Part shown: positions 1-64,000 of the stretch, one piece after another
How positions within the stretch are numbered: the stretch's first letter is position 1
Layout of the letters: each line of letters begins with the position of its first letter
Source of the DNA: Taibaiella koreensis
GTDB lineage: Bacteria; Bacteroidota; Bacteroidia; Chitinophagales; Chitinophagaceae
DNA: 64,000 nucleotides
Assembly: GCF_003545715.1 (NCBI RefSeq)
Contig: NZ_QVNU01000003.1
Span: 372,001-436,000 of the forward strand
Direction: 5' to 3'
Made by a program: the position numbers and the translations under genes
Notes under the pieces: generated by a model
Told to the model about the DNA's origin: nothing
Database searches by the model: none
What the model saw: the letters and a program-made list of their open reading frames with translations, nothing else

Positions 1-2
1 TC

Positions 3-326
3 CTGCCGATTGAGGTATATGAGGTTGCTACCTTCTATACCATGTTCAACATGAAGCCGGTAGGTAAGTATGTATTGGAAGTGTGCCGTACCGGTCCCTG
101 CATGCTGCGGGGCAGCGACCAGATCATCGATCATATCAAGAACAAGCTATCGATCAAAGAAGGAGAGACCTCGGCCGACGGCCTGTTTACATTAAAACCG
201 GCGGAGTGTCTGGGTGCCTGCGGTTATGCGCCCATGCTACAGCTGGGTAAGCATTTCAAGGAAAGCCTGACGATCGAAAAAGTAGACAACCTGCTGGACG
301 AACTAAGAGCTGCAGCTAAAAATTAA
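3..326 (+). CDS. nuoE: NADH-quinone oxidoreductase subunit E (5'-truncated by window edge)
   Basis: This is the C-terminal part of the 24 kDa thioredoxin-like subunit of complex I, which carries the [2Fe-2S] cluster N1a in the peripheral NADH-oxidising arm. The frame is open from base 3, so the true start lies before the window. The visible protein opens with the family signature VYEVATFYTMFN. It then has the cluster ligands in CRTGPC and, later, ECLGAC. About 107 codons are present, so roughly a third to half of the usual length is missing. nuoA-D are expected upstream, outside the window. Two bases after the stop an unrelated gene begins, so nuoE is separated from nuoF by four non-nuo genes. 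Identity is near certain. Confidence 0.96.
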   Translation: MPIEVYEVATFYTMFNMKPVGKYVLEVCRTGPCMLRGSDQIIDHIKNKLSIKEGETSADGLFTLKPAECLGACGYAPMLQLGKHFKESLTIEKVDNLLDELRAAAKN

Positions 327-328
327 GT

Positions 329-1036
329 ATGACGCTGGAAGAAGTCATGTCGCAACTGGAGCAGATGGGTACCGAGCAGACCCGCAAAACCTGGCGCAAT
401 CACGGCGCCCGGGGCGCGGTTTTCGGTGTGAAGATCGGCGACATGAAGACGATCCAGAAGAAAATAAAGCGCGACCAGGAGCTGGCATTGGCGCTGTATA
501 AGACCGGTAACTCAGATGCGATGTACTTTGCCGGCCTCATTTGCGACCCGCAAAAAATGACGAAGAAGCAATTGCAGGACTGGGCCAAAAACGCCACCTG
601 GGGCATGCTGAGCGAATATACCGTACCCTGGGCTGCGGCCGAAAGCAAATACGGGCACGAACTGGCGCTGGAATGGATTGAAGCTAAGGAAGACGAGGTA
701 CGATCTGCAGGATGGAATACCTACAGCGGCCTGCTGGCACTGAAAAAAGATGAAGAGCTGGACATAAAGGAGATCACCGCCTTGCTGGACCGGATCAGGA
801 AGACGATACACGAGCAAACAGAGCGAACCAAATATACGATGAACGGCTTCGTCATTTCTGTAGGGGGCTATGTGGCCCGGCTTACGGGAAAAGCCAAGGA
901 AACAGGAAAGGCTATCGGTACCGTTTATGTGGATATGGGTGGTACTGCCTGTAAAGTGCCTGATTCTGTTGCTTATATCGAGAAGATAGAAGGAATGGGC
1001 AGGGTAGGAAAGAAAAAGAAAACAGTATTTTGTTAA
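329..1036 (+). CDS. DNA alkylation repair (AlkD-like) HEAT-repeat protein
   Basis: The 235-residue protein resembles the AlkD/DNA alkylation repair enzyme family (alpha-helical HEAT-like repeats that lift alkylated bases from DNA). Family-like stretches include RNHGARGAVFGVKIGDMK near the N-terminus, a helix-rich middle with WGMLSEYTVPWAA, and a lysine-rich C-terminus (GKKKKTVFC). It starts two bases after the nuoE stop, so it is very probably co-transcribed with complex I genes. No functional link to respiration is known, and it looks like cargo placed in the operon. The family is recognised from pattern alone; glycosylase activity is inference. Confidence 0.72.
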   Translation: MTLEEVMSQLEQMGTEQTRKTWRNHGARGAVFGVKIGDMKTIQKKIKRDQELALALYKTGNSDAMYFAGLICDPQKMTKKQLQDWAKNATWGMLSEYTVPWAAAESKYGHELALEWIEAKEDEVRSAGWNTYSGLLALKKDEELDIKEITALLDRIRKTIHEQTERTKYTMNGFVISVGGYVARLTGKAKETGKAIGTVYVDMGGTACKVPDSVAYIEKIEGMGRVGKKKKTVFC

Positions 1037-1067
1037 GGAAAAATTTCCGCCGCTTATAGGCTCCGGT

Positions 1068-1103
1068 TTTTTTGACTTTTGATTTTTGACTTTTGATTTT
1101 TTA
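1068..1103 (+). repeat. Short tandem leader repeat TTTTTGACTTTTGA before the VOC gene
   Basis: Two near-perfect copies of TTTTTGACTTTTGA, period 15, end directly at the ATG at 1104. Almost the same arrangement, followed by the same GAATCAT-type context, occurs before nuoG at 4491-4524. The role is unknown: it may be an A/T-rich translation leader, a promoter-like element or a scar of insertion. Confidence 0.6.
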
Positions 1104-1535
1104 ATGAATCATATGGAACCGATCACCCCTTATCTCAATTTTAATGGCAACGCTGCCGAGGCGCTGGCCTTTTATGCCAAAGCTTTCGATGGCGAAATCG
1201 TTTTCCAGCAGCCCTATGGCGATAGCCCTATGGCAGGTTCGCCCGACTGGAAAGATAAGATCATGCACGCCACCTTCCAGGCCGGTAGCCTGACGCTGAT
1301 GGTGAGCGATACGCCCGGTCCCGAAGAACAGGTAACGGCCGGCAGCAATACGCAGCTATCGCTCAACTTCAAGCATGAAGAAGATATTGATCGCGTGTTT
1401 GCCGCCATGAGCGAAGGCGCCCGTATCACGATGCCGTTGCAGGATACGTTCTGGGGCGCGAAATTCGGGATGCTGGTCGATAAATTCGATATTCATTGGA
1501 TGTTCAATTTCGATCGTCCCAAAGAGCAGCAGTAA
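1104..1535 (+). CDS. VOC-superfamily (PhnB/glyoxalase-like) protein
   Basis: A protein of about 143 residues of the vicinal oxygen chelate superfamily, closest in pattern to PhnB-like proteins. It begins MEPITPYLNFNGNAAEALAF, the usual first beta-alpha unit with the conserved N-G-N-A-x-E-A. A second module follows with GSNTQLSLNF and ends in FWGAKFGMLVDKFDIHWM, typical of this group. I take the ATG at 1104; the ATG at 1113 (MEPIT) is also possible, and a TTG at 1086 lies in the leader repeat and is unlikely. The stop overlaps the next start by one base (TAATG), so translation is probably coupled. Substrate and reaction cannot be told; many PhnB-like proteins lack a known activity. Confidence 0.82.
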   Translation: MNHMEPITPYLNFNGNAAEALAFYAKAFDGEIVFQQPYGDSPMAGSPDWKDKIMHATFQAGSLTLMVSDTPGPEEQVTAGSNTQLSLNFKHEEDIDRVFAAMSEGARITMPLQDTFWGAKFGMLVDKFDIHWMFNFDRPKEQQ

Positions 1536-2377
1536 TGAGCAACTTCATCGGAAAGATCGGACTGCTTTTTGTGTGTATATTGATTGGTATGGCCGGCCGG
1601 GCGCAGGAAAAATTGCCTACCGGATTGTACCGGAGTATTAGTTTAAGTTCTTTTAAATATATCGATCCTGTTTCCCTGGATACCTTTTATGCAGATCCGG
1701 CAGCAGTGTGTACCGCAGCCGACTTCAGCGAAGTAAAGGCAGTGCTCGATCAGGCGCAGCAACCAGCAGTGGAAATAACGTTGACAGAGGCAGGAAAGGA
1801 GAAATTTGCGCAAGCTACGAGGGAGAACATTGGCAAGAAAATAGCAGTTATCGGCAATGGCAAATTGCTGGCAGCACCTGTGGTACAGGAAGAGATCGCC
1901 GGCGGACGCCTGACAATTGCGGGCAATTTTACGCTGGAAGAAACCCGGGCCCTGACGCAACGGATCAGCAAGGATATGCCGGCGCGATCGCATGGCGCCC
2001 ATGAGGCTAAAGGAAAAGCGGCTTTGGAAAAAGCTTGCCGGCAGCTGGATGACGCGATGCTGAACATAGACACGGTTGCGCTGAAACAGTTGCTGCACAT
2101 ACAGCTCAGCGTAGGACATTCCAATGGCCTGGTCGAAAGCAAAGCCGAACTGCTGCAGCATTTGCGCAGCGGTTATTTGAAATACAGCAGCATTGTAGCA
2201 ACCGGGAGCCCCGAAATGCAGTTTGTAGACAGAGTGGCTACGGTGAGAAGAGCGATAAAAGTAAAGGGTTCTTTGCAAGGGACGGCATTTGACGTCACGC
2301 TGCAGGTGCTTGAAGTGTGGCTTGAAGTAGATGGAAGCTGGCAATTACTGTGCAGGCAGAGTATAAGAAAGCAATAG
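1535..2377 (+). CDS. Secreted protein with SecD P1-head-like domain and NTF2/DUF4440-like C-terminus
   Basis: The 280-residue protein starts with a signal peptide (MSNFIGKIGLLFVCILIGMA, cleavage near GRAQ). Residues about 75-145 strongly resemble the P1 head region of SecD: ITLTEAGKEKFAQATREN, then IAVIGNGKLLAAPVV and GGRLTIAGNFTLEE. Residues about 170-280 look like a SnoaL/DUF4440 (NTF2-like) fold with a C-terminal WQLLCRQSIRK. There are no transmembrane helices after the signal peptide, so it is not a translocase subunit; it should be a free periplasmic protein. It is translationally coupled to the VOC gene by a one-base overlap, and the small lipoprotein follows four bases later. Function unknown. 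Confidence 0.7.
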   Translation: MSNFIGKIGLLFVCILIGMAGRAQEKLPTGLYRSISLSSFKYIDPVSLDTFYADPAAVCTAADFSEVKAVLDQAQQPAVEITLTEAGKEKFAQATRENIGKKIAVIGNGKLLAAPVVQEEIAGGRLTIAGNFTLEETRALTQRISKDMPARSHGAHEAKGKAALEKACRQLDDAMLNIDTVALKQLLHIQLSVGHSNGLVESKAELLQHLRSGYLKYSSIVATGSPEMQFVDRVATVRRAIKVKGSLQGTAFDVTLQVLEVWLEVDGSWQLLCRQSIRKQ

Positions 2378-2381
2378 CCAT

Positions 2382-2639
2382 ATGCATTGGAGATATATAT
2401 TGTTGTCTGGTTTGATCGTTGCAGGTTGTAAAGAGTCGGCTGACCATGCCAGGGAAGTGCAGCAGGAAAGCCTGAGGCAATTTGATTCGATCAACAAGAC
2501 ATTGGAGGAATCCAACGCCAGGGTTTTAAGGGATGATAGTCCTGAAGACCATTTACAGAGCGCAAAGAGAAGACAGGATTCCCTGCTTCATGCGCAGAAA
2601 CATGAACAGAGCGAAGCCGGGGAAGCTTCTGATCAGTAA
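2382..2639 (+). CDS. Small lipoprotein, hypothetical
   Basis: The 85-residue product has a short signal sequence ending in a lipobox (LIVAGC, lipidated Cys at residue 16). The rest is charged, helix-prone and Gln/Glu/Lys/Ser-rich, with a repeated QxSLxxFDSI/RRQDSLLH flavour suggesting a short coiled coil. It lies four bases after the preceding secreted protein and 44 bases before nuoF, and completes the cargo block between nuoE and nuoF. No family recognised. Confidence 0.7.
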   Translation: MHWRYILLSGLIVAGCKESADHAREVQQESLRQFDSINKTLEESNARVLRDDSPEDHLQSAKRRQDSLLHAQKHEQSEAGEASDQ

Positions 2640-2683
2640 AAACATAACGCAATCGGTAATACGATTGCCTGAAATATTGAGTT

Positions 2684-4030
2684 ATGAAATTATTATTAGA
2701 GAACGAACATATAGAGGGCATCCGGTACTATGAAGCCTATCGTAAGCACGGCGGTTACCGCAGTGTGGAAAAGGCATTGAAGATGACGCCGGAGGAGATT
2801 GTGGAAGAAGTGAAGAAGAGCGGCCTGCGTGGCCGTGGCGGTGCCGGCTTTCCTACCGGTATGAAATGGAGCTTCCTGGCCAAGCCCGAAGGCGTACCCC
2901 GCCATCTGGTGTGCAATGCCGACGAATCGGAGCCGGGTACCTTCAAGGATCGTTACCTGATGGAATTCCTGCCGCACCTGCTGATCGAAGGGCTTATTGT
3001 CTCTTCGTTTGCGTTGGGCTCCAATGCCACCTATATCTATATCCGTGGTGAGTATGCCTGGATACCCGATATCCTGGAGCAGGCCATTGCCGAAGCAAAG
3101 AATAATGGCTGGCTGGGTAAGAATATCCAGAACAGCGGCTTCGATTGCGAAATATACGTACAGCGCGGCGGCGGCGCTTATATCTGCGGTGAAGAAACGG
3201 CGCTGATCGAATCGCTGGAAGGCAAACGGGGCAATCCCCGTATCAAGCCGCCTTTCCCGGCTATCGCCGGCCTGTGGATGCGCCCGACTGTGGTAAACAA
3301 TGTAGAAACCCTGGCGGCAGTGGTGCCCATCATCAATATGGGTGGTGAAGAATATGGCAAGCTCGGCGTGGGCCGTTCTACCGGGACCAAACTGATGTCG
3401 GCCTGTGGTAACCTCAACAAGCCCGGTGTATACGAAATACCGTTCGATCTTTCTGTTGAAGAGTTTATTTTCAGCGACGAATATTGTGGCGGCATCCCTA
3501 ACGGCAAGCGGCTGAAAGCCTGCATCCCGGGCGGTTCTTCTGTACCCATACTACCCGCCAACCTGCTGCTGAAAGATGCCAAAGGCAATACCCGCCAGAT
3601 GAACTATGAAAGCCTTTCGGAAGGGGGCTTTGCTACCGGTTCCATGCTTGGTTCCGGCGGCTTTATCGTGCTCGACGAAGACCAGTGCGTCGTGCGCCAT
3701 ACCATGAGCCTCGCCCGCTTCTACAACCATGAAAGCTGCGGACAGTGCTCACCTTGCCGCGAAGGAACCGGTTGGATGTACAAGCTATTGAAGAGCCTCG
3801 AGTATGGAAAAGGAAGAATGGAGGACATCGATCTGCTATGGGACATACAGCGTCGCATTGAAGGCAATACCATATGCCCGCTGGGCGATGCTGCCGCCTG
3901 GCCGGTAGCTGCCGCCATCAGGCATTTCCGCGACGAATTCGAGTGGCATGTATTGCACCCCGAAGAGGCGCAAAACCGGAACTTCGGATTGGCCCATTAC
4001 GCCGATCCGCTGGAAGTAATTCAAAATTAA
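2684..4030 (+). CDS. nuoF: NADH-quinone oxidoreductase subunit F
   Basis: This is the 51 kDa flavoprotein of complex I, which oxidises NADH through FMN and passes electrons to the N3 [4Fe-4S] cluster. The 448-residue length is normal for the family. The nucleotide-binding signature GRGGAGFPTGMKW lies at residues 50-62. A glycine-rich segment RGGGAYICGEETAL follows. The cluster ligands are C352, C355 and C358 (SCGQCSPC) with C398 (NTICPLGD). The start at 2684 gives the expected short N-terminus before the Rossmann-like domain. Its nuo neighbours are displaced by cargo on both sides. Confidence 0.98.
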   Translation: MKLLLENEHIEGIRYYEAYRKHGGYRSVEKALKMTPEEIVEEVKKSGLRGRGGAGFPTGMKWSFLAKPEGVPRHLVCNADESEPGTFKDRYLMEFLPHLLIEGLIVSSFALGSNATYIYIRGEYAWIPDILEQAIAEAKNNGWLGKNIQNSGFDCEIYVQRGGGAYICGEETALIESLEGKRGNPRIKPPFPAIAGLWMRPTVVNNVETLAAVVPIINMGGEEYGKLGVGRSTGTKLMSACGNLNKPGVYEIPFDLSVEEFIFSDEYCGGIPNGKRLKACIPGGSSVPILPANLLLKDAKGNTRQMNYESLSEGGFATGSMLGSGGFIVLDEDQCVVRHTMSLARFYNHESCGQCSPCREGTGWMYKLLKSLEYGKGRMEDIDLLWDIQRRIEGNTICPLGDAAAWPVAAAIRHFRDEFEWHVLHPEEAQNRNFGLAHYADPLEVIQN

Positions 4031-4046
4031 AAAGGCAAAAATAATA

Positions 4047-4427
4047 ATGGATGCGGCTGAAAATAAGGGTGAAAAAGTAGGGAAGCCTTTTGATATCGGC
4101 CATAGATGTTTTTATTTTTCAAAGGAAGTAATACAATTTGTAAAGAGTACCAGGTTTGAGATTGTTTTTTCTTCGTTGTTTGATCAACTAGTCAGAGCGT
4201 CTACATCGATTGGAGCCAATGTTGTGGAAGGGAAGGCTGGTGTCAGTAGAAGAGATTGGTTGAAGTACATGGGTATTGCATTGAAGTCTGCAAATGAAAC
4301 TAAGTATTGGCTTTGTCTGATCCGGGATGCTTTTGGGTATGATAAGGAGAAAATTAATGCGATGGTAGCTGAAGCAGACGAATTGTCAAGAATCATCGCT
4401 TCTATCATTATAAAAGGAAATAAGTGA
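4047..4427 (+). CDS. Four-helix-bundle protein (23S rRNA IVP/S23 type)
   Basis: A 126-residue protein of the S23/four-helix-bundle family, small helical proteins first seen in 23S rRNA intervening sequences and common as stand-alone genes in Bacteroidota. Recognisable elements are FDIGHRCFYFSKEVIQFV at the N-terminus, the RASTSIGANVVEGKAG segment (the usual S-x-x-AN-x-xEG core), then KYMGIALKSANETKYWL. The gene is visibly more A/T-rich than the flanking nuoF and nuoG, which suggests later acquisition. It sits alone between nuoF and nuoG in the same direction and is probably co-transcribed. Biological role unknown for the family. Confidence 0.88.
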   Translation: MDAAENKGEKVGKPFDIGHRCFYFSKEVIQFVKSTRFEIVFSSLFDQLVRASTSIGANVVEGKAGVSRRDWLKYMGIALKSANETKYWLCLIRDAFGYDKEKINAMVAEADELSRIIASIIIKGNK

Positions 4428-4490
4428 TTTAATTTATTATAGATGGAAGAGCAAATTTTGAGGTTTGGATTGGGTGTGTTTCAATGCTGC

Positions 4491-4524
4491 ATTTTTGACT
4501 TTTGAAATTTGACTTTTGATTATT
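4491..4524 (+). repeat. Leader repeat before nuoG, near-copy of 1068-1103
   Basis: The segment reads TTTTTGACTTTTGA, then AA, then TTTGACTTTTGATT, and is followed by TGAATCATG including the nuoG start. It matches the leader of the VOC gene almost base for base, including the GAATCAT before the start. The two copies are about 3.4 kb apart and both lie directly downstream of cargo boundaries in the operon. Confidence 0.6.
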
Positions 4525-4532
4525 TGTGAATC

Positions 4533-5636
4533 ATGGCTGACAATATTAAAGTAACGATAGACAATATCACGGTCGAGGTGCCCATGGGAACTACGATCCT
4601 GGAGGCTGCGCGTAAGATCGGTGGCGATGTTGCACCGCCTACGATGTGCTATTACAGCAAGCTGAAAGGCAGTGGTGGTAAGTGCCGCACCTGCCTGGTG
4701 GAGGTGAGCAAGGGCTCCGAGAAGGATCCCAGGCCCATGCCCAAGCTGGTGGCCAGCTGCCGTACCGGTGTGATGGATGGTATGGAGGTGAAGAGCATGA
4801 CTTCCGACAAGGTGATCGATGCGCGTAAAGGGGTTACCGAGTTCTTGCTGCTGAACCACCCGCTGGATTGCCCCGTATGCGACCAGGCAGGCGAATGCGA
4901 TCTGCAGAACCTGGGCTATGACCATGGTAATGCAGGCACGCGCTACGAGTACGACCGCCGTACGTTTGAACCCGAAGATATCGGTCCGCACATCCAGCTG
5001 CATATGAACCGCTGTATTATGTGCTTCCGCTGTGTGTTTACCGCCGACCAGCTGACCAATACCCGCGAGCACGGTATTCTCGACCGCGGCGATCATGCCC
5101 GTATCAGCACTTGTATCAGCAAGGCGCTGGACAACGATTTTATCGGTAATGTGATCGACGTATGCCCGGTAGGGGCGCTCACCGACAAGACCTTCCGGTT
5201 TAAGAACCGCGTATGGTTTACCAAGCCGGTAGATGCGCACCGCAACTGCAGCAACCCTAAATGCTGTGGCGAGGTACGGCTGTGGATGCGTGGTGAAGAA
5301 GTGTTCCGGGTAACCGCGCGCAAAGACGAATGGGGCGAAGTGGCCAATGCCAGCAATGGTGAGACCGGCTGGATCTGCAACGAATGCCGTTTCGAGAAAA
5401 AAGAAACAAAAGACTGGGTAATCGAAGGGCCTACAAAAGTGGACCGCCATAGCGTGATCGCCCAGGGGCATTATGCCGGCAAGGTAGGTACGGCAGGGCA
5501 GCCTGTGCTGATCGATAAAGTGATCGGCAAGCAGCCTCAGCTTACCCTCGATATCCATACCGTAAGCGATGTGAACAAACCGTCGTACCACCTGGACCAG
5601 ATCGAAGGACCTGCCCATTCGGACGATTTTAAATAG
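4533..5636 (+). CDS. nuoG: NADH-quinone oxidoreductase subunit G, short form
   Basis: An iron-sulfur subunit of the complex I peripheral arm. Residues 1-100 form a [2Fe-2S] ferredoxin domain with ligands C39, C51, C54 and C76. A His-Cys cluster motif follows (H109, C113, C116, C122 in NHPLDCPVC..GEC), then a [4Fe-4S] site with C161, C164, C167 and C211. A Cys-containing segment at 239-245 (NCSNPKCC) resembles the start of the molybdopterin-oxidoreductase domain, but the protein ends at residue 367. The large C-terminal domain of the roughly 900-residue E. coli form is absent. Short NuoG proteins are usual in Bacteroidota, so I read this as a natural lineage form rather than a truncation. Confidence 0.96.
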   Translation: MADNIKVTIDNITVEVPMGTTILEAARKIGGDVAPPTMCYYSKLKGSGGKCRTCLVEVSKGSEKDPRPMPKLVASCRTGVMDGMEVKSMTSDKVIDARKGVTEFLLLNHPLDCPVCDQAGECDLQNLGYDHGNAGTRYEYDRRTFEPEDIGPHIQLHMNRCIMCFRCVFTADQLTNTREHGILDRGDHARISTCISKALDNDFIGNVIDVCPVGALTDKTFRFKNRVWFTKPVDAHRNCSNPKCCGEVRLWMRGEEVFRVTARKDEWGEVANASNGETGWICNECRFEKKETKDWVIEGPTKVDRHSVIAQGHYAGKVGTAGQPVLIDKVIGKQPQLTLDIHTVSDVNKPSYHLDQIEGPAHSDDFK

Positions 5637-5665
5637 TTTTCAACCTAAGGTTTTTACAATCTTAT

Positions 5666-5673
5666 TACTTTTG
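5666..5673 (+). promoter_or_regulatory. Candidate Bacteroidota -7 box (TACTTTTG) before nuoH
   Basis: TACTTTTG fits the TAnnTTTG consensus and ends seven bases before the nuoH ATG. A transcript from it would have almost no 5' leader. No good TTG-type -33 box is visible at standard spacing, so this is a possible weak internal promoter. Confidence 0.4.
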
Positions 5674-5680
5674 CGCCATC

Positions 5681-6763
5681 ATGCTCTTATTATCAATCGA
5701 CTGGATATTCATCATTGAGAAAGTAGTTCTTATCCTGGTGATCATACTTTCCTCCTTCGGGGTAGCGGCTTATGCCACCTGGGGCGAGCGCAAGGTGGCT
5801 GCCATCATGCAGGACCGTATAGGGCCGGCAAGGGCAGGTATCTTCGGCCTGCTGCAGCCCCTGGCCGACGGCGGCAAGCTTTTCTTTAAGGAAGAGATCG
5901 TGCCCGACCGCTCTACGCGTACCTTGTTCATTATGGGACCGGCCCTGTTCATGGTCACGGCATTGATGACCAGCGCAGTGATTCCCTGGGGACCGGATTT
6001 CTCGATGACCATAGGCGGTACCGAGCGCAGCATTTCCCTGCAGGTAGCCGACATCAATATTGGTATTCTGTATGTTTTTGGCGTAGTCAGTCTTGGTGTA
6101 TACGGCATCATGCTGGGCGGCTGGTCGTCCAACAATAAGTTCTCCCTGCTGAGCGCCATCCGTGCGGCCTCCCAGTCGATCTCTTACGAGCTGGCCATGG
6201 GCCTTAGCCTTATCGCCGTATTGATGGTGACCCAAACCCTGTCGCTCCGTGAGATCGTTGGCCAGCAACATGGCTTCTGGAGCGATGGTTATTTTACCTG
6301 GAACTTTTTCAAGCAGCCCCTGGCCTTCCTAATCTTCCTCGTTTGCTCCTTTGCCGAACTGAACCGTGCGCCCTTCGATATGCCCGAGTGTGAGAGCGAA
6401 CTCAACATGGGCTACCACCAGGAATATTCTTCCATGAAGCTGGGATTGTATCTCTTTGCAGAATATATTAATATGTTTATCAGCTCCGCAGTACTGTCGA
6501 CCGTATTCTTCGGCGGCTACAACTTCCCCTGGATGGACCAGGTGCAGGCGGCCGTGCCCGGAGGACTGTTCTCTGTGATCTGTGTTACAGTGCTGATGAT
6601 CAAAGTGGTGGGCTTTATCCTGTTCTTTATGTTCATTCGCTGGACGCTGCCACGTTTCCGCTACGACCAGCTACTTAACCTGGGCTGGAAGGGCCTGATC
6701 CCGCTGGCCCTGATCAACCTGGTGGTTACCGGCGCTGTGATCTTATTCTTTTTTAATAAATAG
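5681..6763 (+). CDS. nuoH: NADH-quinone oxidoreductase subunit H
   Basis: A membrane subunit at the junction of the peripheral and membrane arms that helps form the quinone chamber. The 360-residue protein has the expected eight or so hydrophobic helices. Conserved segments are AYATWGERKVAAIMQDRIGP near the N-terminus, then ISYELAMGLSL and FAELNRAPFDMPECESEL, which carry the charged residues of the quinone-site loops. The ATG at 5681 gives a standard N-terminal helix. It follows nuoG by 44 bases and precedes nuoI by 40. Confidence 0.98.
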   Translation: MLLLSIDWIFIIEKVVLILVIILSSFGVAAYATWGERKVAAIMQDRIGPARAGIFGLLQPLADGGKLFFKEEIVPDRSTRTLFIMGPALFMVTALMTSAVIPWGPDFSMTIGGTERSISLQVADINIGILYVFGVVSLGVYGIMLGGWSSNNKFSLLSAIRAASQSISYELAMGLSLIAVLMVTQTLSLREIVGQQHGFWSDGYFTWNFFKQPLAFLIFLVCSFAELNRAPFDMPECESELNMGYHQEYSSMKLGLYLFAEYINMFISSAVLSTVFFGGYNFPWMDQVQAAVPGGLFSVICVTVLMIKVVGFILFFMFIRWTLPRFRYDQLLNLGWKGLIPLALINLVVTGAVILFFFNK

Positions 6764-6803
6764 TAACCGAAAAAAACGGATCCCCCGGGATCGAATTGTG
6801 GAT

Positions 6804-7325
6804 ATGCAGTTAACTAAAAGATCGATAGCGGTAAACAGGAGCCCGATGACCTTCGGAGAGAAGATCTATTTACCCGCTATTGCCAAGGGTCTTAAGATCA
6901 CGGTAGGTCATATATTCAAGAAGAAGGCAACAGTGAGCTACCCGGAGGTAACGCGTCCCTTCAGCCCGGTTTTCCGTGGGCTGCATGTGCTGAACCGCGA
7001 TGAGGAGGGCCGAGAAAAATGTACGGCCTGCGGTTTGTGTGCCCTGGCTTGCCCTGCGGAGGCCATTACCATGGAGGCCGCCGAAAGGAAGAGGGGTGAA
7101 GAGCACCTGTACCGCGAGGAAAAATATGCCGCGCGTTACGAGATCAATATGCTGCGTTGCATTTTCTGCGGCTATTGCGAAGAGGCCTGCCCCAAGGATG
7201 CGATCTACCTAAGCGAGACCGTAATGCCTTCCAATTATACCCGCGACTATTTTGTGTACAAGAAGCAGGATATGCTGATCACCGATGAGCAGATGAAAAA
7301 AAGAGCAGAAACAGGTAAAGGATAA
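6804..7325 (+). CDS. nuoI: NADH-quinone oxidoreductase subunit I
   Basis: A ferredoxin-like subunit that carries the two [4Fe-4S] clusters N6a and N6b, connecting the peripheral arm to the quinone site. Two intact CxxCxxCxxxCP motifs are visible: CTACGLCALACP and CIFCGYCEEACP. The N-terminus contains the amphipathic helix region GLKITVGHIFKKKATVSYPE typical of the family. I choose the ATG at 6804 (173 residues); a GTG at 6798 would add two residues. It lies between nuoH and nuoJ in the standard order. Confidence 0.97.
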   Translation: MQLTKRSIAVNRSPMTFGEKIYLPAIAKGLKITVGHIFKKKATVSYPEVTRPFSPVFRGLHVLNRDEEGREKCTACGLCALACPAEAITMEAAERKRGEEHLYREEKYAARYEINMLRCIFCGYCEEACPKDAIYLSETVMPSNYTRDYFVYKKQDMLITDEQMKKRAETGKG

Positions 7326-7331
7326 CCATAA

Positions 7332-7437
7332 TGCAAAAATAAAAAATGTAAAAAAACAAAAAATGGGATCGTTGTAAGAGCAAGTATCTGGGCATTATTT
7401 CACTCCTGTTCTACTTTTTACGTTTTACTTTTTAATT
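7332..7437 (+). repeat. A/T-rich leader with Tn/An heptad-like repeats before nuoJ
   Basis: The nuoI-nuoJ spacer opens with A-rich blocks (AAAAATAAAAAATGTAAAAA) and ends with T-rich blocks (CTACTTTTTACGTTTTACTT and TTTAA) just before the nuoJ ATG. The two ends are roughly inverse in composition and may pair partly. The design resembles the TTTTGAC leaders at 1068 and 4491 but is not the same sequence. No open frame is seen here. Confidence 0.45.
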
Positions 7438-7443
7438 TCTCAA

Positions 7444-7965
7444 ATGAGCTTACACGAAATCTTATTCTACTTTTTGTCCCTGATGGCGCTCGGTTGTGCT
7501 TTGGGCGTTATCCTCAGCCGCAATCCGGTAAAGAGCGTGCTCTTTCTCATCGCGACCTTCTTTGCTATCTCGGGGCACTACGTGCTCATGAATGCGCAGT
7601 TCCTGGCTATAGTCAACATCATCGTGTATGCCGGTGCGATCATGGTACTTTTCCTTTTTGTCATCATGCTGATGAACCTTAATGCCGATGCCGAGCCGCA
7701 AAAGAGCCGTCTGGTGCAGTTTGCGGCCGTATTGAGCGGCGGCGCCCTTTTCCTGGTCATTATTGCCGCCCTTAAAACGGCGGGTATTCATACAGAAGGC
7801 AACAAGATCGATGGCAGCGGCGAGATAGGGTTGATCCATAACCTGGGCCAGGTGCTGTTTAGAGAATACGTGCTGCCTTTCGAGGTGAGCAGTGTGCTGT
7901 TCCTCAGCGCTATGATCGGCGCCATGGTGATTGGTAAAAAAGAAGAGGCAAAATCTGAAGCCTGA
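7444..7965 (+). CDS. nuoJ: NADH-quinone oxidoreductase subunit J
   Basis: A hydrophobic membrane-arm subunit of 173 residues with about five transmembrane helices. The core motif [20 protein letters not shown] is in the third helix and contains the conserved bulge region. The C-terminal helix [17 protein letters not shown] fits NuoJ. The reading frame overlaps that used upstream of nuoK, but with the GTG start of nuoK the two genes do not overlap. The end is lysine/glutamate-rich (KKEEAKSEA). Confidence 0.96.
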
Positions 7966-7993
7966 TCTATTCAACGCAATAAAATTTGATACT

Positions 7994-8293
7994 GTGTCTA
8001 TACAATATTATTTGTTCCTGAGCCTGGCCTTGTTTGCCATTGGTGTGATGGGGGTACTGATGCGCCGCAACGCCATTATCGTATTCATGTGCATCGAGCT
8101 GATGTTGAATGCCGTGAACCTGCTGATGGTTGCCTTCAGCAAAATGATGGGCAACTCCGATGCACAGATATTCGTGTTCTTTATTATGGTAGTGGCCGCA
8201 GCTGAAGTGGCGGTTGGATTGGCCATTATCGTGATGATGTACCGTAAGGTGCATTCGGTAGACATCAATATCCTGAACCGCCTGAAGCACTGA
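7994..8293 (+). CDS. nuoK: NADH-quinone oxidoreductase subunit K (GTG start)
   Basis: A small antiporter-like (MrpC-type) membrane subunit. From the GTG at 7994 the product is 99 residues, the usual size, starting with [20 protein letters not shown]. The conserved second-helix motif [11 protein letters not shown] carries the membrane glutamate, and the third helix contains [14 protein letters not shown] with the second glutamate. A longer frame from ATG at 7931 would add 21 hydrophilic residues and overlap nuoJ by 35 bases; it lacks family support, so GTG is preferred. Confidence 0.95.
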
Positions 8294-8355
8294 CGGTCCC
8301 GGCCCGGCTTAAACATTTGTTACCCTTTTTAATATAAGTATACCAGTACTGGTTT

Positions 8356-10245
8356 ATGAAAGATTTAGTTTACTTAGTTCCGCTTTTCCCGCTCATCGGC
8401 TTCCTCATCAATGGCTTGCTCTGGAAGTCCATGCCAAAGAAAGTTTCCGGGCTCCTGGCAAGCCTTGCCATGCTGGCATCTTTTGCCGTATCCCTGGGTA
8501 TCTTCTTTGAAGTGAAGAACAATCCCGCTGCGGGAGGCGTCGTACACCTCTTCGACTTCATTCACTCCGGTACCTTACATATTCCCTTTGCCTTCCAGGT
8601 AGACGCTTTGTCTTCCCTATTCCTGCTGATCATTACCGGCGTCGGTTTCCTGATTCACGTGTACTCCACGTCCTATATGCACGACGATCCCGGGTTCACC
8701 AAGTATTTTGCCTACCTCAACTTCTTCGTTTTTTCGATGCTGCTGCTGGTGCTGGGCGCCAACTATGTGATCATGTTCATCGGCTGGGAAGGCGTGGGCC
8801 TTGCTTCTTACCTGCTTATCGGCTTCTGGTATAAAAGGAAGGACTATACCAATGCGTCCAAGAAGGCCTTTATCATGAACCGTATCGGCGACCTAGGCTT
8901 CCTGGTAGGCATGTTCCTTACGCTGTACCATTTCGGCACGGCCAGCTATGGCGAGTTGTTCCCGCAATTGACCTCCGGCCTGCCCGACGGCGTTTCCGGC
9001 AATACGATGAATGCCATTGCGATCTGCTTCTTTATAGGCGCCATGGGTAAGAGCGCCCAGATACCCCTTTACACCTGGTTGCCCGATGCGATGGCCGGCC
9101 CTACACCGGTATCGGCGCTGATCCACGCAGCAACCATGGTAACGGCCGGTATCTATATGATCGCCCGCAGCAGTGCCATCTACAACCTTGCTCCTGTAGC
9201 ACAAAGCCTGGTAGCGGTGATCGGTCTGGCTACGGCATTGTTTGCCGCCAGCATTGCGTTAAAGCAATATGATATTAAGAAAGTGCTGGCTTACTCTACG
9301 GTGAGCCAATTGGGTTATATGTTCCTCGCCCTAGGTGTAGGCGCTTATACCAGCGCCGTGTTCCACGTGATGACGCATGCGTTCTTTAAAGCCCTGCTGT
9401 TCCTGGGTTCCGGTTCGGTGATCCATGCCATGGGCGGAGAGCAGGACCTGCGCTTCATGGGTGGCCTGGGCAAAAAAATGCGTATTACGCAAATCACCTT
9501 CCTGCTTGGTTGCCTGGCTATTGCCGGTATTCCCGGCTTCTCCGGCTTCTTTTCCAAAGATGAGATACTGGCGGCAGCGTACGCAAAGAATCCGGTCTAT
9601 TATTACCTGGGGCTTTTGGGAGCGTTGATGACTGCTTTCTATATGTTCCGCCTGTACTTCTATACCTTCACCGGTAGCTTCAGGGGTACACATGAGCAGG
9701 AGCATCACCTGCATGAAAGTCCTGCGGCGATGACTATCCCTCTGATATTGCTGGCGGTGCTGGCTGTAGTTGGCGGTTATGTAGGTCTGCCTGAGGTATT
9801 CAGCGAGCATCATTTGCTGAATGAGTACCTGGCGCCTGTGGTACAGAATTTCGATGTGCATCACCTGAGCCACGAGACGGAGTGGATGCTGATGGGACTT
9901 TCAGTAGGCCTTATCGTGGTCATGATCGTGCTGGCCTATGCCAGAACCAAAAAACCTGCCTTTAAAGAAAATACCGGTATTGCCAAGGTGCTGGAGAACA
10001 AGTGGTATGTGGATGAGCTCTACGATAATGTAATTGTGAAGCCCTTGAAGAGCATAGCCCTGGTGTTGGACAAATATGCCGAGCGTAGCGGTATCGACGG
10101 CGTTGTGAATGGAGTGGGTCGCCTGGTAAGTTGGGGCAGCAACCGGATGCGGCTGTTGCAGAACGGGCAGGTAGGTACTTATATTTTTGCCATGGTGATC
10201 GGTATTGTGCTGCTGCTGGCTGTAGGCTTGTTGATCGTAGGGTAA
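8356..10245 (+). CDS. nuoL: NADH-quinone oxidoreductase subunit L
   Basis: The distal antiporter-like proton-pumping subunit, 629 residues. Conserved elements include FIGWEGVGLASYLLIGFWY, with the TM5 glutamate. PLYTWLPDAMAGPTPVSALI is the quinone oxidoreductase signature in TM7-8, and HVMTHAFFKALLFLGSGSVI in the central helices holds the key lysine and histidines. The long C-terminal part contains the expected lateral helix region and a final membrane anchor (YIFAMVIGIVLLLAVGLLIV). Normal family length. Confidence 0.97.
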   Translation: MKDLVYLVPLFPLIGFLINGLLWKSMPKKVSGLLASLAMLASFAVSLGIFFEVKNNPAAGGVVHLFDFIHSGTLHIPFAFQVDALSSLFLLIITGVGFLIHVYSTSYMHDDPGFTKYFAYLNFFVFSMLLLVLGANYVIMFIGWEGVGLASYLLIGFWYKRKDYTNASKKAFIMNRIGDLGFLVGMFLTLYHFGTASYGELFPQLTSGLPDGVSGNTMNAIAICFFIGAMGKSAQIPLYTWLPDAMAGPTPVSALIHAATMVTAGIYMIARSSAIYNLAPVAQSLVAVIGLATALFAASIALKQYDIKKVLAYSTVSQLGYMFLALGVGAYTSAVFHVMTHAFFKALLFLGSGSVIHAMGGEQDLRFMGGLGKKMRITQITFLLGCLAIAGIPGFSGFFSKDEILAAAYAKNPVYYYLGLLGALMTAFYMFRLYFYTFTGSFRGTHEQEHHLHESPAAMTIPLILLAVLAVVGGYVGLPEVFSEHHLLNEYLAPVVQNFDVHHLSHETEWMLMGLSVGLIVVMIVLAYARTKKPAFKENTGIAKVLENKWYVDELYDNVIVKPLKSIALVLDKYAERSGIDGVVNGVGRLVSWGSNRMRLLQNGQVGTYIFAMVIGIVLLLAVGLLIVG

Positions 10246-10256
10246 TCCATAATAGT

Positions 10257-11141
10257 ATGAGGGTACAATTGATCCTTTTTGCTTTTCTCGTTTGCTCTTT
10301 TACCGTAGTGGGGCAGGATACCTTGCATTTTTACTTCAATGGGAAATGGGAGCAGGAGCAGGAGATGGATAAAGCAGTCTATCATCGCAAAGCTGTCGCA
10401 GTTTCGGAGGGGTGGTATGTTATGGATTACTATTCAAAAAGTATGAAGCCCAGAATGAGCGGGACCTTTACATCGCTGGAGAAAGAAGTAAAACAGGGAA
10501 TGTTCGTTTACTATTACGAGAACGGTAACAGGGAAAAAGCGGGACGATTCTACAGCGACTATAGAATGGGATCCTGGCAAACCTGGTACAGAGATGGGAC
10601 GCTACGCTCGAAGGAAAACTACGTTGAAAGAGAAGGTCTGGTGGATACGCTCATAAAAGAGGGAGTGGTAGCTTTCGGAGGCAACATAATGGATGTAATG
10701 TATATCGTCGAACAAAAAGGCGTATTCGATGGGAAGTCTGAATGGTTTTATCCCAATGGTCAAATCAGTTCAGAAGAGGAGTGGAAAGTAAAGCTGCTTT
10801 CTGTGGAGCACTGGAATGAAAAGGGAAAAAAAGAGCCGATTAATAAAGATAGGCCCTCTCTCCTTTTCCCCGCAGGAATTGCTGAAGTACCTCTTACTAA
10901 TATGAGAGCCTTCATTGAAGCGGCAGGCAAAAAGAATATAAAGGGTAAGATGTTGCTGGAGTTGTATATCGACGCAGAAGGGCATATGGAAAACGCATCC
11001 GTGCAAAAATCTTCCGGTGAATATAAAACAGATAGAGAGATCGTGACATTGCTGGAATATCATAACCCGGTGTGGATACCAGGTAAAATACATAACTTAC
11101 CAGAAAGAATGAAAGTGAATCTGCCACTAAGTTTCAGGTAA
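10257..11141 (+). CDS. Secreted MORN/YwqK-repeat protein with TonB-C-like end
   Basis: A 294-residue protein whose ATG at 10257 opens a clean signal peptide (MRVQLILFAFLVCSFTVVG). Residues about 85-180 hold MORN/YwqK-type repeats of the form YYYENGNREKAGRF, WYRDGTLRSKENY and WFYPNGQISSEEEW. The C-terminal 75 residues (KGKMLLELYIDAEGHMENAS, later VWIPGK) look like a TonB C-terminal domain. Such proteins are common and secreted in Bacteroidota; the YwqK label (toxin-antitoxin) is only by repeat similarity. The gene is more A/T-rich than nuoL and nuoM on either side and splits the complex I operon, 11 bases after nuoL and 47 before nuoM. Confidence 0.72.
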   Translation: MRVQLILFAFLVCSFTVVGQDTLHFYFNGKWEQEQEMDKAVYHRKAVAVSEGWYVMDYYSKSMKPRMSGTFTSLEKEVKQGMFVYYYENGNREKAGRFYSDYRMGSWQTWYRDGTLRSKENYVEREGLVDTLIKEGVVAFGGNIMDVMYIVEQKGVFDGKSEWFYPNGQISSEEEWKVKLLSVEHWNEKGKKEPINKDRPSLLFPAGIAEVPLTNMRAFIEAAGKKNIKGKMLLELYIDAEGHMENASVQKSSGEYKTDREIVTLLEYHNPVWIPGKIHNLPERMKVNLPLSFR

Positions 11142-11188
11142 AACATTTAGACAGCGCAAAAGAAAATAAACACAGTACAAATACAGCA

Positions 11189-12610
11189 ATGATACTATTA
11201 CTATTAATCTTAGTTCCGTTTGTAACAGGTCTTATCAGCTTCACATGGAAACATGGTTCGGTGAAAACCTGGGCCCTGGGTGCTTCGCTGATGACATTGG
11301 CCATTGCCTTCATCGCCTGCGCTGCCAATAGCCAGGCCATGCTGGTGTACAATGTGCCCTGGATCCCATCCCTCGGCGCCCGTTTCTGGCTGTTCGGTAA
11401 CGGAATGAGTGTGGTGCTGGCCTTGCTGACCGCCATCGTTTTCCCTGTGATCTTTATCTCCCAGCGCAATAAGCCGGTTGAGGATGCGCATCGTTTCTAC
11501 GGATTAATGCTGCTGTCGCAGGCAGGACTTATGGGTGTATTCCTGGCGCACGACCTGCTGCTATTCTATTTCTTCTGGGAGCTGGCGCTCATTCCCGTGT
11601 ATTTCCTTTGTTCTACCTGGGGTGGCGAAAGAAGGATCCCTGTTACCTTTAAATTCTTTGTCTATACCTTCATGGGTAGCTTACTGATGCTGGCCGGCGT
11701 CATCTACCTCTACCTGCAAACACCGGGCCGCACTTTCGATTGGGATACCATCAGGCAAACCGGAGCTTCCCTGCCGGCCTTTGAGCAAGGCGCGGTATTC
11801 TGCCTGTTCTTTATCGCATTCGGTATTAAAATGCCGGTATTCCCTTTCCACACCTGGCAGCCCGATACCTACGAGCAATCGTCTACGCCGGTTACTATTG
11901 TGCTGAGCGCACTGATGGTAAAGATGGGCCTGTTTGCGACTGTAAAATGGCTGGTCAACATACTCCCCGAGGGAACCGTCTACTGGACCAATACCGTAAT
12001 GGTACTTTCCGTGATCGGCATCATCTATGCTTCCCTGCTGGCTATGGTGCAAAGCGACATTAAGCGCCTGATCGCCTATTCTTCCATAGCGCACATTGGT
12101 CTCATGAGCCTGGGCATCTTTGCCAACGATCCCAATGGTATTGCTATGAACGGCCTTGTAGTACAGATGTTCAACCACGGCATTAACATTACGGGTATGT
12201 GGCTCATCGTATCGATGATCGAACAGCGCTACGGTACCCGCAACCTGCGTGAGCTGGGAGGTATGGCTGGTTCGGCGCCTACCATGGCCATTGCGTTGGT
12301 GATCATCGCCTTTGCCAATATTGCCCTGCCGCTGACCAATGGCTTTATTGGTGAGTTCATGCTGTTCCACGGCATTTTCCAAAGCGAGAACCCCTACCAT
12401 ATCACCTTTATGGTGCTGGCCGGACTGGGTGTGATCTTTGGTGCCGTGTACACCTTAAATATGGTTCAGAAAGTAGCTTATGGCGAAGCTAAAACAGCGG
12501 TTGTGGTAAAAGATGTGAGCAGTAACGAGCTCTTTGGCCTTATTGTGATCATTGGCATTATACTGCTGCTGGGTGTTTATCCCAAGCTGCTGTTCGGTAT
12601 TATGGGCTGA
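11189..12610 (+). CDS. nuoM: NADH-quinone oxidoreductase subunit M
   Basis: An antiporter-like proton-pumping subunit, 473 residues. Family motifs include HDLLLFYFFWELALIPVYFL with the TM5 glutamate, the MPVFPFHTWQPDTYEQSSTP signature around TM7, and YSSIAHIGLMSLGIF. The C-terminal helices end in IIGIILLLGVYPKLLFGIM. The ATG at 11189 gives the usual short first helix. Confidence 0.97.
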   Translation: MILLLLILVPFVTGLISFTWKHGSVKTWALGASLMTLAIAFIACAANSQAMLVYNVPWIPSLGARFWLFGNGMSVVLALLTAIVFPVIFISQRNKPVEDAHRFYGLMLLSQAGLMGVFLAHDLLLFYFFWELALIPVYFLCSTWGGERRIPVTFKFFVYTFMGSLLMLAGVIYLYLQTPGRTFDWDTIRQTGASLPAFEQGAVFCLFFIAFGIKMPVFPFHTWQPDTYEQSSTPVTIVLSALMVKMGLFATVKWLVNILPEGTVYWTNTVMVLSVIGIIYASLLAMVQSDIKRLIAYSSIAHIGLMSLGIFANDPNGIAMNGLVVQMFNHGINITGMWLIVSMIEQRYGTRNLRELGGMAGSAPTMAIALVIIAFANIALPLTNGFIGEFMLFHGIFQSENPYHITFMVLAGLGVIFGAVYTLNMVQKVAYGEAKTAVVVKDVSSNELFGLIVIIGIILLLGVYPKLLFGIMG

Positions 12611-12623
12611 TCCCCGAAAATTC

Positions 12624-12685
12624 TGCAGCGAAGCTGCATAAGGCATATACAATACAATTAATAGTACAAAAGCTCCTCCAGGAGC
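12624..12685 (+). other. Two compact hairpins in the nuoM-nuoN spacer
   Basis: TGCAGC-GAA-GCTGCA lies at 12624-12638 and GCTCCT-CC-AGGAGC at 12672-12685, the latter ten bases before the nuoN ATG. Neither is followed by a T run, so they are not obvious terminators. They could shape nuoN translation or mRNA decay, or be remnants of small palindromic repeats. Confidence 0.45.
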
Positions 12686-12694
12686 GGGTTAAAT

Positions 12695-14083
12695 ATGAAA
12701 CCACTTATAGCATCTGCATTATTCGGCGTTATTATGATGTTTGCCGCCCTGTCGGTAAAAGAGAAGAAAACGTTTACACTGCTGGCGACCTTGTTGCTGG
12801 CTGTGCTCACCGGGGTCAATATCTACGAGCTCGTGCATATTATGAACGGCGAGATACCGGAAGCCCTGTTTAATGGCATGCTGAAATATGGTTCCTTCTC
12901 CATCTGGTTCAATACCCTCATGACCGGCATCGCCCTGCTGTATGTATTGCTTTGTGGCAAACATATTGAGAAAGTGGGTCAACACACGGGCGAATACTAC
13001 GCGCTTATCTTTTTTATTCTCTGTGGCGGCAACCTGCTCTCGGGATACAGCAACCTGCTGATCCTGTTCCTGGGGATTGAGATCATATCTATTCCGCAGT
13101 ACATCCTTGCGGGCAGCGACAAGCGCAACCTTAAGAGCAGCGAAGCGTCGCTCAAGTATTTCCTCATGGGTTCCTTCTCTACCGGTATCCTGCTGATGGG
13201 CATAGCGCTGCTGTATGGTGCGATGGGCACTTTTGATGTCGCCAAATTTAACTTTATGGAACATAGCGTAGATGCTATGTCCCTAGGTGGTATCCTCCTC
13301 ATCATGGTGGCGCTGGGCTTTAAAGTGTCCGCGGCGCCCATGCATTTCTGGACACCCGATGTCTACGATGGTGCGCCCACGCCATTCACGGCCATTATGG
13401 CCACTATCGTTAAGGCCGCCCTGTTTGTGGCTTTCCTGCGTTTGTTCAGCGAAACCTTCGGCGGTATTAACCAGCACTGGACCCTTGTGCTGGCGATCAT
13501 TACAGCGCTTACCTTGTTTATCGGCAATATCACCGCGGTATTCCAGCAAAGCGTCAAACGTATGCTGGCCTATTCTTCTATCGCGCAGGCGGGCTTTATG
13601 CTGTTTGCGGTGCTGGCCGTTAACGCCACAGGGTTCAAAGGCATTATTATCTATGCTGTGGCATACAGCGTGGCTACGATCGGTATGTTTGCCGTGCTCA
13701 TGAAGCTAAAGGATTATACTTATGATGGCTTCAATGGTCTGGGCAAAAAGCATCCCCTGCTGGCCTTCACAGCAACCATATTCCTGCTGTCGCTGGCAGG
13801 TATCCCCCTTACTGGTGGGTTCTTTGCCAAATACTTTGTGCTTACCGCGGTTTTGGAGCAAGGTACGGGCATGATGTGGCTGGTAATCTTTGCCCTGCTC
13901 ATGGCGGCTATCAGCGCATATTACTACTTTAAGGTGCTGATGGCCATGTACTTCAAAAAGGGCGAGCCGGAGCTGGCCATGGAAGTGACCGCCGGAGATA
14001 AGTTCTTTCTAGGCCTGGCAGCCGCCATTATTATCGTGATCGGTGTAGCGCCCGATATCCTGCTGGCTTGGCTGAAGAATTAA
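12695..14083 (+). CDS. nuoN: NADH-quinone oxidoreductase subunit N
   Basis: An antiporter-like membrane subunit, 462 residues, last of the complex I genes. Conserved parts are LFLGIEIISIPQYILAG with the TM5 glutamate. The proton-channel signature is KVSAAPMHFWTPDVYDGAPT, and YSSIAQAGFMLFAVLAVNAT follows. The C-terminus is GVAPDILLAWLKN. A strong terminator follows 50 bases after the stop, which fits the end of the operon. Confidence 0.97.
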   Translation: MKPLIASALFGVIMMFAALSVKEKKTFTLLATLLLAVLTGVNIYELVHIMNGEIPEALFNGMLKYGSFSIWFNTLMTGIALLYVLLCGKHIEKVGQHTGEYYALIFFILCGGNLLSGYSNLLILFLGIEIISIPQYILAGSDKRNLKSSEASLKYFLMGSFSTGILLMGIALLYGAMGTFDVAKFNFMEHSVDAMSLGGILLIMVALGFKVSAAPMHFWTPDVYDGAPTPFTAIMATIVKAALFVAFLRLFSETFGGINQHWTLVLAIITALTLFIGNITAVFQQSVKRMLAYSSIAQAGFMLFAVLAVNATGFKGIIIYAVAYSVATIGMFAVLMKLKDYTYDGFNGLGKKHPLLAFTATIFLLSLAGIPLTGGFFAKYFVLTAVLEQGTGMMWLVIFALLMAAISAYYYFKVLMAMYFKKGEPELAMEVTAGDKFFLGLAAAIIIVIGVAPDILLAWLKN

Positions 14084-14131
14084 ATTAAGTGATCGTCAGA
14101 TAAATTAATAAGCAATTAAAGAACCCGGTAT

Positions 14132-14162
14132 AAAGCGGTCCCCCTGTGGATCGCTTTTTTTA
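14132..14162 (+). terminator. Rho-independent terminator of the nuo operon
   Basis: AAAGCGGTCC pairs with GGATCGCTTT around a six-base loop (one G-U pair) and runs into a T tract ending near 14161. It is positioned to end the complex I transcript. Confidence 0.85.
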
Positions 14163-14257
14163 TCCCTTCTTTACCAATGCTATCAAAGGCGTTTTCACAC
14201 GATCTTTTTTATCTTTACCCCATTATACAGGATTGCTGGTTGACCCTAAAGCTCAAT

Positions 14258-15958
14258 ATGCTCGTGAAAAAAAGTTTACTGTTCTCCTTAATAGGCGCAT
14301 TTGTATCACTAGCCGCTACCGGTCAAACGACTTATCTGCCGCTACGTACGGAGGAGTACAACCTGCTCGACAGGTTAGAGACAAAAGGGGGAATGCTGAC
14401 CAACGATTTTTATTCCACGTTGAAGCCTATTCCCAGGAAAGGCGCGGTCGCGTTTCTCAAAGAGATAACAAAGCCGATGCCTGGGGGACAAGGTATAGAC
14501 CTCAGCGATATTGATTACGATAATATCCAGCGGGCGCTTTCCATCAGTGGTGAATGGTCCGAAACTGCCGATGGCGACGACGGCGCCTTACCTTCAGTAA
14601 GGCCTGTACTGAAGTACTTTTACCAGAAGCAGCCCGACCTGGTACATGTCAATACCGGCGATTTTTTCCTTGTGGTCAACCCTGTGCTCTATTTGCAGGC
14701 CACGAAGGAGCGGAATGTAGACGGGTTAAAATACATCAATACCCGTGGCGCCGAAATAAGAGGACGGATCTTTAATAAGATCGGTTTCTATACTATGGTT
14801 GCCGACAACCAGGAAAAGGCGCTGAGCTATATCGAGCAATGGGAGGCGCGTCACCAGGCCTTTCCCGGCGCCGACTATTATACCCGCAATAGTTCGGGTG
14901 CTTACGATTATTTGCTGGCAAGAGGCTATATCGATGTGGGTGCATTCAACGATCATTTCAATGTCACTTTCGGCTACGACAAGCAGTTTACGGGCGACGG
15001 CATACGGAGTCTGGAGCTCTCCGATTTTGGCGCACCGGCAACTTTTCTCCGGCTGCGGACGAAAATATGGCGGCTTCAATACGAAAACCTTTTCCTGGAG
15101 CTAACGCCGGCTTATGTGAGGGCAGGCGACCAACGCCTGCCGCGTAAGTATGCCAGCGTCCACCAGGTGAGTATGAACGTAACACCATGGCTTAACCTGG
15201 GCTTATTCGAGTCCACAATCTACGCTAAACCCGAACGCTTCGGGGCAGAATACCTGATCCCGGTCATCTTCTACAACAGCGTAGCCCGCGCATTGGGCGC
15301 CGACCAGAAAACTTCGCTAGGTATCAGCTTTAAGGCCATTGCATTAAAGCATCTCCAGTTTTACGGACAAGGTTATTTTGATCAGCTGCAGCCTGGCAAG
15401 TTGGGTAAGGGCTGGTGGGGCAACCAGTTTGGCGTACAGCTGGGCGCCAAGTATTTCGATGCCTTTACTTTACGGAACCTGGACCTGCAAGGCGAGGTGA
15501 ACATTGTTCGTCCCTTTATGTATGCTGCCAACGACGGTGTTTCGGACTATACGCATTATAATCAGCCATTGGCACATCCTTATGGCGCCGGCTTTGCCGA
15601 AATTATAGGCACGGTACGGTACCAGCCTATTGTTAACCTTTATCTTTCTGCCAAGGGAATCTATTCCACACGAGGGACCGGTATACCGGGAATGCTCAAT
15701 GCCGGCAACGATATCTTTGCCCGGTACGATACCCGTGGCGCCGATGAAGGCTATGGTCTTATCGGGGATCAGAAGTTGAATGGTACTTACTTCAATTTCA
15801 ATGCCGCCTATGAGATCCGGCCCAATATTTTCCTTGAGGCCGGCGCCACCTACCTCGATCGCAATATCGGCGGAGGCCTCACTAACTATCCTGCATCCAC
15901 TTCTTTCTATGGTGGGTTGCGCTGGAACATTACCCGGCGCGAGCCGGATTTCTTTTAA
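14258..15958 (+). CDS. Outer-membrane beta-barrel protein, Wzi/RemB-like
   Basis: The 566-residue protein is taken from the ATG at 14258, giving a signal peptide (MLVKKSLLFSLIGAFVSLAA, then TGQ). An upstream in-frame ATG at 14177 would add 27 residues without a purpose. The body is rich in alternating aromatic strands and ends RWNITRREPDFF, a typical barrel C-terminus. Segments such as LPRKYASVHQVSMNV, YLIPVIFYNSVARALG and YTHYNQPLAHPYGAGFAE recall the Bacteroidota group annotated as capsule assembly Wzi family or RemB-like gliding proteins. That assignment is from memory of the pattern and is moderate; the outer membrane location is more certain. It has its own transcript start after the nuo terminator. 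Confidence 0.65.
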   Translation: MLVKKSLLFSLIGAFVSLAATGQTTYLPLRTEEYNLLDRLETKGGMLTNDFYSTLKPIPRKGAVAFLKEITKPMPGGQGIDLSDIDYDNIQRALSISGEWSETADGDDGALPSVRPVLKYFYQKQPDLVHVNTGDFFLVVNPVLYLQATKERNVDGLKYINTRGAEIRGRIFNKIGFYTMVADNQEKALSYIEQWEARHQAFPGADYYTRNSSGAYDYLLARGYIDVGAFNDHFNVTFGYDKQFTGDGIRSLELSDFGAPATFLRLRTKIWRLQYENLFLELTPAYVRAGDQRLPRKYASVHQVSMNVTPWLNLGLFESTIYAKPERFGAEYLIPVIFYNSVARALGADQKTSLGISFKAIALKHLQFYGQGYFDQLQPGKLGKGWWGNQFGVQLGAKYFDAFTLRNLDLQGEVNIVRPFMYAANDGVSDYTHYNQPLAHPYGAGFAEIIGTVRYQPIVNLYLSAKGIYSTRGTGIPGMLNAGNDIFARYDTRGADEGYGLIGDQKLNGTYFNFNAAYEIRPNIFLEAGATYLDRNIGGGLTNYPASTSFYGGLRWNITRREPDFF

Positions 15959-15995
15959 GCATTAACTGTTGCTAAACTAAAAATATATTTTCCTT

Positions 15996-16508
15996 ATGCC
16001 CGTCATTCTTCCCGTAAAAGGTATTGCTCCCCAGATTCCCGAGTCCTGTTTTATCGCTCCCAATGCCACTATTGTAGGCGATGTGGCTATGGGCGAGGAA
16101 TGCAGCGTATGGTTCAACGCGGTTGTCCGCGGTGATGTGAATAGTATCCGTATGGGTAACAAAGTGAATATACAGGATGGGGCTTGTATCCATGCGACCT
16201 ACCAAAAAACAAAGGTGGTGCTGGGCAATAATGTATCTGTGGGGCACAATGCGATTGTCCACGGCTGTACCGTAGCCGACAATGTGCTGATCGGTATGGG
16301 TGCTATCGTGATGGACAATGCAGAGATCGGCAGCAATAGCATCATCGCCGCAGGTGCGGTAGTGCTGGAAGGTACCAAGGTCGAGCCCGGGACCATTTAT
16401 GCGGGTGTGCCGGCTAAAAAGGTAAAGAACATTAGCCCCGAACTCATCAGCGGCGAGATCGAAAGGATTGCCAATAACTACACCATGTACAGCTCCTGGT
16501 TTCAATAA
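15996..16508 (+). CDS. Gamma-class carbonic anhydrase-like hexapeptide protein
   Basis: The 170-residue protein is a left-handed beta-helix made of hexapeptide repeats, of the gamma carbonic anhydrase/YrdA group. The three zinc-ligand histidines seem present at H66 (DGACIHAT), H84 and H89 (SVGHNAIVHGC), with a typical WFNAVVRGDVN strand before them. The C-terminus has the usual YAGVPAKKVKN turn and final helix. It follows the barrel gene by 37 bases in the same direction. Many family members have unproven activity. Confidence 0.9.
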   Translation: MPVILPVKGIAPQIPESCFIAPNATIVGDVAMGEECSVWFNAVVRGDVNSIRMGNKVNIQDGACIHATYQKTKVVLGNNVSVGHNAIVHGCTVADNVLIGMGAIVMDNAEIGSNSIIAAGAVVLEGTKVEPGTIYAGVPAKKVKNISPELISGEIERIANNYTMYSSWFQ

Positions 16509-16518
16509 ACCTTTTCCG

Positions 16519-16950
16519 TTAATTCCCTTTGGAAAGATCGTACACGGCCAGCTTCTTGCCGCCACTGTAGACAATAAGCCGTTGTGCGGTCAGCTCATAG
16601 TGATCTATGCTGCGTAGCATATTCATATAGGCTGCTTCGGCTTTGCTCCCGCTGCAGGCTTTCCAGGTCGCCGCCAGGTGGTTGAATTGTAAGCTGCGTT
16701 CGGCAGTATCGATGGTATAATGACCATTGAACGTGTTGCAGATCATATGTCCGCTTGCCGCACTGTCCCGTCCCAGAACAAGCGTAGCGACACCCCGCCA
16801 TTGCCGCTGCAAAGCAGTGTCTTCAAGCGATTGTAATACCCATCGTGCAGATGCCGGCGGGCCGGCTGTCCCTTTAACAAGGGATGGCCGGCCCGCCATA
16901 CAGGCACTCAGACTGATGCAGCAGGCAATAATGCCGGATAGTTTTTTCAT
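16519..16950 (-). CDS. META/HslJ-like lipoprotein
   Basis: The 143-residue protein has a lipoprotein signal (MKKLSGIIACCISLSAC, lipidated Cys 17). The mature part matches a META domain: GHMICNTFNGHYTIDTAERS, then LAATWKACSGSKAEAAYM, and DHYELTAQRLIVYSGGKKLA at the end. Such domains occur in heat-shock and motility-linked lipoproteins of unknown mechanism. It converges with the carbonic anhydrase gene at a gap of only ten bases, with no terminator visible between. It is 14 bases downstream of the protease gene on the same strand, so the two may be co-transcribed. Confidence 0.78.
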   Translation of the reverse strand: MKKLSGIIACCISLSACMAGRPSLVKGTAGPPASARWVLQSLEDTALQRQWRGVATLVLGRDSAASGHMICNTFNGHYTIDTAERSLQFNHLAATWKACSGSKAEAAYMNMLRSIDHYELTAQRLIVYSGGKKLAVYDLSKGN

Positions 16951-16964
16951 ATTATTGTTACAGG

Positions 16965-18074
16965 TCAGGCGCCTCTATAGATCTTTTTGGTCAGGTACCG
17001 GCCATCGCGGGAATCATAGAAACGGATAATGTACAAACCCTGGCTGAGACCGCTCATGTCGATCGTATAGCTACGCAGTGATGGTGTTGAGATGCCTGCC
17101 TGGTAAACCTTACGGCCTTCGGCATTGAATATAAAACAGTCGATAGAAGGCGATTGCACATTGCCGAAATAGATACCCAGCGTATGCCCCGCAATGCCGA
17201 TCCGGATATCGTTGTCTGTCCACACGCGGGGATCGATACCAACTGTATAACCGCCATTAGCATTGATCACCGAATCGATCCAGGGCCGGAAGGCCGCAAC
17301 TTTCGTATAAACACCCGGCGTATCGGCTGAGGTATAAGGTAGCATGCCACCGCTCACTACGCCGATGATCTTTTTCTGACCATTCTGGTCGATCCATACC
17401 GGACCACCGCTATCGCCGGCCGCCGCGCCGGCAACCGCTTCGTTCAGCCTGTAGCCGGCACAGAAAGACTGGCTGCTCACGCCACCGTAGAGTGTGTTGC
17501 AAAGAGTATGGTCGAATACTTTTGTATTGCAGAACTTCATCGTATCAGGGCTGCCGAATGTTGCCGGATCCGATATCCCCCAGCCCGCGATCTTTACCGG
17601 TGCGCCCGTCTCATAGACCACTGCAGCATCGCTAAGCGCAGGCAGAGCGATAGGCTCGATCGTAGTGACCGGCAGCATTAGCTGGATCAAAGCGATATCC
17701 TTGCCATTGCTGAAGAAATCCCCGCTCAGGCTAAACTCCTGGTGGCAGAAGATCTTTTTCAATTCAACTTCCACACCACCGTTGGGGTTGACCGGTGCAT
17801 TGGTATTGACCGTATTGAACCGGACGCGTGCAGATGCCGGGGAGATCGGCTGACCGTTAACAGGGTCGAAAGTGCAGTGGCCGGCAGTGACCACCCATTT
17901 GGGATCGATAAGGGCGGAGCCGCAAAAGTGGCCGGAGATGTCGCGAAGGTCTCCGATCCAGGGCAATTGGCCTTCCTGCACCGACTGGCCGCCTACGATC
18001 CAGGACTGTTGCGCAGAAACATTAATAACGGTTGCGCACAGCAACAGGAAGCTTAAGGGAAAACGTTTCTTCAT
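16965..18074 (-). CDS. Secreted trypsin-like serine protease with T9SS sorting domain
   Basis: The 369-residue protein begins with a signal peptide (MKKRFPLSFLLLCATVINVS, AQ). The mature enzyme starts near IVGG, as in chymotrypsin-fold proteases. The catalytic triad is H66 (VTAGHC), D126 (GKDIALIQL) and S222 (GDSGGPV). Residues about 295-369 form a type A T9SS C-terminal sorting domain (GLYIIRFYDSRDGRYLTKKI). The protein should therefore cross the outer membrane and be released or anchored outside. An upstream frame adds 31 residues but would bury the signal peptide, so the ATG at 18074 is chosen. Confidence 0.93.
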   Translation of the reverse strand: MKKRFPLSFLLLCATVINVSAQQSWIVGGQSVQEGQLPWIGDLRDISGHFCGSALIDPKWVVTAGHCTFDPVNGQPISPASARVRFNTVNTNAPVNPNGGVEVELKKIFCHQEFSLSGDFFSNGKDIALIQLMLPVTTIEPIALPALSDAAVVYETGAPVKIAGWGISDPATFGSPDTMKFCNTKVFDHTLCNTLYGGVSSQSFCAGYRLNEAVAGAAAGDSGGPVWIDQNGQKKIIGVVSGGMLPYTSADTPGVYTKVAAFRPWIDSVINANGGYTVGIDPRVWTDNDIRIGIAGHTLGIYFGNVQSPSIDCFIFNAEGRKVYQAGISTPSLRSYTIDMSGLSQGLYIIRFYDSRDGRYLTKKIYRGA

Positions 18075-18273
18075 ATGAATTGTTTTATAGGGTCTGCTAA
18101 TAGACACAGACGGAAAAATAAGGTACCAACTTAGTGATTGCCGGTAAGAATAATCAAATGTAGCCAATGCTTTTTCCCTGCACTGATGATTTCGACCAAC
18201 ACGCTATAAAGGAGGACCAATAAGGAATTTTATAGGATCAGGCTGATGGACAATTTTGTTGTTGCAAAGAGAA

Positions 18274-18299
18274 GGGCCGCTTTGCTAAGAAGGCGGCCC
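18274..18299 (-). terminator. Hairpin terminator at the end of the five-gene envelope operon
   Basis: GGGCCGC and GCGGCCC form a 7-bp G/C stem about 30 bases beyond the last gene of the minus-strand operon. On that strand the T tract after it is broken (TTCTCTTT), so efficiency may be partial. The 18075-18325 interval holds nothing else I can support. Confidence 0.55.
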
Positions 18300-18325
18300 C
18301 GTCGATATTGTAGCGTTGTTGTGAA

Positions 18326-19525
18326 CTACTGTGCTGTATCGGGCTGATCCGGTGGCAATATCTGTTCCAGCAGCGAAGGAGCATTGTATACGAAGGCGCT
18401 GATATTGCCGTTGGCGTCCTTTTTCGCTTCATAATAAGTAGGGGTATTGGTCACGCAGTCGTACAGGATGATCTTACCATCTCTGTTCATAAAGCGGTAG
18501 GCGCCGTTCAGGGGCTTTTCTGTTTTGTCCTCCATAGTGACCATGATCTTTTCAGGCGCCGTGTAATCATTGTTCTTAATGTCGCCTGCAAAGCGGTAAT
18601 AAAAGCCATCGGAAAGGCCGGCGACGATCACATACTGGACATTTTCTTTGATGGGCTGCTTGATAATGGCATAGGTAGCATCCGCCGCTGAGCGGGGAAT
18701 GCCGGAGGTGTGCAGGGCGATATATTTACTTTCAAGATCGCCGTCCTGGCTCATGCTGCCGATAATGATCTTTCGGTAGATCGCTTTCAGATCGGCATTC
18801 TCTGCACGGTTGTTTTTTACCTCTTTAAAAGCGGTCTGGTAAAGGTCAAACTCCTTCACATTCTCAACTACATAATTGGTGTTTACATAGCCGATATCTT
18901 TTTTTCCCTTAAACAGGTAGCTCAAAAAACCGTTATCCTTCAGCAGCACTTTCCTGAAAGGATACTGGTTGCTGGTGTTGTCGATACTACGATAGTATAT
19001 CTCCTTGTCCACAGCTTTCAGCTTCTGGAACGAAGGAATGGGCCCCTTGACTTCGTAAAGGTCCATGCGGGCAACTGCTTCCTTGTTCTCATCCCTTACC
19101 AGCACATTATCCGTAATGGTGTAGAGGTATTGCATGCTGCTGTAGGCCAGGTATTGGTAACCCAGGTAACCCAAAAGAAGCAACAGCAGGGGAAGTACAA
19201 TAAAGGGCCATTTCTTCCTTCTTTTCGGCGCCGGCCAGGGCGTAACCGGTACATCTGCCGGTGCAGATACCGGCACCGGGATTACTTTGGGCGCAGGCTG
19301 CGGCCTGGGCGTGAATAAAGTCTCTTTAAAAAAAGCATTGATCTCATTGCGCTTATCCTCATCGGTAAGCCCCCAGGAATGGAACAATCCGCTGAGCTGA
19401 TCGGCGATCTCCTCGTTGCTCAATGCTGTCCAGCCTTCCTTTAGCCGGGCAGGGGGATCCTGTCCTTTTCTTTTGCGGTACAGGAAAGTGATGAAATCGG
19501 CTATGTTACTTTTGTTTATCGACAT
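18326..19525 (-). CDS. Single-pass membrane protein, last gene of the SEDS-PBP operon
   Basis: A 399-residue protein with no recognised family. Residues 1-70 form a soluble helical part (LSNEEIADQLSGLFHSWGLT) expected in the cytosol. A proline-rich linker covers 72-100. A basic stop (KRRKKW) and one membrane helix at about 107-127 follow, then roughly 270 residues predicted outside. The outer part has repeated beta-type stretches, including YTITDNVLVRDENKEAVARM, which recalls an SH3-like module. Its start overlaps the preceding gene by 20 bases, so translation is probably coupled. The topology (cytosolic head, long periplasmic tail) would let it bridge the ATPase side and the wall side of the proposed system. 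Confidence 0.72.
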   Translation of the reverse strand: MSINKSNIADFITFLYRKRKGQDPPARLKEGWTALSNEEIADQLSGLFHSWGLTDEDKRNEINAFFKETLFTPRPQPAPKVIPVPVSAPADVPVTPWPAPKRRKKWPFIVLPLLLLLLGYLGYQYLAYSSMQYLYTITDNVLVRDENKEAVARMDLYEVKGPIPSFQKLKAVDKEIYYRSIDNTSNQYPFRKVLLKDNGFLSYLFKGKKDIGYVNTNYVVENVKEFDLYQTAFKEVKNNRAENADLKAIYRKIIIGSMSQDGDLESKYIALHTSGIPRSAADATYAIIKQPIKENVQYVIVAGLSDGFYYRFAGDIKNNDYTAPEKIMVTMEDKTEKPLNGAYRFMNRDGKIILYDCVTNTPTYYEAKKDANGNISAFVYNAPSLLEQILPPDQPDTAQ

Positions 19526-19979
19526 GATAGGTTCCTGTGGTTTTATCCATAAGTCTGATCAATACATCATTGGGTATGGTCACCCCGTTTTGTTCGTTGA
19601 TTTTGAAACGGGCCGTCAGCAAAGGGCTTCCCTGCTGATATTGCAGCTCAAATCCATGCTGGCTCAGCCTGAACCGCAGCAACGCTTCATTGGCATTGAA
19701 AAAATCGCGGCCCTGCTCTCCTGAGTTTTTTAGCTCAAGTGTCAACACCCCATTCTCCTGCCTGATGTCGGCATCGCTGCCGTAAGCCCTGGTGACCAAT
19801 GCCGCAAAGGTATCGGTTTTCATAGTGTTGTAGCTGTTGCTGCTAAAGGCTGCAGGTTGCTCTACGGGCTGTTCCATTGCTGTATTTCGGAGCAGAACGG
19901 TGGTAAGACCGGCGCCTGCCGCTACAACCAGGGCCAGCGCCGTAAAAATGATCTGCCATTTACTAATGCTGTGCTGCAT
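19506..19979 (-). CDS. Small membrane-anchored protein in the SEDS-PBP operon
   Basis: The 157-residue protein has one N-terminal membrane helix at about 8-30 (WQIIFTALALVVAAGAGLTT) without a convincing cleavage site, so it is probably an anchor. The remaining 125 residues, outside the cytosol, have a compact alpha/beta look (TFAALVTRAYGSDADIRQEN, then LRFRLSQHGFELQYQQGSPL). It ends inside the start of the 399-residue gene and begins 28 bases after the giant SEDS-PBP gene. No family recognised; a partner of the fused synthase is inferred only from position. Confidence 0.72.
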   Translation of the reverse strand: MQHSISKWQIIFTALALVVAAGAGLTTVLLRNTAMEQPVEQPAAFSSNSYNTMKTDTFAALVTRAYGSDADIRQENGVLTLELKNSGEQGRDFFNANEALLRFRLSQHGFELQYQQGSPLLTARFKINEQNGVTIPNDVLIRLMDKTTGTYHVDKQK

Positions 19980-20007
19980 ATCGTGCTTTAAAGTTTGTTC
20001 TGGTCTG

Positions 20008-23000
20008 CTAACGGAAATAATGCTGGAAGGAACGGGAGGCCATCACTTCGTTAATAATATTGTTGAGCAGCGTCCAGTCAAAATCCTTGTTATTGTCTAC
20101 AGTAAAATACAAGGTGTATACCTTCGTTCCCGCTTGTCCTATGCTTGCGGCCTGCTGCATGTCCTGGTTGGTAATGGCTACCACCAGGCGCCGGGAATTG
20201 CCTGCGCCCGATCCTTCTTCATTGATGGTACCGGTCTTGGCATAAAAATAGAAGCCGGGATGTGCGCCGCGCAATCCGCCCAGCGCATGTCCTGTACCGC
20301 TGCCACCATAGATCACGTCGTTCATGCCTTTGAAAATATACGCCGACAGGAACTGGTTGAAGCTGCCCGCTTCGCGCCAGCTGGCATCCGTTTGCCAGGG
20401 CATCCCATGTTGTTTGCCGGGTAGTACCTTCAGCTCCAGATTACGGTTCTGTGTAAACAGGGCGGTGTACATTTCCAGCATTTTGAGTGGCGATACCTGG
20501 TAAGGGTAGCCGCCCAGCGTCGTCGTTTTCAGGCCCAGGTTAAAGTTCTGGTAGGGTTCAGTAAAAGCACGCTGCGCCTGCAGAAAGCTTGATTGTTCGG
20601 GGAAGCTCCATAAGAAATAGCTGCCTTTATTCTTCGATAATGCGGTATATAACGGACTGTCTACTATGTTGACGCGGGTATAGGAAGCTGGTATGTTGCC
20701 ATCCCCATCATAGGTTTGTGTGCGCAGGCGCGTGTTCGTTTCCAGCCCGTCAGCCAGCAGCGAATGCTCGTTGCCGAAGAAGCTTTTCTTCTTTTGTTCG
20801 CGCTCATTGGTAAGCGGCCAGGCGCCCTTCCTGTGATTGTAGTTGGGAAGATAATAGACATTGCCGTTGAAGGTAAATACGGGATACGTATTATCGGGAC
20901 CGGCAGTACTGCTCAATACATGCTTCAGGCTCATTACATTGTCGCGCACGAAAGCGCTGCGCGGGTAAGAGCCGAGGAAGATCATGGCCGATTGGTAGAA
21001 GTTGCTGGATACTTCAATGTACTTATCCAGGCTCAGCTCGGCACGGTAATGATCGTCGTTTTCCCAGGGCTTCAGCAGTTTGAAGCCGCCATAATTGACA
21101 TATTCTGTCTGGGCAGGCGCCATCAGGTGCAGCTGCCCCCAGCCGGCATTGGCCTGCGATGCTATCGCTGCGGCGATCAGCGGCTTTACCGAAGAGCCTG
21201 GTCCAAGCCGCATGGCCAGCAGGTTGCTGTTGCCCCACTGGTCACGCTCGTTGCGGATATTGCTGAAGAAGAAATGTTTTTGCTGCAACCTGGCGATAGA
21301 CACCACATCATTGGGGTCGAGTCGTATCCTGTTGCGCACAAAATCATTCATCAGCCTGATGTTGCCGTCAGCATCGGCAGCGGCGACGCTAAACCGGAAC
21401 CGGCGATTGGACCGGGTCGTTCCTTCATAAGCCTGGTCGATCATTTCCTGCACCCTGTTGTACAGGTTATAATCGAGGCTGATCGCGATATTGTCCTGCA
21501 GCACGCTATCGGCCTTATAAGCATTGCGAATGGCATTGGCAAAATGATACATCCAGAAGTTGTGCTCCTTCTGGGGGTAAAGGATCTTATAGCTGCCATT
21601 GATCCATTTGTTGACCGCAAAGTAATTGCCCGAATTGCTATAGGCCATTACCAGCTTGCTTGCCGGCATGTTGAGCGTAGCAATGTCTTCGTTATTGAAG
21701 CTGTTGGCAAACCTGGTCTGGTATTGCACCAGGTTGTTGCTGTTTTTTTTATAGAGCAGCAGGCCCGCTTGCTCCTGACCAGCCTGTTTGATATCAAGAA
21801 TGCCTACGGGCTGTCGGGCGCCCGTAAACCAGGCGGCAGGCATTATGGCCAGCTGCAGGCGCGCCGAAGGGTCTTTTTTGAAATAAGGGAGCGCTACGGT
21901 ACTATTGTTGTTATTATAGCTCAGGCTTACCATAGGCGTTGGCAGGCTCAGGTTTTCGGTTACCGATCCGTTCCATACTTTCCGGTTCTCGACAGGCGGC
22001 AGCTCCAGGTACAAGTGCTCATTGTACAGGGCGCTGTACTGGTCGTTGTCGTAGAGCATGTAGAGCGGGTTGTCGATACGGAAAGCATTAGCCGGTTTGC
22101 TGATCAGCTGTTTCAGGATGCTGCGCGTATAGTTGTCGGTTACCGAGTCGTTCAGCAGGTCTTTGAAGCGACGGTCTTCGCCCAGTATCTTGATCAGACC
22201 GGAGTAGCTGTATCGTTGCCGTTTTCCTGCGAGACTATCCTGTATCTCGTAGAGCACCGCATTGAGATCTTTGTTGATATGGTTCTTTGTTTTCTCCACA
22301 ATGATCGAAAAATTATTATTGCTCAGCTCATTGCCTTTAATAGTAGTGAGCGCAAAGCCGGCGATCAATATGGTAAAGAAGGTATAACGGGCCAGGTTGC
22401 TGCGCAGGTTCAGCTGGTACGAGCGGTACGAAGCCGGCTGCTGCGTGAGTGTAATGCCAAACAGCACCAGGGGCAACACCACGCTGAGCTTGCTCGTCAG
22501 GCTCAGGAAAGGAAAGTCCTGTCCGAAGAAAACAAAGCGGTTGGTGGCTGTGAGCCATACAAACAGGCTGAGCGTGAAAAACAGCAACAACGGCAGCACA
22601 CCGGCATAAGAGCGGAAGTTGAGCCTGTAATAAGGCTCCTCGGTCAGCCGGTACGAGATCAGGTAGAGAATGAGAGGCAACAGCGTGAGCAGCAAAACCA
22701 GGTACATGGTGAAGTTGCCCAGCTCCCCGATCACAAAGCGTGCAATCACCACATCCCTGGTCTGGGTATTGTAGTCCACGCCTACCTTAGAATAGGGACG
22801 CAGGTTGATGACCGCATCGTTGTGATAGGGCTTGTTTACATAAGAGTTGATGAACCATTGGTTTTCGGCAGTCTCGATAATCTTTTGCGTCTGGAACGAA
22901 GAGTAGGGGTTCTGGGCCAGTAACTCGCTTATCGGCTGATGGATAATGGACGCGCGGTACTGCACATGCTTGATCGCGCTGGTAGCTTTGGCTTCGAGGA

Positions 23001-25500
23001 AAGCCCTGCTGCCAGGGATCAGCAGCAACAACAGGTAGCAGCCCAGCACGGCGCCCAGTATGCCTGTAATCTTTTTCTGCTTTTTATAAAAGAAAAATAG
23101 CACAGCGACGGGTATCAGCAACAACATTCCAATGACGATGAGCTTGTAGGTGAGCAGGTAGTAGAACAGTGATTTGAACGAAAGCACCACCAGGTACACC
23201 ACCAGCGCCGCTATACCATAAATCCAATAGTTATTCGGATTCAGCAGCATCTTGCGTATTGTCGTATGCTGCGAGTTGAATGGCTTCTTCAGGAAGTTAA
23301 GGAAGATATTTTTGAGCAGGATAAATAGGGTAAACAGGATCGCAAAGCCACGGTCGGTGAGCGCAAAAAAGAGTATGGTAATGAGTGTGAGCAGGAAGGC
23401 CGGGTTGTAGATCAGGTATTGTATATAGGCCTTCAGGCGGATATAGCCCATCGACTCTCCGGGCCGCACCCACTCCTGGTCGAATTGGTAATAGCGGTTG
23501 CTCAGCATTGCAAAGTAGCAATAACCGATCACCGGCAATATAATAGAGCTGACGCGGGTCAGTATCTCGATGTGCAGCAGCTTGCCATTGAGGAAGAACA
23601 ATACCGTACAAGCGCCGATGAACAGGGCATAGGCCTTATTAATACGTGGCGCTGTTTTCAGGTTCCATTTTTCAGCCGGGGAAAAGAAAACCGGCTTTCC
23701 ATTGGATACCAGGTAACGGTAGCCGCTAAGCATGATCAGGAAGAGGAAAAGCCATACCAGGGTAAACGGTATGGGCAGGCGAATGCTGCCCCAGCGATAA
23801 TCGAAATTGAGGATCGTGTTTTCCAGCTCATACTTGGAAATGTTTTCCAAGGGAGGAAAAGTGGCCAGCCGCCAATACAGGATAAACCGAAGGATCAGCA
23901 GGGCATAGATTACCGCAAACAATATGGGTTCTATACGTACCAGGCTCTTGCCGGGAAAGAAGATGAGCACAAGCAGCATGCCTATATAGATAACGGCAGC
24001 AAACAGGACCAGCTTGCTATACCTAAAGCCGTTTTCAGAATAATCCCTTACGGCGAACAGGTAGCGAACGCCGGGTTCGGAAGATTGCAGGCTGAAGCGG
24101 TTGTTTTCAATAGCACGGTAGGCGCCGTTACGGTTGTTGTCGGCTATACCGAAGCGCATGGGTACATTGGGCCGCTGCGACAGGTAGTCCATAGTGCCGT
24201 TTACCGGGTAAGGCGTATTCAGCCCGTAGTTATGAAAATAAAAGCCCTCGCGCAGATCCGAGCTGAGAATCTCATCATTATTATTGGCAATGAACCGCAG
24301 GTTCTTGTTGCCGGCCACCTGCCGCTCTGCCGGACTGGATAGCAGGTAGGCGGGAGGGTAATCGAATAACAAGGCTACTTGATCTCCGGATTTCCCGGCA
24401 TCGTATTCCGAAGGATCGATGGTACTCAGGTAGGCTTTCTCCTGTATGTTATGAAAACCGATATAGAATTTCTTACCAAAAGGGATTTCGGTTTTGTTAT
24501 TCAATTGAGGAGTTACCTGCTGCCCGTCGGCAGAAAGGCGGTAGCCGTTGCGGATAAGGCCCTGGGAGGGGAACAACGAATAGGCATCTTCATTGCCTGC
24601 ACTATTATGTGTAAGCAGGTAGCTCTCGCCTATCTGTCGCAGCACAAATTCCAGCACGGCATAGCTTTCGTTCCGGCCTGCCGAGAAGCTGCGGCTGTTC
24701 AGGAGCAGGTTGTACAGCGACTTTCCTTCCTGCAAGGCACGTTCTGCTATCTCGATATGATCGGTATAGGGCAGCGGGACATTGATCTCCTCGGCAAGTT
24801 GCCGGTCGTTAGAGCGGATGTCGATCGCATAGACGATCCGCTTTTGCTTGCCCGGTCTCAGGAAGTCGAGCCAGCTGCCGGAGCCTTCGTTGATCTGCAC
24901 TGCGATCCGGTTAGCACCATTCTCAAGCGTAAACGTTTTACGGAATACCTGGGGGAAGATATCGTTAATGGGAGTGTATACACCGTCCTGGTCGGTCTGC
25001 AAAAAGACCGGCTGATAAAAGCCGGCAAAACTGATCTCCGCCTTGTCGTTAACCTTCCTGCTGAAGGTCATGCTACCACCATCGCCGGTAGTATCATCTG
25101 TAGGCAGGGTGAGCGAAAGCGACTGCCGGAAGGTGATGCCCGTATTGCTGATACCATGATAATCGCTGTTCAGGAACCAGGGATGACTGCCGCCGGGATT
25201 GGTCGTGCGAAGGATACATACGATACTGCTGATGAAAATGACGGTCATCAGGCCAAAGGAAAGAATGACCTTATACTTGCGGATCACCTGTGCAGCCTGT
25301 GCCTTCACGGCATCGCTAACATCGGGCATGTCCGTTTTCCGGTAGATAAGTTGCTCGATATTGATCTGTGCAAAATAATACAGCAGGCAGGCAATGATCG
25401 CTATGCTCAGGAACCAACTGATGATGCTGCCCAGAAATAGGTTGAGCAGTATGATCGCCAGCGTCGGCAACAGCAGGTATAGGATACCCTTAATTTTCAT
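20008..25500 (-). CDS. SEDS (RodA/FtsW-like)-penicillin-binding transpeptidase fusion protein
   Basis: An 1830-residue polytopic protein. Three N-terminal helices (about 5-24, 26-44, 77-97) precede a periplasmic region to about residue 490. Residues about 495-1055 contain many membrane helices. Within them, TQTRDVVIARFVIGELG resembles the SEDS loop with the catalytic Asp (D916) and the E-L-G after it (E926), and FGQDFPFLSLTSKLSVVLPL resembles the final GxxLPxxS SEDS helix. Residues about 1065-1830 hold a penicillin-binding transpeptidase domain with all three active-site motifs: S1436-S-V-K1439, S1498-S-N1500 and K1755-T-G-T. Known SEDS proteins polymerise glycan and pair with a separate class B PBP; here both would be one chain. 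The SEDS part is divergent, so polymerase activity is inference. Neighbours are an Hsp70/actin-like ATPase and single-pass proteins. Confidence 0.8.
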   Translation of the reverse strand: MKIKGILYLLLPTLAIILLNLFLGSIISWFLSIAIIACLLYYFAQINIEQLIYRKTDMPDVSDAVKAQAAQVIRKYKVILSFGLMTVIFISSIVCILRTTNPGGSHPWFLNSDYHGISNTGITFRQSLSLTLPTDDTTGDGGSMTFSRKVNDKAEISFAGFYQPVFLQTDQDGVYTPINDIFPQVFRKTFTLENGANRIAVQINEGSGSWLDFLRPGKQKRIVYAIDIRSNDRQLAEEINVPLPYTDHIEIAERALQEGKSLYNLLLNSRSFSAGRNESYAVLEFVLRQIGESYLLTHNSAGNEDAYSLFPSQGLIRNGYRLSADGQQVTPQLNNKTEIPFGKKFYIGFHNIQEKAYLSTIDPSEYDAGKSGDQVALLFDYPPAYLLSSPAERQVAGNKNLRFIANNNDEILSSDLREGFYFHNYGLNTPYPVNGTMDYLSQRPNVPMRFGIADNNRNGAYRAIENNRFSLQSSEPGVRYLFAVRDYSENGFRYSKLVLFAAVIYIGMLLVLIFFPGKSLVRIEPILFAVIYALLILRFILYWRLATFPPLENISKYELENTILNFDYRWGSIRLPIPFTLVWLFLFLIMLSGYRYLVSNGKPVFFSPAEKWNLKTAPRINKAYALFIGACTVLFFLNGKLLHIEILTRVSSIILPVIGYCYFAMLSNRYYQFDQEWVRPGESMGYIRLKAYIQYLIYNPAFLLTLITILFFALTDRGFAILFTLFILLKNIFLNFLKKPFNSQHTTIRKMLLNPNNYWIYGIAALVVYLVVLSFKSLFYYLLTYKLIVIGMLLLIPVAVLFFFYKKQKKITGILGAVLGCYLLLLLIPGSRAFLEAKATSAIKHVQYRASIIHQPISELLAQNPYSSFQTQKIIETAENQWFINSYVNKPYHNDAVINLRPYSKVGVDYNTQTRDVVIARFVIGELGNFTMYLVLLLTLLPLILYLISYRLTEEPYYRLNFRSYAGVLPLLLFFTLSLFVWLTATNRFVFFGQDFPFLSLTSKLSVVLPLVLFGITLTQQPASYRSYQLNLRSNLARYTFFTILIAGFALTTIKGNELSNNNFSIIVEKTKNHINKDLNAVLYEIQDSLAGKRQRYSYSGLIKILGEDRRFKDLLNDSVTDNYTRSILKQLISKPANAFRIDNPLYMLYDNDQYSALYNEHLYLELPPVENRKVWNGSVTENLSLPTPMVSLSYNNNNSTVALPYFKKDPSARLQLAIMPAAWFTGARQPVGILDIKQAGQEQAGLLLYKKNSNNLVQYQTRFANSFNNEDIATLNMPASKLVMAYSNSGNYFAVNKWINGSYKILYPQKEHNFWMYHFANAIRNAYKADSVLQDNIAISLDYNLYNRVQEMIDQAYEGTTRSNRRFRFSVAAADADGNIRLMNDFVRNRIRLDPNDVVSIARLQQKHFFFSNIRNERDQWGNSNLLAMRLGPGSSVKPLIAAAIASQANAGWGQLHLMAPAQTEYVNYGGFKLLKPWENDDHYRAELSLDKYIEVSSNFYQSAMIFLGSYPRSAFVRDNVMSLKHVLSSTAGPDNTYPVFTFNGNVYYLPNYNHRKGAWPLTNEREQKKKSFFGNEHSLLADGLETNTRLRTQTYDGDGNIPASYTRVNIVDSPLYTALSKNKGSYFLWSFPEQSSFLQAQRAFTEPYQNFNLGLKTTTLGGYPYQVSPLKMLEMYTALFTQNRNLELKVLPGKQHGMPWQTDASWREAGSFNQFLSAYIFKGMNDVIYGGSGTGHALGGLRGAHPGFYFYAKTGTINEEGSGAGNSRRLVVAITNQDMQQAASIGQAGTKVYTLYFTVDNNKDFDWTLLNNIINEVMASRSFQHYFR

Positions 25501-25549
25501 GCGGGTCTTTTTTCAGGGAGATAAATATTTTGCCGGTGAGCTTACTACA

Positions 25550-26350
25550 TCAGATATTACGAATGCGGTAGCCGGAGATGATCGACTCGTCCAGACCGCC
25601 GGAGCCTTGCTCCCTTAGCAGGTCCAGCAGCGGCTTGATGTGTTTGGGTATCTTGTCCACAGGCGTATCCTTGTTGATCTCAGTTGCCAGGCCCTCTCCC
25701 GGGCTTTTCCGGCTCATGAGGTATTGGATATTGGCCTCGTCGTAAGGCTGCTTTTTGGCAATCTTGTAGCGCGTAAGGCTGCTGTAGTGACTCATGATCT
25801 TCATCAGGTTTTCCTCGATCTCCCTGTGTGCGCCTCTTTCCATCGCATCGTGCATGGGCGCTACCAGCTTGCGGAAAGCTTCGCCGTAGTATTCGTTGTC
25901 AAAATTCCTGTCGCTGGCCAGCTGTTGCTGCAGCTGCTCTTTTTCCTTGGTGAGGTTGTCCAGCTGGCGTTTCAGCTTTTGCTCCTGTGGCGACGGCCTG
26001 CCTTCTTCCCGGATGGGTTGTGTTTCCGGCTGACTTTCCGGGCGGGGGGTATTTGCTTTCGCTTTTCCCGATGACAGGCGCATTACTACCGCGGTAATGA
26101 CGGCGCCGGCGACAAGGCCCAGCACTACGGGCAGCCAGGGGAAGCGCTGGCTATCGTTATTGCCGGTATCGTCCGCAGTGTCGCTTATCCCTCCGGCCTC
26201 GCCATCTTCAGCCAGCGAAGTGTCCTGTTGTGTTGCAATATTACTATCAGCAACACGATTCGTGTCCTTGGCGCGATTGGTGTCCGTCTGGGCCTGTGCC
26301 CAACCCGTTGTCAGCCCGGTCAGCAGAAACAAAAAGAAAAGACGTTTCAT
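25550..26350 (-). CDS. Single-pass protein with cytosolic coiled coil, SEDS-PBP operon
   Basis: The 266-residue protein starts with a signal-peptide-like segment (MKRLFFLFLLTGLTTGWAQA), then an acidic Asp/Thr/Asn-rich stretch outside the cytosol. One membrane helix at about 72-92 (WLPVVLGLVAGAVITAVVMR) is followed by a basic turn. A Pro/Glu linker and a coiled coil at about 118-147 (LKRQLDNLTKEKEQLQQQLA) come next. The C-terminal 120 residues form a soluble cytosolic domain. It sits 14 bases after the ATPase gene and 49 before the fusion gene. By position and topology it could link the cytosolic ATPase to the membrane synthase, a role loosely like that of MreC/RodZ; this is inference. Confidence 0.75.
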   Translation of the reverse strand: MKRLFFLFLLTGLTTGWAQAQTDTNRAKDTNRVADSNIATQQDTSLAEDGEAGGISDTADDTGNNDSQRFPWLPVVLGLVAGAVITAVVMRLSSGKAKANTPRPESQPETQPIREEGRPSPQEQKLKRQLDNLTKEKEQLQQQLASDRNFDNEYYGEAFRKLVAPMHDAMERGAHREIEENLMKIMSHYSSLTRYKIAKKQPYDEANIQYLMSRKSPGEGLATEINKDTPVDKIPKHIKPLLDLLREQGSGGLDESIISGYRIRNI

Positions 26351-26364
26351 GTCAGCAGTTTTGT

Positions 26365-28986
26365 TTAGAAATATAAAGGGTTCGACGGGGGATTTTCAGT
26401 ATTGTTATCGTTGTCGCTTACCGGAGGTGGGGTAGGAGCCGGGGTTGCCGGCACCACCGGGGCCGGAGCAATATCATCCCGCTCCAGGCTGTTCAGGTAT
26501 TTTTCATCGATATAATTGGGGAACAGTGAAGGAATGATCAGGCTCATATCGCTGCTGCCGGTATCTTCTATCGCCCTCATCGGCGCAATGCAATCGACGA
26601 TGCCATTGTATTTTCTCCTGATGAAATAGCCCTTGTGGGTAAACTCGATATCCGCCTCGTAAGCGACGCCCGGCCGCTTCTGGAAAATATCGTTGCCGCT
26701 CACACGGTAGGTCTTGGAGCCGATCAGGAACTGGCTCGTCTGCAGCTTGTCGAAATTAAGGTTATGGTCGAACGCCAGCACTTTTTCCTCCGCCTGCTCA
26801 AAGCTGTTCAGATCGTTAAAGATGCGGGCAAACAGTGATTTACGAGGCGCTGCCGGCTTCTTGGGCTGCTGCGCCTCCGGCTCCTGGTCGCCGAACACCA
26901 GCTGAATAGGATAGCCCGTCATTTCGGCGTTCACTCTTATGGAATTGTTGAACACGCCTTTGATACAGATGTCCTTAAGCTCATTGCTGTTGAGCAGGTT
27001 GATCCGCGACTCGCTTACCTGCAGCTGCTGCACCAGGCTTTGCTTCATCTTATCCACCAGCGGCTTGAACATGAAGCTGCGGCCTGTAAGAATGATGCCG
27101 GCACAGTTGAAATCTTTCTTGTTATCCTTGATCAGGCGTATATACCGCACAGCCGTATCGGCAATAAAATCGCAGGTCTCGTTGATATAGCTGTAGAAGT
27201 CGGATACATTCTCCAACCCGCTCAGCAGGCTGATCAGCGTATTGATGCCGTCGCCGTATTCGATAAGGTCGCGGAAGCCGATATCCCCGCTCCGGGCATG
27301 GTCCCAGGTATCGCGCACCTGATCGCTGATATGGCTGCTTTTGTAATTGAATTTTAAACGCTCCAGCTCGTTGTAAAAGTTGTTCTTCCGCTCCAGGTCA
27401 TCACTGGTCAGAATGCGTATCACCTTATCCTTGATATACCTGATGCTGCTTTGATGGGTCTGCGCCGTCTGCCGGATATAGTGCAGCAGCGTCTCAAAAA
27501 TAGCATAGGTGATCATATTGCCGGCCCCGGAAAAGCCATTGCGGTACACGGGATTCAGGTCAAAAATATTTTCCTTGCCGGTACGGATAACGGAAAAGTC
27601 AGTAGTGCCTTTGCCCGAATCGATAATGATATAGTCGCGGTCTTTCTCGATCGAGATATTGTTCTTGTTGATGTACCCGATAAAAGAAGCGTCGCTTTCC
27701 GATATTGTCGACACTTCCCAGGCCAGGATGCGGTCTTTATATTCATGCTCGCTCAGCTCCTGGAAAATATTGTGCAGCTGGTGTTGGATATAGTTGATGT
27801 CGTTGGTATCGTAAATATTGGGCACCAGCAGCATCAGGCGAATGAAGCGGGTAGCTTTATCGTAGCGTATGAACTCCTTTTTGAGGAAGGAGGCGATCAT
27901 TACCTTTAGAATGGTATTGTATACCTTCTGCTTGATCTCGCTTAGCTTGATCGGGATGCCGTAGCCCTGCTTCTCTATCTCGAAAGTCACACCGCTCAGC
28001 AGGTCTTCATGTTTGTGGATTATTTTGAGATTGGGCAGCTGGTGGAACTTCTGCGCCGTAAGCGTATTGAAGCCGTCCTTGGTATTGACCAGCATCTTCA
28101 GGTTATCGGCAATGTTTTTAATGAACACTTCCCGGTCGATATCCTCATAGTCGCCCGTCAGCTGTTCCTTCAGGTAGAAGAGCGATTTGTAGAAATTAGT
28201 ATTCTTCTCTTCCTGGTAAAAGTCAACCACCTCGTTCTGCGATACCCATCCGTTGCTTTTATGAAAGGAAACGATGTTGCGGAAAAGGTTCTCGATCTCA
28301 GGACGCCTTTCCTGCAGGTTAAAATCGTTGGTATAGCGCTTCACCGCCATCTGGCTCGATTCGGAGCCGAAGTCGAGCGCGATGCCCAGGAACTGCGAAG
28401 GATGCGCGAGGTAGAGGTCCACGGCATTGGAATATTGCTCCTCACCCACTTCCAGCACCACGCGTAGCGTCAACTTATTGCGGTCAAACAAAGCCTGGTC
28501 GATCTCCCTGGTCTGGCGGCTTTTCACATGCACCACATTCTGCTTCGATTCAAAGCTGAGCGCCAGGTGACTATTGGCCTGGCCCAGTTGCTGCACTTGT
28601 TCCCGTACCGGCAGTATAGCTTCCGGCTTCGGCTTTTTATCCCTGCTCACATAATCTTCGAGATCCTCGTAGCTCAGTCTTTCTTTAGCGGCCGGAGCCT
28701 GCTCTGCTGCGGGTTTTGGAGCCGCTTTTTGTTCAAACAGCTTCAGCGTTATCACATCGTCATTGAGCGTGCATTCCGCTTCGATACGGCTCATCGGGAT
28801 ATCGTGACTACCTTCCACAAAAGTGCGGATCACGCTGCTCCTGAGAATGCTGAAAAGATTGAAGCTGGTGAGGCTGGGCACTTCTATAATATAGCTGTTG
28901 TTCTTTGGTTGAAAATGCTGCCCGGTCAGCTCAAGCAGCATTTCCCTGCGATCGTTTATGATTACGGGGAGAGAATAAAAATTCAT
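26365..28986 (-). CDS. Hsp70/actin-fold (ASKHA) ATPase, first gene of the SEDS-PBP operon
   Basis: An 873-residue soluble protein. Residues 1-195 form an N-terminal region without a known match. The ATPase core shows the three ASKHA nucleotide motifs. Phosphate 1 is at about 200-212 (LGIALDFGSESSQMAVK), phosphate 2 at about 452-466 (DYIIIDSGKGTTDFSVIR) and the adenosine motif at about 629-645 (AGIILTGRSFMFKPLV). The C-terminal 170 residues include a short beta-rich segment and a Pro-rich tail. The order of motifs and the long insertions are nearer to divergent Hsp70-like proteins than to MreB. No substrate-binding domain of DnaK type is seen. It leads a tight minus-strand operon with membrane partners. 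Confidence 0.8.
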   Translation of the reverse strand: MNFYSLPVIINDRREMLLELTGQHFQPKNNSYIIEVPSLTSFNLFSILRSSVIRTFVEGSHDIPMSRIEAECTLNDDVITLKLFEQKAAPKPAAEQAPAAKERLSYEDLEDYVSRDKKPKPEAILPVREQVQQLGQANSHLALSFESKQNVVHVKSRQTREIDQALFDRNKLTLRVVLEVGEEQYSNAVDLYLAHPSQFLGIALDFGSESSQMAVKRYTNDFNLQERRPEIENLFRNIVSFHKSNGWVSQNEVVDFYQEEKNTNFYKSLFYLKEQLTGDYEDIDREVFIKNIADNLKMLVNTKDGFNTLTAQKFHQLPNLKIIHKHEDLLSGVTFEIEKQGYGIPIKLSEIKQKVYNTILKVMIASFLKKEFIRYDKATRFIRLMLLVPNIYDTNDINYIQHQLHNIFQELSEHEYKDRILAWEVSTISESDASFIGYINKNNISIEKDRDYIIIDSGKGTTDFSVIRTGKENIFDLNPVYRNGFSGAGNMITYAIFETLLHYIRQTAQTHQSSIRYIKDKVIRILTSDDLERKNNFYNELERLKFNYKSSHISDQVRDTWDHARSGDIGFRDLIEYGDGINTLISLLSGLENVSDFYSYINETCDFIADTAVRYIRLIKDNKKDFNCAGIILTGRSFMFKPLVDKMKQSLVQQLQVSESRINLLNSNELKDICIKGVFNNSIRVNAEMTGYPIQLVFGDQEPEAQQPKKPAAPRKSLFARIFNDLNSFEQAEEKVLAFDHNLNFDKLQTSQFLIGSKTYRVSGNDIFQKRPGVAYEADIEFTHKGYFIRRKYNGIVDCIAPMRAIEDTGSSDMSLIIPSLFPNYIDEKYLNSLERDDIAPAPVVPATPAPTPPPVSDNDNNTENPPSNPLYF

Positions 28987-29020
28987 TGTACAGAGTGATT
29001 TGTCTGGTAAAAAATCAAAA

Positions 29021-29028
29021 CAAATGTA
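29021..29028 (-). promoter_or_regulatory. Candidate -7 box (TACATTTG) for the five-gene envelope operon
   Basis: On the minus strand TACATTTG fits TAnnTTTG and lies 34 bases before the ATPase start codon. No clear -33 TTG is present at standard spacing, so the call rests on the -7 box and its position. Confidence 0.5.
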
Positions 29029-29095
29029 GTTTAAATTTGAACAGAGCGGCTGTCCCTGCGCGTATTGTTCCTGCAGCTGAAGCCTGTGCCAAAAC

Positions 29096-29126
29096 GCGCC
29101 CTGGTCCTTTAAAGGAAGCAGGGCGC
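29096..29126 (-). terminator. Terminator of the fatty-acid hydroxylase gene
   Basis: GCGCCCTG and CAGGGCGC form an 8-bp stem enclosing an inner TCCTTT/AAAGGA pairing. On the minus strand it is followed by GTTTT. It lies 20 bases beyond the hydroxylase stop codon and separates that gene from the envelope operon. Confidence 0.75.
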
Positions 29127-29145
29127 CTGGAAAATATTGCCGGAA

Positions 29146-29757
29146 TTACTTTTTAGGAGGAATAGTGCCAAAGACATGGTCCCAAAGCACCGAGCTGACC
29201 CCAAACCCTTTTTCGGGATACTTATAGTGGTGCAGGTGATGGTTGCGCCACAGCGCCTTAAGAAAGGCCGGCGGTGTAAAGGCATGTATGGCATAGTGCA
29301 TGCTGCCGTACATCAGGTAGCCCGAGAGAAAGCCCGGGAAAAAGGCCAGCACGTTCCAGTCCATGATCAGGTATTGCAGGCTGAAGAACACTGAGGCCAC
29401 AATGATGCTGGGCACCGGTGGCATAAACAATCGTTCCCGGTCGCGGGGATATTCGTGATGGATACCGTGCAGCTTATAGATCACCTTGCTCAGCCTGGGC
29501 TTCTCCGAAACGAAATGGAATACAAAACGATGCAGCACATATTCCATCAGGCTCCAGATAAGCATACCAAGGAAAAAGAACAGGAGCATGCGGCCAATGC
29601 TCAGGTATTTGTAGGCATGACCATAGTAAAGAAGGAAGGCAATAATCGGAAGGTAAAGGCTATAAATAACGACGGGGTGTGTTTTGGTCATCATCTCCAG
29701 GTACTCGCTCTGAAACAACCTGCCCTGGCCCTTATTTTTGATCTTGTCGATGTGCAT
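29146..29757 (-). CDS. Fatty acid hydroxylase / sterol desaturase superfamily protein
   Basis: The 203-residue integral membrane protein carries the histidine boxes of the di-iron fatty acid hydroxylase superfamily. These are HRFVFHF, then KLHGIHHEYP, HYAIH and WRNHHLHHYKYPEKGFGVSS. Four hydrophobic segments are visible, including VIYSLYLPIIAFLLYYGHAY and SIGRMLLFFFLGMLIWSLM. Related enzymes hydroxylate the 2-position of fatty acyl chains in ceramides, and Bacteroidota are known to make sphingolipids, so that substrate is plausible but not shown. It forms its own transcription unit with a terminator. Confidence 0.85.
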   Translation of the reverse strand: MHIDKIKNKGQGRLFQSEYLEMMTKTHPVVIYSLYLPIIAFLLYYGHAYKYLSIGRMLLFFFLGMLIWSLMEYVLHRFVFHFVSEKPRLSKVIYKLHGIHHEYPRDRERLFMPPVPSIIVASVFFSLQYLIMDWNVLAFFPGFLSGYLMYGSMHYAIHAFTPPAFLKALWRNHHLHHYKYPEKGFGVSSVLWDHVFGTIPPKK

Positions 29758-29860
29758 TCGATGCCTGTTTTGGTTTTACGAATATAACATAAGTACAATC
29801 AAAATTGTTGCTCTGTCCCTGTGCATGTCCTATGCTTTCGGGGTGCCATTAGGACAATTT

Positions 29861-29892
29861 AAAAAGCCGGCACCCCTATCGGGCGCCGGCTT
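29861..29892 (-). terminator. Terminator of paaA
   Basis: GCCGGC-A-CCC and GGG-C-GCCGGC form a G/C stem (one mismatch) around CTATC. On the minus strand the stem is followed by TTTTTAAATT. It starts directly after the paaA stop codon. Confidence 0.85.
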
Positions 29893-29894
29893 CA

Positions 29895-30845
29895 TTATGC
29901 CGCTTTAGGGCTTGCTTGTCTTGATTTTCGTTTCTCTGCATAAGCCTGAGCCGCGTCCCGAACCCAGGCGCCGTCTTCCCAGGCCTTTTTACGGGTCTCC
30001 AGCCTTTCCTTGTTGCAGGGGCCATTGCCCTTCACTACGTTCCAGAATTCGTCCCAGTTGATCGTGCCGAAGTCATAGTGTCCCCGCTCCTCGTTCCATT
30101 TCAGGTCTTTGTCGGGTATGGTAAGCCCGAGTATCTTGGCTTGCTCCACGGTAATGTCTACAAATTTCTGACGCAGCTCATCGTTGCTGAACCGCTTGAT
30201 CTTCCATTTCATGCTCAGTACAGAGTTAGGACTGCTGTCGTCCGTAGGGCCAAACATCATGATCGAGGGCCACCACCAGCGGTTAAGCGCATCCTGTGCC
30301 ATCTTCTGCTGCACTTTGCTGCCTTTGCTCAGGCTGAGCATGATCTCGTAGCCCTGGCGCTGGTGAAAGCTTTCCTCTTTACATACCCGTATCATGGCGC
30401 GGCTGTATGGCCCGTAAGAGGCGCGACAAAGGGGCACCTGGTTCATAATGGCAGCCCCGTCCACCAGCCAGCCTACAGCGCCCATATCGGCCCAGGTAAT
30501 GGTAGGATAATTGAATATGGAAGAATACTTGGCCTCGCCGCTGTGCAGCTGGCTGTACATTTTATCGCGTGTAATGCCCAGGGTTTCGGCGGCGCTATAG
30601 AGGTAGAGACCATGGCCTGCCTCATCCTGTACCTTGGCCAGCAGCACCGATTTGCGGCGCAGCGAAGGGGCGCGGGTAATCCAGTTGCCCTCAGGCAGCA
30701 TGCCTACGATCTCGCTGTGCGCATGCTGCGAGATCTGCCTTATCAGGGTTTGCCGGTATTTCTCCGGCATCCAGTCTTTGGGCTCTATACGCAGCTCGTT
30801 ATCGATTTTCTCCTGGAACTGCTGTTCCAAATTAATTTCAGACAT
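29895..30845 (-). CDS. paaA: Phenylacetyl-CoA 1,2-epoxidase subunit PaaA (orphan)
   Basis: The 316-residue protein matches the catalytic di-iron subunit of the phenylacetyl-CoA epoxidase, which opens aerobic phenylacetate breakdown. Diagnostic parts are [39 protein letters not shown] and [17 protein letters not shown], which contain the Glu/His iron ligands. [19 protein letters not shown] is also typical. paaB, C, D and E are normally adjacent, but here the gene is followed by a terminator and preceded by an unrelated gene, so it stands alone in this window. The start at 30845 gives the usual N-terminus. Confidence 0.93.
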
Positions 30846-30868
30846 AAAACTATCCTTTATACAGGTAC

Positions 30869-30888
30869 CAAAGGTACGACAATTGTCG
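30869..30888 (-). promoter_or_regulatory. paaA -7 box (TACCTTTG) with adjoining palindrome CGACAATTGTCG
   Basis: On the minus strand TACCTTTG (30869-30876) fits the Bacteroidota -7 consensus, 23 bases before the paaA ATG. Directly upstream lies a perfect 12-base palindrome, CGACAATTGTCG (30877-30888), between the -7 and expected -33 positions. This is a good place for a repressor operator; the regulator is unknown. Confidence 0.6.
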
Positions 30889-30941
30889 CTAAGCGTATAC
30901 AGGATGACAGGAAGTTAATATCGTTAAAACCTGATGATGGG

Positions 30942-32015
30942 TCAATGGCCCACCGCTATCTTTTCATAATAAACTTCGGCGCCCGTCTGTAAGCGCAGGA
31001 GGTACAGGCCATTGGACCATCGGCCTACGTCTATGGTTGTTTGTGGCCGGCCTGCTGGTAGCGTTGTCCGGAAAACGGGCCTGCCAGAGATATCGGAAAA
31101 GGAAAGAACGGCCTCCTGCTTTAAGAGTGCTTTAAAGGCCAGGTATAATTGCCCCGCGGCAGGGTTGGGATAACACTGCAGCACTGCCCGGGCCGGTTTC
31201 GGATCCTTGATACCCAAAGGTACCGGGTACAAAGTATCGCAGGCTTCCGGTACGAGCTTCAGGGAATAAAAGCTGTCGGAATAGCAGCGTAGGGTATCAT
31301 AAGGTGCGTAAGGGGCCCCGTAACCATCTGCCACGTTCAGGATGATCTTAGAAGGCAAAAAGTCGCCGGCAATGCGTTCTATATACTTCCCTGGAAATCT
31401 ATCATTCGACCCGCCAACAGCGATGCCCCAATTATACGACGGGTACGCTGTAGTACTAAAGGGGGGGATACCGGGGGTACCGGGGGCCTTCAGCGCATGG
31501 ATAAAATAAGTCCGCAGGTGGGCCGTATCATAGAGCAATACCCGCACGGAATCTAGCACAAAGCAAAAGGAAGTGTCGCCCGAAATGGGATTGGGCCTCA
31601 GGTCAGCACTTTGGGGCCCGCCAGGAGTTGGCGGAACTGGCAGGCAAATGGTATCGCCCTCCTGTGCGTTATATACGAATAAGGGCGTGAAGCGGTTAAA
31701 GTTTTCATTGTAAACAAATACCGTGTCTGTATTGTCGTAGAAATAGTAGTCCCTGTTATTAGGATGGAAGCCTCCTAAAACATCGCTGCGTATATCGGTG
31801 ATCACTTTGCGGCAGGCGATGCCATCGATCAGGGTATCCTTTATGGATTGCGTATGAAAAGTACTGTTGGTTTGTGACCTTGGCTCCCCCTGGTACTCGA
31901 TATGGACGCTGTAGTACCACCATTCGGCGCCCACCGGCGCAAATTGATTTTGGCTATAGCTCCGGCCGCCGGCCAGCAGCAACAATACGATAATAAGGTG
32001 GAAAATTTTTTTCAT
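30942..32015 (-). CDS. Secreted protein with T9SS type A sorting domain
   Basis: The 357-residue protein starts with a signal peptide (MKKIFHLIIVLLLLAGGRSY, SQ). I use the ATG at 32015; an upstream in-frame ATG adds nine residues before the charged start. The middle part is an unrecognised beta-rich region (VGAEWWYYSVHIEYQGEP onwards). The last 80 residues form a type A T9SS sorting domain with YPNPAAGQLYLAF and SNGLYLLRLQTGAEVYYEKI. The protein should be exported across the outer membrane. The immediate neighbour downstream on the same strand is paaA, with a separate promoter. Confidence 0.85.
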   Translation of the reverse strand: MKKIFHLIIVLLLLAGGRSYSQNQFAPVGAEWWYYSVHIEYQGEPRSQTNSTFHTQSIKDTLIDGIACRKVITDIRSDVLGGFHPNNRDYYFYDNTDTVFVYNENFNRFTPLFVYNAQEGDTICLPVPPTPGGPQSADLRPNPISGDTSFCFVLDSVRVLLYDTAHLRTYFIHALKAPGTPGIPPFSTTAYPSYNWGIAVGGSNDRFPGKYIERIAGDFLPSKIILNVADGYGAPYAPYDTLRCYSDSFYSLKLVPEACDTLYPVPLGIKDPKPARAVLQCYPNPAAGQLYLAFKALLKQEAVLSFSDISGRPVFRTTLPAGRPQTTIDVGRWSNGLYLLRLQTGAEVYYEKIAVGH

Positions 32016-32152
32016 GATGATATGATTTTTGAACATATTCAAAAATACACAATTAGCAAATATGAACGATGTTATTGTCTGCCCGGTGTCATTTTTTTAT
32101 TACCTATAAGCAGAATCGATCCCCATTAGATGTTCATACGCTTGCTTAATTC

Positions 32153-32160
32153 TAATTTTG
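32153..32160 (+). promoter_or_regulatory. Candidate -7 box (TAATTTTG) of mqo
   Basis: TAATTTTG fits TAnnTTTG and ends 23 bases before the mqo ATG. No well-spaced -33 element is clear. Confidence 0.5.
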
Positions 32161-32183
32161 CATTTCATTCTATTCTTTGAATC

Positions 32184-33695
32184 ATGTCAAGAAAACAGGA
32201 AGAGCAAACCGTAGATGCGGTGCTGATAGGCGCCGGCATCATGAGCGCCACGCTGGGCGTGTTTTTAAAGCAGTTACAGCCCGATTGGACCATCGAGGTG
32301 CTGGAACGCCTCGACGAGGTGGCCGCCGAAAGCTCGGCTGCCTGGAATAATGCCGGCACCGGCCACTCGGCATTGTGCGAGCTTAACTATACGCCCGAAA
32401 AGGAAGACGGTACCGTCGATTGTACCAAAGCGTACAAGATCAATGAGCAATTTGAAACCTCCAAGCAATTCTGGGCCTACCTGGTTGAAAATGGCCTGAT
32501 CAAAAGCGATTTCATCCAATCGGTGCCGCATATGAGCTTCGTGCGCGGTGAGAAAGACGCTGCCTTCCTGAAGAAAAGGGTGGCTACCCTTACGCAAAGC
32601 CCCCTGTTTGAAGGCATGCAATACAGCGACGACCATGATACACTGAGATCCTGGTTCCCGCTCATGATGGAGCACAGGGGCCCTGAGGAAAAAGTAGCTG
32701 CTACAAAAATGGATATCGGCACCGATGTCAATTTCGGCGCGCTCACCTGGTCCATGATCCGATACCTGTTCCGCCAGCCGGGCGTGGGCATTCACGTAGC
32801 ACATGAGGTCAAGGACGTAGAGCGCAGCGAGGATGGCCAATACTGGGAGATCAAGGTGCGCAATATGACTACTGATCAGAGCCGTACCATCCGTTCCCGT
32901 TTTGTCTTCATCGGCGCCGGCGGCGGTGCTTTACACCTACTCGAAAAATCCGGTATACCCGAAGCCAAAGGCTACGGCGGCTTCCCGGTAAGCGGGCAAT
33001 GGTTACGCTGTATCAACCCCGATATCATCGAAAGGCATCATGCCAAAGTATATGGCAAAGCCGCTGTGGGGGCCCCGCCTATGTCGGTGCCACACCTCGA
33101 TAGCCGTATGATCAACGGCAAAAAAGAGCTGCTGTTCGGCCCCTTTGCCGGCTTTTCCACCAAGTTCCTGAAGAATGGCTCCTATATGGACTTGCCCACC
33201 TCGATCAAGCTCAACAATATCGTACCCATGATCCAGGTAGGACTGCACAATATGCAGCTCACCAAATACCTGATCCAGCAAGTGCGGCTTTCTCCCGAAG
33301 AGAAGCTGGAAGCACTGCAGGAGTTCTACCCCGACGCTAAGCTCGACGACTGGGAGCTGGCTATCGCAGGACAGCGGGTACAGGTGATCAAAAAAGATAA
33401 GAATGGCGACGGCATCCTGGAATTCGGTACGGAGCTGGTACATGCCGCCGACGGCTCCATCGCAGCTTTGCTGGGAGCATCGCCTGGTGCATCCACCTCC
33501 GTTTCCGTTATGCTCGACTTGCTGAAAGCCTGTTTTGCAGAAGAGATGCAAACGCCGGCCTGGCAAAGCAAGCTGCAGCAAATGATCCCGGCTTATGGGC
33601 AACACCTTGCTACTGATGGCGGGCTGCTTGACAAAACGCGGGCCTGGACCAGCTCGGTGCTGCAATTAAAGCCGTCTATCGCCGAGCCGGTATAG
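32184..33695 (+). CDS. mqo: Malate:quinone oxidoreductase
   Basis: A 503-residue FAD enzyme that oxidises malate to oxaloacetate and passes electrons to the membrane quinone pool, in place of or beside NAD-dependent malate dehydrogenase. The N-terminal FAD-binding motif is VDAVLIGAGIMSATLGVFL. Family motifs follow: SSAAWNNAGTGHSALCELNY, FGALTWSMIRYLF, GAGGGALHLLEKSGIPE and GASPGASTSVSVMLDLL near the end. It is a single gene with its own promoter and would feed the same quinone pool as the nearby complex I. Confidence 0.97.
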   Translation: MSRKQEEQTVDAVLIGAGIMSATLGVFLKQLQPDWTIEVLERLDEVAAESSAAWNNAGTGHSALCELNYTPEKEDGTVDCTKAYKINEQFETSKQFWAYLVENGLIKSDFIQSVPHMSFVRGEKDAAFLKKRVATLTQSPLFEGMQYSDDHDTLRSWFPLMMEHRGPEEKVAATKMDIGTDVNFGALTWSMIRYLFRQPGVGIHVAHEVKDVERSEDGQYWEIKVRNMTTDQSRTIRSRFVFIGAGGGALHLLEKSGIPEAKGYGGFPVSGQWLRCINPDIIERHHAKVYGKAAVGAPPMSVPHLDSRMINGKKELLFGPFAGFSTKFLKNGSYMDLPTSIKLNNIVPMIQVGLHNMQLTKYLIQQVRLSPEEKLEALQEFYPDAKLDDWELAIAGQRVQVIKKDKNGDGILEFGTELVHAADGSIAALLGASPGASTSVSVMLDLLKACFAEEMQTPAWQSKLQQMIPAYGQHLATDGGLLDKTRAWTSSVLQLKPSIAEPV

Positions 33696-33730
33696 ATTTT
33701 AATTATAATACCGAAAACGGAACAGATAAA

Positions 33731-33763
33731 TTTGGATTGGGATGATAAAAATCCTTATCTTTG
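33731..33763 (+). promoter_or_regulatory. Promoter of the rimP-nusA-infB operon (TTTG...TATCTTTG)
   Basis: A -33 TTTG at 33731-33734 and a -7 TATCTTTG at 33756-33763 are separated by 21 bases, close to the Bacteroidota vegetative promoter. The start of transcription should lie near 33769, leaving a leader of about 85 bases before rimP. Confidence 0.7.
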
Positions 33764-33774
33764 CACCGTAATTT

Positions 33775-33813
33775 GAAGAAAAAGGGGCCCGGAAGGCCCC
33801 ATTCTTCGTTTTT
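33775..33813 (+). terminator. Terminator-like hairpin in the rimP leader (candidate attenuator)
   Basis: GAAGAA and TTCTTC (outer) and GGGGCC and GGCCCC (inner, loop CGGAA) form a stem followed by GTTTTT. It lies between the promoter and the rimP ATG, so it would stop most transcripts before the operon unless overridden. A second small hairpin GCAGC-TGAG-GCTGC follows at 33823-33836. Confidence 0.65.
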
Positions 33814-33853
33814 AAGTATCTGGCAGCTGAGGCTGCGGCTTGTTTGAAAAACA

Positions 33854-34312
33854 ATGGAAAACAGTATTATCGGTCAGATCACGGAAAGGCTCGAAGCCCT
33901 TATCGAAGGCTCTTCGCTCTTCCTGGTAGACCTCAAAATAAAGCCAACCAATAACATTAAGATCTACCTGGACGGCGACACGGGTGTTACCATCGATGCC
34001 GTATCTAAGATCAACCGGTCTTTATACAAGCAGCTGGAAGAAAGCAGCCTGTTCCCCGATGGCGATTTTTCGCTGGAAGTGAGCAGCGCAGGCGTAGACG
34101 AGCCGTTGAAATTCCTGCGCCAGTATACCAAGAACCTGGGCCGGAAGGTCGAGATCACCCTTAATGATGGTACGCTCAAAGAAGGTGTGCTGAAATTGGC
34201 GACAGAAACGGAGGTGACCATAGATGAACCTGCGGGAAAGAAAAAAGAAATAAAGGAAACCGTCATTCCTTTTGATCATATCAAGAAAACAGTAGTACAA
34301 ATCAGCTTCTGA
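33854..34312 (+). CDS. rimP: Ribosome maturation factor RimP
   Basis: The 152-residue protein assists maturation of the 30S subunit. Recognisable parts are IYLDGDTGVTIDAVSKINRS in the N-terminal alpha/beta domain and FSLEVSSAGVDEPLKFLRQY just after it, then an SH3-like C-terminal domain (GRKVEITLNDGTLKEGVLKL). It is first in the conserved order rimP-nusA-infB, with 55 bases to nusA. Confidence 0.95.
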   Translation: MENSIIGQITERLEALIEGSSLFLVDLKIKPTNNIKIYLDGDTGVTIDAVSKINRSLYKQLEESSLFPDGDFSLEVSSAGVDEPLKFLRQYTKNLGRKVEITLNDGTLKEGVLKLATETEVTIDEPAGKKKEIKETVIPFDHIKKTVVQISF

Positions 34313-34367
34313 CGGGAAGCGCAACAGGAGGATCGCTCAGGCATCCTTCGTTTTAATACTTTATCCA

Positions 34368-35624
34368 ATGGCAAGTATCAATCTTATTGAATCCTTCCAG
34401 GATTTTAAAGAGGCGGAAAATATCGACCGCCCCACGCTTATGAAAGTGTTGGAAGACGTATTCAAGACCTTGCTCCGCAAGAAATACGGCTCCGACGATA
34501 ACTTCGACGTTATTGTAAACGACCAGACGGGTGACCTTGAGATCTTCCGCCGCCGCATTATCGTGGAAGACGGTTTCTCGGAAGACGACCTGGCCGAAGT
34601 AGAGCTGTCGGAAGCCTTACGGCTGGACCCGGATTATGCCGTGGGAGAAGAGCTTTATGAAGAAGTGAACGTGTTCGATTTCGGTCGCCGCGCCATCCTG
34701 GCTGCCAAGCAAACCCTCGCTGCACGTATCAGTGATCTTAAAAAGAACAGCCTGCTTCAGAAATATGCCGACCGCGTGGGTGAGATCATTACCGGTGAGG
34801 TATACCAGATCTGGAGAAAAGAGCTGATGCTGCTCGACGATGACAATAATGAGTTGCTACTGCCCAAATCGGAGCAAATACCCGGCGACTTCTTCAAAAA
34901 GGGCGAACCGATCCGCGCGGTAGTGAAGAAGGTGGAAATGCGTAACAATACACCCGTCATCATCCTCAGCCGTACGCATCCGTCCTTCCTGGAAAAGCTG
35001 CTGGAGATCGAAGTACCCGAGATCCTGGATGGTCTCATTACTGTGAAAAAGATCGTACGCGAACCCGGCGAGCGCGCCAAAGTGGCCGTAGAAAGCTACG
35101 ACGACCGCATCGATCCGGTGGGCGCCTGTGTGGGTATGAAAGGTAGCCGTATACACGGTATCGTGCGCGAGTTGCATAACGAGAACATTGACATCATTAA
35201 TTATACCGCCAATACCCAATTGCTGATCCAGCGTGCGCTTACGCCGGCTAAGGTGAACCGCATCGACGTGAATGCCGAAAAACACCACGTAGATGTGTAC
35301 ATGGATACCGACCAGGTATCCCTGGCTATTGGTAAAAAAGGGGTGAACATCAAGCTGGCCCAACAGCTTACGGGCTTTAGCATTGATGTTTTCCGCGACA
35401 TTAAGGAATCTGCCGATTTCGATATCGATCTGGAAGAATTCAGCGATGAGATCGAGGAATGGGTGATCCGCGAATTCAAAAAAGTAGGTTGCGACACAGC
35501 CTTGAGCGTGCTTGACCTTTCTGTTGAAGAGCTGATCCGTCGTACCGACCTGGAAGAGGAAACCGTGCGCGACGTTCGCCGCATTTTGGAAGCCGAATTC
35601 GAAGAAGATGGGAACGAAGCGTAA
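34368..35624 (+). CDS. nusA: Transcription termination/antitermination factor NusA
   Basis: A 418-residue RNA polymerase-associated factor controlling pausing, termination and antitermination. The N-terminal domain binds RNA polymerase (LMKVLEDVFKTLLRKKYGSD). An S1 domain spans about 135-200, and two KH domains follow, the first with GACVGMKGSRIHGIVREL and the second with LAIGKKGVNIKLAQQLTGF. A C-terminal helix-hairpin-helix-like part (LSVEELIRRTDLEEETVRDV) ends the protein. The acidic repeat domains of the longer E. coli form are lacking, as in most bacteria. Confidence 0.97.
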   Translation: MASINLIESFQDFKEAENIDRPTLMKVLEDVFKTLLRKKYGSDDNFDVIVNDQTGDLEIFRRRIIVEDGFSEDDLAEVELSEALRLDPDYAVGEELYEEVNVFDFGRRAILAAKQTLAARISDLKKNSLLQKYADRVGEIITGEVYQIWRKELMLLDDDNNELLLPKSEQIPGDFFKKGEPIRAVVKKVEMRNNTPVIILSRTHPSFLEKLLEIEVPEILDGLITVKKIVREPGERAKVAVESYDDRIDPVGACVGMKGSRIHGIVRELHNENIDIINYTANTQLLIQRALTPAKVNRIDVNAEKHHVDVYMDTDQVSLAIGKKGVNIKLAQQLTGFSIDVFRDIKESADFDIDLEEFSDEIEEWVIREFKKVGCDTALSVLDLSVEELIRRTDLEEETVRDVRRILEAEFEEDGNEA

Positions 35625-35675
35625 TAATTCGGCATTATTTAAATATTTGAGACAGACATCAGTTAGGAAATTAAC

Positions 35676-35683
35676 TACATTTG
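35676..35683 (+). promoter_or_regulatory. Candidate internal -7 box (TACATTTG) before infB
   Basis: TACATTTG matches TAnnTTTG in the 149-base nusA-infB spacer. The nearest TTTG upstream is 26 bases away, a poor spacing, so only the -7 box supports it. It could let infB be transcribed apart from nusA. Confidence 0.4.
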
Positions 35684-35773
35684 CAAGTCTCTATCGATTA
35701 AGTTAAAGCTCTCTTTTAGTTTTCAACCGGACTTAAGGCGGGCTCTGATAATCATAAAAATTGCTGGAGGGAA

Positions 35774-38700
35774 ATGCCCGATAGCCCGAAAAGGTTGAAA
35801 GCTAATTCAAGAATGTCCATAGGAACAAATACACCACGATTACTGGCCGCGGCCAAAGAATTTAACATCGGAAAGGAAACGCTTGTCGAATTTCTGAAAG
35901 GGAAAGGCTTTGAAATAGACGCAAGCAAACCTACTGCCAAGCTGAGCGAGGAAATGTACGGATCACTGCAGGCAGAATTTGCCACAGATAAAGCGACCAA
36001 GCGTAAGAGCGATTCCATCGCCTTGCCCAAGGGCTCGCTGATCGACAGCCTCAACAAGTCGCAGGAGCAGCTGGATATCACAGCAAAAGATAAGAAAGAA
36101 GAAAAGGTAGAGCCCAAAAAGGCGGAAAAGCCTGCTCCGAAGGAGGAGCCGAAACCGGTTGCACCGCAACCCGAGCCGGCGCCTGAGCCGCAACCTGAGG
36201 CAGAAAAGCCTCAGCCTGCACCGGCTCCCGCTCCCGAGCCGGCGCCGCCTGCAACGCCGCCACCAGCGCCTCAGCCCGAAGCCGCCGCAGAAGAAACGGG
36301 GCATATCGAGCTGCAGTCGCCCAAGTTGGAAGGCCCCAAGGTACAGGGCAAGATCAATCTCGACGACCTTAATCTGAGCACCAGGCCCAAAAAAGGAACA
36401 CCTCCCAAAAAGAAGGAAGAGGACCGGAAAGAAAGCCCGGTGGAAAAGGCCGAAGTGCCGGAAACACCGCCCCGTGCAGAGACACCCGTAGTAGAGCCGG
36501 CGCCCCCGCCTCCCGCTCCTGAACCCAAGCCGGCCCCGGTAGCCGAAGTGAAGAAAGAAGCGCCCGAGGATGATGCGCCGGAGCATATAGAAATGAAGGC
36601 CCCCAAACTGGAAGGCCCCAAGATCATTGGTAAGATCGAGCTACCCGTCAATACCGTTGGCGGTAAGCAGGAACGTAAGGACAAACGCAAACGCAAACGC
36701 ATACCGCTCGAAGGCAAAAAGCCGGAAACCGGCCCCGGACAACATGGGCAGCAGCGGCCGCAAGGTGGTAATACAGGCGGTGGCTATCAGGGCAATCGCC
36801 CGCAAGGTAATAACCGGCCAGGTGGTGGCCACGGCAACGCCCAGGGCGGCCATGGCGGCGGTATGCAACGCAATAACAACCGTCCCGGTGGTGGCTTCCA
36901 GTCGGGCCCCGGACGGGATAACCGCAGGCCGCATCAACCCGTGGGACGTCCCGTTCCCGAGCAGGAGATCGATGCTAAAGCTATCCAGGATAAGATCCGG
37001 GAAACCCAGGCCAAGCTCTCCGGAGGCGGTGCACGCAATAAAAATCTTAAGGCCAAATACCGCCGCAACAAGCGGGAAGAGATGGCCGAAAAACGCGCTG
37101 CAGCCGAGCAGGCCAATGACGGCAGCGTAATACAGGTAACCGAGTTTATCTCGGTGAGCGAGCTGGCTAATTTGCTGGACGTAAGCTTTGCCGATATCAT
37201 CAGCAAGTGTATGAGTCTCGGCATCATGGTATCGATCAACCAACGCCTTGACGCCGAGGTGATCGAGCTGGTTGCCAGCGAATTTGACCGCGAAGTGCAA
37301 TTTATCAACCTGGAAGAAGGTTCGGATGAGGAAGAGGAAGATACCGACGATCCGGCCGACCTTAAGCCCCGTGCACCCATCGTTACGATCATGGGTCACG
37401 TGGACCATGGTAAGACCTCGTTGCTCGATTATATCCGCAACGCCAGCGTAGTGGCAGGTGAAGCCGGAGGCATTACCCAGCACATAGGCGCTTACAAGGT
37501 AACCACCGATTCCGGTAAAGAGATCACCTTCCTGGATACCCCCGGTCACGAAGCGTTTACCGCGATGCGTGCCCGTGGCGCCAAGGTTGCCGATATTGCG
37601 GTGATCGTGATCGCTGCCGACGACGCCATCATGCCGCAGACACGTGAAGCGATCTCGCACGCGCAGGCTGCCAACCTGCCTATGATCTTTGCGATCAACA
37701 AGATGGATAGGGATGGCGCCAACCCCGAAAAGATCAAGGAGCAGCTTTCTGCTATGAATATATTGGTCGAAGACTGGGGTGGTAAGTACCAAAGCCAGGA
37801 GATATCGGCCAAGAAAGGAACGAATATCGACCTGCTGCTTGAAAAAATACTCCTGGAAGCAGAATTGCTGGAACTGACATCGAACCCTGATAAAGGCGCG
37901 ATTGGTTCCACCATCGAAGCTTCTCTCGATAAAGGCCGCGGCTACGTATCTACCGTACTGGTACAGGCCGGTACCCTCAATGCAGGGGATATGATCGTCT
38001 CCGGACAATATTTCGGTAAGATCAAAGCCATGTTCAACGAACGTGGCCAGAAGATTATCACCGCCGGACCTTCGACGCCGGTACAGGTATTGGGCCTGAA
38101 CGGCGCACCGCAGGCAGGTGAGAAGTTTAAAGTATTTGCCGACGAATCCGAAGCGAAGAACCTTGCCGGACACCGCGCCCAAATCATGCGTGAGCAGGGC
38201 CTGAGAAGCCGCAAACACCTTACCCTGGAAGAGATCGGACGCCGTCTGGCGCTGGGCAACTTCAAGGAGCTGAACGTCATCATCAAGGCCGATTTCGACG
38301 GTTCGGCCGAAGCCCTGAGCGATTCGCTGCAGAAGCTGTCTACCGAAGAGGTGGTGGTCAATGTCGTGCTGAAAGGCGTAGGTCAGATCACCGAAAGCGA
38401 TGTGATGTTGGCCAGCGCTTCCGACGCCATCATGCTTGGTTTCCAGGTACGGCCTTCGCCCCAGGCGGCAAAGGTTGCCGATCAGGAGAACATCGAGATC
38501 CGCTACTATTCCATTATCTACGATGCGATCGCAGAGATCAAGGCGGCGATGGAAGGTATGCTCGAACCTACTCTGGAAAAGAAAGTGGTGGGCAATATCG
38601 AGGTGCGCGAAGTGTACAAGATCAGCGGCGTTGGTACGATTGCCGGTTGCTATGTGCTCGACGGCAAGTTTACCCGCAATACCCGCATCAACATTATCCG

Positions 38701-38878
38701 CGCTGGTATCGTAGTGCATACCGGCGAGCTGGCTTCGCTCAAGCGCTTCAAGGACGATGTGAAGGAAGTGAACGCCGGCTACGAGTGTGGTCTGAGTGTG
38801 CGCAACTACAACGATGTTCAGGTCGGCGATATCCTCGAAGGTTACGAAGAAGTGGAAGTAAAACGCAAGCTTGCTTAA
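35774..38878 (+). CDS. infB: Translation initiation factor IF-2
   Basis: A 1034-residue GTPase that brings initiator tRNA to the ribosome. An N-terminal module (TPRLLAAAKEFNIGKETLVE) is followed by a long Pro/Ala/Glu linker at about 100-310 and a Gly/Arg/Asn-rich tract (about 320-395). The GTPase core starts near residue 540 with GHVDHGKTS, then DTPGHEAF and NKMD, and domains II-IV follow. The ATG at 35774 has a GGAGG three bases upstream; the ATG at 35816 (MSIGTNTPRLL) is a serious alternative because it starts right at the conserved module. A strong terminator follows 20 bases after the stop. Confidence 0.97.
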   Translation: MPDSPKRLKANSRMSIGTNTPRLLAAAKEFNIGKETLVEFLKGKGFEIDASKPTAKLSEEMYGSLQAEFATDKATKRKSDSIALPKGSLIDSLNKSQEQLDITAKDKKEEKVEPKKAEKPAPKEEPKPVAPQPEPAPEPQPEAEKPQPAPAPAPEPAPPATPPPAPQPEAAAEETGHIELQSPKLEGPKVQGKINLDDLNLSTRPKKGTPPKKKEEDRKESPVEKAEVPETPPRAETPVVEPAPPPPAPEPKPAPVAEVKKEAPEDDAPEHIEMKAPKLEGPKIIGKIELPVNTVGGKQERKDKRKRKRIPLEGKKPETGPGQHGQQRPQGGNTGGGYQGNRPQGNNRPGGGHGNAQGGHGGGMQRNNNRPGGGFQSGPGRDNRRPHQPVGRPVPEQEIDAKAIQDKIRETQAKLSGGGARNKNLKAKYRRNKREEMAEKRAAAEQANDGSVIQVTEFISVSELANLLDVSFADIISKCMSLGIMVSINQRLDAEVIELVASEFDREVQFINLEEGSDEEEEDTDDPADLKPRAPIVTIMGHVDHGKTSLLDYIRNASVVAGEAGGITQHIGAYKVTTDSGKEITFLDTPGHEAFTAMRARGAKVADIAVIVIAADDAIMPQTREAISHAQAANLPMIFAINKMDRDGANPEKIKEQLSAMNILVEDWGGKYQSQEISAKKGTNIDLLLEKILLEAELLELTSNPDKGAIGSTIEASLDKGRGYVSTVLVQAGTLNAGDMIVSGQYFGKIKAMFNERGQKIITAGPSTPVQVLGLNGAPQAGEKFKVFADESEAKNLAGHRAQIMREQGLRSRKHLTLEEIGRRLALGNFKELNVIIKADFDGSAEALSDSLQKLSTEEVVVNVVLKGVGQITESDVMLASASDAIMLGFQVRPSPQAAKVADQENIEIRYYSIIYDAIAEIKAAMEGMLEPTLEKKVVGNIEVREVYKISGVGTIAGCYVLDGKFTRNTRINIIRAGIVVHTGELASLKRFKDDVKEVNAGYECGLSVRNYNDVQVGDILEGYEEVEVKRKLA

Positions 38879-38897
38879 GCAAACGAAACGATAAAGC

Positions 38898-38927
38898 AAT
38901 ACCCCGGCTCGCCGGGGTATTTTTTTT
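38898..38927 (+). terminator. Strong terminator of rimP-nusA-infB
   Basis: TACCCCGGC and GCCGGGGTA pair perfectly around a TC loop and are followed by eight Ts. It is placed 20 bases after infB. Confidence 0.93.
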
Positions 38928-39019
38928 GCTGTAGCCCCCCTTCGATCGGGCTGGTATTGGTATACCTCAGCCGGCAATTTTTTGCAGGATGCATAACGGC
39001 CGGGATAGTCTTGTTTTTC

Positions 39020-39027
39020 TATCTTTG
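39020..39027 (+). promoter_or_regulatory. -7 box (TATCTTTG) abutting the ridA start; leaderless mRNA candidate
   Basis: TATCTTTG ends four bases before the ridA ATG at 39032. The transcript would begin at or next to the start codon. No -33 element with normal spacing is seen. Confidence 0.5.
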
Positions 39028-39031
39028 CCGC

Positions 39032-39454
39032 ATGTCACAGAAAATCTCTACCGATAAAGCGCCTAAGCCGGTTGGCTTATACCCGCATGCCCGCAAAGTG
39101 GGCAATCTGCTCTTTCTTTCCGGGATAGGTCCCCGTGCGGTCAGCGACGAGATCCCCGGCCTGAAGCTGGATAAGAACGGTAATTTCCTGGAGTTCGATT
39201 TCGAAGCGCAATGCCGTAACGTATTCGATAACGTACGCATCGTGCTCGAAGAAAGCGGCAGCAGCTGGGATCAGCTGGTCGACGTTACCGTATTCCTGGT
39301 GAATATGAAGCGCGACTTTGCCGTGTATAACAAGGTATATGCCGAGTATTTCAAAGACAATCAGCCCTGTCGCACCACAGTGGAAATCAACTCGCTGCCC
39401 ACGCCTATTGCCATCGAGCTGAAGTGTATCGCGACCATCGGCGGCGAGGGTTAA
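39032..39454 (+). CDS. RidA-family (YjgF/YER057c) protein
   Basis: The 140-residue protein belongs to the Rid family, whose best-known members hydrolyse reactive enamine/imine intermediates of amino acid metabolism. Features are [20 protein letters not shown] at the N-terminus, [20 protein letters not shown] in the middle and the end [19 protein letters not shown]. The GxGPR-type region ([14 protein letters not shown]) has an insertion relative to RidA and is closer to the aminomuconate-deaminase-like branch. A longer frame from 38957 adds 25 hydrophobic residues but runs over the promoter, so ATG 39032 is chosen. Confidence 0.88.
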
Positions 39455-39533
39455 CATAAGCTTACAAGGCCTGCGGCGAACTTCGGCGCCTGCGCACTGT
39501 TTTTATCATTCACCCCAAAATAGAAACAAGCTT

Positions 39534-39719
39534 ATGAACGCGCAAACACTGAAAGGCCATTGGAATGAGCTGAAAGGCAAATTGAAACAGAAATATGCCG
39601 ACCTTACCGACGATGATTTGCTATATGTAGAAGGCAAAGAAGATGAGCTTTATGGCAAGCTGCAGCAAAGGCTCGGCAAAACCCGCGAAGAGGTTGAAAA
39701 AGAGATAGGCTCACTCTGA
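39534..39719 (+). CDS. CsbD-family small stress protein
   Basis: The 61-residue acidic/basic helical protein has the CsbD pattern: [20 protein letters not shown] at the start, then [20 protein letters not shown]. CsbD proteins are induced by general stress, with an unknown mechanism. It stands alone, with a hairpin shortly after its stop. Confidence 0.9.
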
Positions 39720-39740
39720 TAAACGGTCAGTGAGAGATAT

Positions 39741-39771
39741 GGGCCGGCGCTGGGAAAAACAGTGCCGGCCC
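39741..39771 (+). terminator. Hairpin terminator after the csbD-like gene
   Basis: GGGCCGGC and GCCGGCCC pair, with an inner CTG/CAG, around GGAAAAA. The tract after it is CTTTC, so the T run is weak. Confidence 0.6.
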
Positions 39772-39839
39772 CTTTCATCTGTGGTAAAAAGTCAGTAAAT
39801 TTGATCGGGTCTTACCATTCAGGCAAGGACTCCGGCCCT

Positions 39840-40481
39840 ATGAGCATGACTACCCAAAATTCAGATATCCGCGTTGTCATTATTGAAGATGATACCACCA
39901 TCAGGGAATCCTACAGCTATCTCATCAGCGAGGCGCCCGGCTACACTGTCATCAGCAGCTATTCGTCGGCGGAGTTGGCGCTTAAAGGTCTTAAGGCCGA
40001 CGACCCGCATATCGTGCTGCTGGACGTAGAGTTGCCGGGAATGAACGGGCTGGAGGCCATTCCCCGCATCAAGGCCCTGGTCGAAGATGTCTATATCATT
40101 ATGCTTACGGTATACGACCACCAGCAAACGGTATTTGATGCCCTGGGCAAGGGCGCTTCAGGCTACCTGACCAAAAGCACAGCTCCGGGAAAGATCATAG
40201 AAGCACTGGGCGAGGTGATGGACGGGGGCGGTCCCATGAGCGCCAACATCGCGCGTATGGTGGTCCATTCTTTCCAGCGTAGCCAGGAATCGCCGCTTAC
40301 CCGCCGCGAAACGGAAATACTGGAACAGATCGCTGACGGTAAAACCCGTAGTCGCATCGCTTCCGAGATGTTCATCGACCTGGAGACGGTCAAATCCCAT
40401 CTGAAAAACATCTACGCCAAGCTGGACGTGCATTCCAGGGCAGATGCCATTAAAGCTGCCAAGCAAAATAAGTATATCTGA
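39840..40481 (+). CDS. NarL/FixJ-type response regulator
   Basis: A 213-residue two-component regulator. The receiver domain (about 8-125) has the acidic pair E16/D17-D18 (VIIEDD), the phospho-acceptor D62 (IVLLDVELPG) and the K of GYLTKS. A LuxR-type helix-turn-helix occupies about 145-208 (LTRRETEILEQIADGKTRSR, then DLETVKSHLKNIYAKLDVHS). I choose the ATG at 39840; the next ATG at 39846 is also possible, and the frame upstream lies in the csbD terminator. No sensor kinase is adjacent, so the partner is elsewhere. Confidence 0.94.
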   Translation: MSMTTQNSDIRVVIIEDDTTIRESYSYLISEAPGYTVISSYSSAELALKGLKADDPHIVLLDVELPGMNGLEAIPRIKALVEDVYIIMLTVYDHQQTVFDALGKGASGYLTKSTAPGKIIEALGEVMDGGGPMSANIARMVVHSFQRSQESPLTRRETEILEQIADGKTRSRIASEMFIDLETVKSHLKNIYAKLDVHSRADAIKAAKQNKYI

Positions 40482-40635
40482 TCCGCGGGCCGTGTTGTTG
40501 CCCATACCTGCTGTCCGGTAGTTCTGCGCCTGGGCCCAACATCTTTATGTTATTTCCCTGTCTGTAACAGTACCCCCGGATTTAAATTTTTGCTAACTTT
40601 ATTCAGTTCATTGGTACCAAAAGCTCCATTAATTG

Positions 40636-43600
40636 ATGTCTCGCAGCTTTACGCTTATTGCCTTTTTCTTTTTGATGGCCTTACAGGCGGCTGCCCAGCA
40701 GAAAGATATGCCGCCACCCCTGCTCTTTATTCCCAATGAAGGACAATGGCAGGAGCCTTTCCTGTATAAAGGCGTTTCGGCCAGCGCCGATATTTACCTC
40801 GAAAAAGGAGGCATTACTTATCTCGTAGGCGATGAGACCAATCCTGCAAAGATCCATGAGTATAAAGAGGGGCACAGCAGGCAGGCACCTGTGCTGAGGT
40901 ACCACGCCTACCGGATGAAATGGCTGGGGGCCAATGAGCAGGCACTTACAGAAGGGAGCAAAAAACAAAGCTATTATCACAATTATTTCCTGGGCAATGA
41001 CCCTTCCCGCTGGAAAAGCAAGGTAGGCGTATTTGGTAATGTCGACTATAAAGGATTATATCCGGGGATCGATCTTCATATGAGCTCGGATAAGGGACAT
41101 GCCAAGTATGATTTTATTGTTTATGCGGGCAGCGATGCGGCACAGATCAGACTGCGTTTCGAAGGGCTCGATGGTATCAGCATCGGCAAAGAAGGAAACC
41201 TGGTGCTCAGGACCTCGGTAGGCGAGATCAGGGAAATGGCCCCTTATGCCTATCAGTATATCGGGGGAGAAATGAAGGAAGTGCCCTGTCGCTACAAGCT
41301 CGAGGGTAATGAGCTCCGGTTCAGCTTTCCCAGGGACTTTGATCATAGCCAAAACCTGATCATCGATCCTACCATCGTCTTTGCGACACTTACGGGCTCT
41401 ACAGCCGACAACTGGGGCTTTACAGCGACTTACGATGCCGCCGGCAACCTGTACTCGGGTGGTATTGCCAATGGCTTGGGTTATCCCATGCTGGGACCCA
41501 TCCAGGCGACTTACGGTGGCGGCACCTGGGATATCGCCATCTCTAAATTCAACGCAAGCGGCACCGGCCTTATCTATTCCACTTACCTGGGCGGCGGCAT
41601 GGACGACATGCCACACAGCCTGGTCGTCGATGGCGCCAACGAGCTGGTGCTGGCCGGAAAGTCCCGCTCTACCGATTATCCTATTACTTCCGGGGCTTTC
41701 GACCCGACACACAACGACAGCTTCGATATCGTAGTTACTAAGTTTAATGCTACGGGTACGGCGCTTATCGGCTCGACCTATGTAGGCGGCAGCGGCAACG
41801 ATGGCATTAATATTAACAGCGATTTTTCGGCAGATATCAATACGATCAAATTCAACTACGGCGATAATTCCCGGAGCGAAGTAATCGTCGACCGGCAGAA
41901 CAATGTTTATGTGGCGGCCAGCTCCCGCTCCAATAATTTTCCACTTACGGCCAATGCTGCCAAGAATAGTCTGGGCGGTCCGCAGGACGGTGTATTCTTT
42001 AAGCTGAATGCGACGCTCAGTACCATGCTGTACAGCACCTATATCGGTGGTAGCAGCACCGATGCCGCTTATGCGCTCGCGCTGGATACCGGACAGACCC
42101 ACGTCTATGTGGCGGGCGGCACGCAAAGCGCCGACTTTCATACCACAGCCGCGGCGACAGGCTGGCGCAGCAGCTACCAGGGAGGTCTTGCAGACGGTTA
42201 CATCTGCCGCTTCCTCAATAGTGGTGCTTATCCCCTGCAGAAGGCAACCTTTGTGGGCACCAGTGCCTACGATCAATGCTTCGGCGTTCAATGCGATCTT
42301 GAGAATGGCATTTATACCATGGGACAGACCCTGGGCTCGTTCCCCGTATCGACGGGTGTCTATTCCAACCCTGGTTCCCGGCAGTTCCTGCTGAAGCTCG
42401 ACAGCCTGTTGGGTACGGCAACCTATTCGACGGTGTTTGGCAGCGGAGCCTCCAATCATCCCAATATCTCGCCTGTAGCCTTCCTGGTCGATACTTGCCA
42501 GAACGTGTATATATCGGGCTGGGGTGGCAGTATTACGGGTAGTACCACTACGGGCCTGCCGGTTACTGTCGATGCTTTCCAGCCGACTACCGACGGCAAT
42601 GATTTTTATTTTATTGTGCTGAGCAAGAACGGCCTCAGCTTGTTGTTTGCATCCTTTTTCGGATCGCCCAATAAAGGTGAGCACGTGGACGGTGGCACCA
42701 GCCGCTTCGACCCCAATGGCGTGGTATACCAGGCCATTTGTGCCAGCTGCGGCCCGGGATCCGCTTTCCCGGCTACGCCCGGCGCCTATGCCACGACCAA
42801 GGGGAGTAGCAATTGCAACCTTGGGGCCCTTAAGATCGCCTTTAACCTGGGGAGCGTAAAGGCCGTGGCCGCGGCCAATCCTAATGTGACGGGCTGCGCT
42901 CCGCTCACGGTCAATTTCAGCAATGGCTCTACCAATGCGACGTCCTACCTGTGGGATTTCAACGACGGCTCTTCGACTTCGACAGCGACGGCTCCGACCC
43001 ATATCTTCACCGATCCCGGCACTTACCATGTAAAAATGGTGGCCATCAACCCCAATGCCTGCAAGACCCATGATACGGTGACACTGCAGATCGTGGTGAG
43101 TAGCGATACGATCAGGGCCAATTTCAACCTGGCGTTGCTCGATACCTGTACCAATCCCCGTATTGTGATCACCAATACCTCCGTAGCCATGCCGGGACAC
43201 AGCCTTAGCCAGGCCCGTTTTCAATGGTTCTTTGGCGATGGTACGTCCAGCACGCTGCAAAACCCGGGCACGCACAATTATGCCGGCGCCGGCACCTTCC
43301 CGGTAACCATGGTGATGACCGATACCGCCGCCTGCAATTCACCGGACACCGTGATCAAAACCGTGGTCATCGATCAGCGGTTCCTGAATGCCGGCTTCAA
43401 CGGCGGCTCCTTCTGTATGGGCGATACCGCCTTGTTTACCAATACCTCGGTCAATGGCGATACCTACCAGTGGACCTTCGGCGACGGCGCGACCTCAACA
43501 GAAGCCAACGGCGCCCATATGTACACAGCGCCGGGTACCTATACCGTTACCTTGAGGGCCTTTAATGCCGCAACCTGTAATAAAACGGACACTGCACAGC

Positions 43601-44136
43601 AGACTGTGACCGTGAAGCCGAATCCTACAGCAGCATTCAGCTATACGCCGCTGATACCTGAAAGTAATGTCCCCACCTCCTTTTTCAACCAGTCTGTCAA
43701 TGCGACGCGTTATCAATGGAGCTTTGGCGATAACGCGGGCAGCGAGGAGGAAAATCCCATCCATTCCTATAACCGGACCGGCGACTACCAGGTATGCCTT
43801 ACTGCGTTCAACAGTGTGGGTTGTTCCCACAAGGTATGCCGTACCATACGTGCCGAAGTGCAGCCGCTGGCCGATGTACCCACCGGCTTCAGCCCCAATG
43901 GCGATGGTTCCAACGATATCTTGTATGTGAGGGGATATAGTATCGAAACGCTCGACTTCCGCATCTTTAACCGCTGGGGAGAGCAGGTATTCGAGACCCG
44001 CAACCAATCTGTAGGCTGGGACGGCACCTATAAAGGAAAGCCGCAGAACATGGATGCTTATGCCTTTATCCTGCAGGTCACCTTCTACGACGGCACTACA
44101 ATGAGGAAGCAAGGCAATGTGACCTTGCTGCGGTAA
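40636..44136 (+). CDS. Large surface protein with SBBP-type repeats, PKD domains and CHU_C/T9SS type B end
   Basis: A 1166-residue exported protein. After a signal peptide (LIAFFFLMALQAAAQ), residues about 25-250 form the N-terminal domain common to PKD/SBBP proteins (FIPNEGQWQEPFLYKGV onwards). Residues about 250-740 are beta-propeller-like repeats with recurring YSTYIGGSSTDAAYALALD and STYVGGSGNDGI. At least four PKD-like units follow, with YLWDFNDGSST near 770, FQWFFGDGTSS near 870, YQWTFGDGATS near 945 and YQWSFGDNAGS near 1030. The last 85 residues are a CHU_C/type B sorting domain (PTGFSPNGDGSNDIL, FNRWGEQVFE). It should be attached to or released at the cell surface, with a role in adhesion or gliding possible but unproven. 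Confidence 0.92.
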   Translation: MSRSFTLIAFFFLMALQAAAQQKDMPPPLLFIPNEGQWQEPFLYKGVSASADIYLEKGGITYLVGDETNPAKIHEYKEGHSRQAPVLRYHAYRMKWLGANEQALTEGSKKQSYYHNYFLGNDPSRWKSKVGVFGNVDYKGLYPGIDLHMSSDKGHAKYDFIVYAGSDAAQIRLRFEGLDGISIGKEGNLVLRTSVGEIREMAPYAYQYIGGEMKEVPCRYKLEGNELRFSFPRDFDHSQNLIIDPTIVFATLTGSTADNWGFTATYDAAGNLYSGGIANGLGYPMLGPIQATYGGGTWDIAISKFNASGTGLIYSTYLGGGMDDMPHSLVVDGANELVLAGKSRSTDYPITSGAFDPTHNDSFDIVVTKFNATGTALIGSTYVGGSGNDGININSDFSADINTIKFNYGDNSRSEVIVDRQNNVYVAASSRSNNFPLTANAAKNSLGGPQDGVFFKLNATLSTMLYSTYIGGSSTDAAYALALDTGQTHVYVAGGTQSADFHTTAAATGWRSSYQGGLADGYICRFLNSGAYPLQKATFVGTSAYDQCFGVQCDLENGIYTMGQTLGSFPVSTGVYSNPGSRQFLLKLDSLLGTATYSTVFGSGASNHPNISPVAFLVDTCQNVYISGWGGSITGSTTTGLPVTVDAFQPTTDGNDFYFIVLSKNGLSLLFASFFGSPNKGEHVDGGTSRFDPNGVVYQAICASCGPGSAFPATPGAYATTKGSSNCNLGALKIAFNLGSVKAVAAANPNVTGCAPLTVNFSNGSTNATSYLWDFNDGSSTSTATAPTHIFTDPGTYHVKMVAINPNACKTHDTVTLQIVVSSDTIRANFNLALLDTCTNPRIVITNTSVAMPGHSLSQARFQWFFGDGTSSTLQNPGTHNYAGAGTFPVTMVMTDTAACNSPDTVIKTVVIDQRFLNAGFNGGSFCMGDTALFTNTSVNGDTYQWTFGDGATSTEANGAHMYTAPGTYTVTLRAFNAATCNKTDTAQQTVTVKPNPTAAFSYTPLIPESNVPTSFFNQSVNATRYQWSFGDNAGSEEENPIHSYNRTGDYQVCLTAFNSVGCSHKVCRTIRAEVQPLADVPTGFSPNGDGSNDILYVRGYSIETLDFRIFNRWGEQVFETRNQSVGWDGTYKGKPQNMDAYAFILQVTFYDGTTMRKQGNVTLLR

Positions 44137-44222
44137 AAGACAAGTCTGGCCGGGAATTACCCATTTCAGGGTATATGTCGTAAAACCCGACAGGCTTAGC
44201 TTTACTTGAAAATTCATGTTTT

Positions 44223-44408
44223 ATGAAAAAGCACGTGCCAGTAACCACACTCCAGCTAAAGAAGAAAGCCATTGTCCCCATGCAAGCGCCTGAGCAGGCG
44301 CTGGGCGGTATGATCCAGCAAACCCGCTCGCCCAGAGCATCGGGCCCCTGTGGTTCCTGCGACCTGGCTTGCCGCACACAGGCCTGCCGGACTTATTACT
44401 GCGCTTAG
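44223..44408 (+). CDS. Orphan GG-leader lanthipeptide-like precursor peptide
   Basis: The 61-residue peptide begins MKKHVPVTTLQLKKKAIVPM, in which LQLKKKAI resembles the conserved leader motif of Bacteroidota class I lanthipeptide precursors (KLSLKKETI type). A double glycine (G28-G29) follows. The putative core is rich in Cys and Ser/Thr: C43, C46, C50, C55 and C60, with GPCGSCDLACRTQACRTYYC. That composition fits (methyl)lanthionine formation. No dehydratase, cyclase, protease or transporter gene is seen in the window, so the modifying enzymes would act in trans or the gene is a relic. A terminator follows. Family assignment is from the leader and core pattern only. Confidence 0.6.
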   Translation: MKKHVPVTTLQLKKKAIVPMQAPEQALGGMIQQTRSPRASGPCGSCDLACRTQACRTYYCA

Positions 44409-44426
44409 TATTGAAGTTTTTTTATG

Positions 44427-44460
44427 AAAAGAACCGGCTCCATTGGGGCCGGTTCTTTTT
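44427..44460 (+). terminator. Bidirectional terminator between the precursor peptide and the Thr-rich lipoprotein
   Basis: AAAAGAACCGGC and GCCGGTTCTTTT form a 12-bp stem around a nine-base loop. T tracts exist in both directions, which suits two converging genes (44223-44408 plus and 44483-44914 minus). Confidence 0.9.
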
Positions 44461-44482
44461 GTATCATTCAATTGTATTCAGA

Positions 44483-44914
44483 TTAGTGAGCAGCAGCTTT
44501 TGCAGCAGCATCAGTCCACTGTTTGCTCAGGGTCTGCATATATTCGCTGAATTTTTGTGCTTCTTCGGGTTTCAGCTTAGTTGCCCAGCTGCCGGCACCC
44601 TGGCTCCAGGTAGCATATTTCTGACCCAGCTCAGCAATCTTAGCCTGGTCTTTGCTCTCGATGGCTTTCATGTACTCATCCATCAGGGTTTTGTACTCGG
44701 CCAGACCTTTGTTTACTTCTTCGCTGGAAAAAGTAGGCGCATCTGTAGCAGCGGTAGTAGTAGGCGCTGTTTCAGTAGTCTGCGTAGGTTCTGTCGTCGT
44801 GGTGGTAGTGGTAGTAGTCGCCTCTTCCGTTTTGGCGTCTTTGTTTTCACCGCAGGAAATGATCGCGGTGCTGAACAGGGCCAAAGCGGCGCCGGCAAGA
44901 ATCAATTTTTTCAT
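44483..44914 (-). CDS. Thr-rich lipoprotein, hypothetical
   Basis: The 143-residue protein has a lipoprotein signal (MKKLILAGAALALFSTAIIS with C21). A low-complexity Thr/Glu/Ala linker spans about 28-62. The C-terminal 75 residues form a helical domain (FSSEEVNKGLAEYKTLMDEY, then PEEAQKFSEYMQTLSKQW). It is probably anchored to a membrane with the helical domain held away by the linker. No family recognised. Confidence 0.75.
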   Translation of the reverse strand: MKKLILAGAALALFSTAIISCGENKDAKTEEATTTTTTTTTEPTQTTETAPTTTAATDAPTFSSEEVNKGLAEYKTLMDEYMKAIESKDQAKIAELGQKYATWSQGAGSWATKLKPEEAQKFSEYMQTLSKQWTDAAAKAAAH

Positions 44915-45053
44915 AATTGTAAGTTTTTTGCAAATGTAAAAGCGATTGATGCCAAATAAGAATAGATTTTAAAATATTGGGTTTTTTGGCAAAAAATTAA
45001 GGAATTTGTTAAGCCCATGTTAGTGAATAAACCGTGCATAAAGCATAATTTCT

Positions 45054-45085
45054 TTTGATAAAGCCCCCCCTTTTTCGTAACTTTG
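45054..45085 (+). promoter_or_regulatory. Promoter of gyrB (TTTG...TAACTTTG)
   Basis: The -33 TTTG at 45054-45057 and -7 TAACTTTG at 45078-45085 are 20 bases apart, matching the Bacteroidota consensus. The leader to the gyrB ATG at 45173 would be about 80 bases. Confidence 0.7.
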
Positions 45086-45163
45086 CCTATTGTTTTTCAG
45101 GGGAAATGATCCCGTTTTTTAACCCTGTGAAGCAACACCCTACAACAACAAATCGATTCCTAA

Positions 45164-47152
<1,989 letters not shown>

Positions 47153-47173
47153 TCCTGCACACATAAAATCTCC

Positions 47174-47211
47174 AATAATAGCGGCTGGCCTGTTGGCCGG
47201 CCGTTGTTATT
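47174..47211 (+). terminator. Long stem-loop after gyrB
   Basis: A 17-pair stem (some G-U pairs), AATAATAGCGGCTGGCC with GGCCGGCCGTTGTTATT, closes on a TGTT loop 20 bases after the gyrB stop. It lacks a strong T tract, so it could be a weak terminator or a 3' stability element. Confidence 0.6.
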
Positions 47212-47322
47212 GGGTAGGGCAACGGTGGCATCGCCCTATATGATTGCCCGTTTAATTATTCTTGACCGTTGCCAGAAAAGATAGCGGGAAACTATTCTCC
47301 TACATATTAAACAGACAAGCCA

Positions 47323-47895
47323 ATGGAAAATGAAACGGTGATTTTGTTAAGCAGGAAGAAGATGTTACTACTGGTGATAGGCGCTTCCATTTTTGTGGTC
47401 ATCGGTTTTTGGGGGACAATAAGGCCGGGTGACTTGGTTTCTCTTTTTAGAAGAAATGCGGAGATGATTCGCCTGTTTTCACTTGCTGCGCTCTTGTTTT
47501 TTGGTCTCTGTTGGGTATATGCAATTCGTAAATTATTTGATAAAAAGCCTGGATTAATTATTGATCAATATGGTATCACCAATAATACAAATGCAGTACA
47601 TACGGGTTTGATCGTGTGGGATGATATTGTCAAAATAGAGAGAAGGGAAGTAGCCGGTACGCGTTTTTTAATCGTATACATAAGCAATCCCGACAGGTAT
47701 ATAAAAGAGATTAAAGATGCCATCTTAAAAAGGGCTGCCATTATGAGCCTCAAAACTTATGGTTCTCCTGTATCCATTACCGCCAATGCGTTGAAAATGG
47801 ATTTTGATGATCTGGAACAATTGATAACCTCAGTGTTTGAGAGAAGGAAAAGCTTGAGTGATGGAAGCTGCATCGAAAGAAGGAAAAGTGAGTAA
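47323..47895 (+). CDS. STM3941-family membrane protein
   Basis: The 190-residue protein has two N-terminal membrane helices (about 13-30 and 47-67). A cytosolic PH-like beta-rich domain follows (GLIIDQYGITNNTNAVHTGL, IVWDDIVKIERREVAGTRFL). The end is YGSPVSITANALKMDFDDLE and a basic tail. This matches the STM3941 family of unknown function, in which the second half is thought to adopt a PH-like fold. The gene is more A/T-rich than gyrB next to it. Confidence 0.78.
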   Translation: MENETVILLSRKKMLLLVIGASIFVVIGFWGTIRPGDLVSLFRRNAEMIRLFSLAALLFFGLCWVYAIRKLFDKKPGLIIDQYGITNNTNAVHTGLIVWDDIVKIERREVAGTRFLIVYISNPDRYIKEIKDAILKRAAIMSLKTYGSPVSITANALKMDFDDLEQLITSVFERRKSLSDGSCIERRKSE

Positions 47896-47947
47896 ATAGT
47901 ATACCTGCCTCAGTGAGAAGACCGGCAGTATGCGTAAACGCCAGCTG

Positions 47948-48430
47948 ATGAAAAGAAAAATTTTAATCATAACCGGTATCCTGGCAATAATGGCGGGCAT
48001 ATTGTGGATTGGCGCATTGCTTTCTCCCGGTAGCTATGTTAATGCTGAAAAATACGAAGTCAATACAGACGGAAAAAAATTGTCGGAATTAATTCGGGAT
48101 TTTAAGAAGGATAATCCTAAGTATAACGTTCCGCCTGAAGTCGGAATAGCTGATGGGAGGAGGGATAGCTCAGATCTGTGGTTCCATGTCTATTTCTATT
48201 ACCCGGAAGAAGACGAGATCGTTAAAACATGGATACAAGCTGATGGTCGGAAAAAAACAACGTTTGCCTTTGTGGCGATCAACAAAGGACTCAGGCTAGG
48301 TAACTGGAGCTACATTAATAAAGATTTTAGCCACAGGGAAAATAAAGAACAGAAGCGAAGATTTGAGGATAGAATTCTGAATAAATTAAAAGAGATGATG
48401 CTGCCTGCTGTTGGAAGAGAAAGGAATTGA
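47948..48430 (+). CDS. Membrane-anchored hypothetical protein
   Basis: From the ATG at 47948 the product is 160 residues, with one N-terminal helix (LIITGILAIMAGILWIGALL). An extracytoplasmic domain of unknown type follows (WFHVYFYYPEEDEIVKTWIQ). The ATG at 47930 would add six charged residues. The stop TGA at 48428 is followed by a further 50 open codons in the same frame. Base composition is A/T-rich like the preceding gene, and the two probably form an acquired pair. No family recognised. Confidence 0.65.
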   Translation: MKRKILIITGILAIMAGILWIGALLSPGSYVNAEKYEVNTDGKKLSELIRDFKKDNPKYNVPPEVGIADGRRDSSDLWFHVYFYYPEEDEIVKTWIQADGRKKTTFAFVAINKGLRLGNWSYINKDFSHRENKEQKRRFEDRILNKLKEMMLPAVGRERN

Positions 48431-48583
48431 GCATTGATCAGTAGCTTGGTACAGGACCTCGTGTTGGTCAAAAAAGGAATTGCCGCTGACGTTTTCACGG
48501 ACAGTCTTCAAAACAGGTTGGCCGAAAATTGTGACAATGTAGTAACCGCTGATCTCCCCAAAGAAATTGCCAGTAGGGCATGA
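48431..48583 (+). other. In-frame open stretch beyond the stop of the preceding gene; possible remnant
   Basis: After the TGA at 48428-48430 the same frame stays open for 50 codons and reads like protein (GIAADVFTDSLQNRLAENCD, then DLPKEIASRA) before TGA at 48581. There is no ATG start; a TTG at 48434 is available. It may be the end of a decayed gene or a readthrough tail. From 48584 to 48925 I find no credible gene, only A/T-rich sequence with a hairpin CCGCC/GGCGG flanked by T and A runs at 48768-48810. Confidence 0.35.
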
Positions 48584-48925
48584 GTTTTATTTTTTCTGCC
48601 TATCCGCATATAGGAAATCAGCTCAAAATAGGAACAGTGAAAAAGTGATCCTTGGGCTAATTAATAAAATGTCGATCTATGATTATATGCCTGGCAATGC
48701 TGCATTGAAGTTGATAGCTGTTTTTAAGCCCGGGTGCGCTGGCCACAAAAAAACAGCGGAGCATTGTTTTTTTGCCGCCTTTTTTCTTTCTTTTTTGGCG
48801 GAGCAAAAAAGGAAAAAGATAACAACACCAAATAAAAAGATTGGTAAAGCAAAGCGTGCCAGCTAGTATTTATAGACCTGCAAAACTTTGTTTCCTTTAT
48901 CCAGGTAGTCAATTTATTTTTAAAA

Positions 48926-48966
48926 AAACCGACAAGACCGGCATCCAAAGCCGGTCTTGTCGGTTT
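48926..48966 (-). terminator. Perfect 17-bp stem terminator of the 49005-49175 precursor gene
   Basis: AAACCGACAAGACCGGC and GCCGGTCTTGTCGGTTT pair without mismatch around ATCCAAA. On the minus strand the stem runs into a long T tract (TTTTTTTAAAAATAAA). It lies 38 bases past the precursor stop. Confidence 0.88.
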
Positions 48967-49004
48967 CTGATCGATGTGTATCTGCGCTGCAATAGCGATA
49001 ATCA

Positions 49005-49175
49005 TTAAGGGCATACATAGCAGACAATTCCGCCCGGAGGAATAGTTATGGGGCAGGAAAGGCTACAAAATCTGGTTGCGCCACCTGCAATAGCATCTTG
49101 TTGCTCCTGGCTCAGGCGAATGATGGTCTTTTTCTGAAGCGCCAATTTCCGGTTAAGCTGATTTTTTCTTTTCAT
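49005..49175 (-). CDS. Orphan class I lanthipeptide-type precursor peptide
   Basis: From the ATG at 49175 the peptide is 56 residues (an upstream in-frame start at 49196 adds seven). The leader KLALQKKTIIRLSQEQQDAI with A-G-G (G31-G32) closely follows the Bacteroidota GG-leader natural-product precursor pattern. The putative core holds C37, C41, C52 and C55 with T34, S38, S40 and T44 (TRFCSLSC, then IVCYVCP), suited to lanthionine rings. A -7 box upstream and a strong terminator downstream show a complete transcription unit. No modification or export genes are nearby. Pinensins of Chitinophaga show that such peptides are real products in this lineage; the present product is unknown. Confidence 0.75.
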   Translation of the reverse strand: MKRKNQLNRKLALQKKTIIRLSQEQQDAIAGGATRFCSLSCPITIPPGGIVCYVCP

Positions 49176-49193
49176 AAAAAAAGTATTTATCGT

Positions 49194-49201
49194 CAAAGCT
49201 A
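49194..49201 (-). promoter_or_regulatory. -7 box (TAGCTTTG) of the 49005-49175 precursor gene
   Basis: TAGCTTTG on the minus strand fits TAnnTTTG, 18 bases before the ATG. A TTTG occurs 15 bases further upstream, shorter than usual spacing. The rest of the gap to 49408 holds no gene. Confidence 0.5.
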
Positions 49202-49408
49202 GCCGGCGCTACCGCACAAAATCTGCAGTTTCCGGAAAATCAATGGTTTCATGGAGGTGTATTACCAGGGATGTGCAAGCAGTCAAAATTGCGCCGGCAG
49301 AGGCTAATGGTGATCTGGTCCGGCTACAGAATGCACCAGCTCTTTTACCGTATAAGCATAAGTAAATTAGGTATGTAAGCTCCCGCTATGTGCAAAGGGA
49401 TCAATAAA

Positions 49409-49437
49409 GAGACCGGACAATATGATTGCCCGGTCCC
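49409..49437 (-). terminator. Terminator of the M16 peptidase gene
   Basis: GACCGG-A-CAAT and ATTG-C-CCGGTC pair around ATG with one mismatch. On the minus strand the stem is followed by TCTTTATT. It lies 40 bases beyond the peptidase stop. Confidence 0.65.
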
Positions 49438-49478
49438 GCTTGCAAATGAGTCCTTTGTCTGGTGTACACCGGCGCCTG

Positions 49479-52400
49479 TCAATAGCCGAATATCTCTTCC
49501 AGGCTAAGGGTCTTGACCTCACCATGCTGCTTCAGATCGGCCACGGCGATCTTTTTGTCCGAAGCGACGATACAATAGGTATAAGGTTTCCCCGATAACC
49601 GCTTTTGTTCAAAGTTGCTGATGTCGGCAAAGCTGATCTTGCCGAGGTTTTCGTATTTCACTTTCCTGATGTCGTAGCTGATGCCTTTTCGGCGGGCATT
49701 GAGATAGCTTCCAAGGATGCCCTCATCAACAATACGATCGGTTTCCAGCGCGCTTTTAAGGCTTGCCTTGGCCGATTCAAAATCATTTTTAGATTCCGGC
49801 ATGCTGTTGATCAGGTCATTCATGCCGGCTATGGCATCATTCGTCTTATCGGCCTGGGTGCCTACATATCCAAAGAAGCTATAGGGATCCTCTTTTTTAT
49901 TGGGTGTCATGTAATAGGCTCCTGTGGCATAAGCCAGGGCCTTGGAGCCTCTGATGGTTTTGAAAACAAGGTTATCCATTCCGGATGCGCCTGCGCCAAA
50001 ATAATTATTGAACAGATCGACTGTAAGCTCCTCTTCAGGGCTGTAAGGACCGGTATTCCGTACCCACCGGATCTCCGATTGTACCATATCGTAATTGGCA
50101 AACAAGACCTGGTTGGCCGTTTGCTGGCTACGGGTAAAGGCGATGCCGCCGGGGTAAGGTAAAAAGTGTTCCGGTAGCGGATGATGGCGTTGCAACAGGG
50201 CCGTTGTCTTATCCAGGGCAGCAGGTCCGTAATACATAACGGTATGTTTGTATAGCAGCAGGTCGTGCAACGATTTTATCAGCTCTTCGCTGTTAAGGTT
50301 GTTCAGTTCCTCATTAGTCAGTGTGTAATTAAACGGATTTTTAGCGCCATAAGTAGCGTAATAGTATAAGCCTCCTATGATCGCATTTTTATTGAGTTTA
50401 TAGTCGGCTCTGCTCTTCTGCATCCTGCCTTTGAGCGCAGCGAGCGCATCTTCATTGGGTTGGCAATGGGTGATGATGTGCTCAAACAGTTGCACTGCTT
50501 TTTCAAAGTTTTCCTGCAATCCGGATATGGTCACTGTCGTAAACTCCTGGTCCACGCTGATGTTGTAGCTGCAGGCAATATCATAAAAGGCTTTGCTGAT
50601 CTGCTCCGAAGTGTACTTGTCGGTACTGAGAAAACTCAGGTAGTTGCTGGCAACGGAAAGCTTTTTGTTGTTCCATTGTCCCATGTCAAAGCGGTAATAC
50701 AAAGAAAAGAGATCATTGTTCTTATTGGGTACGTACAGCATATCTGCCGGCCCCAATTGGGCTTTCCCGATCGCTTTGTCGTAATCGATCCACAATGGCG
50801 CTACCGGTGTCGATGGCATCTCATTTATCTTCTTTATATAGGCAGACTGTAAGCCAGCATTGGTCTCCACAGGGGTAATGGCAGGCTTTTCCACCTTGAC
50901 GATATTTTTATCCTCACCTTTTCTCTTGTACAGTACCGTATAATTGTCTTCCTTGAAAAACTGGTTTGCAAAAGCAACGATCTCTTGTTTGGTCACTTTC
51001 GACAGGTCGTCGATATAGGCAACATCTTTATACCATCCCTCGCCCCTGTTGTTGATAAAAGCGGTGGAAAGCTGTTCTACCCTGTTGTCATTACTTGATA
51101 AACCTCTTATCTGGCTTAGCTTCTGGTTGGCCACGATCGCCTTGAGCAAGGACTCATCGAAGTCGCCTTTCTTAATCAGCGCGACCTGGCTGAGCAGCAG
51201 GTCTTTTACTTCCTCGAGGGATTGGTTCTGCCTGGCGCTGGCCGATAATTTAAAGATACCATAGTCTTTATATGGGAAATCGAGACCGGCGCTGGCCGAT
51301 AATACTTTTTGCTGCTTGTTTAAGTTCAGATCGATCAAGCCGGCTTCTCCGTTAAACAAGATAGCGCCGGTGATGTCGACCAGTAAGCGCTCTCTGCTAC
51401 CCTCAGGTCCCGTACGAAAGCCGATCTGTACTCTTTCGGCGCTGGCCGATAATACTTTTTGCTGCTTGTTTAAGTTCAGATCGATCAAGCCGGCTTCTCC
51501 GTTAAACAAGATAGCGCCGGTGATGTCGACCAGTAAGCGCTCTCTGCTACCCTCAGGTCCCGTACGAAAGCCGATCTGTACTCTTTCGGCGCTGGGTCCG
51601 AAGATCTCGGTTACTATGGGTCCTTTTACCTCTGGCTCCGGTGCATGCTCATAAGAAGAAACCGCTTTGGGCTTCATATACGCAAAGTATTGGTCAATGA
51701 GCTTTATCGCGGCATCGGTATTGAAATCGCCGGCAAGGATAACGGCCATGTTATTGGGTACATAATACTTCTCGTAGTACGCCTTGATCGCTTTTATGGA
51801 AGGGTTTTTAAGATGTTCTATAGTCCCTATAGTTGTTTGCTGGCCGTAATTGGTTGTGGGGAATAGATTTTCGTGCAGGGCATACAGCAGCTTCCGGTCA
51901 TCATTGTCCAATGCGCGGTTCTTTTCTTCATACACCGCTTCCAGCTCCGTATGAAAGAGGCGCAATACGGGATTGCGGAAACGATCGGCCTGGATGCGCA
52001 AAAGCTTGTTCAAAGCGCTGGAAGGGACGTTTTCGTCATAAACGGTAGACTCGAGCCAGGTGCCGGCATTGGTGCCTTGCGATCCCAGGTCGCTCATCAT
52101 TTTATTGTATTCGCCGGCGATCGAAATTTTTGCGGCCAGCCCCGACACGCTGTCGATCTCCCTGTAAATGGCTTTTCTTTGCTCATTGTCCTTGGTCTGG
52201 CCATATGTTTCATACAGCGCTTCGACTCTGTCCAGATACGGTTTCTCTTTTGCATAATCCGTTGTGCCGAAATCTTCCGTGCCTTTAAACAGCAAATGCT
52301 CCAGGTAATGCGCCAATCCTGTATGATCCCTGGGGTCGTTGTTACTGCCGGTCCGCACTGCAATTTTCATGGCGATGCGCGGCTCTTTTTTGTTTTCGGT

Positions 52401-52589
52401 CAGGATAACGGTCAGGCCGTTCTTTAAGGTATAGAATCGGGTTTTCATAGGATCGCCGGATACATACTTGTAGTCATATCCTCCCGAACTTCCCTGTTCC
52501 CATTTGTATTTACCCTGTTGTGCAAAAAGGTTTGTGGCGTTCTGTGCCAGCAATACGATGAGTAGCAGTAATGCAGCTTTATTCTTCAT
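49479..52589 (-). CDS. M16-family metallopeptidase with internal duplication
   Basis: A 1036-residue exported insulinase/pitrilysin-family zinc peptidase. After a signal peptide (LLLLIVLLAQNATNLFAQ), the inverted zinc motif HYLEH lies at residues 94-98 with the following Glu near 221 (ELEAVYEEKNRA). Two M16 halves follow, the C-terminal half without a zinc motif, as is normal. Residues about 332-434 contain two identical 50-residue copies of a segment beginning SAERVQIGFRTGPEGSRERL and ending NKQQKVLSA, in the first half after the active site. The rest is of ordinary length, so the duplication is an addition of 50 residues. Whether the enzyme still folds is unknown. The gene stands alone with a terminator. 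Confidence 0.92.
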   Translation of the reverse strand: MKNKAALLLLIVLLAQNATNLFAQQGKYKWEQGSSGGYDYKYVSGDPMKTRFYTLKNGLTVILTENKKEPRIAMKIAVRTGSNNDPRDHTGLAHYLEHLLFKGTEDFGTTDYAKEKPYLDRVEALYETYGQTKDNEQRKAIYREIDSVSGLAAKISIAGEYNKMMSDLGSQGTNAGTWLESTVYDENVPSSALNKLLRIQADRFRNPVLRLFHTELEAVYEEKNRALDNDDRKLLYALHENLFPTTNYGQQTTIGTIEHLKNPSIKAIKAYYEKYYVPNNMAVILAGDFNTDAAIKLIDQYFAYMKPKAVSSYEHAPEPEVKGPIVTEIFGPSAERVQIGFRTGPEGSRERLLVDITGAILFNGEAGLIDLNLNKQQKVLSASAERVQIGFRTGPEGSRERLLVDITGAILFNGEAGLIDLNLNKQQKVLSASAGLDFPYKDYGIFKLSASARQNQSLEEVKDLLLSQVALIKKGDFDESLLKAIVANQKLSQIRGLSSNDNRVEQLSTAFINNRGEGWYKDVAYIDDLSKVTKQEIVAFANQFFKEDNYTVLYKRKGEDKNIVKVEKPAITPVETNAGLQSAYIKKINEMPSTPVAPLWIDYDKAIGKAQLGPADMLYVPNKNNDLFSLYYRFDMGQWNNKKLSVASNYLSFLSTDKYTSEQISKAFYDIACSYNISVDQEFTTVTISGLQENFEKAVQLFEHIITHCQPNEDALAALKGRMQKSRADYKLNKNAIIGGLYYYATYGAKNPFNYTLTNEELNNLNSEELIKSLHDLLLYKHTVMYYGPAALDKTTALLQRHHPLPEHFLPYPGGIAFTRSQQTANQVLFANYDMVQSEIRWVRNTGPYSPEEELTVDLFNNYFGAGASGMDNLVFKTIRGSKALAYATGAYYMTPNKKEDPYSFFGYVGTQADKTNDAIAGMNDLINSMPESKNDFESAKASLKSALETDRIVDEGILGSYLNARRKGISYDIRKVKYENLGKISFADISNFEQKRLSGKPYTYCIVASDKKIAVADLKQHGEVKTLSLEEIFGY
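51287..51595. repeat. Exact 150-base in-frame tandem duplication
   Basis: Bases 51287-51436 and 51437-51586 are identical as read, and identity runs on to 51595. The repeat joint shows the nine-base word CGGCGCTGG, present at 51287, 51437 and 51587. The longer form GGCGCTGGCCGATAAT also occurs at 51235. Slippage or recombination between these short matches would create this structure. Confidence 0.95.
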
Positions 52590-52977
52590 TTTTTTTTAGA
52601 TTGAGTGATCAAATATTCGATTAATAGGTCCGTTTTCCTGTGCTGATACCAAAAAGAAAAATATTGCAGGCAAATTGAGATTTATAGCATCGTGCTAACC
52701 ATCCAAAAATATATGGTGCCTCTGATACCCATTGCCCCCTTTTAGGGTGATTTTTAGGCTCGTGTGTGTAACCGGACGCCATCCGGTTCGCGATATCTTC
52801 AAGCCGGTAATGCCGTCTATGCTTCTTTTTTGTTCCTGCGGACTCCGTTCTGTCGCGTGCCTGCGGTAGCCCGGTGTACCCTTGTCGTCTTCCATTTAAC
52901 GCTGCTTTAACCCCTCCTCGGATATGTTATTTTTAACTTTGTACGTTCTTAAAGTATAATTTGTCTATCTTAGAAAT
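52590..52977 (+). other. Intergenic region between the M16 gene and batD, with candidate batD promoter
   Basis: The 388-base gap separates divergent genes. A -7 box TAACTTTG at 52934-52941 points toward batD, 36 bases before its ATG, without a well-spaced -33 element. A minus-strand frame of 66 codons at 52695-52895 is open but has no leader, family or context, so I do not call it. Nothing else is seen. Confidence 0.5.
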
Positions 52978-54966
52978 ATGATTAAGAAGGGTTTTGTCTG
53001 GGCGATGGTGATGCTGGTCTGTAGCCTGCCTGCCATGGCCCAGGAAATGGTTTTTTCTGCGCAGGCCAATGCGCAGCGGGTAGGTACCAAAGATCAGTTC
53101 CAGGTAACTTATGTGCTGACCAATGCGCAGGGCGCATCGGATTTCAAGCCTCCTACTTTTCCCGGGTGCTCCATTGCCGGAGGGCCCTACCAGAGCAACA
53201 GCAGCAGCACGACCATCATTAACGGACAGATGAAGCAAAGCACTTCTGTCAATATTGCTTATGTGCTGGTGGCCAATAAGACCGGCGTGATTACTATTCC
53301 TCCGGCCAAGGTGACTTATAATGGCAAGGAGGTGGCGTCCAACTCTGTGACGCTACAGGTAGTGGCCGGTACCGTGGCGCAGCAGCGCCAGCGTATGAAC
53401 CAATACGATGATGACGATCCCTTTGCCATGCGCCAGTTTCAGCAAATGTTGCAACAGCAGATGCAGCAGCAGCGTGCACGCCGGCAGCAGCAGGTACAGC
53501 AGCAGAACAGCAACCTGGAGGAGATGGGGGAAAAGAACATTGGCAAGAATATCTTCATCAAGGTAGAGGTAGACAAGACCAATCCTTATGTGGGCGAGCA
53601 GATCACCGCCAGCTATAAGCTGTATACCCGCCTGGCCATGTCGGTGAACCTGACCCAACTACCTTCACTTAATGGTTTCTGGAGCCAGGATTTCCAGATC
53701 CCCAATCCGCCCAAACCCCGGGAAGAGATCGTTAACGGACAGCGTTACCAGGTGTTCCTGCTCAAAAAGACGGCCTTGTTTCCCCAGCAGGACGGTACGC
53801 TTGAGCTCGATGCCGCCAAGGCCGAGGGCATGGTGCGTGTGATCCAGCAGGTGAAAGGACGCAACGCTCTAGCCGATGATCCGGCCTTTGGCTCTTTCTT
53901 CATGGACGATCCGTTTTTCAATGACGATATGTTTTCGGGATACAACTACAAAGATGTACCTGTGAAATTGTCGAGCCAGCCTGTGAAGGTTAATGTGCGC
54001 TCCCTGCCGCTGGCCAACCAGCCGCCATCCTTTACCGGCGCCGTGGGGAACTTCAGCGTAAAGGCCGAACTGGATAAGAATACCCTTAGCACCGACGATG
54101 CGGCCACGTTAACCTTTTCCGTTTCGGGCAGTGGTAACCTGAAGCTGATTGGCAACCCGAAGATCAATTTCCCGGCTGAGCTGGGTGTTTACGATCCCCA
54201 GGTCACCGATACCATTACCGGCCGCAACCCCGCCATTACGGGGAGCAAGATATTTGTTTACGGCATGAACCCGCAAACGCCGGGCGACTACGTGATCCCC
54301 GCTATACCCTTTTCCTATTACGATCCTGCAAGCGGAACGTATAAGACAGTGAGCACGCAGGCCCAGCGCATCCATGTGACAAAGGGCTTGCATTACACAG
54401 CGGCGGTAGCAGACAAAAAGCTTCCCGGTGATATTCACGATATTGACAAAAATGCCTTGTCGCAGAGCAACGGCTCACCGCTGATCCTGAAGGGCTGGTA
54501 CTGGACCTTGTACCCATTGGGCTTTGCCCTGCTGATGGGCCTGCTTGTACGCCGCAAACGACAGGATGAGTACGCCGGTAACGAGGCCCTGTTCCGCAAT
54601 AAAAAGGCCAACAAAGTGGCCTGGAAGCGCTTGGCTGCGGCGCGTAAGCTGCTGCCACAGCAACAGCATAAGGCCTTTTATGAAGAGGTATCCAAAGCCA
54701 TATGGCTGTACCTGAGCGACAAACTCAGCATCCCCCTGTCTCACCTGTCGAAAGACAACGTGGCGATGGAGCTGGAGCATAAGCAGGTACCACTCGCGCA
54801 GATTGACCGCGTAAAGCGCCTGGTGCTGGAATGCGAAATGGCGCTGTACAGTCCCAGTGGCGGGCAGCAGCAGCGCCAGCATACGCTGGATGAAGCCGCC
54901 GGCCTTATCGGCGAGCTGGAAAATGTTTTGAAGCATAAAAATAGTGTATTACAACATGCAGGTTAA
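52978..54966 (+). CDS. batD: BatD family protein
   Basis: The 662-residue protein has a signal peptide (MIKKGFVWAMVMLVCSLPAM, AQ). A long periplasmic region of beta-sandwich type follows (VFSAQANAQRVGTKDQFQVT and YVLVANKTGVITIPPAKV are typical BatD). A Gln/Met/Arg-rich tract lies at about 155-185. One membrane helix at about 507-525 (WTLYPLGFALLMGLLVRR) leads to a cytosolic C-terminus. BatD belongs to the Bat (aerotolerance-linked) system, usually encoded as batA-B-C-D-E with a MoxR ATPase. Here only D and E are present, with the M16 gene upstream. Confidence 0.93.
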   Translation: MIKKGFVWAMVMLVCSLPAMAQEMVFSAQANAQRVGTKDQFQVTYVLTNAQGASDFKPPTFPGCSIAGGPYQSNSSSTTIINGQMKQSTSVNIAYVLVANKTGVITIPPAKVTYNGKEVASNSVTLQVVAGTVAQQRQRMNQYDDDDPFAMRQFQQMLQQQMQQQRARRQQQVQQQNSNLEEMGEKNIGKNIFIKVEVDKTNPYVGEQITASYKLYTRLAMSVNLTQLPSLNGFWSQDFQIPNPPKPREEIVNGQRYQVFLLKKTALFPQQDGTLELDAAKAEGMVRVIQQVKGRNALADDPAFGSFFMDDPFFNDDMFSGYNYKDVPVKLSSQPVKVNVRSLPLANQPPSFTGAVGNFSVKAELDKNTLSTDDAATLTFSVSGSGNLKLIGNPKINFPAELGVYDPQVTDTITGRNPAITGSKIFVYGMNPQTPGDYVIPAIPFSYYDPASGTYKTVSTQAQRIHVTKGLHYTAAVADKKLPGDIHDIDKNALSQSNGSPLILKGWYWTLYPLGFALLMGLLVRRKRQDEYAGNEALFRNKKANKVAWKRLAAARKLLPQQQHKAFYEEVSKAIWLYLSDKLSIPLSHLSKDNVAMELEHKQVPLAQIDRVKRLVLECEMALYSPSGGQQQRQHTLDEAAGLIGELENVLKHKNSVLQHAG

Positions 54967-55741
54967 TTGGTGTAAGCGGACGGCAGGTAATATGCTGCTC
55001 CTTTTTGTATGGCTCCTTTCTTTGGCCGGCCCCGCAAGAGCCGATATCAAGACGGACAATGCTCTGTGGCAAAAGGGCAACGCTTTATATACGCAAAAAC
55101 AATACGACAGTGCGGCAGCCTGTTACGAGGCCTTGCTGCAACGTTATCCCCGCGATGCCCGTTTACACTATAATGCGGCCAATGCTTACTATCGTCTCAA
55201 TAAGGTTGGCGTAGCTATTCTGCATTATGAGAAGGCGACCTTCCTTGATCCCGGTAACCAGCAGGTAAAGGACAACCTGCTGCTGGCGAAAGGCCGTGTG
55301 CAGAATCCCCTGCCAGAGGCCTCGCCTATCTTCTTTGTTGCCTGGTGGAAGGGCTTATTGAAGGCCTTTGGCAGCAATGTATGGGCGGTGCTTTCATTGC
55401 TGGCTTTCGCAGCTATACTGGTGCTGGTATATCTAACGCGCGTAAGGAAGGAGCGGTTCACCCATTCGGGACGCTGGCTTTCCCTGGCTATTGTAAGCTT
55501 GCTCATCTGTGGCTGTATGACCTGGTTCACCTATGATGCGGCAACGAACAGCCACAGGGCTGTGGTGCTGCAGGCCGGAGCAAACCTCCTGGATGCGCCA
55601 CGTACCAACGGCAAAACATTGGGGAGTCTGCCCGAAGGCACACTGTTAGAGGTCAGCCAGGAAGAGGGACAGTTTATGAATGTAAAGCTGCCCAATGGGC
55701 GCGAGGGCTGGGTAGCTGCAACCGTAGCCGGAAAGGTCTGA
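54956..55741 (+). CDS. batE: BatE family TPR-SH3 protein
   Basis: From the ATG at 54956 the product is 261 residues; it overlaps the end of batD by 11 bases, so translation is probably coupled. After a signal peptide (NMLLLFVWLLSLAGPARA), TPR units cover about 35-105 (GNALYTQKQYDSAAACYEAL, then LHYNAANAYYRLNKVGVAIL). Two membrane helices follow at about 140-160 and 172-190. A C-terminal SH3b domain covers about 200-260 (AGANLLDAPRTNGKTLGSLP, GREGWVAA). This domain order matches BatE. A terminator follows. Confidence 0.92.
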   Translation: MQVNWCKRTAGNMLLLFVWLLSLAGPARADIKTDNALWQKGNALYTQKQYDSAAACYEALLQRYPRDARLHYNAANAYYRLNKVGVAILHYEKATFLDPGNQQVKDNLLLAKGRVQNPLPEASPIFFVAWWKGLLKAFGSNVWAVLSLLAFAAILVLVYLTRVRKERFTHSGRWLSLAIVSLLICGCMTWFTYDAATNSHRAVVLQAGANLLDAPRTNGKTLGSLPEGTLLEVSQEEGQFMNVKLPNGREGWVAATVAGKV

Positions 55742-55768
55742 GGCCTTTGCCACAAGAAATATTGGATG

Positions 55769-55792
55769 GGGCCGCAGGTAGCGGCCCTTTTT
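55769..55792 (+). terminator. Terminator of batD-batE
   Basis: GGGCCGC and GCGGCCC pair around AGGTA and are followed by five Ts, 27 bases after the batE stop. Confidence 0.88.
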
Positions 55793-55807
55793 ATGTCGTT
55801 GCCGGCG

Positions 55808-57052
55808 TTATTTATTGGTAAGTACTTTCCAGTAAAAGGAGGGCTGCCGCAGCAGGGCCCGTACATCCAGGTCGGCAAACATGCTCGACAGGGTATTGCG
55901 GAGCGCAGGGCTCTTGTGCGCTTTGTTCACTACCAGGTTGAACAGCCAGGGGTAGCGTACCAGCTTTTGCATGGTGTAGCTGAGCTTTAGCTCGTCGCCG
56001 ATACGACGGAAGAGCACATCGCCATATTGCTCACGCAGGAAGCCCTCGTCGAAGCGTTGCGCCTGCAGCGCCTTTTCCGCAGCTTCCGCAGCAAGCATAC
56101 CGCTATACAGCGCATTGCCGATCCCCTCGCCGGTAAAAGGATCGATAAGCGAAGCCGCATCGCCGGTGATCATAAAATGATCGCCCGATACCTTGGTGGG
56201 CTCTACGCCCATAGGAAGCCCCCAACCATAGATCTTATCGCTAAGCCTGGCATGGGTAAACCGGTCGCGTATATTGGGATTACTGCTGATAGCCTCCAGC
56301 ATGACTTCCCTGAGGTTGATCTTTTTTTTGCGTACCAGCGCTGTATCCATACCGATGCCCACATTGGCTGCCCCGCCGGGCAGGGGAAAGATCCAGAAGT
56401 AGCCGGGCAGGATCCCGTTGAGAAAATGCAGCTCGATAAAATGTTGCGGATGCATACCGGTAACACCCTCATAATAGGCCCTTAGGCCCACAGAGCTTGT
56501 TTTGGATGGAGCATTGCCGTCGAGCAGCTGGCGACGACTGATCCCTTTGTCACCATCGGCGCCAATGAGCAGGCTACAGTGCAGGACTTCTTCTGTTGCG
56601 CCGTTCCGGTAGCTAACGGCATAACCTTGTTCGGTACGGCTGAGGCCGGTTACGGTGGCATTCTGAATAATCCTGGCATGCGGCCCCTGTATCTTGCTAA
56701 AGAGAAAATGATCGAAGTCCAGCCGCCTGGAAGTAAAGCCTGGCGGGCGGTCCTGCTTATGTTTGGCCGAGAAAGGGACATCGATGGACTTGCCGTTAGG
56801 CGCTGCGAAGGTAACGCCAAAGCTGGGCAGGAAGCGGCTTTCATCGGAGAAGATCTCGTCGAGCAGCGCAGGGTCGGCCTTGCGTAATACAAAGGCTGTC
56901 TTCCCGCTACAGCCATCGCCGCATACTTTGTCGCGGGGAAAGGCATCCTTTTCCAGTATGATGTGCGGGATACCTGCACGGCTGAGAAACAGCGATGCGC
57001 CGGCGCCGGCGGGGCCGCAGCCGATAATGATTACCGGTGTGAAAGTATTCAT
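55808..57052 (-). CDS. Geranylgeranyl-reductase-family FAD oxidoreductase
   Basis: A 414-residue flavoprotein. The N-terminal dinucleotide motif is VIIIGCGPAGAGASLFLSRA and the family pattern FPRDKVCGDGCSGK follows. The second FAD motif is DHFMITGDAASLIDPFTGEG. Family members saturate isoprenoid or lipid double bonds, and some are halogenase or menaquinone-related; the substrate here cannot be told. I use the ATG at 57052. The longer frame to 57127 begins MSFRQAQGP, which is the translation of an intergenic repeat and not a true N-terminus. Confidence 0.88.
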   Translation of the reverse strand: MNTFTPVIIIGCGPAGAGASLFLSRAGIPHIILEKDAFPRDKVCGDGCSGKTAFVLRKADPALLDEIFSDESRFLPSFGVTFAAPNGKSIDVPFSAKHKQDRPPGFTSRRLDFDHFLFSKIQGPHARIIQNATVTGLSRTEQGYAVSYRNGATEEVLHCSLLIGADGDKGISRRQLLDGNAPSKTSSVGLRAYYEGVTGMHPQHFIELHFLNGILPGYFWIFPLPGGAANVGIGMDTALVRKKKINLREVMLEAISSNPNIRDRFTHARLSDKIYGWGLPMGVEPTKVSGDHFMITGDAASLIDPFTGEGIGNALYSGMLAAEAAEKALQAQRFDEGFLREQYGDVLFRRIGDELKLSYTMQKLVRYPWLFNLVVNKAHKSPALRNTLSSMFADLDVRALLRQPSFYWKVLTNK

Positions 57053-57100
57053 GGGACTTAGATTAAGGTTATCTGGGTATCCGGATATAGGAAACAAAGC

Positions 57101-57127
57101 CGGTCCTTGAGCTTGTCGAAAGGACAA
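57101..57127. repeat. REP-like intergenic element (GGTCCTTGAGCTTGTCGAA)
   Basis: The segment CGGTCCTTGAGCTTGTCGAA with the following AGGACAAGG carries GTCCTT/AAGGAC and is of the widespread GAGCTTGTCGAA intergenic palindrome type found in many genomes. A perfect ten-base palindrome TATCCGGATA occurs on either side, at 57078-57087 and 57178-57187, exactly 100 bases apart. Confidence 0.6.
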
Positions 57128-57198
57128 GGATGGTGGACAAGCTTAGCAACCGTTATTTAGAAGCAAATTGTATCCCGTATCCGGATAGTCACTTACGG

Positions 57199-57717
57199 TT
57201 ATTCCTTCTCTATAATGTGGAGCAGGTCGCTTTCAATACTCTTTTCGACAACTTCTGTAATGCGGCCCTTTTCTTTATCGTTCTGCAGGAGGATAATGGT
57301 AGGCACATTGGTAATGTGGTAAGCTTGCTCCTCGTGCTCCTTACCGTGCTTGTCGCGGTCCAGGGCATACAATTGCAGTTGCTCTTCGGGATAGCTTGTT
57401 GCTGTCAGTACCCGGTACAGCTCGGGGATCAGCTTATGGGAGTCTTCGCACCAGGTGCCCAGGAACACAATCATCCGGTAATTCTTCAGCTTATCGCTCA
57501 GTATTTCCAGTACCTGTGGATCGGGTTTATACTGCTCCGATTTCTTTTCCAACTGAAAAGCTTTTACCTGGCCGATATCCTCGAAGGTTACCGGACCCAT
57601 ATAGATCACTTCGTGCTTGTTGTCACTTTTTATCATTTCAAAGTCGGACTTATTCTGTGCTGCTGCTCCGGCAGCGATGCCGGCAGCCAGTGCTGCGGTC
57701 AGCATTATCTTCTTCAT
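57199..57717 (-). CDS. Secreted thioredoxin-like protein with CxxS active site
   Basis: The 172-residue protein has a signal peptide (MKKIMLTAALAAGIAAGAAA, Q). The thioredoxin fold covers about 60-172, with the active-site motif FLGTWCEDSHKLIPEL. The second Cys of CxxC is replaced by Ser (C90, S93). The cis-proline loop is ITNVPTIILL. Such CxxS proteins can act as monothiol oxidoreductases or isomerase-like factors, or bind partners without catalysis. It is downstream of the MerR gene on the same strand by 43 bases, so co-transcription is possible. Confidence 0.85.
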   Translation of the reverse strand: MKKIMLTAALAAGIAAGAAAQNKSDFEMIKSDNKHEVIYMGPVTFEDIGQVKAFQLEKKSEQYKPDPQVLEILSDKLKNYRMIVFLGTWCEDSHKLIPELYRVLTATSYPEEQLQLYALDRDKHGKEHEEQAYHITNVPTIILLQNDKEKGRITEVVEKSIESDLLHIIEKE

Positions 57718-57760
57718 TGCGGTCGGTCTGTTTTCTTATGGGTTGTATTGTCCGGCGGGA

Positions 57761-58717
57761 TTAAAGCTGCTCGTGTATCCGGACCAGCATATCCCTGAGG
57801 CTGGTGAGGGATTCCTTAAGGTCCAGTTTCTGGTGTACACCGGTCTTCCCGGCCCTCAGCTTTTCCCTGGCCCCTTTTATAGTATGCTTTTTTTCTTTCA
57901 CCAGGTGATGGATGAGCCGCAGCTCTGCAATATCCCCGGGACTATACAGCCGGTCTCCTTTCCGTGTCGTGCGGGGTTTGAGCTTGAACTCGTTGCTCCA
58001 GAAACGGATAAGAGAAGTATTGACTGCAAAGAGCTGAGCCACTTCGCCGATGGCGTAATATTTTTTATCGAGATTCCATTCGGGCAGGGGCACCACCTCT
58101 TCAAATACTTCTTCCTCCGCATCAGGCGCTTCAACGGGTTCCACGGCCGGTTCCGGTTGGGGAGGGGGCATTACAGAGCGCTCTTTCTTTACTACGCTGG
58201 CCTGCTGTAGGTCAAAAGGGTAATCGCGATGGATCAAAGCCGTATAATCCGTTTGTATCAGCTCGCTTAGCAGCTGCCGGTTGAGCTCTTCGTCGGCAGC
58301 CCTGTCCTCGTCAGACGGGGCGGCCGGGACCTCCGGTGTTTTTTCAGGTTCCGGTGCATTGTCCTCATTGGTTTCTTCAGCTGTTTGCGGCGGCGGGGAT
58401 ACGGCGGCCGGGCCAGGCAGCTCAATAGAGATGAGCGAGGCAGCTATTTCAACAGGAGGAGCTAACGGCGCTGCCGGCGACGATTGCTCCACGAAGGACG
58501 GCATTGCGGTCGCAGGCTGTTCTGCCGCGTCGACGGGGACCTCCGGAGTTGTCTCCGCTTCGGCGGCTGTAGCATCGGGTGTTACCGCCGTTTCGGGGAG
58601 CGGTACTTCGGGCGCTTCGGCGGCTGCAGTCGCTGCTTTTTTTATTGGTTTCTTCGGCGGTTCAGGCTTCGGAAGAAAATCTTCATCATCAAATAACGTC
58701 AATACGCGGGCTTCCAT
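57761..58717 (-). CDS. MerR-type regulator with long low-complexity N-terminus
   Basis: The 318-residue protein carries a MerR winged-helix domain near its C-terminus, at about 217-285 (KKYYAIGEVAQLFAVNTSLI, then KGDRLYSPGDIAELRLIHHL). A short helical tail follows (KLDLKESLTSLRDMLVRIHE). The first 200 residues are mostly Pro/Ala/Glu/Thr-rich and probably disordered. No effector domain with metal-binding cysteines is seen, so the signal is not a classic MerR metal. The -7 box TAAGTTTG at 58741-58748 (minus) lies 23 bases upstream. Related C-terminal MerR proteins are common in Bacteroidota. Confidence 0.87.
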   Translation of the reverse strand: MEARVLTLFDDEDFLPKPEPPKKPIKKAATAAAEAPEVPLPETAVTPDATAAEAETTPEVPVDAAEQPATAMPSFVEQSSPAAPLAPPVEIAASLISIELPGPAAVSPPPQTAEETNEDNAPEPEKTPEVPAAPSDEDRAADEELNRQLLSELIQTDYTALIHRDYPFDLQQASVVKKERSVMPPPQPEPAVEPVEAPDAEEEVFEEVVPLPEWNLDKKYYAIGEVAQLFAVNTSLIRFWSNEFKLKPRTTRKGDRLYSPGDIAELRLIHHLVKEKKHTIKGAREKLRAGKTGVHQKLDLKESLTSLRDMLVRIHEQL

Positions 58718-58899
58718 ATCAGAAAAGATTTGCAGCTAAGCAAACTTAATTAATTTTACAGATTCTTTTGTCCAGGCCAATATGCCATAACAAAGTTATC
58801 CATTTCCGCTTACCGAAAAGATAAAAATGCGACCAACCCGTTTACCGAAGCCAGCGGCGCAATAACCGAAAGTCATTTCCGATGGTTGCGGCCCAAACC

Positions 58900-58907
58900 T
58901 ACTTTTG
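58900..58907 (+). promoter_or_regulatory. -7 box (TACTTTTG) of the TonB-dependent receptor gene
   Basis: TACTTTTG fits TAnnTTTG and ends 19 bases before the ATG at 58927. No well-spaced -33 element is apparent. Confidence 0.5.
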
Positions 58908-58926
58908 CCCTACAAAACAATAACCC

Positions 58927-61086
58927 ATGTACAAATTTACACTATGTGTCCTGTTTACCCTTATCAGCATGGCAGGTTATGCACAACAGGTGCTCAAAGG
59001 CAAGGTTACTGACGATCAGGGTCAGCCCGTGCCCGGAGCAAGCGTATCCCTGGAGAACACACTGGATGGCACCAGTAGTGATACTTCGGGCAATTTTATC
59101 CTGAGCACAACCGAAAAAGGAGCTCAGACGTTGGTGATCTCTGCGGTGGGCTTCGAGACCGTCAACAAGCCTGTAAACGTAGAAGAGGCGACGGTGCCAT
59201 TTACTTTTAAAATGAAGTCGGTATCCAACACACTGGACCAGGTAAGCATTACCGCGGGAAGCTTCGGCTCGGCCGACGGCACTCAGAAAACGGTACTGGA
59301 ACCCCTGGATATTGTTACCACTGCCGGCTCGGGCGCCGATCCTATTGCTGCCATGCAGATGCTGCCCGGGGTGCAGAAGAATGGTACCCAGACCGGCATG
59401 ATGGTACGTGGTGGCGATGCCAGCGAGGCGGCGATCGTGGTCGATGGGCTTACCCTGCAAAATCCTTTTTTCAGCGATGTGCCTGGTGTGCAGCAGCGCA
59501 GCCGTTTCGGCGCTTTCCAGTTCAAAGGCATCGCCTTCAGCAGCGGGGGCTATAGTGCCCGCTACGGACAGGCCATGTCTTCCGTGTTGGAGATGAACAC
59601 CCTGGATATACCAGACAACAGCACGATCAACCTGGGCATCTTTATGGCAGGCTTGTATGCTTCGGGTACCAAGGTGTTTGACGACAACAATATGAGCATT
59701 ACAGCTTCGGCCAACTATACCAATCTTTCCCCTTTCTATGGTATCGCCAAAACGAATTTCGACTTCTACGATGTGCCTAAAGGCGGCGGTGGTTCCCTGA
59801 ACTATATATGGAAAACCAAAAGCGGCGGCTTGCTAAAAGTAATGGGTAATTATTCGCATACGAACTCGGGTATCCGTATCCCCAATCCTTTCGAGGCAGG
59901 AGAAACAATGGATTTCGGTATTAAGAATGATAATGCTTATGGCCAGGCGACCTTCAGGCAAAGCTTTAGCGAGCAGCTCAAATGGTTTACCGCAGCCTCT
60001 TATTCTTACAATGACGATAATACGAAATGGGGAACCTTTCCTACGGTAAGCAAGGAAAAGCGGGCCCAGGTGCGCAGCGAGCTGACCTGGTATGCTTCCA
60101 CCCGTTTCAATATCGTTGGCGGTGGGGAGTTCCAGTATTTTGATGTGAACCGTACCTTTGATACGATACCGGGAGGTTTTACCGAGCGCCAGATCGCCGC
60201 CTACCTGGAAGGCGAATGGACGCCGGTTTACTGGTTGGCTGTAAAACCCGGATTGCGGTTTGAGCATAGCGCGCTTTTAGGCTCCAATACCCTGGCGCCC
60301 CGCCTTTCGGCTTCGGTAAAGACCAGCAAGTACAGCTCGGCATCGGTTGCCGGCGGTCTCGTCTACCAGAATCCCGATAAGCAATACCTGTTGCAGGGCT
60401 ATCGTCCCGGCCAGCAGCTAGCTGTACACTACATTGCCAACTTTATGTATACCAAAGACGATCGTACCCTGCGGCTGGAAGGCTATTACAAAAGCTATGA
60501 CCAGTTGGTGCGCGAATTGCTGGGCGCACCTTACGATCCCAACTCCTACCGGTTCATCAGCGGCGCCGTAGACAATAGCGGTCATGGCTATGCCACCGGC
60601 CTGGAATTGTTCTGGCGCGACAAGAAAAGTGTGAAGAACCTGGACTACTGGTTGTCTTACAGCTTTATCAATACCAAGCGGCTGTACCGCAATTACCAGG
60701 AGGAGGCGACCCCTGACTTTATTTCGGATCATAACCTGAGCCTGGTGACCAAATACTGGCTGGAGAAGCTCAATTGCATGGTCAGCGGTACCTTCAGCTA
60801 TGCCAGCGGCAAGCCTTATTATAACCCCGCCAATCCCACGTTCTTGGGCGATAAAACGTCGTCTTACCAGAACCTGGCGCTGCAGGTAAGCCACCTGCGG
60901 TCGTTTGGCAAATGGTTTGCCGTATTTTATGTGAGCGTAGATAATGTGTTAAACCGGAAAAATATCTTCGGCTACCGCTATTCGGCCGATGGTCAGAGCC
61001 GTTACCCGATGCAACCAGCGTTGTACCGCACTATCTTTGCGGGTATTAATATCTCTTTGAGCAAGTTTGACAAAGATGAATTGTAG
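58927..61086 (+). CDS. TonB-dependent receptor with N-terminal carboxypeptidase-like domain
   Basis: A 719-residue outer-membrane active transporter. After a signal peptide (FTLCVLFTLISMAGYAQ), residues about 20-100 form a carboxypeptidase-regulatory-like beta-sandwich (LKGKVTDDQGQPVPGASVSL). A TonB plug domain follows (DPIAAMQMLPGVQKNGTQTG, MVRGGDASEAAIVVDGLTLQ), and then a 22-strand-type barrel. It ends FAGINISLSKFDKDEL, which is not a classic aromatic terminus. It has no SusD partner, so it is not a glycan-uptake SusC; the substrate is unknown. Two ABC half-exporters follow. Confidence 0.92.
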   Translation: MYKFTLCVLFTLISMAGYAQQVLKGKVTDDQGQPVPGASVSLENTLDGTSSDTSGNFILSTTEKGAQTLVISAVGFETVNKPVNVEEATVPFTFKMKSVSNTLDQVSITAGSFGSADGTQKTVLEPLDIVTTAGSGADPIAAMQMLPGVQKNGTQTGMMVRGGDASEAAIVVDGLTLQNPFFSDVPGVQQRSRFGAFQFKGIAFSSGGYSARYGQAMSSVLEMNTLDIPDNSTINLGIFMAGLYASGTKVFDDNNMSITASANYTNLSPFYGIAKTNFDFYDVPKGGGGSLNYIWKTKSGGLLKVMGNYSHTNSGIRIPNPFEAGETMDFGIKNDNAYGQATFRQSFSEQLKWFTAASYSYNDDNTKWGTFPTVSKEKRAQVRSELTWYASTRFNIVGGGEFQYFDVNRTFDTIPGGFTERQIAAYLEGEWTPVYWLAVKPGLRFEHSALLGSNTLAPRLSASVKTSKYSSASVAGGLVYQNPDKQYLLQGYRPGQQLAVHYIANFMYTKDDRTLRLEGYYKSYDQLVRELLGAPYDPNSYRFISGAVDNSGHGYATGLELFWRDKKSVKNLDYWLSYSFINTKRLYRNYQEEATPDFISDHNLSLVTKYWLEKLNCMVSGTFSYASGKPYYNPANPTFLGDKTSSYQNLALQVSHLRSFGKWFAVFYVSVDNVLNRKNIFGYRYSADGQSRYPMQPALYRTIFAGINISLSKFDKDEL

Positions 61087-61173
61087 TCCCGGTTAACCTG
61101 TTGGGACCGGTACAAGGGCCTTATATTTTTTGATCAACCTGCCGCTTTGCGGCAACAATCTTAACCATCAGCG

Positions 61174-62907
61174 ATGTCTAGATCCAAGCAACCGGCTGCG
61201 GCCAAACCCAATATGATGCAGCTGCTAAAGCCCTATTCCGGCCTTATCGCCGGGCTGCTGCTCTTCGCTTTGCTCAGCAATGCGCTCAACCTGGTGGTGC
61301 CCAAGATCATCCAGAGCGGCATTGATGATTTCGGCAAGGGCGGCTTCAGCATCGGGCGCGTAGCCTGGGAATTTTCCATAGCTGCCGTGCTCATCTTCGT
61401 ACTGCTGTACCTGCAAAGCATTATCCAAACCTATGCCTCTGAAAAGGTGGCACGGGACCTGCGTAAGCAATTATCGGCCAAAATCAGCCAGCAAAGCTAT
61501 CTCTATATCCAGGAGGCCACGCCGGGCAAGCTGCTCACCAACCTTACCTCCGATGTGGACGCGATCAAGATGTTTGTATCCCAGGCGATCGTGTCCATCG
61601 TTTCTTCCATTGTATTGATCATTGGCGCCAGCATCCTGCTGCTTAATATCAACTGGAAGCTCGGGCTCCTGGTGCTGGGCATTATTCCTATTATTGCCGT
61701 TACTTTTTTCCTGGTGCTCAAGCGGGTAAGGATCCTGTTCAAGAAAGGCCAGGAGGTGGTCGACTGGCTCAATAAAGTGATCAACGAAAGCATACTGGGG
61801 GCGGCCCTGATACGGGTGCTCAATGCACAATCGATGGAGTACAGCAAATTCATGGATGCGAGCCGGGAAGGCAAAAACCTGGGCATGTCCATTCTCAAGC
61901 TATTTGCCATGCTGATACCGGTGATCGTGCTTACCTCCAACCTGGCGCGGCTGGGCGTGCTTACCGTAGGTGGCCATTATGTGATCAACGGCAGCATGAC
62001 CCTGGGTGAGTTCGCGGCCTTCAGCAGCTATATCTCGATCCTTATCTTCCCAATCCTTATCATCGGCTTCATGAGCAATGTAATCGCCCGGGCTTCGGCT
62101 TCCTATGGTCGTATCTATGCTACGCTGCATGCGCCCGATACCGTCGATAACGGCACGGTGAGCCGCGAGCTGGAAGGCAACATCGAGCTGCGGAACATTA
62201 CGGTGAAATATGGGGAGAAGGCGGCGCTCAAAGATGTTTCTTTCGATATAAAAGCCGGCAGCCGTACTGCAATTATCGGTCCTACTGCAGCCGGCAAGTC
62301 GCAGCTGCTTTACCTGCTGACCACATTGATCAAGCCCGATGAAGGAGAGATACTTTTCGATGGTATCCCCATTACAGCATACCGGCAGGAAACCCTGCTG
62401 AGCCAGATCGGCCTTGCTTTCCAGGACAGCATTATTTTTAATATGAGTCTGCGGGAGAATATCGCGTTCAATGCACAGGTAACCGAAGCGGCCATGGAAA
62501 AAGCCATTGCTACAGCCGAGCTGCAGGATTTTGTAGCCGGATTGCCACAGCAGCTGGAAACGATCGTCTCCGAAAGGGGAAGCAGTCTTTCGGGCGGTCA
62601 GAAACAGCGCGTTATGCTGGCGCGGGCTTTGGCTATTGAGCCGAAGATATTGTTGCTGGACGACTTCACGGCCAGGGTTGACGCGCCTACGGAACAAAAG
62701 ATACTGACCAATGTGCAACGCAACTATCCCGACCTTACCCTGGTGTCGATCACGCAAAAGATCGAGTCGGCCAGGGACTACGACCAGATTATCCTGCTCA
62801 TGGAGGGCGAGCTGGTGGCCAGAGGTACTCATGAGGAGCTGATGAATACCTGTCCCGAATATGTGCAGATCTACGATTCGCAGCAGTCGCTTCCGCATAG
62901 TCATTAG
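61174..62907 (+). CDS. ABC exporter half with degenerate nucleotide site
   Basis: The 577-residue protein has six transmembrane helices (about 20-310) followed by a nucleotide-binding domain. The Walker A is GPTAAGKSQ and the signature is LSGGQKQRV. Walker B reads ILLLDDFTARVD: the usual catalytic Glu is Asp (D497). The switch His is replaced by Gln (Q528, in SITQKIES). Both replacements mark the degenerate site of heterodimeric exporters of the TM287/288 type, so it should pair with the next gene product. A small hairpin TGCCGC-TTT-GCGGCA lies in its leader at 61140-61154. The cargo is unknown; drugs, lipids or peptides are all possible. Confidence 0.92.
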   Translation: MSRSKQPAAAKPNMMQLLKPYSGLIAGLLLFALLSNALNLVVPKIIQSGIDDFGKGGFSIGRVAWEFSIAAVLIFVLLYLQSIIQTYASEKVARDLRKQLSAKISQQSYLYIQEATPGKLLTNLTSDVDAIKMFVSQAIVSIVSSIVLIIGASILLLNINWKLGLLVLGIIPIIAVTFFLVLKRVRILFKKGQEVVDWLNKVINESILGAALIRVLNAQSMEYSKFMDASREGKNLGMSILKLFAMLIPVIVLTSNLARLGVLTVGGHYVINGSMTLGEFAAFSSYISILIFPILIIGFMSNVIARASASYGRIYATLHAPDTVDNGTVSRELEGNIELRNITVKYGEKAALKDVSFDIKAGSRTAIIGPTAAGKSQLLYLLTTLIKPDEGEILFDGIPITAYRQETLLSQIGLAFQDSIIFNMSLRENIAFNAQVTEAAMEKAIATAELQDFVAGLPQQLETIVSERGSSLSGGQKQRVMLARALAIEPKILLLDDFTARVDAPTEQKILTNVQRNYPDLTLVSITQKIESARDYDQIILLMEGELVARGTHEELMNTCPEYVQIYDSQQSLPHSH

Positions 62908-62955
62908 TAAGATTGCCTAAACGATTGTCGCGTCCCTTAATCTTTTAATTACCAC

Positions 62956-64000
62956 ATGAACTATAATCTCAATACTGATCAAAAGAGCAGCACCCGCGCA
63001 GCGGTAAAAAAGATGCTGCAGTTCATGGCTTCGGAGAAGAAGGAGCTCTACCTGGCCTTCTTCGTTATGATGCTGAATGCGGGCATTACCATGCTTACGC
63101 CATATCTTATCGGCTATACGATCGACCATTATATCCAGGCAGGACAGTACCAGGGGGTACTGCACTTTGCGGGGCTGTTGCTGGTACTGTATATTATATG
63201 GGCCGGTACAGAATACCTGCAAACCAAACTGATGGGCGGGGTGGGGCAACGTATGCTGTACAGCCTGCGCAACGCTGTATTCAGCAAGCTGCAGCAATTG
63301 CCGGTTGCCTTTTTTAACCAGAATAAAAGCGGTGATCTCATCTCCCGCATCAACAGCGATACCGATAAAGTGAACCAGTTCTTTTCACAATCGCTCATGC
63401 AATTTGTCGACAGCATCTTTACCATGCTGGGCGCTGCTATCTTCCTCATCAGCATTAACGTAAAGCTGGGCGGGGCATCATTGGCGCCGGCGGTAGCTAT
63501 CCTGCTGTTTGTTCAGCTGGTCTCCGCCTGGGTGAAAAAGAAGAACGCGGCCAGCATGAAGAGCACCGGCGACCTGAGCGCTGAGATACAGGAAAGCCTG
63601 CAGAATTTTAAAACCATTATTACCTTCAACCGGCGCGACTATTTCCGCCGGCGCTTCGATGAGGCCAATGAGAAAAATTATCAATCGGCGATAAAGGCCG
63701 GGTTGGCCAACAACGTTTTTACACCTGTATTCACTTTGTTTTCCAATGTAGCGCAGCTTATCGTGCTGGTATATGGTATTTACTTGATCACACAGGGGGA
63801 GTTTACTATCGGTCTGCTCATCAGCTTTATCGCCTATGTACAGAACTTTTACCTGCCTTTGCGCCAGCTGGCGGCTTTATGGGCGGGCTTCCAGGCAGCG
63901 ATGGCGGCATGGGACCGTATCGCGGTAATTCTGCAACTGGAGGTACCTCCGGCAATTACCGATAAAGTGCCGCTTTCTGCCAGCGGCGACCGGCCGCTAC
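62956..64000 (+). CDS. ABC exporter half (3'-truncated by window edge)
   Basis: The frame opens at ATG 62956 and stays open to the end of the window (348 codons). It encodes six transmembrane helices, with recognisable ABC-exporter segments LQQLPVAFFNQNKSGDLISR, then INSDTDKVNQFFSQSL and IQESLQNFKTIITFNRRDYF. The nucleotide-binding domain lies beyond the window. It starts 48 bases after the preceding half-exporter and very probably forms a heterodimer with it, providing the intact catalytic site. That can be confirmed only with the missing sequence. Confidence 0.9.
   Translation, partial: MNYNLNTDQKSSTRAAVKKMLQFMASEKKELYLAFFVMMLNAGITMLTPYLIGYTIDHYIQAGQYQGVLHFAGLLLVLYIIWAGTEYLQTKLMGGVGQRMLYSLRNAVFSKLQQLPVAFFNQNKSGDLISRINSDTDKVNQFFSQSLMQFVDSIFTMLGAAIFLISINVKLGGASLAPAVAILLFVQLVSAWVKKKNAASMKSTGDLSAEIQESLQNFKTIITFNRRDYFRRRFDEANEKNYQSAIKAGLANNVFTPVFTLFSNVAQLIVLVYGIYLITQGEFTIGLLISFIAYVQNFYLPLRQLAALWAGFQAAMAAWDRIAVILQLEVPPAITDKVPLSASGDRPL

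Follow-up and report, generated by a model that had tools for sequence, protein, structure and literature searches.

Can one polypeptide hold both the polymerase and the transpeptidase of a cell wall synthase and, if so, what would such a chain do in a bacterium that also carries the standard enzymes? A locus in Taibaiella koreensis raises this question. The window analysed here is a stretch of 64,000 nucleotides that forms part of a 5.94 Mb genome, and a sequence-only reading of it had claimed that a single protein of 1830 residues joins a SEDS-like glycan polymerase to a penicillin-binding protein (PBP) transpeptidase. Complexes of SEDS and PBP enzymes are central targets of antibiotics, and their coupling to actin-like proteins is under active study. 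Elsewhere in the same genome we found canonical FtsW and RodA, several PBPs, and MreB-, FtsA- and DnaK-type proteins. Because canonical RodA, FtsW, MreB and FtsA are thus retained, the cassette described below is an addition to the standard machinery and not a replacement for it.

The open reading frame and its homologues

The 1830-residue open reading frame spans positions 20008-25500, begins with ATG and lies on the minus strand, which the earlier reading had not specified; all features of the window located by position below are encoded on this strand. The motifs on which that reading was built occur where it had placed them. D916 and E926 are both contained in TQTRDVVIARFVIGELG, the motif proposed as the last helix of the SEDS part (FGQDFPFLSLTSKLSVVLPL) covers residues 992-1011, and the three transpeptidase motifs are present as S1436xxK1439 (within GPGSSVKP), S1498xN1500 and K1755TGT. 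Residues D916, E926, S1436, K1439, S1498, N1500, K1755, T1756 and G1757 are invariant across 14 aligned full-length homologues, a degree of conservation well above chance. Hydropathy analysis also agrees with the proposal of a large periplasmic N-terminal domain, as it places an extracytoplasmic region, flanked by hydrophobic segments, at residues ~98-490 (24031-25209).

The nearest named homologue, from Taibaiella helva, is 88% identical across the whole protein, while that of T. lutea is 66% identical and is missing ~100 residues of the stretch that leads from the PBP helix to the transpeptidase domain (fusion residues ~1182-1287; loci L023/L027). Homologues are carried by 15 of 149 Chitinophagaceae genomes (10 of 102 genera), and two more families of the same order encode versions of 1668-1853 aa. 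In a phylum sample of 395 genomes, matches were confined to the Chitinophagaceae, with a screen so loose that distant copies may escape it. This patchy distribution indicates that the fusion is dispensable in most relatives. A tblastn search for a plasmid or phage origin gave no match, and comparison of the fusion profile with PDB sequences yielded sub-threshold PBP1b fragments at the KTG motif, unrelated chains and nothing else. Within the Chitinophagaceae, the homologues are single open reading frames of 1725-1830 aa, with one exception: in genome G085 (L037:6314-11671) a 595-aa protein corresponding to the N-terminal part, and including the extracytoplasmic domain, is followed after three bases by a 1188-aa SEDS-PBP protein. 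This natural split puts the module border near residue 600.

The sequence-only reading had itself raised the possibility that the frame joins two genes through a sequencing error. We found nothing in favour of such a sequencing or assembly artefact; the G085 chain does consist of two open reading frames, but its border lies elsewhere, and full-length frames are present in independent genomes. In a comparison with T. helva, in which synonymous sites are close to saturation and the values are approximate, dN/dS was 0.063 across the whole fusion gene; the SEDS module had a value of 0.035 and the transpeptidase one of 0.060. Both halves are therefore under selection, and the gene as a whole is under strong purifying selection. 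Given this constraint, the motif conservation and the homologues, we rejected gene joining, whose probability we regard as negligible.

The two catalytic modules

The reading of the C-terminal half as a PBP transpeptidase is well founded. The domain occupies residues ~1320-1830 (20011-21543), and Pfam detects PF00905 at residues 1664-1820 with an E-value of 1.5e-6, above the curated cut-off. An hhalign comparison of residues 1036-1830 with 30 Chitinophagales PBP2/PBP3 sequences gave a probability of 96.5 and an E-value of 7.5e-10, as compared to 0.41 for the reversed control. Sequence features of a class B enzyme are present, namely a PF00905 domain with SxxK, SxN and KTG motifs and a single helix, predicted from hydropathy at residues 1037-1055 (22336-22392), ahead of the periplasmic part. 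A Pfam scan of the window protein and its homologues found no GT51 domain in the fusion. These data support the assignment of the C-terminal half as a class-B-type penicillin-binding transpeptidase.

The membrane module (residues ~600-1021; 22438-23703), for which ten helices are predicted, is much more diverged. Neither the window protein nor any of 14 homologues matched PF01098, the family of the RodA/FtsW SEDS glycosyltransferases (GT119), at E-values up to 1, and the module is likewise without an NCBIfam match. As the PF01098 cut-off is not reached, we refer to the module as RodA-like and do not file it as a member of that family. Its homology to RodA emerges from profile-profile comparison: a 20-sequence profile of residues 600-1062 aligned to 23 RodA sequences of the same order over 333 columns, almost the whole module, with an E-value of 6.9e-6, which is the best of several related SEDS-set comparisons, the FtsW-dominated and pooled sets giving weaker but in-register alignments (E-values of 0.0003 to 0.003). 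The RodA alignment scored 52.3, whereas the maximum among local column shuffles, a null that roughly preserves where hydrophobic positions fall, was 32.9 (0 of 400 shuffles as good); this null was applied to three SEDS sets, and each time the real score lay above every shuffle. A reversed RodA profile matched the module over 30 columns with an E-value of 0.036.

The alignment also brings the catalytic residues into register. Among the 18 columns strongly conserved in both the module and RodA, nine hold the same residue (G718, F726, R849, Q913, D916, E926, G993, P997 and S1000), and R849, Q913, D916 and E926 fall within the predicted extracytoplasmic catalytic loop (residues 833-929; 22714-23004). 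D916, which is invariant, aligns with the aspartate of the RodA TD motif, and R849 is nearly invariant; the RodA counterparts of D916, R849 and E926 are invariant. In RodA, the D262A mutation abolishes polymerisation (PMC6207328) and Asp262 is treated as catalytic (PMC10449877), while SEDS proteins are characterised by ten helices, an essential aspartate in a long loop and a conserved arginine (PMC10920833). By hydropathy and positive charge, the loop that holds D916 and the FGQDFPF loop are placed outside, and the linker from the end of the SEDS module to the PBP helix (residues 1022-1036; 22393-22437), which is basic, is placed inside; with helix borders that are partly set by hand, this topology fits ten helices in the SEDS module and one in the PBP part. 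An AlphaFold prediction of the module from three input sequences had a pLDDT of 40. Taken as profile-profile statistics and residue register, the evidence supports a highly diverged RodA-type SEDS glycosyltransferase, and a resemblance first put forward from a divergent pattern is thereby strengthened. The SEDS family would then reach below the detection limit of current annotation models.

A conserved cassette with an actin-superfamily ATPase

The sequence-only reading described the chain correctly but treated it in isolation, and what sets the locus apart is a constant actin-superfamily ATPase neighbour and the cassette to which both belong. A gene for this ATPase adjoins the fusion gene or sits one gene away in all 19 loci for which the contig is long enough; in genome G354 it lies on the strand opposite to the fusion. 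The window's copy (26365-28986) encodes 873 aa with no predicted helix, and its homologues are soluble proteins of ~790-900 aa. Across 14 homologues the motifs DFGSE..SQ, DxGKGTTD and TGRxFxFxP are invariant; they resemble those of the actin/Hsp70 superfamily, such that phosphate-1, phosphate-2 and adenosine motifs can all be recognised and are aligned there to MreB, DnaK and FtsA. The hhalign E-values were 2.3e-4 for FtsA, 3.6e-4 for MreB and 5.8e-4 for DnaK, with the proper motif matched in each case and reversed controls above 0.3. Pfam and NCBIfam searches gave scattered sub-threshold matches to Actin, MreB and FtsA, and the cut-offs for MreB membership (PF06723/TIGR00904) were not reached, the best E-values being 0.0012-0.03 in 2-4 of 14 ATPase members. 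An AlphaFold prediction from three input sequences had a pLDDT of 35. These motifs and modest E-values suggest a divergent actin/Hsp70-superfamily ATPase whose similarity to known members is local. Taibaiella genomes also encode a separate Hsp70-type protein of ~850 aa (L203, G000:C20:441198-442274; relative at L204:1635-4187), the C-terminal half of which lies outside the Hsp70 match. A search with the profile of the cassette ATPase did not detect this protein.

Between the fusion and ATPase genes lies the gene for a proposed adaptor (25550-26350), a 266-aa protein in which a signal peptide and a single helix are combined with a coiled coil at the C-terminal end. Downstream of the fusion, in the window's subfamily, are genes for a 157-aa protein (19506-19979), which has one N-terminal helix and is otherwise probably periplasmic, and for a 399-aa protein (18326-19525) with one helix and an SH3b-like C-terminal part (SH3_3 E-value of 0.0041, in one homologue only). 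The five genes of the window's cassette share one strand and are separated by 14-49 bases or overlap slightly, and they therefore probably form one transcript. Distances between ATPases follow those between fusions with a rho of 0.82, as expected for joint inheritance, although shared genome ancestry alone would yield much of this correlation. A role in anti-phage defence, considered because of a single weak PADLOC match to the 266-aa coiled-coil protein (E-value of 5.6e-4), was not accepted.

The cassette varies among genomes. A second subfamily (L031, L032, L033, L034 and L036) is without the 157-aa and 399-aa genes, and has an extra one-helix protein of ~275 aa that starts with MEKYLF.DGTN and is encoded upstream of the ATPase (e.g. 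L031:1879-2712). In genome G089, two zinc-ribbon membrane proteins are encoded ahead of the cassette (L030:333-2032); their C-terminal ends resemble those of extra proteins encoded downstream of the cassette in G032 and G101.

The proposed synthase, its precedents and alternative readings

We propose, with a probability of roughly 60%, that the locus encodes a single-chain peptidoglycan synthase with a dedicated actin-superfamily ATPase, a third elongasome-like machine that would run in parallel with the usual RodA and FtsW machines. In this synthase, the RodA-type SEDS part would use D916 as its catalytic residue to polymerise lipid II, the fused class-B-type transpeptidase would cross-link the new strand, and the extra extracytoplasmic N-terminal domain would be attached to the same chain. 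Its partners would be the cytoplasmic ATPase, a bitopic coiled-coil adaptor linking the cytoplasm to the periplasm, and two small membrane proteins, of which the SH3b-like 399-aa protein might bind the cell wall. The ATPase may polymerise or switch state beneath the membrane and, by touching the adaptor and the cytoplasmic loop at residues 1022-1036, place or activate the synthase. This last step draws on E. coli, in which MreB is bound both by the C-terminal tail of RodA and by the cytoplasmic N-terminus of PBP2 (PMC13327600); the fusion has the two joined in a single short loop, which predicts that this loop touches the 873-aa ATPase. What we infer for the machine is its enzymatic activity, the formation of filaments, the contact of ATPase and synthase, and a role in shape, septum or stress. 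The boldest form of the proposal, in which one polypeptide polymerises and cross-links as part of a complete third peptidoglycan machine distinct from both the Rod complex and the divisome, driven by a dedicated and undescribed actin-family filament, is tentative, and we would sooner doubt it than assert it.

The SEDS-PBP fusion as such is not new. The earlier reading had considered a natural fusion unusual, yet one is mentioned in a passage of PMC10449877 that cites the Rhodococcus RHA1 genome, and a second type came up in Bacteroidota during the collection of RodA controls. In this second type, the SEDS and transpeptidase parts are clear to Pfam and follow an N-terminal extracytoplasmic domain in one open reading frame of ~1221-1389 aa; it occurs in several families (L087:7455-11594, L088:7037-11104, L243:6668-10738, L245:5399-9412, L247:6704-10756 and L248:5808-9473), in most cases with Ser/Thr kinase, PP2C and FHA genes as neighbours, and its N-domain was matched in 12 of 385 phylum genomes. 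The neighbourhood recalls the actinobacterial pstP-rodA-pbpA-pknAB cluster. The Rhodococcus protein, known here through that citation, shares with the window fusion the joining of SEDS and PBP in one chain, as do engineered RodA-PBP2 and SpoVE-SpoVD fusions (PMC6207328, PMC10449877), which are functional but consist of standard SEDS sequences without the extra N-domain. A literature search that covered few subscription journals returned no description of the window family or of its pairing with an actin-like ATPase.

Of the known systems, the RodA-PBP2/MreB elongasome is similar in that it combines a SEDS polymerase, a class-B-type transpeptidase, an actin-family ATPase and a bitopic protein, and RodA is the closest SEDS profile. 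The cassette differs from it in having one chain instead of two, an extra N-terminal domain, a highly diverged SEDS part and a distantly related ATPase more than twice the length of MreB; no MreC, MreD or RodZ was recognised in it. The FtsW-PBP3/FtsA divisome likewise pairs SEDS and PBP enzymes with an actin-family protein, and FtsA gives the best E-value for the ATPase, but the divisome chains are separate and FtsW fits the module less well than RodA.

The ATPase leaves room for another reading, since Hsp70-like or regulatory roles fit the protein as well as a filament does. The fusion could be a SEDS-PBP synthase whose partner is a chaperone-like or regulatory member of the Hsp70/actin superfamily that senses the envelope or assembles the complex and forms no guiding filament. 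The superfamily includes the Hsp70s, the hhalign scores to DnaK, MreB and FtsA are all similar, and the protein, at 790-900 aa against ~340 for MreB, has large extra regions; on the other hand, known wall synthases are coupled to the actin-family proteins MreB and FtsA, and Pfam detects no substrate-binding Hsp70 domain, so that we judge this reading unlikely, though worth keeping in view. It is far less probable that the membrane module is another GT-C_B polymerase or ligase, of the Wzy or O-antigen-ligase type, making a different surface glycan that the PBP domain links to peptidoglycan. SEDS, Wzy and O-antigen ligases do share a clan and local similarity (PMC10920833), and Wzy matched RodA with an E-value of 1.2e-4 in the present comparison, but Wzy polymerases matched the module over 19 columns with an E-value of 0.011, as against the RodA match described above; moreover, the catalytic position holds an aspartate as in SEDS proteins, and a transpeptidase follows the module in the same chain.

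A further alternative concerns origin. One ancestral SEDS-PBP fusion may have given rise to both Bacteroidota types, the window family being an extreme derivative in which control by kinase, phosphatase and FHA proteins was swapped for the ATPase. The two types share the same order of parts in one chain (N-terminal extracytoplasmic domain, SEDS, PBP), yet the kinase-linked fusions (L087, L088, L243, L245 and L247) are shorter, have Pfam-clear SEDS parts and are flanked by kinase, PP2C and FHA genes instead of one for an actin-like ATPase, and profile comparison of the two gave E-values of 0.059 for the SEDS module and 0.11 for the N-domain, whereas the module matches RodA at 6.9e-6. Direct kinship is thus unsupported by the profiles and common descent seems to us a minority reading; with no close profile tie between them, the fusions may have arisen independently.

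If our proposal of a single-chain synthase with its own ATPase holds, it would offer a natural system with fixed 1:1 stoichiometry, in which the RodA tail and the PBP N-terminus form one loop, and would suit studies of how polymerase, cross-linker and cytoskeleton are coupled. If true, some Bacteroidota own an additional cell wall machine beyond the two textbook ones.
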